DNA of 25,882 bases. It comes from a virus. How positions within the stretch are numbered: position 1 is the first letter of the stretch; the number at the start of each line of letters is the position of its first letter. Made by a program: the position numbers and the translations under genes. The notes beneath the pieces were generated by a model. It searched no databases, was not told the origin of the DNA, and was given only the letters and a program-made list of their open reading frames with translations. The stretch covers positions 1 to 25,882 of IMG/VR virus record IMGVR_UViG_3300025769_000732; one strand, given 5' to 3'. Below are positions 1 to 25,882 of the stretch, piece by piece.

Positions 1-157
1 TGGTAACGCGCGACCCCGATAAATTCTCAGGGACAGAATTTCAAAAAGTTCAAGGCAATCACCGCGATTGTTCGTTTCTCTTTGAAAATAACGAGGTTGC
101 AAAAAAGCAACATCGAGGCAATATTATATATCAGACATATAAAAGCGAGGAACATCG
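1..157. other. Leader region upstream of terS; possible packaging-site neighbourhood
   Basis: There is no confident gene here. The stretch is A-rich and holds a small inverted repeat, GTTGC-N6-GCAAC, at 96-111, followed by an AT-rich run (about 120-142). A purine-rich ribosome binding site, GCGAGGAA, lies just before the terS start. In lambda-like phages the cos or pac site lies next to terS, so a packaging site could be here, but nothing in the sequence proves it. One reading frame is open from base 3 to the stop at 303-305 without a start codon in the window. It could be the end of an upstream gene, but it would overlap terS by almost 150 bases. Confidence 0.3.
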
Positions 158-568
158 ATGGCATCGCCTAGTTACGAAACCGCCAGGGTTCGCAAATTAC
201 AGGTTGAAACCGCATTGGCCGAAATGGATTTGGCAAAGGCTCGACGCGAATATGTCTCGGCCGATGACGTTCGACACGTTTGGGCGGATGTCCTGGCGAA
301 CATGAAATCCAAGTTGTTATCGATGCCGACGATCCTGGCACCCATGTTGGTTGACCAAAAAGAGGCAAGCGAGATCAAAGAGATCATCGACAAAGCGGTG
401 ATCGATTGTTTAGAGGAACTCACATCATATGACCCACAAATCGAAGTCGCACCCGATGATGGTGGAAGCGATGAGGGAAGTGGCGCGAAGCGCGATCCAA
501 ACCCTCAAACCACCACCCCGACAAAGCGTAAGCGAGTGGGCCGACCTCGAAAGGCGTCTATCCAGTGA
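158..568 (+). CDS. Terminase small subunit (Nu1-like)
   Basis: This is probably the small terminase subunit, which recognises phage DNA at the packaging site and recruits the large subunit. The 136-residue protein starts with a charged helical segment (residues 8-30, rich in K, R, E and A). A Nu1-like middle follows, with VSADDV, an aromatic W and the pattern KSKLLSMPTILAPML (about residues 50-65). Established Nu1-family proteins have an N-terminal winged helix; it is not evident here, so this may be a shortened version. The last 20 residues are basic and contain GRPRK, an AT-hook-like minor-groove motif. That tail is encoded in the 140 bases shared with terL in another frame. The start follows GCGAGGAA. 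Position directly upstream of a GpA-type large subunit supports the call. Confidence 0.75.
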   Translation: MASPSYETARVRKLQVETALAEMDLAKARREYVSADDVRHVWADVLANMKSKLLSMPTILAPMLVDQKEASEIKEIIDKAVIDCLEELTSYDPQIEVAPDDGGSDEGSGAKRDPNPQTTTPTKRKRVGRPRKASIQ

Positions 569-2321
569 GGCATCGGCGGCACCTGGGCGATGGTACACCG
601 AACGCACGGAGTATTTGCGGGGCATCATGGATGCGGCCAGTGATCCATCAGTCACCGAGATCGTTGTTCAAGCGGGGGCGCAATTAGGAAAAACCGAGGT
701 TTTGTTGAATGTGATTGGTTTTCACATTGCACACGATCCGGCGCCGATCTTGGTTGTCCAACCCACCGGCCAAAAGGGAATGGCCGAGACATTTTCGAAA
801 GACCGATTGGCACCGATGTTGCGCGACACCCCATGCCTCAAGGGGAAAGTGAAAGACCCTCGATCGCGGGACAGTGGCAACACCACCTTGCAAAAGAATT
901 TTCCAGGCGGTCGAATTTCGATGATTGGTGCGAACTCACCGGCGCAACTTGCATCGAGGCCGATCCGAATTGTTTTGCTCGATGAAACCGATCGATTTCC
1001 GGCATCTTCTGGATCGGAAGGTGATCCGATTGAACTTGCGAGAAAACGATCCGCGACATTCTGGAACCGCAAGATTTTGATGGTTTCGACACCGACCAAC
1101 AAAGGCTCATCGATCATCGAGGAACGTTATTTGCAAAGCGATCAACGGCGATATTTCGCTCGATGTCCACATTGCGATGAGGCGCAAATTCTTGAGTGGA
1201 AAAACGTCCAATGGCAAAAGGATCGACCGGAAACGGCCGGTTATGTTTGCGATCATTGCGGAACATTTTGGTCAGATGCCGAAAAGAACAAGGCGGTTCG
1301 GAATGGATATTGGGAAGCGAGTCAAAACTTTCATGGCATCGCCGGTTTTCAAATATCGGGAATATATTCACCCTGGATCACGCTCGAGGATGCGGTTCGA
1401 GATTTCTTGAAGGCAAAGAAATTGCCGGAAATGTTGAAGGTTTGGACGAACACTTATTTGGGCGAAACGTTCGAGGTTCAAGGCGATGGCGTTGATGAGG
1501 ATGACATTCCAGGGCGGGATTCATTCGAAAAAGAGTTCTTGCCGGATGAATGCGTTCTAATCACCGCCGGCATCGACACACAGGATGACCGGCTCGAGGT
1601 TGAAATCGTTGGATGGGGTCGAGATCAAGAATCCTGGTCGTTGGATTATCGCGTGATTTATGGCGATCCATCATCGCCTCAAGTTTGGGGTCAACTCGAC
1701 GCGGTGTTGTCGGAAACCTGGGATCATCCTCGAGGAATTGAGATGCCGATCCGATGTGCGTGTATTGACTCAGGGGGCCATCACACAAACGCGGTTTATA
1801 CTTTCGTCAAGCCTCGAGAGGGGCGGCGAGTGTTCGCAATCAAGGGCGTTGGAGGCGAGGGAAAACCACAAGTCGGAAAACCCTCGAAAAACAACCGGCA
1901 ATCTGTTAGACTGTTCCCAATCGGCGTTGATGGAATAAAGGAATTGGTTTATTCGAGGTTGAAAATCAGAGAACCAGGGCCAGGGTTTTGTCATTTTCCC
2001 GAGGGTCGAGGTGATGAGTATTTTTCGCAACTAACGGCGGAAAAGATGGTCACTCGGTTTAGAAAAGGTTATAAGAGGCGGGAATGGGTACAAACCCGAC
2101 CTCGAAATGAGGCTCTTGATTGCCGCGTTTATGCGATCGCAGCGTTGGGAATCATGAACCTCAATTTGAATAGTTTGGCAAATCGGTTCGCAAAGGCGGC
2201 GGAGCAAACCGAGAAACCAGATGAAGCGGTTGCGGTCGAGCCGGTTGCGGCATCGACACGGCCATCACAACGACCAATGCGGCGACCAGGCGGCGGCGGT
2301 TTTGTGAACTCTTGGAGATGA
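429..2321 (+). CDS. Terminase large subunit, GpA family
   Basis: This ATPase-nuclease motor pumps DNA into the prohead and cuts the concatemer. The 630-residue protein has the GpA-family N-terminal pattern (SVSEWADLERRLSSE, then PGRWYT). A Walker A-like segment, QAGAQLGKT, lies at residues 81-89 and Walker B, IVLLDE, at 181-186. A Cys-pair zinc motif (CPHC and CDHC) follows. The nuclease half has acidic motifs near residue 383 (AGIDTQDDR), a later ACIDSGG and EALDCR near 565. The length is normal for the family. Start 429 is chosen because AGAGGA at 412-417 precedes it and the conserved N-terminal motif needs an upstream start. It therefore overlaps terS by 140 bases in a different frame. The C terminus is low-complexity (GGGG, then NSWR). 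Confidence 0.95.
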   Translation: MTHKSKSHPMMVEAMREVARSAIQTLKPPPRQSVSEWADLERRLSSEASAAPGRWYTERTEYLRGIMDAASDPSVTEIVVQAGAQLGKTEVLLNVIGFHIAHDPAPILVVQPTGQKGMAETFSKDRLAPMLRDTPCLKGKVKDPRSRDSGNTTLQKNFPGGRISMIGANSPAQLASRPIRIVLLDETDRFPASSGSEGDPIELARKRSATFWNRKILMVSTPTNKGSSIIEERYLQSDQRRYFARCPHCDEAQILEWKNVQWQKDRPETAGYVCDHCGTFWSDAEKNKAVRNGYWEASQNFHGIAGFQISGIYSPWITLEDAVRDFLKAKKLPEMLKVWTNTYLGETFEVQGDGVDEDDIPGRDSFEKEFLPDECVLITAGIDTQDDRLEVEIVGWGRDQESWSLDYRVIYGDPSSPQVWGQLDAVLSETWDHPRGIEMPIRCACIDSGGHHTNAVYTFVKPREGRRVFAIKGVGGEGKPQVGKPSKNNRQSVRLFPIGVDGIKELVYSRLKIREPGPGFCHFPEGRGDEYFSQLTAEKMVTRFRKGYKRREWVQTRPRNEALDCRVYAIAALGIMNLNLNSLANRFAKAAEQTEKPDEAVAVEPVAASTRPSQRPMRRPGGGGFVNSWR

Positions 2322-2327
2322 TGATCG

Positions 2328-2912
2328 ATGGCGAATTTATTTGATGCCGCAAATGCACCGACAACCGAACCGCTCGAAATTGTTGTTGGTGATTTTATTC
2401 AATGGAAGCGAACCGACCTCGGCGCAGATTATCCCAACGATCAATATACCGCGACCTACGTTGCCAGGATCACCGGCGGTGGGGCGAATGAAATCACATT
2501 AACCGGCACCGCGTCCGGAAATGATTATTTGTTCACGGTCGATTCCGCAACATCGGCGGATTTCGTTGCGGGTTATTATCATTGGCAACTCGAGATCGTT
2601 CGGAACTCGGATTCGGAGCGGTTGGTTCTCGAGCGCGGAACGTTCGAGGCGATCGTTGATCTCGATGTCAACAATGTTGATCCGCGAACTCATGCGGAAA
2701 TCATGGTCGATAAAATCGAGGCAGTTTTGCAGAATCGAGCGGATGCCGATGTTGCCAATTACTCGATCCAGGGTCGTTCCCTGGTTAAACTCTCGATCGA
2801 TGATCTTTTGAGGTGGCGAGATTATTATCGAAACGAGTTGGCAATGGAAAAAAGAAAAGAGCGCGTTCGCCGAGGAAAATCGACCGGCGCAACGATCAAG
2901 GCGAGGTTTTAA
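2328..2912 (+). CDS. Putative neck / head-tail adaptor-like protein with gpW-like C-terminal part
   Basis: A protein of 194 residues lies between terL and the portal gene, where lambda-type phages place gpW. The first 110 residues look like a beta-sandwich: alternating hydrophobic strands, with a segment on ITLTGTASGNDYLFTV and another on GYYHWQLEIV. The last 80 residues are helical. They contain HAEIMVDKIEAVL, then YSIQGRSLVKLSIDDLLRWR and a basic end. The GRS..K.S.DDL pattern resembles the C-terminal part of gpW-type joining proteins, but the similarity is weak. The gene is six bases after terL and three before the portal, so translation is probably coupled. Function is inferred mainly from position; it could also be an unrelated head protein. 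Confidence 0.45.
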   Translation: MANLFDAANAPTTEPLEIVVGDFIQWKRTDLGADYPNDQYTATYVARITGGGANEITLTGTASGNDYLFTVDSATSADFVAGYYHWQLEIVRNSDSERLVLERGTFEAIVDLDVNNVDPRTHAEIMVDKIEAVLQNRADADVANYSIQGRSLVKLSIDDLLRWRDYYRNELAMEKRKERVRRGKSTGATIKARF

Positions 2913-2915
2913 GAT

Positions 2916-4415
2916 ATGGGCGTTTTTGATTTTCTAAAAAGGGACAACAAGCCAACCAAACGCCGCTCATATAAGGCCGCACAAAGCGGCCGTTTGTTTT
3001 CGGATTTTATCGCCTCGAGTCGATCGGCGGATTCCGAGATCAAGGCGGCATTGCAGCAAATCCGATACCGATGCCGCGATCTTTCCCGAAATGATGAATA
3101 TGCGCGGAGATTTTTGCAGCTAATCAAAACCAACGTTGTTGGCGAAAAAGGCATTTCGTTGCAAGTTAAGGCGAAAAACGCGAATGGCACATTCGATGCG
3201 CCAGGCAATGCGATCATCGAGAACGCATTCAAAGCCTGGTCGCGCAAGGGGAATTGCACGGTTGATGGCCGGTATTCCTGGAAAGATGCGCAAAGATTTG
3301 CGGCGGAAGCGTTGGCGCGTGATGGTGAGTTGTTGGTTCGCCTGGTCAACTATCCACAAAACGATTTCGGATTTGCGATCGAGTTCCTCGAGGTTGATTT
3401 GTTGGATGAGAACCACAACGAAACCCTGGCGAATGGCAACAAGATTCGAATGGGTGTTGAGATCGATCGGTTCCACAAACCGGTTGCTTATCATCTACTC
3501 ACCGCGCACCCTGGCGACAATGAATATACCTCGAGCCTGGCAACGCGGAGAACGCGGATTCCGGCCGAGAAAATCTTGCATATATTCTTGCCGGAGAGAG
3601 CGCAGCAAACGCGCGGTGTTCCCTGGATGGCGGCGGCGGTTTCGCCGCTCAAACAGTTGAACGGTATGCGTGAGGCGGTTTTGGTCAACGAAAGAATCTC
3701 GGCATCCAAGATGGGATTTTTCATAACGCCATCGGGCGATGATTTCGTTGGTGATGACATGGAAAACACATATACGCCGATCATCGAGGCGGAACCTGGG
3801 ACATTCCACCAACTAGGGCCAGGCATGGATTTCAAATCGTTCGATCCATCATCGAGCGCGAACACGTTTGCCGATTTCGAACGCGCGATCTTGCGCGGTG
3901 TCGCATCGGCGTTGGGTGTTTCTTATGCGTCATTGGCGAATGATTTGACGCAAACATCATATTCCTCGATCCGCCAAGGCGCACTCGAGGATCGTGATTT
4001 CTATAAAGTTTTGCACGATTTTATGATCGAACACTTTGTTCAACCGATTTTCCGCGCCTGGTTATTTTCGGCGATGGATAACGGTTCGATTCCGATCCCA
4101 CCAACGCGGTTTGACAAGTTTGCCGACAATGTGGAGTTCCGAGGCCGTGGGTTTGCCTGGGTCGATCCACAACGCGAAATGAACGCATCGGTGATCGGCC
4201 TCAATTCCGGCATTCTCTCGATGCAAGATGTGGCCAACCAATATGGCCGCGACATTGCCGATGTGATGGATCAAATCGTTCTCGAGAAACAAATGGCGGA
4301 TGAGCGCGGCATCGAGATTGCATTCCAACCATTCGGTGGTGGTCAATCCGGTTATGGGCCGATGAAATTCATGCCGGCGATGGATGAACCCGAGGATGAT
4401 GGCGATGGCAACTAA
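2916..4415 (+). CDS. Portal protein, lambda family
   Basis: This is the dodecameric portal at the capsid vertex, through which DNA enters and leaves. The 499-residue protein matches the lambda gpB-type family in pattern. It has a basic N terminus, then an R-rich helix with YRCRDLSRNDEYARRFL (about residues 50-65) and KTNVVGEKGISLQV. The family-typical FIEFLEVDLL region follows (here FAIEFLEVDLLDENH), then the IFLPERAQQTRGVPWM stretch and LTQTSYSSIRQGALED. The length fits the family. The gene starts three bases after the preceding stop and overlaps the next gene by 11 bases. A glycine- and acid-rich tail ends the protein. Confidence 0.93.
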   Translation: MGVFDFLKRDNKPTKRRSYKAAQSGRLFSDFIASSRSADSEIKAALQQIRYRCRDLSRNDEYARRFLQLIKTNVVGEKGISLQVKAKNANGTFDAPGNAIIENAFKAWSRKGNCTVDGRYSWKDAQRFAAEALARDGELLVRLVNYPQNDFGFAIEFLEVDLLDENHNETLANGNKIRMGVEIDRFHKPVAYHLLTAHPGDNEYTSSLATRRTRIPAEKILHIFLPERAQQTRGVPWMAAAVSPLKQLNGMREAVLVNERISASKMGFFITPSGDDFVGDDMENTYTPIIEAEPGTFHQLGPGMDFKSFDPSSSANTFADFERAILRGVASALGVSYASLANDLTQTSYSSIRQGALEDRDFYKVLHDFMIEHFVQPIFRAWLFSAMDNGSIPIPPTRFDKFADNVEFRGRGFAWVDPQREMNASVIGLNSGILSMQDVANQYGRDIADVMDQIVLEKQMADERGIEIAFQPFGGGQSGYGPMKFMPAMDEPEDDGDGN

Positions 4416-7089
4416 TTTCCCTAAAAAGGGCGATGATCTCAAAATCTCATTGCGCAATTCGGAATATCCGCAATTCGATCGTGGTTTTGCGGAGAACATC
4501 AAAGAGTTCAATCCCGAGGTTTGGGGAGCCGGTGGCAACATTCGAGGCAATGAGGCGTTCACATTATGGGGCCGAGCGAGAGAGGGATCGGAAACCGAGG
4601 GGGTTTTGGATTGGATCAAGGAACGTGAAGCCTGGGCCGCGCGGCATTTCGGCGATGGCGAACAATTCGCATCGGGTGAACTCGAACCGAATTTGTCCAA
4701 TGTTGGTGGCGTGATTGCCCAAATCAAATGGGGCGTTATTGGCAACCTGGGCGAACAAAAAATGAAAGATGTCGTTCTCGAGTTGGTGAAAAAACTCGAG
4801 GGCAAAAAAGATCGAGCGATTGAGGATTTGACCGAAACCGCACGAAAAAGCCTCGAGAACAAAGTCGAGGAACACAACGAGGAACATGGCGACGATCCCA
4901 CCAAACGCGCCACCCTTGGAATGTTGGCAGAATCCTATTTGCGCGGGATCGGCGCATATAAAACAAACCCTGGTTCGGTTCGGCCTGGGGTGACATCGCC
5001 GGAACAGTGGGCTTTTGCGAGAGTCAATTCTCTGTTATTCTGTTTGAGAAACGGAAGGTTCCAGGGCGGCAAGCATGACACCGACCTTTTGCCGGAAGGA
5101 CATCCGGAATCGACAAAGGGCCAAGATGAGGAAAGAAAAATGGATGAACAACGTCACATCAAAAACGTGACCGAAACCGATGATTCTTATATCATCGAGT
5201 TTGGGAAATCCGATGAAATGGTCGAGGCCGATGTTGAGGTTGAGGCCGAGAGCGGTGGCCACCTTGACGAAGAACGCAAGGCACCGGAAATGGAAACACG
5301 CCAACGATCGATGCACATGGATGCAAAGGTCGAGGGCGAGGATGATCGCCGCGTTTCGATTTCGATCTCGAGTGAAAAACCGGTCGAGCGTTCGTTCGGC
5401 ATTGAAATCCTGGATCACACCGATCGTTCGGTTGATCTCTCATTCTTAAATTCGGGCAACGCACCTTTGTTGCTCGACCATGATCCCGAAAGACAAATCG
5501 GGGTCGTTGAATCTGTAAACCTTGATTCCTCGGCGCGTCGACTACGCGCGACAGTTCGGTTCTCGAAAGGCCAACTTGGTTCCGAGGTTTACGATGACGT
5601 TCGTGATGGTATCCGCAACAATGTTTCAATCGGATACAAGATCGGGCGTATGGAGCGCGATGAAAAGGCGGAAGGTGGGAACACTTACCGCGTTCGATCG
5701 TGGACACCCCTCGAAGCAAGCATTGTTTCGATTCCGGCCGATGACTCGGTGGGAACGAATCGCAAGGCCGAACTCGAACCAACCCCAACCCCTATTCCGG
5801 CACAAGCCGAAAGAAAGGAACCTAAAATGTCAGAACAAGACATCCAAGCGGTTGAGGCGAACGCTCGCGCAGAATACGCCAAAACTGTAAACGAAATCCT
5901 GGAACTAGGCGCGTCTAAAAACAAGCGCGACCTTGCAAACCAGGCAATCAAAGATGGCCTATCAGTGGCGCAGTTTCGCGGCATCCTCGCGTTTGCGTCT
6001 GCGGATGAGCCAATCGCAACACCAGACAACCTTGATCTAAATGTTCAAGAACGCCAAGAATATTCATTGATGCGCGCATTCCGCAATGCGGCGGCGGGTC
6101 GTGAAGTTGGCGGATTTGAGCGTGAGGTTTCAGACGAAATCGCAAAACGCACCGGCAAAGAGGCGCGTGGTTTCTATGTACCAAGCGACATTTTCAAGCG
6201 TGATCTGACAGTTGGAACAAACACAGCCGGCGGTTTCTTGAAGCCAACGGATCACCTAGGCGGTGAGTTTATCGACGCGCTACGTCCAAACCTGGTTACT
6301 GCTAACCTGGGCGCACGCATGATGAGCGGTCTTTCCGGCGATGTTGCGATTCCGGCGTTGAACGCCAAAACAGCCGTGGGATTTGTTGCGGAGAACGCGG
6401 CACCGGCGGCAGAAGGCGCACCAACTTTCCGCCAAGTCACAATGGCACCAAAGACGATTGCACAATATGTTGATTTGTCTCGCAAGTTGATGATGCAATC
6501 CGACCCATCGGTTGAGCAAGTTATCCGCGACGATATGTTGCGTCAGTTTGCGGCCAAGATCGATGACGTTGCCATCGAGGGTGGTGGATCGAATGAGCCG
6601 ACAGGCATCACCGGAACAAGCGGCATCGGTTCGGTTGCGATGGGTACGAATGGCGGCGCGATCACTTATGCAAAATTGGTTGACCTTGAATCCGAGGTTG
6701 CAATCGACAACGCATTGGGTGGCCGTTTGTCATTCCTAACAAACCCGAAAGTTGTTGGAAAAATGCGCCAAACAGCGCGTCAGGCATCCGGTGTTGAGGG
6801 CAACTTTATCCTAAACGATTCGAACACATTGTTGGGATATGGCGTTGCATCATCGACATTGGTTCCAAGCGACCTAACCAAAGGCACATCGTCCGGCGTA
6901 TGTTCGGCGGTTATCTTTGGCAACTTTGCCGACCTAATGATCGGCATGTTCGGTGGCCTGGATGTTCTTGTCGATCCTTATTCCGGTTCGACAACAGGTG
7001 CGACACGAATCTCAATGTTCCAAGATGTGGACGTTGCGGTTCGCCACGCGGAATCTTTCGCGGCAATCCTGGACGTTACAACAGCGTAA
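4405..7089 (+). CDS. Fusion protein: unknown N-terminal domain + S78 prohead protease + HK97-fold major capsid protein
   Basis: One open frame of 894 residues holds three modules. Residues 1-236 form a helical domain I do not recognise; it ends in VTSPEQWAFARVN and GKHDTDLLPEGHP. A very acidic linker follows. Residues about 322-448 are an S78 (HK97-type) prohead protease with the likely catalytic His359 in LLLDHD and Ser408 in NNVSIGY, then EASIVSIPAD. Residues 475-894 are the capsid precursor: a helical delta/scaffold segment, then the HK97 fold beginning near VPSDIF (about 592), with GFVAENAA and SRKLMMQSD. Start 4405 is preferred over 4384 because GAGG at 4392-4395 lies nine bases before it. 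An internal start at 5827 could release the capsid part separately. Protease-capsid fusions are known in phages; whether the full protein is made here is not shown. Confidence 0.9.
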   Translation: MATNFPKKGDDLKISLRNSEYPQFDRGFAENIKEFNPEVWGAGGNIRGNEAFTLWGRAREGSETEGVLDWIKEREAWAARHFGDGEQFASGELEPNLSNVGGVIAQIKWGVIGNLGEQKMKDVVLELVKKLEGKKDRAIEDLTETARKSLENKVEEHNEEHGDDPTKRATLGMLAESYLRGIGAYKTNPGSVRPGVTSPEQWAFARVNSLLFCLRNGRFQGGKHDTDLLPEGHPESTKGQDEERKMDEQRHIKNVTETDDSYIIEFGKSDEMVEADVEVEAESGGHLDEERKAPEMETRQRSMHMDAKVEGEDDRRVSISISSEKPVERSFGIEILDHTDRSVDLSFLNSGNAPLLLDHDPERQIGVVESVNLDSSARRLRATVRFSKGQLGSEVYDDVRDGIRNNVSIGYKIGRMERDEKAEGGNTYRVRSWTPLEASIVSIPADDSVGTNRKAELEPTPTPIPAQAERKEPKMSEQDIQAVEANARAEYAKTVNEILELGASKNKRDLANQAIKDGLSVAQFRGILAFASADEPIATPDNLDLNVQERQEYSLMRAFRNAAAGREVGGFEREVSDEIAKRTGKEARGFYVPSDIFKRDLTVGTNTAGGFLKPTDHLGGEFIDALRPNLVTANLGARMMSGLSGDVAIPALNAKTAVGFVAENAAPAAEGAPTFRQVTMAPKTIAQYVDLSRKLMMQSDPSVEQVIRDDMLRQFAAKIDDVAIEGGGSNEPTGITGTSGIGSVAMGTNGGAITYAKLVDLESEVAIDNALGGRLSFLTNPKVVGKMRQTARQASGVEGNFILNDSNTLLGYGVASSTLVPSDLTKGTSSGVCSAVIFGNFADLMIGMFGGLDVLVDPYSGSTTGATRISMFQDVDVAVRHAESFAAILDVTTA
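5827..7089 (+). CDS. Possible independently translated major capsid protein (internal start)
   Basis: An in-frame ATG at 5827 (residue 475 of the fusion) is preceded by AAGGAA at 5815-5820, six bases upstream, a textbook ribosome binding site. Translation from it gives a 420-residue protein with an N-terminal helical segment followed by the HK97 fold, a normal size for a capsid precursor with a delta domain. From this point arginine codons change sharply. Of 22 arginines, 21 are CGC or CGT and one is CGA. In the 38 arginines read upstream in the same frame (counted from 4384), 18 use CGA, CGG, AGA or AGG. That is what a strongly expressed separate product would show. The start itself is inferred. 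Confidence 0.6.
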   Translation: MSEQDIQAVEANARAEYAKTVNEILELGASKNKRDLANQAIKDGLSVAQFRGILAFASADEPIATPDNLDLNVQERQEYSLMRAFRNAAAGREVGGFEREVSDEIAKRTGKEARGFYVPSDIFKRDLTVGTNTAGGFLKPTDHLGGEFIDALRPNLVTANLGARMMSGLSGDVAIPALNAKTAVGFVAENAAPAAEGAPTFRQVTMAPKTIAQYVDLSRKLMMQSDPSVEQVIRDDMLRQFAAKIDDVAIEGGGSNEPTGITGTSGIGSVAMGTNGGAITYAKLVDLESEVAIDNALGGRLSFLTNPKVVGKMRQTARQASGVEGNFILNDSNTLLGYGVASSTLVPSDLTKGTSSGVCSAVIFGNFADLMIGMFGGLDVLVDPYSGSTTGATRISMFQDVDVAVRHAESFAAILDVTTA

Positions 7090-7096
7090 ACCAAAG

Positions 7097-7118
7097 AGAG
7101 CGGGGGAAACCCCGCTCT
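7097..7118 (+). terminator. Strong hairpin after the capsid gene; terminator or attenuator
   Basis: Nine perfect base pairs (AGAGCGGGG with CCCCGCTCT) close a GAAA tetraloop, eight bases after the capsid stop. The following bases are CTTTCC-like, only weakly T-rich, so partial termination or 3'-end stabilisation of capsid mRNA is as likely as full termination. Downstream genes continue on the same strand with no clear new promoter. Confidence 0.7.
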
Positions 7119-7136
7119 TTCCAACAAAGGGTTTGA

Positions 7137-7352
7137 ATGATGAAAATTGAATTGATTCGCGGAACGGTTATTGATGGCCAGGCAAAAGATGCCGGCACGA
7201 TTGTTGATGTTGATGATTCCCTCGCCTCGATGTTGATGGCGACCGGCAAAGGCATCCCACACGCCGAGAGCGCGGCCAAGAGTGATCGCTCGGTTGGTTT
7301 AAGCACATCCGATGCACCAAAGGCAAAAACTCGCTCTAAGGCGAAAAAATAA
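7137..7352 (+). CDS. Small head-region protein with lysine-rich tail, function unknown
   Basis: This 71-residue protein has a short beta-like N-terminal part (IELIRGTVIDG, then GTIVDVDD), a helix with SLASMLMATGKG, and a basic C terminus (KAKTRSKAKK). Small proteins of this shape often sit just after the capsid gene in siphoviruses, and their role is usually unassigned. The start ATG at 7137 follows AAAGG at 7126-7130 with good spacing. A second ATG comes directly after it. A similarly built 56-residue protein lies at 8132-8302 before the tail tube gene. Confidence 0.6.
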   Translation: MMKIELIRGTVIDGQAKDAGTIVDVDDSLASMLMATGKGIPHAESAAKSDRSVGLSTSDAPKAKTRSKAKK

Positions 7353-7362
7353 GGATTGATCG

Positions 7363-7674
7363 ATGGCGGTTGAATCTCTCGACGATCTTGCGGTTTTTGT
7401 TGGCATCAATGATTTTGGTGTCGCGGCGACCTATACGCCGACCGGCGGATCGGCAACAACCGTCAACGGAATTTTTGACAACGACATCGTTGAGGTTGAC
7501 GCGGGTGGCAACATTCCGATGGCCGTTCGCCAACCTCGATTCCTATGTCGAACGAATGATGTTTCTAGCGCGGTCGAGGGTGATGCGTTGGTTGTAAATG
7601 CCACAAACTACACGATCCGCGTTGTGGATCACGATGGCACCGGAATGACCACCCTGGCGTTGGAGAAAGTATAA
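7363..7674 (+). CDS. Head-tail joining protein, gpFII-like
   Basis: The 103-residue protein is probably the connector that closes the head and receives the tail. It shows the gpFII-type pattern: an opening FGVAATYTPTGG segment, then VNGIFDND and EVDAGGNIPMA. PRFLCRTNDV follows, then GDALVVNATNYTIRVV and DHDGTGMTTLALE. Size and position, just before a tail terminator-like gene, fit lambda gene order. The gene begins ten bases after the previous stop, and its own stop overlaps the next ATG region (TAAATG). Confidence 0.75.
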   Translation: MAVESLDDLAVFVGINDFGVAATYTPTGGSATTVNGIFDNDIVEVDAGGNIPMAVRQPRFLCRTNDVSSAVEGDALVVNATNYTIRVVDHDGTGMTTLALEKV

Positions 7675-8115
7675 ATGGCGCATATTCGCAAACTTATCCG
7701 CGATGACATCGAAACAACATTGACCGGCCTCACAACGACCGGTTCCAATGTTTTCGCCTCAAGAGTTTATCCAATACAAACGGCCAAAATGCCTGGCCTT
7801 TGTATCTACACCTCGAGCGAAACGATTGAGGCTCAAACGATCAAGCCGCCGCGAGGTCTTATTCGATCGCTCGAGGTGTCAGTTGAGGCATATGTCGAGA
7901 GCGCGGTGGCGGATGATGTTCTCGATACGATTGCGGCGGAAGTTGAGGCGGCGATGACCACCGATCTCACCAGGGGCGGAAATGCCAAGGACACAAGGTT
8001 GGTTTCTTTCGAGGCCGATTTTGCCGGAGAGGGCGAACGGCCGGTTGTTGTGGGTCGATTTATTTTCGAAATCGTGTATTCTACACAAGAAACCGATGCC
8101 GAAACGGTCTATTAA
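7675..8115 (+). CDS. Tail terminator / minor tail protein U-like
   Basis: The 146-residue protein probably caps the tail tube and stops its polymerisation. It follows the gpU-type pattern. The N-terminal helix is IRKLIRDDIETTL. GLTTTGSNVFASRVYP follows, then AKMPGLCIYTSSE, the RSLEVSVEAYVES strand and a helix with DTIAAEVEAAM. The ATG directly abuts the upstream stop codon, so translation is coupled to the joining protein. The location between joining protein and tail tube gene is the expected one. Sequence similarity within this family is low, so assignment rests on pattern and order. Confidence 0.72.
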   Translation: MAHIRKLIRDDIETTLTGLTTTGSNVFASRVYPIQTAKMPGLCIYTSSETIEAQTIKPPRGLIRSLEVSVEAYVESAVADDVLDTIAAEVEAAMTTDLTRGGNAKDTRLVSFEADFAGEGERPVVVGRFIFEIVYSTQETDAETVY

Positions 8116-8131
8116 ATAGGAGACTGAAAAC

Positions 8132-8302
8132 ATGGCGAAACGAATCCAAGTTTATCCACCGACCGGCGGAATGCCGATCACGATAAACGCACAAGATTTG
8201 GCATCATTCGAGGCCAAAGGATGGACGGACTCACCCCGATCATCCAAACCAAAGGCAACCAAAAAGGTTGCCAAAACTGAAACCCTTGAAAGTGAGGATT
8301 AA
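8132..8302 (+). CDS. Small protein (56 residues) before the tail tube gene, function unknown
   Basis: The ORF encodes a beta-like start (KRIQVYPPTGGMPITI), a helix ending FEAKGWTDSP, and a lysine-rich tail with an acidic end. ATG 8132 follows TAGGAG at 8117-8122, nine bases upstream. The stop at 8300-8302 is three bases before the tail tube start. Size, good ribosome site and tight packing argue it is real. Its lysine-rich ending resembles that of the protein at 7137-7352. I do not recognise a family. Confidence 0.7.
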   Translation: MAKRIQVYPPTGGMPITINAQDLASFEAKGWTDSPRSSKPKATKKVAKTETLESED

Positions 8303-8305
8303 AAA

Positions 8306-8698
8306 ATGGCGACATTTACCGGAAGCGATGGGGTGATCTTGGTCGGAACAGACCAGGTTGCCGAGGTTCGTTCATACTCAATCGATGAGACAATGGACAC
8401 CCTAGAAGATACAGCAATGGGTGACACATCGCGCACCTATAAAACATCGTTGAAATCATTCAGTGGTTCGGCCGATGTTTTCTTTGATGACACTGACACC
8501 GCCGGCCAAGGCGCGTTGACAGTGGGTTCAGAGGTGACATTGAACGTTCAGTTCGAAGGTAACACAACAGGCGATCACAAGTTGAGTGGAACGGTTCTAA
8601 TCACCGGCCGCACAATTTCGGCATCGTTCGACGGTATGGTTGAGGCATCGATCTCATTCCAAGGCACCGGCGCACTAACTGAATCAACAGTGGCATAA
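8306..8698 (+). CDS. Major tail protein (tail tube subunit)
   Basis: This 130-residue beta-rich protein is probably the hexameric tube subunit. Strands alternate polar and hydrophobic residues: DGVILVGTDQVAEVRSYSI, then DTLEDTAMGD and a segment with KSFSGSADVFFDD. The pattern GEVTLNVQF-like (here GSEVTLNVQFEG) is followed by KLSGTVLITGRTISAS and ASISFQGTGAL. The opening GSDGVI..G and the DT(A)MGD motif are typical of siphovirus tail tube proteins. It is preceded by a small gene and followed by tail chaperones, as expected. Confidence 0.82.
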   Translation: MATFTGSDGVILVGTDQVAEVRSYSIDETMDTLEDTAMGDTSRTYKTSLKSFSGSADVFFDDTDTAGQGALTVGSEVTLNVQFEGNTTGDHKLSGTVLITGRTISASFDGMVEASISFQGTGALTESTVA

Positions 8699-8706
8699 GG
8701 ATTTGA

Positions 8707-9075
8707 ATGATGGCGGCTAATTCTAAATCCCAAGGTTTGAGCGTTATCGAACGCGCAAAGAATCATTATCAAAATCAACCCATCAAGGAAATTGTCGTTC
8801 CGGAATGGGCGGATGAGGATGGTCATCCTTTCGTGTTTTACGCTCGACCCTTTACCTTACAAGACCAAGGCAAGTTGCAGTTCGCGGTTAAGAATCAATC
8901 CGAGGCCGATGCACTTGCCGAGGTTCTTGTTCTCAAGGCACTTGATGCCGAGGGAAATAAGATTTTCCAAATCAGTGATAAAAAAGACCTACGCAACCAG
9001 GTTGACGCAACGGTTCTCGCCAGAATCGCCAATCAAATCATGGGATCGGCGGTTGAGGATTTGGAAAAAAACTAA
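8707..9075 (+). CDS. Tail assembly chaperone, G-like (unshifted product)
   Basis: The 122-residue protein is the upstream chaperone that coats the tape measure during tail assembly. It has IKEIVVPEWAD, then FVFYARPFTLQDQGKLQF and a helical second half (ALAEVLVLKALDAEG, then LARIANQIM). It ends ...DLEKN at a stop that follows the slippery heptamer A AAA AAC. Position between tail tube and tape measure and the frameshift site make the assignment firm although sequence conservation in this family is poor. Confidence 0.85.
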   Translation: MMAANSKSQGLSVIERAKNHYQNQPIKEIVVPEWADEDGHPFVFYARPFTLQDQGKLQFAVKNQSEADALAEVLVLKALDAEGNKIFQISDKKDLRNQVDATVLARIANQIMGSAVEDLEKN

Positions 9076-9275
9076 GGGAGAGCGAGGAACGACAGTTCAA
9101 ATTTTTCCTCGCCGAGAAACTAGGCAAGACGGTTGAGCAAATCGAAACCGAAATGTCAGTTGATGAGTTTATGGAATGGTCGGTTTACATCCAAATCCAA
9201 TCCGACCGGCAACGACAGGCGATGAAAAAGAATGGCAACCAACAGGCTCGAAACCCGCTTAACCGCAAGAGATGA
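8707..9275 (+). CDS. Tail assembly chaperone GT-like, made by -1 programmed frameshift
   Basis: Ribosomes that slip back one base on A AAA AAC (9066-9072) bypass the TAA at 9073-9075 and read on from base 9072 to the TGA at 9273-9275. This adds 67 residues, giving a 189-residue GT-type fusion. The added part has RESEERQFKFFLAEKLGKT and EMSVDEFMEWSVYIQIQ, with the MS..EF.EW pattern typical of T-type domains. It ends in a basic tail that overlaps the tape measure start by 44 bases. The T part has no plausible start of its own before the slip site, so a frameshift is the simplest reading. Lambda and many siphoviruses use the same strategy. Confidence 0.85.
9066..9072 (+). promoter_or_regulatory. 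Slippery heptamer A AAA AAC for -1 frameshift
   Basis: In the zero frame the codons are GAA AAA AAC TAA. A AAA AAC is one of the most efficient bacterial -1 slippery heptamers, and the -1 frame opens directly into a T-type chaperone domain. No strong stem-loop directly downstream was obvious by eye. Confidence 0.88.
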
Positions 9276-12024
9276 AACCGCTCGAGCATTTAGAACGCTA
9301 CAATCCAACCTGGGAAGGGTGGAAACGGCGTTTCTAAATGTTGCAAAAGTTGCGGGTGCATTGGGCGCGGTTTTCGCCGGAGCCTTTGTTCGTGATCTAG
9401 TCAACGTCAACAAAGAGTTCCAAAGCCTCAAAGCCTCGCTCGTAACCTTTACCGGATCGGTCGAAAGCGCGGATGGCGCGTTTCGAATCTTGCAAGATTT
9501 TGCAAAACAAACGCCATTCTCATTGCAAGAGGTTGTTGGTTCGTTCAACCTCTTGGTTTCGCAGGGCATTCGACCGACCGAATCTCAACTTATGTCATTC
9601 GCCGACATCGCCGGCGGCACATCGAAATCCATCATGCAATTCGCTGAAGCGGTGGCGGATGCGTCGATGGGCGAGTTCGAACGATTAAAAGAGTTCGGCA
9701 TCAAGGCATCGAAAGAGGGCGATCAAATCACCCTCAGAATGGGCGACATCACAAAGGTTGTGAACAACGACTCGGCCTCGATTGTCCAGGCATTGACCGA
9801 AATTGCGGATGTTCAGTTTGCCGGTGGCGCAGCGCGTCAGGCGGCGACCCTGGGCGGTGCAATGACCAATTTGCGGGACACCATCGATGGGTTCATGTTC
9901 ACGATTGGTGAGGCCGGATTTGGCCGCGCATTGTCGGAATCGATCCAGGAATTGACCAAGTTCATCGATGGCAATGATGCACTGGCCGAATTGATCTCGG
10001 ATAAAATGACCAAGGCGTTGATGTTATTCACCGCCGGAATCAAGTTGGTGTTTAGCAATGCCGACACCTTATTCCAAATCCTCGATGTTGTGTTCGGCGT
10101 TGCCATCATCAAAAAGGTGATTGGCGTTGCGAATGCGGTTGTGAAGTTCGCCAAAACGATTGCCAGGGCGCAAATTACCTTGTCGGTGATCTCAACCGTT
10201 ATGACATTGACCAAAGGGAACTTGTTGGCCTTGGGCGGTGTCCTGGCGGCGGGTGCAATCGCAGTCACCGAGTTCAACCAGGAACTCATCGATGGCGTTG
10301 AGGCTCTCGCCGACATGATTAGTTTCACCGCCATCCTGGAAACGGCGGAACGCGCACTTGGTCTTGAATTTTTAAGCGTGACGGATGCGATTGAGGATTT
10401 CAATCGTGAAACCGATTTCACCAACCAATCGGTTCTTTCGAATACCTCGACACTCTTGGATTTCATTCCAACGGTCGAGGGTGTTGGTGGCGCACTCGAT
10501 GGATCGACAATTTCGGCAAGTGATTTCGCGGCCGCTCTCGATGCGATGAAAAAGAAAATATTGCCGGTCGAAACGGCGATTGCCGATTTGAAAGATGAAA
10601 AGGCGGCGTTGCAATCGATGGTTGCGGCCGGCATCATCACAATGGGTGACATGGAAGATGCACTCAACAGCCTGGCGCGTGAGGCTCTTGGCCTCGATAC
10701 AACGTTGTCGGATTTGGCAACCCGCCAAGAAATTGCAGACAAAGCATTCAAGGCCGGAATCATCAGTGGCCAGGAATATGAGAACATTCTTTCCGACATC
10801 AAATCGGAAACGATCGATTATCGCGCGGAAACCGAAAAGACATTCGGAGCCGGTGCGATCAAAGGCGTGAAAGATTATTATCAATCGATCTCGGACAACG
10901 CCGCAAACATGGGCGATTTTGTTGGAAACACGTTCCAATCTCTCGAGGGAACATTGTCCGATTTCTTTATGACCGGAAAAATTGATTTCGGCACGTTCAC
11001 CGATGCCATCAAACGCGGCCTTGCCGATCTTGCGGCCAAGGCGGTCATCACAACCGGTTTGAATTTCCTCAGTGACATTTTCCCGACCCTATCATTCGCG
11101 GATGGTGGTTTTGTTCCTGGTTCCGGTGGGCCAAAGGCCGATGATGTTTTGGCGCGGGTTTCATCCGGCGAATATGTCATCCAGGCATCGAGCGTTTCCA
11201 AGTTCGGCCGAGGGTTCTTTGATGCGCTAAACGGTGGCCAAATGCCATCAGGTGCAATGTCGGTCGATGCCGGAATCATGAACTCAATCACGCCAGGGTT
11301 TTTCCTGGGCGGTATATTTGACGCAATCGGCGACATCATTGGCGGGATCGTTGACGCAATCACCGGCGTTGTGAATGGGATCATCAATGCGATTTCCGAT
11401 GTGATCGGTGCGGTTTCCAATGCGATCAGGGGATTGGTTGAGGGTATTATGAGCGGCGATCTTTTGACGATCGCATCATTGGCATCGGCATTCATCTTGC
11501 CAGGCGTTGGCGCGGCCATTGCCGGAAACCTTGCGGGTGGTTCCGGATTTATCTCGGCGGTGACAACCGGAATCTCGGAATCGTTTGCGGCCGGTATTCT
11601 CGGATCGGGCAGTTTGTCATCGATCGCAACATCGGTCGGGATTGAGTTGGCCAAGGATACGTTTGTCGATGGTCTATCATCGGCGTTGGCGGATAAGATC
11701 GTCGGAATCACTGGCGGCATGGGGCAATCAAAAGGCGCATATGCACAAGATCGAGCCGATCGATTCAAAACACTTTACAATGAAGCCTCGCCATATTTGG
11801 CCGCGATGAATGGTGCAAACGTTCACGCCGGCGACAGTGTTCGAGTGGGCGAAAGAGGGCCGGAGATGTTTATTCCTGGGCGCGATGGAACGATCGCACC
11901 AATCAAGGGCAACGCATCCGAACTCATTGGCGCGGTGAATGACATGAAAAACGAAATCATCACCTTGCGCCGGCAAATGTCGCGGATGATGGCGGCGGGT
12001 GGCCTTGCGGGAGCGCGTTCATAA
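9232..12024 (+). CDS. Tape measure protein
   Basis: This 930-residue protein sets tail length and probably helps DNA cross the membrane. The start ATNRLETRLTARDETARAF is a common tape-measure opening. Residues about 60-200 hold the conserved VNKEFQSLKASLVTFTGS and TPFSLQEVVGSFNLL region. The middle has long hydrophobic segments near residues 280-350 that could cross membranes. The C-terminal part has PGSGGPKADDVLARVSSGEYVI and VRVGERGPEMFIPGRDG, both frequent in phage tape measures. Between them lies a long glycine-isoleucine amphipathic run (about residues 690-800). No lysozyme or peptidase domain is visible. The start lies inside the T-frame of the chaperone, and the stop shares one base with the next ATG. 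Confidence 0.9.
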   Translation: MATNRLETRLTARDETARAFRTLQSNLGRVETAFLNVAKVAGALGAVFAGAFVRDLVNVNKEFQSLKASLVTFTGSVESADGAFRILQDFAKQTPFSLQEVVGSFNLLVSQGIRPTESQLMSFADIAGGTSKSIMQFAEAVADASMGEFERLKEFGIKASKEGDQITLRMGDITKVVNNDSASIVQALTEIADVQFAGGAARQAATLGGAMTNLRDTIDGFMFTIGEAGFGRALSESIQELTKFIDGNDALAELISDKMTKALMLFTAGIKLVFSNADTLFQILDVVFGVAIIKKVIGVANAVVKFAKTIARAQITLSVISTVMTLTKGNLLALGGVLAAGAIAVTEFNQELIDGVEALADMISFTAILETAERALGLEFLSVTDAIEDFNRETDFTNQSVLSNTSTLLDFIPTVEGVGGALDGSTISASDFAAALDAMKKKILPVETAIADLKDEKAALQSMVAAGIITMGDMEDALNSLAREALGLDTTLSDLATRQEIADKAFKAGIISGQEYENILSDIKSETIDYRAETEKTFGAGAIKGVKDYYQSISDNAANMGDFVGNTFQSLEGTLSDFFMTGKIDFGTFTDAIKRGLADLAAKAVITTGLNFLSDIFPTLSFADGGFVPGSGGPKADDVLARVSSGEYVIQASSVSKFGRGFFDALNGGQMPSGAMSVDAGIMNSITPGFFLGGIFDAIGDIIGGIVDAITGVVNGIINAISDVIGAVSNAIRGLVEGIMSGDLLTIASLASAFILPGVGAAIAGNLAGGSGFISAVTTGISESFAAGILGSGSLSSIATSVGIELAKDTFVDGLSSALADKIVGITGGMGQSKGAYAQDRADRFKTLYNEASPYLAAMNGANVHAGDSVRVGERGPEMFIPGRDGTIAPIKGNASELIGAVNDMKNEIITLRRQMSRMMAAGGLAGARS

Positions 12025-13529
12025 TGGTTGCAACAACACTCGCGGAATTAGTCGCTAATCCCTACGCAAAGAAAAAATATCTCTTAATCGTCAAACCTTA
12101 CAATGTCGCAACATCAACCGAGTTGACGTTGTATTATTCCGGCGAGGGATTCATCACCTCACCAACCGAAACACCGGCGAACACATTGTTCGATCCTCGA
12201 TTGGTTGAGCCGATCTCATTCTCGAGATCGATGTTTTCCTCGGGCAAGATCGGTGGTTTCTCTCAACCTGGTTTCGGCGAAATCGTGATGACCAATGCCG
12301 ATGGTGGCCTCGATGATTGGGCGGGATATGCCTGGGATGGCCGTTCGGTTGAGGTGCGCGTTGGTGAATCCGGCGCGGCCTTACAATATTATTTCACCAT
12401 CTTTGATGGCCAGGCGCATTCGATCGAGTTCGATGACCTATATATTCGGATCATCTTGCGGGATGACCAGAACGATTTTGTGGTCGATTATCCGGACACA
12501 CTTTACGCCGGCACCGGTGGCAATGAGGGATCGAGTGATTTGGCGAACCAACCAAAACCTCATTGCTATGGTGAGGTTTACAACATCGAGCCGGTGTTGG
12601 TGGATTCCACAAATTATGTTTACCAGGTGCATGATGGCGACATCGAGGCGATAACGGCGGTTTACCAGGGCGGCGTTGCGTTGACCTTAACCACCGATTA
12701 CACGGTCGATTTGACCAATGGGCGTTTCACCCTGGTTGCGGCACCCGATGGCGTTATCACGGCCGATGTGAAGGGTTCCAAGGTCGATGGCACATATCTC
12801 GAAACGGCGGCCGATATTATTCAACACATTGTCGAGGATCACGCCGGTTTTGTTTATCCAGGAGATTTCGACACCGCATCATTCACCGCATTGAACACCG
12901 CCAATTCGTCAACGATTGGAGTTTACGATCGGAACATGACAACGGTTGCCGAGGTTCTCGATCGCATCATCAACACGGTTGGCGGGTTTTATGGGTTCGA
13001 TCGTGATGGTTTGTTCCAGGTTGGCCGAGTTGAGTTGCCAACCGGCACGGCCGATGCCGAGTTTGATTCAACCAACATCATCGAAATCACTCGCCTCGCC
13101 TCGGCGGTTCCGAATTACCAGGTTCGAGTTGATTATAAAAAGAACCACCGAGTGATGAGTGAATCGGATTTCGATGCCTCGATCACAACGGCGCAACGCG
13201 ATTACCTGGTTCGCAATGCCAACATCGAGATCGCCACCGACACGGCGGTTCAAACACCTTATCCAAATTCCACGGCGTTGATCGTGAATGGCCTCTTTGC
13301 CGGATCATCGGCGGCATCAACCGAGGCGACCAGGTTGTTGAACATATACAAAGCGCAGCGCGATTTTTATCGAATCTTGGTCAAAACCCAACCTTACACA
13401 TTGAAATTGAATGATGTGGTAAAAATCACGTTTAATCGCTATAATCTCGACAGTGGCAAATTGTTTCGCGTGATCTCGATCGTTGAGGATGCCGCGAACA
13501 ACGAGGTCGAATTGGAGTTGTGGGGTTAA
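12024..13529 (+). CDS. Putative tail tip / baseplate hub protein
   Basis: This 501-residue beta-rich protein follows the tape measure by a one-base overlap. Residues 1-150 look like a distal tail or hub domain (GKIGGFSQPGFGEIVMTN, then WDGRSVEVRVGE). The middle has LTTDYTVDLTNGRFTLV, a short beta domain. The later part has ADIIQHIVEDHAG, then TVAEVLDRIINTVGGFYGFDR and a C-terminal segment with YTLKLNDVVKITF and FRVISIVEDAANNEVELEL. The last pattern, a binding or reference-frame strand set, is common in hub proteins. Lambda M, L, K and I homologues are not seen. The name rests on position and general fold impression. Confidence 0.5.
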   Translation: MVATTLAELVANPYAKKKYLLIVKPYNVATSTELTLYYSGEGFITSPTETPANTLFDPRLVEPISFSRSMFSSGKIGGFSQPGFGEIVMTNADGGLDDWAGYAWDGRSVEVRVGESGAALQYYFTIFDGQAHSIEFDDLYIRIILRDDQNDFVVDYPDTLYAGTGGNEGSSDLANQPKPHCYGEVYNIEPVLVDSTNYVYQVHDGDIEAITAVYQGGVALTLTTDYTVDLTNGRFTLVAAPDGVITADVKGSKVDGTYLETAADIIQHIVEDHAGFVYPGDFDTASFTALNTANSSTIGVYDRNMTTVAEVLDRIINTVGGFYGFDRDGLFQVGRVELPTGTADAEFDSTNIIEITRLASAVPNYQVRVDYKKNHRVMSESDFDASITTAQRDYLVRNANIEIATDTAVQTPYPNSTALIVNGLFAGSSAASTEATRLLNIYKAQRDFYRILVKTQPYTLKLNDVVKITFNRYNLDSGKLFRVISIVEDAANNEVELELWG

Positions 13530-13532
13530 GCA

Positions 13533-14384
13533 ATGTCGAACAATATGATAATTTCATCGACCAATTATTCGGATGGCGGAACCCTCACGGTTGATGATGA
13601 GGTTGCAACATTGCCGGCCTCGAACTTGCAAGATCAACAGATCGTTAAGATTTGGCGCAACACACAAACATCGGCTCAGATCGATGTTGATTTCGGCCAA
13701 CAACGCATTGTCGATTTCATGGCGTTGATCCGGCATAATATCTCACAGACCGGAACGATCCGGTGGCGTTTGTCGGCGGTTTCAGATTTCTCAACAACCG
13801 TCTATGATTCCGGCACAATCGATGCCTGGCCGATCGTTGAGGAATTTGGAACGTTGCCGTGGGGCGTGTTTCAATGGGGTGGTCGATTGAACCCCGAGGT
13901 CGCGGCCGAATACACAATTTCATCGTTTGATGTTCTCACAACGGCGGTTCAAGCGCGTTATTTGCGGATCGACATTTCGGATTCATTGAATGCCGATGGA
14001 TATTTGCAAGCGGGTCGATTGATTGCGGGGCCATCATATCGACCATCGGTCAACTATGCCAACGGCGTTCAATTCGAGTTCGTGGACGAATCGCGGATCA
14101 CGAAATCGCGCGGCGGTCAAACCTTTGTTGATGAGGTCGAGCGTTATCGCGTGATGAGATTTGAATTGATTAACTTGCCGGAAAACGAAATGTTCGGCAA
14201 CGTGTTCAATTCGATCGATCGATTGCGCGGTGTTTCAAAAGATATTTTGGTCATTCCGCAACCGGCCAAATCATCAACATGGATCACGCAAAATATTTAT
14301 GGTAGGATCAGGCAAACCCAACCGATCACAAATTCGGCTCTCACCTATTATGGTCGAATGATTGAGGTTGAGGAACTAATTTAG
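13533..14384 (+). CDS. Putative tail protein with discoidin/galactose-binding-like fold
   Basis: This is a 283-residue beta-rich protein. After a short N terminus it shows ATLPASNLQDQQIVKIWR, then QIDVDFGQQRIVDFMALIRHN and a WRLSAVSDF strand. YLRIDISDSL follows, an order typical of discoidin-like jelly rolls (DFG..R.VDF..L..HN, then A.YLRI.I.D). The last 100 residues contain QTFVDEVERYRVMRFEL and a long beta tail. Such proteins often lie between hub and fibre genes and may bind sugars or anchor the fibre. I infer the role only from fold-like pattern and position. Confidence 0.55.
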   Translation: MSNNMIISSTNYSDGGTLTVDDEVATLPASNLQDQQIVKIWRNTQTSAQIDVDFGQQRIVDFMALIRHNISQTGTIRWRLSAVSDFSTTVYDSGTIDAWPIVEEFGTLPWGVFQWGGRLNPEVAAEYTISSFDVLTTAVQARYLRIDISDSLNADGYLQAGRLIAGPSYRPSVNYANGVQFEFVDESRITKSRGGQTFVDEVERYRVMRFELINLPENEMFGNVFNSIDRLRGVSKDILVIPQPAKSSTWITQNIYGRIRQTQPITNSALTYYGRMIEVEELI

Positions 14385-14396
14385 AGGAAACGCAAA

Positions 14397-17300
14397 ATGG
14401 CATATCCGGTCACACTAAACGGTCGCACTTATACACTCGCAGATTTCGAGGGTACAAATTACGTTGAAGGATTGCCGGATGCGTTTGAGGATTTCGTCAC
14501 CCACGCCGGCGATATTTACAATTCGACATCGACAACATCGAACACGATCGGAACCGGATCAAAGACATTCACGGTTGAATCCGCGAAACCATACCAGGCC
14601 GGAACGCCATTGCGGATTGCGGATGCCTCGGCACCATCGACGAATTTCATCGATGCGATTGTCACCTCTTATTCCGGAACGACCCTGGTTGTGGATTCGG
14701 TTGGATATGCGGGATCGGGAACATTCACATCCTGGAACGTCAACATCGGTGGTTCGGCATCAGTTGCCGGCACGGTTGCGATTGCACAAGGCGGCACAGG
14801 TGCAACAACGGCGGCGGCAGCGCGAACAAACCTTGACGTTTATTCCAAGGCCGATGCGGATTCACGGTTCTTGAATGTTTCCGGTGAGGCATCGAATGTC
14901 ACAATGACCGGTGATGTCACCATTGGTGATGCGTCAAGCGACACGTTCACAGTCAATGCCGATGCGACATTCAATGCGGATTTGTCAGTCGATGGCGGCA
15001 CGATCAAGTTGGATGGGAATTATCCTATTGGTACGAATAATACCGCTTTGGGTGATGCGGCGTTAGACGATGCCTCATTTTCTGGGGAACATAACGTTGC
15101 CATTGGTCATGAGGCACTAACCGCAGCGACTACAGGCTCAAGCAACACAGCCGTTGGGCGGAGAGCCTTGCAGTCAAATACAACCGGGGGTTTTAACATT
15201 GCCGTGGGTAGAGATGCGCTTGCCGCAAATACTACGGCCTCTCAAAACACGGCTGTTGGTTATGGTGCCGCGTCATCAAATATAACAGGCGCAAATATCA
15301 CCGCAGTCGGTTATCAGGCTCTTTATTATAATACTGGCGATCAAAACACCGCCATTGGTCGTAGATCGGCCTTTAATACTACGACAGGTCAGTATAACAC
15401 CGCCGTTGGTATGCAGGCACTTTTGAGCAATACCTCGGGTAGTTATAACACGTCGATGGGCGGGGGGTCGCTGCAAAACGCAACTACATCTAGTTACAAC
15501 ACCGCTATTGGGTATCAGTCTTTGAATGCAAACACTACTGGAGACAACAGTGTCGCAGTTGGTTCATACGCATTGGCAAGCAACACAACAGGGATAAACG
15601 TAGCAGTCGGTAGAAATGCCGCATTTGCAACGACTACAGGAACAAAAAACGTTGCCTTGGGGCAGCAAGCCTTAACGTCAAACACGACAGGCAACAACAA
15701 CGTGGCCGTTGGGCGTGATGCCTTATTATCGGCCTCAACTATGTCAAACAATGTGGCCGTGGGTCTTGAAGCGTTATATAGTTTAACAGGATCGACAGAC
15801 AACGTGGCGGTTGGTCGTCAGGCAGCGTTTTCGGCAACCTCTGGTGGGCCAAATACCGCTATCGGTGCGATGGCACTTTATACAAATTCAACTGGCAATT
15901 ATAACGTGGCCGTGGGGTATCAGGCACTTTACCGAAATACTGCATCAAACGGCACGGCGGTAGGCTATCAAGCCTTAGAAAACAACACGACAGGATCGGC
16001 GAATGTCGCCGTTGGTTGGAGAGCCTTGCAAGCAAACACCACAGGCATCAACAACGTTGCCGTTGGTTATGAGGCATTGAGAGACAACACCACCGCACAT
16101 GTAAATGTTGCCGTTGGTTTGCAAGTGTTAAAGGTAAACACGACCGGCACAAGAAACACCTCAATGGGTTATCAGTCGATGGATGAAAACACGACTGGCA
16201 GTGACAACACGGCGGTTGGTTATGGATCGTTGGGCGCAAACATCGGCGGCACAAAAAACGTTGCCGTGGGTGTCACCGCACTTGGCAATAATACATCAGG
16301 CGATCAAAACGTTGCGGTTGGTTATGATGCGTTGGTTGTCAATTCAACCGGAAACTATAACACCGCATTGGGCTTTGAAGCCTTACAATTTAACACCACC
16401 GCAAACGAAAGTACCGCAGTTGGTTATCAAGCTGCGTATAATAATACTGAACAGACAGTTACGGCGTTTGGTTATAGAGCGGGTTATGCTCAGTCTGGCG
16501 GAACGCCCGGGTCTAACACTTGGATTGGTTATCGTGCGGGTGAAAGTGCCACAACAGGTGGGGCAAACACTGCTGTTGGTCGTGACGCATTGCAGGAAAC
16601 AACCACGGGCGCATACAACACCGCTATTGGCAATAATGCGTTGGATCAAAACACCACTGGAAGCTATAACACGGCCTTGGGTTATCAGGCGGGATATAAC
16701 AACACGACAAACCAGTTCAACACCGACATCGGTGGTCAAGCGGGATACACTGGCGGCAACTATAGCACCAGAGTAGGTTTTGCTGCGGGTTATCTATCAA
16801 CAGGTCAGTTCAATACTTTTGTTGGGGCTAGAAACAGCGCAAACTATGGTTGCGGTCAGAGCATGACCACCGGCAATAAGAACACCATCATAGGTGGATT
16901 TAACGGCAACCAAGACGGCTTGGACATCCGCACCTCAAACAACAACATCGTGTTGTCGGATGGGGATGGTAATGCTCGTTTCTACATTGATAGCAACGTA
17001 ATAACTCATGTAAATGGCAATAGATCGGGCGGCACGTTTACAGTCTGGAATAAGAACGCAAACCCAAGTGGTCAGGTTATTGATTTTGAATATGCCTCCC
17101 CCGATAACAACTCCAATTTTTACCTAGTTTGCAAGGATAGCACGACTGACAGGTTGAAAATTTGGTCTGATGGTGATGTGCAAAACCATGACAACAGTTA
17201 TGGCGCAATCTCTGACCAAAAGTTAAAACAACAGATTGCAGATACATCGTCCCAATGGGATGACATAAAGGCCATTCAGGTTCGTAAATACAAAATGAAC

Positions 17301-17555
17301 GATGATGTCTCACAGTATGGCGATAATGATGATCTTTGGCGTATTGGCGTTATTGCTCAAGAACTCGAAACGTCTGGAATGAATGGCCTTGTAAAAGAGA
17401 ATCCTGATTTTGATGAGGATGGCAACGATCTTGGAACCACAACAAAATCTGTTAAATATTCCATCCTTTACATGAAAGCAGTCAAGGCACTGCAAGAGGC
17501 AATGGATCGGATCGAGACACTTGAAACCAAAGTTGCAACACTAGAAGGAAACTAA
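14397..17555 (+). CDS. Tail fibre with 17-residue beta-roll repeats and C-terminal S74 self-cleaving chaperone
   Basis: The 1052-residue receptor-binding fibre has three parts. Residues 1-205 are an N-terminal attachment region ending with VAIAQGGTGATTAAAARTNL, a common fibre linker. Residues about 208-845 carry some 36 repeats of 17 residues with consensus TAVGYxALxxNTTGxxN. They resemble the SVAIG-type head repeats of YadA-like adhesins, so a trimeric left-handed beta-roll is likely (inference). The C terminus is a peptidase S74 chaperone domain. Ser939 in SDQKLK and Lys944, five residues later, form the likely dyad, with cleavage before Ser939. GVIAQELE, then VKYSILYMKAVKAL and a coiled coil to the end complete it. 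The start follows AGAGGAA. Codon use and tetramer content change sharply within the gene near base 15015. Confidence 0.9.
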   Translation: MAYPVTLNGRTYTLADFEGTNYVEGLPDAFEDFVTHAGDIYNSTSTTSNTIGTGSKTFTVESAKPYQAGTPLRIADASAPSTNFIDAIVTSYSGTTLVVDSVGYAGSGTFTSWNVNIGGSASVAGTVAIAQGGTGATTAAAARTNLDVYSKADADSRFLNVSGEASNVTMTGDVTIGDASSDTFTVNADATFNADLSVDGGTIKLDGNYPIGTNNTALGDAALDDASFSGEHNVAIGHEALTAATTGSSNTAVGRRALQSNTTGGFNIAVGRDALAANTTASQNTAVGYGAASSNITGANITAVGYQALYYNTGDQNTAIGRRSAFNTTTGQYNTAVGMQALLSNTSGSYNTSMGGGSLQNATTSSYNTAIGYQSLNANTTGDNSVAVGSYALASNTTGINVAVGRNAAFATTTGTKNVALGQQALTSNTTGNNNVAVGRDALLSASTMSNNVAVGLEALYSLTGSTDNVAVGRQAAFSATSGGPNTAIGAMALYTNSTGNYNVAVGYQALYRNTASNGTAVGYQALENNTTGSANVAVGWRALQANTTGINNVAVGYEALRDNTTAHVNVAVGLQVLKVNTTGTRNTSMGYQSMDENTTGSDNTAVGYGSLGANIGGTKNVAVGVTALGNNTSGDQNVAVGYDALVVNSTGNYNTALGFEALQFNTTANESTAVGYQAAYNNTEQTVTAFGYRAGYAQSGGTPGSNTWIGYRAGESATTGGANTAVGRDALQETTTGAYNTAIGNNALDQNTTGSYNTALGYQAGYNNTTNQFNTDIGGQAGYTGGNYSTRVGFAAGYLSTGQFNTFVGARNSANYGCGQSMTTGNKNTIIGGFNGNQDGLDIRTSNNNIVLSDGDGNARFYIDSNVITHVNGNRSGGTFTVWNKNANPSGQVIDFEYASPDNNSNFYLVCKDSTTDRLKIWSDGDVQNHDNSYGAISDQKLKQQIADTSSQWDDIKAIQVRKYKMNDDVSQYGDNDDLWRIGVIAQELETSGMNGLVKENPDFDEDGNDLGTTTKSVKYSILYMKAVKALQEAMDRIETLETKVATLEGN
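15030..16930 (+). repeat. Tandem degenerate 51-bp repeats (17-residue units) inside the tail fibre
   Basis: About 36 consecutive units each contain an AVG/AIG/SMG step followed about nine residues later by NTTG or a variant. Unit length is mostly 17 residues, with some of 14-16 and longer ones at the 3' end. DNA identity between units is low to moderate, so the array is old or under diversifying change rather than freshly amplified. Confidence 0.88.
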
Positions 17556-17558
17556 AAA

Positions 17559-17807
17559 ATGACAGACACACCAACCACCGAAGAAATCGCACAACACTAC
17601 ACCGCAATGGGCCACAGTGTTGATTTAATCAATGCCATCATCGCCGGCGAACAAATGGCCGATGAGGATGCGGCGGAACGCCAGGCTTGCGTTGATCGCA
17701 ACGTCGAACATTTGCAAATTATGGTTGCAAAAGATTTCTGGGGCGATGAGGATATGAGCGCGGCAAACGCGGCAATCACCGCCGGTGAAGGATACACGGC
17801 AGAATAA
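17559..17807 (+). CDS. Small acidic protein after the tail fibre, function unknown
   Basis: This is an 82-residue acidic protein with two helical segments (EEIAQHYTAMGHSVDLINAII and NVEHLQIMVAKDFW). It starts three bases after the fibre stop, so it is co-translated with the fibre and could be a fibre assembly helper, though nothing in the sequence demonstrates that. No membrane segment or known motif is visible. Its TCGA-rich DNA is like the rest of the genome and unlike the fibre. Confidence 0.6.
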   Translation: MTDTPTTEEIAQHYTAMGHSVDLINAIIAGEQMADEDAAERQACVDRNVEHLQIMVAKDFWGDEDMSAANAAITAGEGYTAE

Positions 17808-17819
17808 AGGATTGAGAAA

Positions 17820-18056
17820 ATGGCGGCTAATACAATCACAATCAACGAAAAAGAATATGACATCGATGCGATGACCGATGCCGAAAAATATTTGGCGGGG
17901 CAAATCGATGCACAAAACCGCAAGATGGCGGGAATACAATTTGACCTCGATGCGGTCGCAATGGCGAAACAAGGTTTCGTGAACGCACTCGCCGCATCAC
18001 TCGAGAACGAGGATAAAGATGGCGAGAACGGCAACGGAAGCGCACAAGCGGATTGA
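17820..18056 (+). CDS. DUF6447-like small protein
   Basis: The 78-residue protein has ITINEKEYDIDAMTDAEKYL followed by a helical part with QIDAQNRKMAGIQFDLDAVAMAKQGFVNAL and an acidic, low-complexity tail. The opening (I.IN.KEYD.D..TDE-like) and the helix pattern match what I recall of the DUF6447 type, seen mainly in aquatic phages and bacteria; function is unknown. A strong AAAGGA site lies before the start. Its 3' end overlaps the next gene by 38 bases. Confidence 0.6.
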   Translation: MAANTITINEKEYDIDAMTDAEKYLAGQIDAQNRKMAGIQFDLDAVAMAKQGFVNALAASLENEDKDGENGNGSAQAD

Positions 18057-18210
18057 TGATTTGGAACCTCGAGTCACCAGGGTTGAAACGCAAGTTGATG
18101 AACGGTGGCGCGAGACAATTATCCGGATCAAACGCATCGAAACCATCATGATCTCGGTGGCCGGTGCAATTATCCTCATGCTCGGATCGATCCTCATGAA
18201 AATGGGTTGA
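18019..18210 (+). CDS. XhlA-like small membrane protein, possible lysis accessory
   Basis: This 63-residue protein has an N-terminal charged coiled coil (IDDLEPRVTRVETQVDERW) and one C-terminal membrane segment (IMISVAGAIILMLGSILM). That layout matches haemolysin XhlA-type phage proteins, which help holins or endolysins at the membrane in Bacillus phages. The call rests on architecture only. GAGGA at 18009-18013 gives a close ribosome site. It overlaps the upstream gene by 38 bases and is the last gene before a terminator. Confidence 0.55.
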   Translation: MARTATEAHKRIDDLEPRVTRVETQVDERWRETIIRIKRIETIMISVAGAIILMLGSILMKMG

Positions 18211-18264
18211 TCGAACTCGCGTTGTCCCTGGTCTTATACGGCCAATCTTGGAAACTCGGTTTCT

Positions 18265-18293
18265 ATAAGGCGTGTATTTATTACGCGCCTTAT
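18265..18293 (+). terminator. Rho-independent terminator ending the structural operon
   Basis: A 12-base-pair stem (18265-18276 with 18282-18293, one G-U pair) closes a five-base loop and is followed by TTCTATTTC. The AAGGCG/CGCCTT core and T-rich tail are typical. It separates the late structural genes from the lysis genes, which have their own promoter-like element about 40 bases further on. Confidence 0.8.
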
Positions 18294-18308
18294 TCTATTT
18301 CTCGGCGG

Positions 18309-18337
18309 TATTATTACAAACCTTATCGTGTTATAAT
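18309..18337 (+). promoter_or_regulatory. Promoter-like element A before the lysis genes
   Basis: A perfect TATAAT at 18332-18337 is preceded by TATTAT at 18309-18314 with a 17-base spacer. The -35-like hexamer is far from TTGACA, so a phage-specific activator or sigma factor may be needed. It sits 48 bases before the ATG at 18380. A similar element lies at 18881-18909. Confidence 0.5.
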
Positions 18338-18379
18338 TCATCCAGACGCGGCTTGTCCAAAATTTGTAAGGGTGAAAAA

Positions 18380-18841
18380 ATGATCGCCGAACTTGCCGCG
18401 TTCAATGCTGCATTCGCAACCGTCAAAGCCACGATCAACGCGGGTCGTGATATTATGTCTTGCGCCAATTCCATCGGTGACATGATCGGAGCCGAGGAAC
18501 AATTAAGGGCGCGGGGTGATCGCAAGAAAAACTCGATGTGGTCAAAACTTGCCGGCAAAGACACCAACGATTTCGAAGAATTTATGGCCATCGAAAAGAT
18601 GCGCAACCAACGAAAAGAGTTGATGTCGGCGTTGCAATTATACGGCCGGCCAGGGTTGAAAGACGATTTCATCAAGTTCGAGGTCGAGGCCAGAAAGAAA
18701 CGCAGGGCGCAAGCGATCGCCGCCGAGAAACAGAAACAAACAATCATCGAGTGGGCCGTTGGCGGATTTATTGTCATCCTGGGGATCGCGGGAATGGCGT
18801 TCACGTTGTGGTTCATCGGAAAAGGCCAGGGCAAGTGGTGA
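18380..18841 (+). CDS. Conserved-looking phage membrane protein with C-terminal anchor, function unknown
   Basis: The 153-residue protein begins IAELAAFNAAFATVKATI, a hydrophobic-amphipathic helix. A charged helical stretch with WSKLAGKDTNDFEEFMAIEKM follows, then LYGRPGLKDDFIKFEVEARKKRR, and a membrane segment near residues 122-145 (WAVGGFIVILGIAGMAFTLWF) with a short outside tail. The ATG at 18380 is chosen because AAGGG lies just upstream; the frame is open further upstream but crosses the terminator and promoter-like element. Its place at the head of the lysis cassette suggests a role in lysis or membrane remodelling, which is inference. A single membrane segment after a coiled region would also fit an inner-membrane spanin-like shape reversed in order. 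Confidence 0.6.
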   Translation: MIAELAAFNAAFATVKATINAGRDIMSCANSIGDMIGAEEQLRARGDRKKNSMWSKLAGKDTNDFEEFMAIEKMRNQRKELMSALQLYGRPGLKDDFIKFEVEARKKRRAQAIAAEKQKQTIIEWAVGGFIVILGIAGMAFTLWFIGKGQGKW

Positions 18842-18880
18842 ATGAAAATGAGGCAAATCGGGCCGATGCGTTGGGCGGTC

Positions 18881-18909
18881 TATTCTGAAACCGGATTTGT
18901 TGTTATAAT
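18881..18909 (+). promoter_or_regulatory. Promoter-like element B before the EF-hand gene
   Basis: TATAAT at 18904-18909 follows TATTCT at 18881-18886 with a 17-base spacer, 44 bases before the ATG at 18948. It shares GCGGT, AAACC and GTTATAATT in the same order with element A at 18305-18338, with a two-base difference in spacing. Confidence 0.5.
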
Positions 18910-18947
18910 TACGAGCGACCGAAAAATCGCAGAAAGGTTTTTGACCA

Positions 18948-19289
18948 ATGACAGAGTTTGAAAACGCCGATCTCAACGGCAATGGAACCATCGAACAAGA
19001 TGAATGGGATAAACTGGCACTCGAGGATCGCCGGCGTGAAATGATCGATGCCGATCTCAAACGCGACAGCCAACGCCGGATGGCCTGGTTTGCGTTGTCG
19101 GGCATGTTGCTCTATCCATTCGCGGTGTTGCTCTCAGCGGCCTTGGGATTGAGCCAGGCGGCGGAAATCATCGGGTCGATGGCCTCGATATACTTTGTAT
19201 CGATTGCCGCACTTGTGGGCGCGTTTTTCGGGTTCTCAAATATGGGCAATAAGCCATCGATGAAATCAGATAAAGGAACGATGCAATGA
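18948..19289 (+). CDS. EF-hand membrane protein, holin-like
   Basis: This 113-residue protein combines a calcium-binding loop with two membrane segments. Residues 8-19 form a canonical EF-hand loop with D8, N10, N12, T14, E16 and E19 at the ligand positions. A charged helix (DRRREMIDADLKRDSQRRM) follows. Membrane segments lie at about 46-66 (FALSGMLLYPFAVLLSAALG) and 74-97 (IIGSMASIYFVSIAALVGAFF). The tail is basic. Two membrane spans in a lysis cassette suggest a holin or holin regulator. A single EF-hand loop fused to such spans is unusual; I know of similar proteins only as uncharacterised ORFs of aquatic phages. It has its own promoter-like element and overlaps the next gene by four bases (ATGA). 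Confidence 0.72.
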   Translation: MTEFENADLNGNGTIEQDEWDKLALEDRRREMIDADLKRDSQRRMAWFALSGMLLYPFAVLLSAALGLSQAAEIIGSMASIYFVSIAALVGAFFGFSNMGNKPSMKSDKGTMQ

Positions 19290-19639
19290 TTGGGCAAATC
19301 CTGGGAAGCCTGGGCGGATTGGCGAAATCATATATTGATTCGAAAACCGCCATCAAACTCACCGAGGCGGAAATCAAGAAAAAGCAACTCACCGGCGAGA
19401 TCGATTGGGATTTGGCCGCAATCAAGGCGACCGAAAATTCCTGGAAAGATGAATGGATCACGTTGTTGTTCTCGATCCCTCTCATCCTGGCGTTTTGCGG
19501 CGATTGGGGGCGGCAAGTGGTGGCCGATGGGTTTGCCGCACTCGAGGTGATGCCACAGTGGTATCAGGTCGCGTTGGGGGCCGTTGTGAGTGCAAGCGTG
19601 GGCATCCGGTCAGTCTCGAGGTTTTTCGGCAAGAAATGA
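19286..19639 (+). CDS. Holin, 3TM (gene transfer agent) type
   Basis: The 117-residue protein begins with a glycine-rich helix, then a charged region (TEAEIKKKQLTGEIDWDLAAIKA). The family-typical SWKDEWITLLFSIPLILAFCGD follows, then GFAALEVMPQWYQVALGAVV and SASVGIRSVSRFFGKK. The pattern W.DE..TLL...PL, P.WY and AS.GIR is that of 3TM holins used for release of phages and gene transfer agents. It forms membrane lesions that let the endolysin reach the wall. It is coupled by ATGA overlaps to the genes on both sides. Confidence 0.85.
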   Translation: MIGQILGSLGGLAKSYIDSKTAIKLTEAEIKKKQLTGEIDWDLAAIKATENSWKDEWITLLFSIPLILAFCGDWGRQVVADGFAALEVMPQWYQVALGAVVSASVGIRSVSRFFGKK

Positions 19640-20124
19640 GTTTCGGTTTTGACCATATCAAGGGCATCGCCGCCGCCGGCGGTGCAATCATCGCCGCAAT
19701 CAGTGGCGGTGTCACCCTATCCGGAAAACTCGGATGGGATTGGTTCGATCGTCCGATCCTGGAATGGTCGCCGGAACACTTTGAAATCAGCAATGGGCCG
19801 ATCGATGAGGGTTTTCGCGTGATCGTTGCCAGGCAAAAGTTGCGCGATGATTGCGAGGTCATCGGATTCACGGTCGAGATCAGGGATTCCGATTTCGTTG
19901 TGTTTCCGGCAACGCCATCGGTGGCCAAGTTCTCAGGGCCGGCAAGCGATACGGTCGATCGATTTGGGTATCGAGTCTATATCCGCGAGATGGATATGTA
20001 CCAGGTCGCACCAGGCGAGGCGACATTGTTGGGACAGATCAAATATAATTGTCCGGAAGGTGAACAAATCGTCACCTATCCGGCGCATGAAAACCTCAAT
20101 TTCATCATCGAGGAAGGGAATTGA
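19636..20124 (+). CDS. Membrane-anchored beta-domain protein of the lysis cassette, function unknown
   Basis: The 162-residue protein has one N-terminal membrane segment (GIAAAGGAIIAAISGGVTLSG). After it comes a beta-rich domain, with LEWSPEHFEISNGPIDEGF and RDDCEVIGFTVEIRDSDFVVF, then GYRVYIREMDMYQVAPGE and LGQIKYNCPEGEQIVTYPA. The start at 19636 is chosen because its ATGA overlaps the holin stop; the same frame is open further upstream inside the holin gene. The topology suggests a domain anchored on the outer face of the inner membrane, with two cysteines far apart. I do not recognise a family. It lies between holin and endolysin, so a role in lysis or envelope protection is possible. Confidence 0.6.
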   Translation: MSFGFDHIKGIAAAGGAIIAAISGGVTLSGKLGWDWFDRPILEWSPEHFEISNGPIDEGFRVIVARQKLRDDCEVIGFTVEIRDSDFVVFPATPSVAKFSGPASDTVDRFGYRVYIREMDMYQVAPGEATLLGQIKYNCPEGEQIVTYPAHENLNFIIEEGN

Positions 20125-20125
20125 A

Positions 20126-20941
20126 ATGAACTTAACGTTGGAGCAAACAAAACAGTTGATCGAGGGCAATCGAGAGTTCGAGGCATGGCATGAATTGTTT
20201 GAGCATTTCTTGCCAAAATATGAAATCGATTCACCAAATCGAATGGCGATGTTCTTTGCCCAATGCGGCCATGAATCGCTCAACTTTCGCGTTCTCGAGG
20301 AAAATCTCAATTACAGCGCAAAGGGTTTGAATGCGGTATTCCCGAAATATTTTAAGAACGCCGGAAGGGAAGCGAATGATTTCCATCGTGATCCTCAACG
20401 CATTGCTAATGTCGTCTATTCTAATCGCATGGGCAACGGAGACATTGAATCCGGCGATGGGTGGTTGTTCCGAGGAAAAGGTGCCATCCAACTCACCGGT
20501 CGAAACAACACCACCGGATTCGCAGATTCGATTGGTCGATCGGTAGAGCGAACCCTCGAATATCTATTCACCAAAGAGGGCGCACTCGAGGCGGCGTGTT
20601 GGTTCTGGAAAGTGAACGGTTTGAATGATTTTTCGAACGACATCAAAAAAGCCACCCGCAAGATCAATGGCGGAACGATTGGGATTGCCGATCGAACCCA
20701 TCATTATCATCGAGCGTTGGAAATCCTGGGCGGAACTTACACAATGAAAGCATCGCCGATTTTGTTAAAAGTTGGATCGACCGGTGATCGAGTGAAACAA
20801 ATCCAGGAAAAACTTGGTGAGGATGCCGATGGCATCTTTGGCCTGGTCACAAAGCAAGCGGTCGAGAAATGGCAAGAGGCAAACGGTTTGGTTGTTGATG
20901 GCATTGTCGGGCCGAAAACATTCGCCGCGATGATCGGATGA
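20126..20941 (+). CDS. Endolysin: GH19 muramidase/chitinase-like domain + peptidoglycan-binding domain
   Basis: This cytoplasmic enzyme cuts the glycan strands of the host wall at the end of infection. The 271-residue protein has a GH19 domain. Residues 40-63 include FFAQCGHES and VLEENLNY, with Glu50 and Glu58/59 as candidate catalytic acids. The GH19 hallmark GDGWLFRGKGAIQLTGR follows. Residues about 206-271 are a PG_binding_1 repeat (LKVGSTGDRVKQIQEKLG, then DGIFGLVTKQAV and VDGIVGPKT). No signal peptide is seen, which fits holin-dependent release. Start 20126 is chosen by alignment with family length and one base after the previous stop; the same frame continues upstream without need. It overlaps the next gene by four bases. 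Confidence 0.92.
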   Translation: MNLTLEQTKQLIEGNREFEAWHELFEHFLPKYEIDSPNRMAMFFAQCGHESLNFRVLEENLNYSAKGLNAVFPKYFKNAGREANDFHRDPQRIANVVYSNRMGNGDIESGDGWLFRGKGAIQLTGRNNTTGFADSIGRSVERTLEYLFTKEGALEAACWFWKVNGLNDFSNDIKKATRKINGGTIGIADRTHHYHRALEILGGTYTMKASPILLKVGSTGDRVKQIQEKLGEDADGIFGLVTKQAVEKWQEANGLVVDGIVGPKTFAAMIG

Positions 20942-21123
20942 CCAACGTTGAGGTGAGAGATAACGGCGAAATTCGCATCACGGCCAATGGCACCACCATT
21001 GCCGAGTTTTGGTTGCCGGAATCCGATCGCCTCGACATGGTTGTGAAATTGCTCGAGAGCGTCAAAAAGAAACCCACCCTCGAGGTCGTAAAAGAAAACC
21101 CCACCAACGAGGGCGGGGTTTAG
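20938..21123 (+). CDS. Small protein after the endolysin, function unknown
   Basis: The 61-residue ORF starts with ATGA overlapping the endolysin stop. It has a beta-like first half (VEVRDNGEIRITANGTTIAEFWL), a helix (DRLDMVVKLLESVKKK) and a tail. Coding character is fair: TCGA-rich as in neighbours and a coherent small beta-hairpin plus helix. Its last codons form the hairpin of the convergent terminator, so the stop lies inside the terminator stem. Confidence 0.5.
   Translation: MTNVEVRDNGEIRITANGTTIAEFWLPESDRLDMVVKLLESVKKKPTLEVVKENPTNEGGV
21096..21121. terminator. Bidirectional terminator between lysis genes and leftward block
   Basis: AAACCCC (21096-21102) pairs with GGGGTTT (21115-21121), with extra CC-GG pairing inside. 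On the minus strand the stem is followed by a T-rich TCTTTT tail, so it fits best as the end of leftward transcription. On the plus strand the tail is weaker. It sits between converging genes. Confidence 0.65.
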
Positions 21124-21132
21124 TTTGGGTGT

Positions 21133-21150
21133 CAATACAGGCATGTATTG
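21133..21150. repeat. Inverted repeat CAATACA-GGCA-TGTATTG
   Basis: Seven perfect base pairs with a four-base loop lie in the gap between the convergent genes. It may add to termination or stabilise RNA ends; there is no T-tract directly after it. Confidence 0.5.
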
Positions 21151-21159
21151 CATGGAGTC

Positions 21160-21324
21160 TCAATTATATTGGTTTCTCATCAAGAAATCAATCAAAGCAT
21201 CCTTGAGATCGGGTTCACCCCAAAAGAAAATCATCAACAGGGCAAAGCCAACCCAAAATCCGGAAGCCACCACCGGCGCGGAATAGTTTTTGCGTTCCCT
21301 TTTTTGTCTCGGTTCATTCGTCAT
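21160..21324 (-). CDS. Small single-span membrane protein, function unknown
   Basis: The 54-residue protein has a basic N terminus (NEPRQKRERKNYS), a membrane segment (APVVASGFWVGFALLMIFFW) and an amphipathic tail (DLKDALIDFLMRNQ). The start at 21324 is chosen because AAGGA lies about nine bases upstream in the coding direction; three further in-frame ATGs precede it. The open frame that continues beyond is antisense to the neighbouring zinc protein. It overlaps that gene by 11 bases and is the last of the leftward block. Confidence 0.55.
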   Translation of the reverse strand: MTNEPRQKRERKNYSAPVVASGFWVGFALLMIFFWGEPDLKDALIDFLMRNQYN

Positions 21325-21547
21325 CGTCATCATCATCCTTTTTTGTTGCACCAAGGCCATCGCAATTTTCACAAGTTCCGGTTTCGGTGTCGATATATCC
21401 AACATCGCGGTTGAAATTATGGGGGCGAGGAACGTCGAACTCGACCTCGCCGGTTCCGGAGCATTCGGAACACTCGATCGCCTCGAACCAAATGTCATGG
21501 CCAGGGGAAACCCAAATTCCGGTTGCGTCACGTTTCAGGGCAATCAT
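21314..21547 (-). CDS. Small zinc-ribbon protein with two CxxCxGxG motifs
   Basis: The 77-residue protein has Cys26, Cys29, Cys59 and Cys62 arranged as CSECSGTG and CENCDGLG. These are the same CxxCxGxG units that build the zinc centre of DnaJ. With four cysteines one zinc ion would be bound, bringing the two ends of a 30-residue beta-like insert together. It ends in a run of six aspartates. Start 21547 is preferred to 21565: it overlaps the upstream stop as ATGA and has AAGG eight bases before it. Role unknown; such ribbons often mediate protein or nucleic acid contacts. Confidence 0.65.
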   Translation of the reverse strand: MIALKRDATGIWVSPGHDIWFEAIECSECSGTGEVEFDVPRPHNFNRDVGYIDTETGTCENCDGLGATKKDDDDDDE

Positions 21548-21732
21548 TTTTCGCCTTTCATCCATTTAATTTCGGCGATCAATTTCGCCTTTTCAGATTG
21601 CAATTCCTCGATCGCCTTGGTCAACCTGGCGATCTCGTTTCGTTGTTTCGCGGCCTTTGATCGCAATGTCGCGCATTGGCGATTTGCCGAATCTAATTGA
21701 TGCCGCAAGCGGCCAGAATCATCGATCGACAT
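21544..21732 (-). CDS. Small coiled-coil protein
   Basis: The 62-residue protein is almost entirely one predicted coiled coil (heptad-like L/I/A spacing through RLRHQLDSANRQCATLR and RLTKAIEELQSEKAKLIAEI). It has a basic end. AGGA precedes the start. It overlaps the upstream gene by 14 bases and the downstream gene by four, so the block is translationally coupled. No enzymatic motif is seen; it may serve as an oligomerisation partner of a neighbour. Confidence 0.55.
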   Translation of the reverse strand: MSIDDSGRLRHQLDSANRQCATLRSKAAKQRNEIARLTKAIEELQSEKAKLIAEIKWMKGEK

Positions 21733-22096
21733 ATGGGAAATCCTGGGGTGTCAGTTCGGGCAAATCTTTTGCCGGATCGTTTTCACTGGTCATCGCGCGG
21801 AGCCGGAAAAAACCGCGATGTTCTGGGAATGCGTCCATGTACCAACGCGCATAAAACGATCGATGGTTGTTGTTGATCTTGAACGTCGATCGACCCTCAT
21901 CATCCGCCTGGTCGGTTTCCCACCGGATGCGTTCGAATATGGCGTGGGCGGAATAATTGTTGAACCCTCGAGCGATCATTTCGTGGGTGAATTTGACGAA
22001 CAACGTCCAAACCTTGGGGTGTTGCCGGTGGAAATCCTTGGCCGCATCCTCGAGTTCATCCTTGCGGGTTTTTTGTGGGGTGAATAAATCCATCAT
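21719..22096 (-). CDS. Conserved-looking phage protein, function unknown
   Basis: This 125-residue protein is rich in aromatic and charged residues: KVWTLFVKFTHEMIARGFNN, then YSAHAIFERIRWET and FKINNNHRSFYARWYMD, and FPEHRGFFRLRAM. I recall similar uncharacterised proteins in many phages and prophages, but no function. The dense aromatic-basic pattern and predicted helices could suit nucleic acid binding (weak inference). The start ATGA overlaps the upstream stop. Its size is in line with the remembered family. Confidence 0.65.
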   Translation of the reverse strand: MMDLFTPQKTRKDELEDAAKDFHRQHPKVWTLFVKFTHEMIARGFNNYSAHAIFERIRWETDQADDEGRSTFKINNNHRSFYARWYMDAFPEHRGFFRLRAMTSENDPAKDLPELTPQDFPYVDR

Positions 22097-22458
22097 TTCG
22101 ACACCCCATCAAGTTTGGCTATGAGTTCTTTCATGATGGTTTCGATGTTTGTCGGCGTTATTTTATTGATCTCTCGTTTGTGATCGAGTTTCAATTTTCT
22201 GATTTGGGCTTTCAATGATTTGATTTGATCTAATAAAGAAACGCGGGTTTCTATCTCAGATGCCAAAGTTCCGGACATGAAATTATAACGATCTGTCACC
22301 TCATAATTATGCCATGCCTTATAATACGAAATCATCGTTCTGTGATCCTCGCGGCGAATTAAATCGCCATCATCACTTTCAACAAGTTTTCCATCAATCA
22401 AAGAAAAGGCGGGAATTTTGGGCGGTGTTTTGGGTTTGGTTAAGGGTATATCAAACAT
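22093..22458 (-). CDS. Coiled-coil protein of the leftward block, function unknown
   Basis: The 121-residue protein has a proline-rich N terminus (FDIPLTKPKTPPKIPAFS), a middle with RREDHRTMISYYKAWHNYE, and a C-terminal coiled coil (LLDQIKSLKAQIRKLKLDHK). GAGGA lies eight bases before the start. Its ATG directly follows the upstream TAA. The DNA is somewhat more AT-rich and poorer in TCGA than its neighbours, which could reflect a different origin. No known domain is recognised. Confidence 0.55.
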   Translation of the reverse strand: MFDIPLTKPKTPPKIPAFSLIDGKLVESDDGDLIRREDHRTMISYYKAWHNYEVTDRYNFMSGTLASEIETRVSLLDQIKSLKAQIRKLKLDHKREINKITPTNIETIMKELIAKLDGVSK

Positions 22459-22674
22459 TTATCGATTCCTCTCATGCGCCAATCGACCAAGGCGGTTGGC
22501 AAGTTTTTCCAGGTGTTCCGGTTTTACATCCTGTTTGTCTGCGATCGCGGTATATATCGCGTTGCACAGTTGTTCCGATGGCAATGCCGATGCCGCGTCA
22601 TGCAGCATGAACGCCGGTACAACATGCGGTTTGATGCGAACCGGCGGCGGTGATTTTTTACGTTGAAAGAACAT
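22459..22674 (-). CDS. Small basic protein, function unknown
   Basis: The 71-residue protein has a basic, proline-rich start (QRKKSPPPVRIKPHVVPAF) and a helical second half (EQLCNAIYTAIADKQDVKPE, then LEKLANRLGRLAHER). It begins three bases after the stop of the membrane miniprotein upstream. The ribosome site is weak, so coupling is likely. No motif is recognised. Confidence 0.5.
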   Translation of the reverse strand: MFFQRKKSPPPVRIKPHVVPAFMLHDAASALPSEQLCNAIYTAIADKQDVKPEHLEKLANRLGRLAHERNR

Positions 22675-22677
22675 CGA

Positions 22678-22803
22678 TCACACCAAAACAAAGAGGCCGA
22701 AAAAGATCACAACCAGGCAAACGCCGCCGAGGATGTCACCCCAAATTCCAAGATCGTCATCCATTTGTTGGATCATTTTTTTGAGTTGCTCGAATTTCGT
22801 CAT
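22678..22803 (-). CDS. First gene of leftward block: 41-residue membrane miniprotein
   Basis: The ORF encodes a charged amphipathic helix (TKFEQLKKMIQQMDDDLG) followed by one membrane segment (WGDILGGVCLVVIFFGLFVLV) that ends at the C terminus. AAGGA lies nine bases before the ATG, and the divergent promoter is about 33 bases upstream, so this is the leader gene of the leftward transcript. Small single-span early proteins often modulate host membrane functions or superinfection; no specific role can be read from the sequence. Confidence 0.6.
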   Translation of the reverse strand: MTKFEQLKKMIQQMDDDLGIWGDILGGVCLVVIFFGLFVLV

Positions 22804-22835
22804 TTTATTCAATCCTTATTCAGTTGGTGAGGCCG

Positions 22836-22864
22836 AGGATATTGGTGAAATATATATTCGTCAA
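22836..22864 (-). promoter_or_regulatory. Leftward promoter of the small-gene block
   Basis: On the minus strand TTGACG (22859-22864) is followed after a 17-base spacer by TATCCT (22836-22841). The -35 box lies within the perfect palindrome at 22860-22878. The first leftward ATG is at 22803. Confidence 0.6.
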
Positions 22865-22878
22865 CAAGTTTTGTTGAC
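22860..22878. promoter_or_regulatory. Palindromic operator candidate GTCAACAA-GTT-TTGTTGAC
   Basis: Eight-base arms are perfectly complementary around a three-base centre. The left arm covers the leftward -35 box and the right arm covers the rightward -35 box, so one bound dimer or tetramer would block both promoters. The nearest rightward gene (22929) encodes an RHH-like protein, the obvious candidate ligand (inference). Confidence 0.65.
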
Positions 22879-22901
22879 CTCGGGCCAATGTTTGTTATTC
22901 T
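22874..22901 (+). promoter_or_regulatory. Rightward promoter of the nuclease/exonuclease block
   Basis: TTGACC at 22874-22879 is followed after 16 bases by TATTCT at 22896-22901. The ATG at 22929 is 27 bases further on, with a GGAG ribosome site between. The -35 box overlaps the palindrome. Confidence 0.6.
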
Positions 22902-22928
22902 CGCACCATATTTAGTGGAGTGAGAGCA

Positions 22929-23117
22929 ATGGCATACAAGAATTTTCTCATCAATATCCGCGAGGATGTGGTAGAGTCTATGAAAAAACTAAAAAAAGAC
23001 ACCAGGGTTCCGATGAACGTTCACTCGGAACAGTTTTTGATTGAGGGGTTGCGCAAATATGGCATTCATTTGCCAGATTATCAGCCCATCATTGATGAGG
23101 GCAGCGATCCAAAATGA
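22929..23117 (+). CDS. RHH-like small protein, candidate regulator of the divergent region
   Basis: The 62-residue protein has a short beta-like strand (YKNFLINIRED), a helix (VVESMKKLKKDTRVP) and a second helix (SEQFLIEGLRKYGI). This strand-helix-helix order and length suit a ribbon-helix-helix DNA-binding protein. The start at 22929 is preferred over GTG 22920 because TGGAG lies eight bases upstream. It is the first gene after the palindrome, so autoregulation is plausible. The sequence alone does not prove DNA binding. Confidence 0.55.
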   Translation: MAYKNFLINIREDVVESMKKLKKDTRVPMNVHSEQFLIEGLRKYGIHLPDYQPIIDEGSDPK

Positions 23118-23533
23118 CAAATCCAAAAACAAAAGGGGCGGGTTTCGAAAGAGATGTGGCGAGGGAACTTGAATTGTTGCTCGGCATCAAATTCGACCGG
23201 AATCCATTCGAGCAACAACGCCAGGCAAATCAACCCGATCTTGTGACCAGGTTGGATTCCTGGCCATTCTCGATCGAGTGCAAGCGATACAAAGGCGGAT
23301 CGTTTATGCCGGCGTGGTGGAAACAATCGCAAAGCGCGGCCGAGGCACATGGAAAATTTCCTTGCGTGATTTACAAGTTCGATCGCAAACCGATCAAGGT
23401 TGCGGTGGGGTGGGATGCCATCGGTGCGATGGCCGGTGTTGAATACAATGAGGATGGGTTGGTTTTCACCAACCTGGAAGGGTTCGCGTTCATCGCGCGT
23501 GAAATCATGGCATGGGAAAAATATCATGGATAG
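23114..23533 (+). CDS. PD-(D/E)XK endonuclease, Holliday-junction-resolvase-like
   Basis: The 139-residue protein has the nuclease core. Glu12 lies in KGAGFERDVARELE, Pro41-Asp42 in NQPDLV, and Glu55-Cys-Lys57 in FSIECKRY. WWKQSQSAA follows and a PCVIYKFDRKPIKV strand set. This order (E, PD, ExK, then Q helix) is that of resolvase-type nucleases, which cut branched DNA in replication or packaging. The ATGA overlap with the RHH-like gene gives coupled expression. The exact substrate cannot be read; a restriction-like or DNA-degrading nuclease is an alternative. Confidence 0.75.
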   Translation: MTNPKTKGAGFERDVARELELLLGIKFDRNPFEQQRQANQPDLVTRLDSWPFSIECKRYKGGSFMPAWWKQSQSAAEAHGKFPCVIYKFDRKPIKVAVGWDAIGAMAGVEYNEDGLVFTNLEGFAFIAREIMAWEKYHG

Positions 23534-24191
23534 GTTTGTTTATTTCGATCTCGAAACGATTCCGAGTCAGTCGCCGGAATACCTCGAGCGGTGTTTGGGC
23601 AAGGTGAAACCACCGGCATCGATCAAGAAACAAGAGTCGATCGAAAAATGGTATGCAGAGAGCGCAGAAACGGCCGCGAGAGAGATGTTCGACAAATCCT
23701 CGTTTGATGGTGGCCGAGGGCATGTTTGCACCATTGCATGGGCAAAAAATGACGGTGAAATAAAATGTTTTCATGCGGCGACCCTCGAGGAAGAAAAACC
23801 ATTGTTGATGGCGTTTTTCAACGACCTCGATCCATATCACTCGGAAACCCTGGTCGGTCACAACATCATCGGTTTTGACATCGGATTCCTACGCAAACGC
23901 GCCATCGCACTCGGGGTCAAGTTGCCTGGGCCAACGATGTTGCCGCGCGATCCGAAACCCTGGGACAAAAAGATTCACGACACAATGGTGATGTGGGCCG
24001 GATCGGGCAACCGCGTTGCACTCGATGACCTATGCGACATCCTGGGCATCAAAGGCAAGGATGGGTTCGATGGGTCGATGGTTGCGGATGCCTGGGCCAA
24101 TGGCGAACACGCCAAGATCGCCGAATATTGCCGCGATGATGTGATGCGCGTTCGGGAAATCCACAACCGAATGGTTGCCGTTGGATGGTGA
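23526..24191 (+). CDS. 3'-5' exonuclease, DnaQ/PolB-type
   Basis: The 221-residue protein has the three exonuclease motifs. Exo I is Asp8-Leu-Glu10 in VYFDLETIP. Exo II contains Asp118 in GHNIIGFDIGFL. Exo III is YCRDD, with Tyr201 and Asp205 as the Y-x3-D pair. The spacing matches free-standing exonucleases related to family B polymerase proofreading domains. It probably trims DNA ends during replication or recombination, or degrades host DNA. No polymerase domain is attached. The start at 23526 is chosen because it overlaps the previous stop by eight bases; the longer upstream frame is antisense-like shadow. Confidence 0.85.
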   Translation: MDRFVYFDLETIPSQSPEYLERCLGKVKPPASIKKQESIEKWYAESAETAAREMFDKSSFDGGRGHVCTIAWAKNDGEIKCFHAATLEEEKPLLMAFFNDLDPYHSETLVGHNIIGFDIGFLRKRAIALGVKLPGPTMLPRDPKPWDKKIHDTMVMWAGSGNRVALDDLCDILGIKGKDGFDGSMVADAWANGEHAKIAEYCRDDVMRVREIHNRMVAVGW

Positions 24192-24406
24192 ACACAAATT
24201 TCGCGCGTAAGGTGAGAAATCAAACCCTCGCAATGGGTTCGATTGGGCCAACCGTATCGCACAACGCAACGCCGGATATTTGGGAACACATCATCGAACA
24301 AACGATCCAGGGGCAATATGCCTCGATCGCGGATTACCTGGTCGATCTCGCCATCGATGAGGCATTCAAACAAAAAGAAACCTCGGAGCCGAAACCCCGA
24401 GGTTAA
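24185..24406 (+). CDS. Small protein after the exonuclease, function unknown
   Basis: The 73-residue protein overlaps the exonuclease stop by seven bases. It contains IGPTVSHNATPDIWEHII and a helical segment, YASIADYLVDLAIDEAFKQK, whose S.ADYLVDLAID pattern resembles the last helix of RHH or antitoxin-like proteins. That similarity is too weak to name it. Its final codons form the terminator stem shared with the convergent SSB-like gene. Confidence 0.5.
   Translation: MVNTNFARKVRNQTLAMGSIGPTVSHNATPDIWEHIIEQTIQGQYASIADYLVDLAIDEAFKQKETSEPKPRG
24379..24404. terminator. Bidirectional terminator between exonuclease block and SSB-like gene
   Basis: AACCTCGG (24379-24386) and CCGAGGTT (24397-24404) pair perfectly around a ten-base loop. 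On the minus strand the stem is followed by TCTTTTTG, a good T-tract for ending leftward SSB transcription. The plus-strand tail is AAGATTG and weaker. Confidence 0.7.
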
Positions 24407-24433
24407 GATTGACCGGCTCAAGCCGCAAACCGG

Positions 24434-25075
24434 TCAAAATGGAATTTCATCATCGAGATCATTTGAAACTGGCGGGGGTGGGGGTGCCTGGAAATTCTCT
24501 TTCGTCACCGGAGCGGGGGCAGGGTTCGATGGCATCGGATCAGGATGCACCGAGAAATTCATCGATTCTTTCATCCGATTCAAACCCGCCTGGACGCGAT
24601 CTTTCATTCGCTCGGACAACAATTCAAACGATGCGTTATCCTCGGGCAGTGAATTGATATAAAGCAAATCACCCGATGGGGCCAAAGCCTCTTGGCCGCG
24701 ACCCAATGGCATCATCGAGCCGATATTGGCATATTTGCCATCCTGGGAATGAACGACCGAAATTTGCAATGGTTTGCCCAAAACTGTTTTCAGATCGAAC
24801 CCGCTCAATTCCTCGGCGGTGAATGCACGGCCGCGCCATGCCTCGAGGTCATTGCGCAATCGAGCCTTTGAATTGAGTGAAAGCGTGTAATTTTGCATCA
24901 TCAAGAATGGCCGGCCATCCGCCATGTTTTCATCGATCTCGAATGCCAGGTGAATTTGGTGTTTGTCACCATAGTTGGTTTCTTGCATTCCGAGGTTCAA
25001 AAGGCGGGTGCAAACCGCTCGATAAACCCCAACAGGGGCCAATTCATAATCACCGGATGTTTCTGCTACTAACAT
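24434..25075 (-). CDS. Single-stranded-DNA-binding-like protein with acidic DDEIPF tail
   Basis: The 213-residue protein has an OB-fold-like N-terminal domain: YELAPVGVYRAVCTRLLNLG, then KHQIHLAFEIDEN, and SLNSKARLRNDLEAWRGRAF, followed by GFDLKTVLGKPLQISVVH. The long proline-rich linker ends in DLDDEIPF, the acidic tip by which SSB proteins recruit replication partners. The WRGR and VLGKP pattern is one I recall from phage proteins near replication genes. It probably coats single strands during replication. Start 25075 is chosen because AAAGGA precedes it; the frame continues upstream across the promoter, which is unlikely to be coding. Confidence 0.75.
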   Translation of the reverse strand: MLVAETSGDYELAPVGVYRAVCTRLLNLGMQETNYGDKHQIHLAFEIDENMADGRPFLMMQNYTLSLNSKARLRNDLEAWRGRAFTAEELSGFDLKTVLGKPLQISVVHSQDGKYANIGSMMPLGRGQEALAPSGDLLYINSLPEDNASFELLSERMKDRVQAGLNRMKESMNFSVHPDPMPSNPAPAPVTKENFQAPPPPPVSNDLDDEIPF

Positions 25076-25099
25076 TTGTATTCCTTTCGTATTCGCACA

Positions 25100-25120
25100 C
25101 AATATATGGGAAATATATTG
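25100..25120. promoter_or_regulatory. Palindrome CAATATAT-N5-ATATATTG in the SSB/primase divergent region
   Basis: Eight-base perfect arms flank GGGAA. It lies between the leftward promoter -10 box and the SSB-like start codon, so it could be an operator or a structured mRNA leader. AT-rich short palindromes also arise by chance more often. Confidence 0.45.
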
Positions 25121-25127
25121 CTCGACT

Positions 25128-25156
25128 ATATTCGGCCTTGATTTATTTGATGTCAA
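25128..25156 (-). promoter_or_regulatory. Leftward promoter of the SSB-like gene
   Basis: On the minus strand a perfect TTGACA (25151-25156) is followed after 17 bases by GAATAT (25128-25133). A TATAGT a few bases further is an alternative -10 with longer spacing. No equally good rightward promoter for the primase-like gene is seen in 25076-25192. Confidence 0.6.
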
Positions 25157-25192
25157 GCTGCAAATTGATCCGCACAAAAACGAGGTGAAAGC

Positions 25193-25882
25193 ATGGAAAA
25201 AAAATTTCTCACAGGTTTTGGCGCGTTCGACACAAAAATCAAAACAGGCGAACAATACCAAACCATCGAACTCAAGGATGTCGCGCGGTTATGCAGAACG
25301 CCAGGCATCGAGGAAAAGCAAAACGCACAATGGGCGATCTTTTCAACTTATTGCGAACATGATGCCAGGTCGCACGATCGCCAACGTCAGGATGGACATT
25401 TTGTCGCACTCGCCGGAGACATCGACACCGGCAACAAATCCAAGGTCGAAATCATCCAGGCGATCCAAGAAATATGCGGATCGGTTCATTTCCTAATTTA
25501 TTCGACATCAGGGGCAACGCAAGAAAACCGGAAATGGCGGTTCATCGTGCCGGTCAAGGCCAACGTTCCAGGTGCAAGATATTCCGAGATTCAACGCGCG
25601 TTTTTTGATTTGTTGGGGGATCGTGGGATTGAATGCGATCGAGCCTTAACAAGACCAGGGCAGCCCGTGTATTTGCCCAATGTCCCACCAGGAAAACGGT
25701 CGGTCGCCTCAATCCCACGCTATTATGAACACGACATCATCAAGGGTCAATCAACTTTCGTTTGGGAAACGTCAGAAATTGCCGAACGCGAATATCAAAA
25801 CCAAACCGAGGATTTCCGGCGGGAACAAGAGGCTCTCGAGGCCGCGCAGAAACGCCGCCAGGAACGCGGAAACGATTTCGAG
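25193..25882 (+). CDS. Primase-polymerase-like replication protein, truncated by window end
   Basis: The first 230 codons are present and the frame stays open to the window edge. GAGGTG at 25182-25187 precedes the ATG. Visible features are ALAGDIDTGN (about residue 84), LIYSTSGATQENRKWRFIVP, and a later IECDRALTRPGQPVYLPNVPP. Acidic D-x-D, then Y-S-T/S, a W-R-F basic strand and D..L.RP...Y.P are the order seen in archaeo-eukaryotic-primase-type phage proteins, which make primers and are often fused to a helicase. The end seen here is a charged helix. A helicase part, if any, lies outside. Confidence 0.7.
   Translation, partial: MEKKFLTGFGAFDTKIKTGEQYQTIELKDVARLCRTPGIEEKQNAQWAIFSTYCEHDARSHDRQRQDGHFVALAGDIDTGNKSKVEIIQAIQEICGSVHFLIYSTSGATQENRKWRFIVPVKANVPGARYSEIQRAFFDLLGDRGIECDRALTRPGQPVYLPNVPPGKRSVASIPRYYEHDIIKGQSTFVWETSEIAEREYQNQTEDFRREQEALEAAQKRRQERGNDFE

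Follow-up and report, generated by a model that had tools for sequence, protein, structure and literature searches.

In the LysF1a/LysF1b system of mycobacteriophage F1, a two-span N-in/C-in protein cooperates with a second membrane protein (PMC13056207). The T5 endolysin, EndoT5, is mentioned as a Ca2+-activated phage lysis enzyme (PMC10487532). The genome paper on the Melnitz methylophages reports one lysin-like gene and suggests that CsgG, a curli pore, takes the place of a pinholin (PMC9004378). We have analyzed a stretch of viral DNA of 25,882 nucleotides (the window) that encodes a small protein with an EF-hand loop followed by two membrane spans, which we call EF-2TM. An earlier sequence-only reading had proposed that such a protein could tie lysis to calcium, by a mechanism that its author did not know as described. 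We found no paper on an EF-hand holin in the literature.

EF-2TM is probably part of the host-lysis machinery. Our main reading, to which we give a probability of about one half, is that it is a class II-type holin-like protein with a single functional cytoplasmic EF-hand, acting either as a holin alone or as the coupled partner of one. The broader statement that it is a membrane protein of lysis is very likely to be correct.

The EF-2TM gene and its neighbors in the window

The features of the window are listed in Table 1. The translation of EF-2TM, MTEFENADLNGNGTIEQDEWDKLALEDRRREMIDADLKRDSQRRMAWFALSGMLLYPFAVLLSAALGLSQAAEIIGSMASIYFVSIAALVGAFFGFSNMGNKPSMKSDKGTMQ, contains at residues 8–19 every canonical position of an EF loop (D1, N3, N5, G6, T7, I8, E9 and E12; pattern D8-x-N10-x-N12-G13-T14-I15-x-x-x-E19), with oxygen-donor ligands at positions 1, 3, 5, 9 and 12, a glycine at 6 and an aliphatic residue at 8. 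The full ligand set noticed earlier was thus confirmed by the translation and by the family profile, and the two spans expected after the loop were recovered by hydropathy. Only one loop per chain was found by translation and motif scan, and not a pair of EF-hands. Searched as a single protein, the window EF-2TM matched Pfam EF-hand_5 with E=0.0011, under the gathering score, and it matched no PHROG.

Table 1. Features of the EF-2TM region of the window
Feature	Position	Strand	Evidence
63-aa coiled coil with C-terminal span, weakly XhlA-like	18019..18210	+	phrog_1193, E=0.053
TAcc, tail-anchored coiled-coil protein (phrog_32327)	18380..18841	+	PHROG match; EF-2TM neighbor in several clades
39-aa micro-ORF MKMRQIGPMRWAVYSETGFVVIITSDRKIAERFLTNDRV	18842..18961	+	14-base overlap with EF-2TM start
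EF-2TM (EF-hand two-span protein), 113 aa	18948..19289	+	translation, family searches, hydropathy
12-residue EF loop, D8-LNGNGTIEQD-E19	18969..19004	+	translation, motif, profile and codon evidence
Charged exit helix of EF-2TM, predicted continuous with span 1	19005..19085	+	alignment-based model (helix 17–65)
Membrane span 1, residues 48–66	19089..19145	+	hydropathy
Membrane span 2, residues 78–96	19179..19235	+	hydropathy
Holin-like protein, phrog_2524 (DUF3154-like)	19286..19639	+	PHROG match; 4-base ATGA overlap with EF-2TM stop
162-aa protein, one N-terminal span; possible extra lysis component	19636..20124	+	no family match
Endolysin, C-terminal PG_binding_1 domain	20126..20941	+	phrog_181, E=2.8e-68

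The sequence-only reading had placed EF-2TM directly before a 3TM holin. The adjacency is correct, as the two genes overlap, and other phages carry homologs of the downstream gene under the annotation DUF3154, the older name of Pfam GTA_holin_3TM. The assignment to that family is less secure: the gene belongs to phrog_2524 (function unknown), its product has one strong and one weaker span, and its profile aligned with the GTA_holin_3TM cluster at an unconvincing 28% in hhalign. The window endolysin has neither a signal nor a membrane span, and therefore needs a membrane hole.

A strong terminator-like hairpin (18265–18293; 12 pairs, T-rich tail) is located between the XhlA-like gene and TAcc, and suggests that the lysis unit of the window begins downstream of it. 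A promoter-like GTTATAATT is present upstream of both TAcc and EF-2TM. We do not claim a promoter there, because the EF-2TM copy sits inside the micro-ORF, which has relatives elsewhere.

A family of aquatic phage proteins with a conserved EF loop

By sequence similarity, EF-2TM is a member of an unnamed phage family found at hundreds of aquatic phage loci. Several scans of IMG/VR yielded >300 family loci each. Relatives annotated only as 'hypothetical protein' are present in roseophages CRP-345, CRP-207, CRP-810, CRP-1 and CRP-9, in Pelagibacter phage HTVC008M and four Melnitz methylophages, and in Limnohabitans phages DC31 and DC33. In bacterial genomes, relatives were found only on two contigs of one Rhodobacteraceae metagenome bin. 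Among 56 family members, 18 matched phrog_27150 and 6 matched phrog_1544.

We grouped the family into working clades: A (window-like), B (HTVC008M-like), C (CRP-345-like), D (EF-less, DC33-like), E (DC31-like) and F (CRP-1-like). In profile comparisons, the post-loop region of clades A/B/C matched clade E at 97.5%, clade F at 96.4% and the EF-less clade D at 98.2% (hhalign, E=3e-14). As the post-loop regions link the EF clades with clade D, the EF-hand is a module on a two-span core. The EF-less two-span relatives (L086, L216-L244) occur in non-marine isolates (DC33, freshwater; Manatee Spring); their genes have short ORFs on one side and spanin-type/endolysin genes on the other, and are unannotated in DC33. 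A sea-water-specific calcium adaptation is not supported, since freshwater phage DC31 and its relatives retain the EF loop.

The loop is retained in 377 of the 379 EF-type relatives collected, and both exceptions are truncated at contig ends. EF-hand_5 was matched by 40/56 family members (best E=1.4e-6), and the family profile matched calmodulin EF-hands with E=2e-8. We compared 216 distinct loop DNAs and observed the following. Positions D1, G6 and E12 are invariant, and they are encoded by GAT/GAC, all four glycine codons and GAA/GAG, respectively. D/N/S occur at positions 3 and 5 and I/V/L at position 8; in 214 of the 216, position 9 has T/D/S/E. Positions 2, 7, 10 and 11 vary freely. D8, G13 and E19 are also invariant in 57 representatives below 85% identity; this set was pre-filtered for the loop pattern, so that 377/379 is the unbiased conservation figure. 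Because D1, G6 and E12 are fixed while their synonymous codons vary, the loop itself is under selection.

These comparisons indicate that the EF loop of the family is intact and under purifying selection, and its pattern of fixed ligands and free non-ligand positions fits metal co-ordination. Among the other ORFs of these loci, 1.04 million residues in all, the loop pattern turned up three times; this background rate, together with the codon evidence, rules out a chance motif. We consider it likely that the loop binds Ca2+ (or Ca2+/Mg2+); an unpaired EF-hand whose entry helix is short may do so weakly.

The explanation that competes best with our main reading is that the EF-hand is a constitutive, Ca2+/Mg2+-stabilized structural cap or oligomerization knob on a lysis protein, saturated or irrelevant in vivo, with lysis being calcium-independent. 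The single loop with its short entry helix is in line with this explanation, as is the fact that clade D performs without a loop, and the lysis-cassette context described below would hold equally for it. The exact conservation of all the ligand positions, even of those that do not pack, exceeds what a generic acidic cap needs, however, and we regard this alternative as possible but rather unlikely.

Lysis-cassette context and the exception of clade B

The neighbor counts draw on the top 80 matches of each scan; they are not independent. In these counts, a same-strand endolysin was present within 3 kb at all 185 adequately flanked loci of clades A, C, D, E and F. A holin-type gene was directly downstream of the family gene at 60 of these 185 endolysin-linked loci, and the remaining 125/185 cassettes showed neither a phrog_2524 nor a GTA-type holin gene near it. 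In five of the six clades, the family gene keeps its place next to genes for an endolysin, a spanin or a holin. The gene that follows it in clades A and C is in most cases either phrog_2524 or a true GTA_holin_3TM (clusters of 70 and 39 loci); the GTA_holin_3TM copy in CRP-810 matches PF11351 with E=2.5e-20 and also phrog_3427 'holin'. The spacing to the downstream gene is mostly a −4 coupling overlap (63 loci). The genes downstream of EF-2TM encode a spanin-type protein and an M15 endolysin in clade E, and an M15 endolysin and a spanin-like protein in clade F. The EF-less genes of clade D adjoin spanin-type and endolysin genes.

The cassette of roseophage CRP-1 consists of TAcc, a basic ORF, EF-2TM, the M15 endolysin and a spanin-like protein. 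When the small and unannotated proteins of CRP-1 were scanned by hydropathy, EF-2TM and the spanin-like protein were the only ones with two spans. As the cassettes lacking a phrog_2524 or GTA-type holin gene have an endolysin and mostly a spanin, EF-2TM is the best holin candidate in them. Proteins with a lipobox-like N-terminus and a C-terminal span are encoded beside the endolysin in CRP-9 (L327 2365-2739) and CRP-1 (L328 4870-5211), where they are annotated as hypothetical; the CRP-345 homolog is annotated 'spanin2 family'. These proteins look like unimolecular spanins.

TAcc is repeatedly found beside EF-2TM: clades A, C, E and F have this pairing, as do some clade-B-type loci. It is a lysis-cassette protein, and in CRP-6 it neighbors an unrelated two-span protein. 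Micro-ORFs like that of the window (WVV...VVIIT..KRIAE) precede EF-2TM in several loci of clades C and F.

In CRP-6 and CRP-13, the slot before phrog_2524 is filled by this unrelated two-span protein; it was rejected as an EF-2TM homolog (hhalign at most 1.3%). Its presence suggests that the slot requires a two-span membrane protein and that the EF-hand is an added control. The protein is phrog_10198-like (L331 2786-2995, L332 1224-1469) and is itself a holin-partner candidate. A short ORF related to it follows phrog_2524 in HMO-2011 (L333 3529-3642).

A holin or holin-partner role of EF-2TM is well supported by where the gene lies in every clade except one, and by the natural EF-less version found in cassettes of the same type. 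To this extent the role in lysis proposed from the sequence is partly supported; what does not accord with it is clade B, the clade of T4-like myophages, where the gene mostly lies among baseplate-hub and tape-measure genes. Of 35 adequately flanked clade B loci (80 best matches per scan), 28 have this arrangement and are not beside an endolysin, and HTVC008M and Melnitz share it. The position of clade B is the main counter-evidence to the lysis reading. It would be explained if EF-2TM were a virion or assembly protein, such as a baseplate-hub membrane anchor or an entry-active tail-tip protein, with its position in lysis cassettes being incidental; the clade B gene has gp26/gp51-like baseplate-hub genes on one side and the tape-measure gene on the other. 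This is improbable, since every other clade, the EF-less one included, is found in lysis cassettes next to endolysin genes. Moreover, some clade-B-type proteins in other contexts are paired with TAcc (L142, L149, L156), and in L146 a phage lysozyme (PF00959, E=2.3e-8) is encoded four genes before EF-2TM, in one run of genes on the same strand. The TAcc pairing and the lysozyme run favor a lysis role for clade-B-type proteins, short of proof.

On the large myophage contigs L142, L146 and L149, EF-2TM appears, as judged by eye from the sequence, to lie in accessory gene islands, where the flanking genes resemble those for radical SAM, carbamoyltransferase-like, glycosyltransferase-like and HAD-like proteins.

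A role of EF-2TM as an antiholin or as a sensor for lysis inhibition, in which the apo form would block the downstream holin until Ca2+ binding (or loss) frees it, would agree with the translational coupling to a holin-type gene and with two holin-like genes per cassette, as in the paired proteins of F1 phages (PMC13056207), but it is an unpromising explanation since 125/185 cassettes (80 best matches per scan) have no phrog_2524/GTA-type holin nearby to inhibit.

Proposed mechanism and comparison with known systems

In the family, K+R residues average 0.7 in the loop between the spans, 5.8 ahead of span 1 and 2.6 in the C-terminal tail. As these residues are sparse between the spans and rich on both outer sides, both termini are predicted to be inside, giving a two-span N-in/C-in topology on charge and hydropathy alone. 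The EF-hand would then be cytoplasmic and would respond to calcium entry, and not directly to external calcium. An alignment-based model of modest confidence (pTM 0.45) has a single helix at 17–65 that takes in both the EF exit helix and span 1. A structure search with this model found nothing of use in the PDB, and its other matches were viral and unnamed.

According to our main reading, EF-2TM would act as the holin where it is alone in the cassette, and as a translationally coupled partner where it precedes a second holin, as in the window. Its role in the window could be accessory, since a second holin candidate directly follows. The cytoplasmic loop would bind Ca2+, and binding would pair EF-2TM protomers and so tune hole formation. 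Lone EF-hands usually pair with another; because of this, and because the exit helix seems continuous with span 1, Ca2+-driven pairing is the most likely route. The first Ca2+ passing through early lesions could then accelerate the lesion by positive feedback. It is plausible that calcium tunes EF-2TM-linked lysis, and we propose only tentatively that Ca2+ regulates hole formation by EF-2TM. The existence of clade D shows calcium to be dispensable for the function of the two-span core, and this clade provides a natural loop-deletion control.

In its most extended form, the proposal would be that aquatic phages possess a holin class with a built-in cytoplasmic calcium sensor, in which an early Ca2+ leak pairs the EF-hands and causes abrupt, cooperative opening, so that lysis becomes a switch set off by calcium, and that this is the missing holin of pelagimyophages and Melnitz-like phages, for which none had been recognized. 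This form is speculative and we think it rather doubtful. EF-2TM is nevertheless an alternative holin candidate for Melnitz and the pelagimyophages. The family is best read, from its sequences, as a widespread, unnamed holin-type variant with a built-in calcium loop. If so, a calcium-loop holin is at work in the phages of bacteria that abound in the sea and in fresh water (SAR11, OM43, Roseobacter, Limnohabitans), and divalent-ion entry becomes a testable component of lysis timing.

Among known systems, class II holins/pinholins of the lambdoid S21 type are alike in length (∼100 aa), in their two spans, in the predicted N-in/C-in topology and in having endolysin/spanin neighbors. They differ in that EF-2TM has an EF-hand and no recognizable sequence similarity to them, and its holin role is predicted. 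The tested EF-2TM members matched no named holin in PHROGs and no named fold, and Pfam Phage_holin_3_6 was matched by 1/56 family members (E=0.0087). GTA_holin_3TM (PF11351, phrog_3427) and phrog_2524 are direct downstream partners in clades A and C and are separate families: EF-2TM aligned weakly with phrog_2524 (hhalign, 56%) and did not match the GTA_holin_3TM profile (hhalign, 0.4%).

Calmodulin-type EF-hand sensors have all the ligand positions in common with EF-2TM (profile E=2e-8). These sensors usually pair two EF-hands, whereas EF-2TM has a single loop, which is preceded by a short entry helix and joined to a membrane hairpin. The LysF1a/LysF1b system is without an EF-hand, has another partner and belongs to an actinobacterial host. 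In EndoT5, Ca2+ control is exerted on the enzyme (PMC10487532), whereas in EF-2TM the putative calcium loop is carried by the membrane component.
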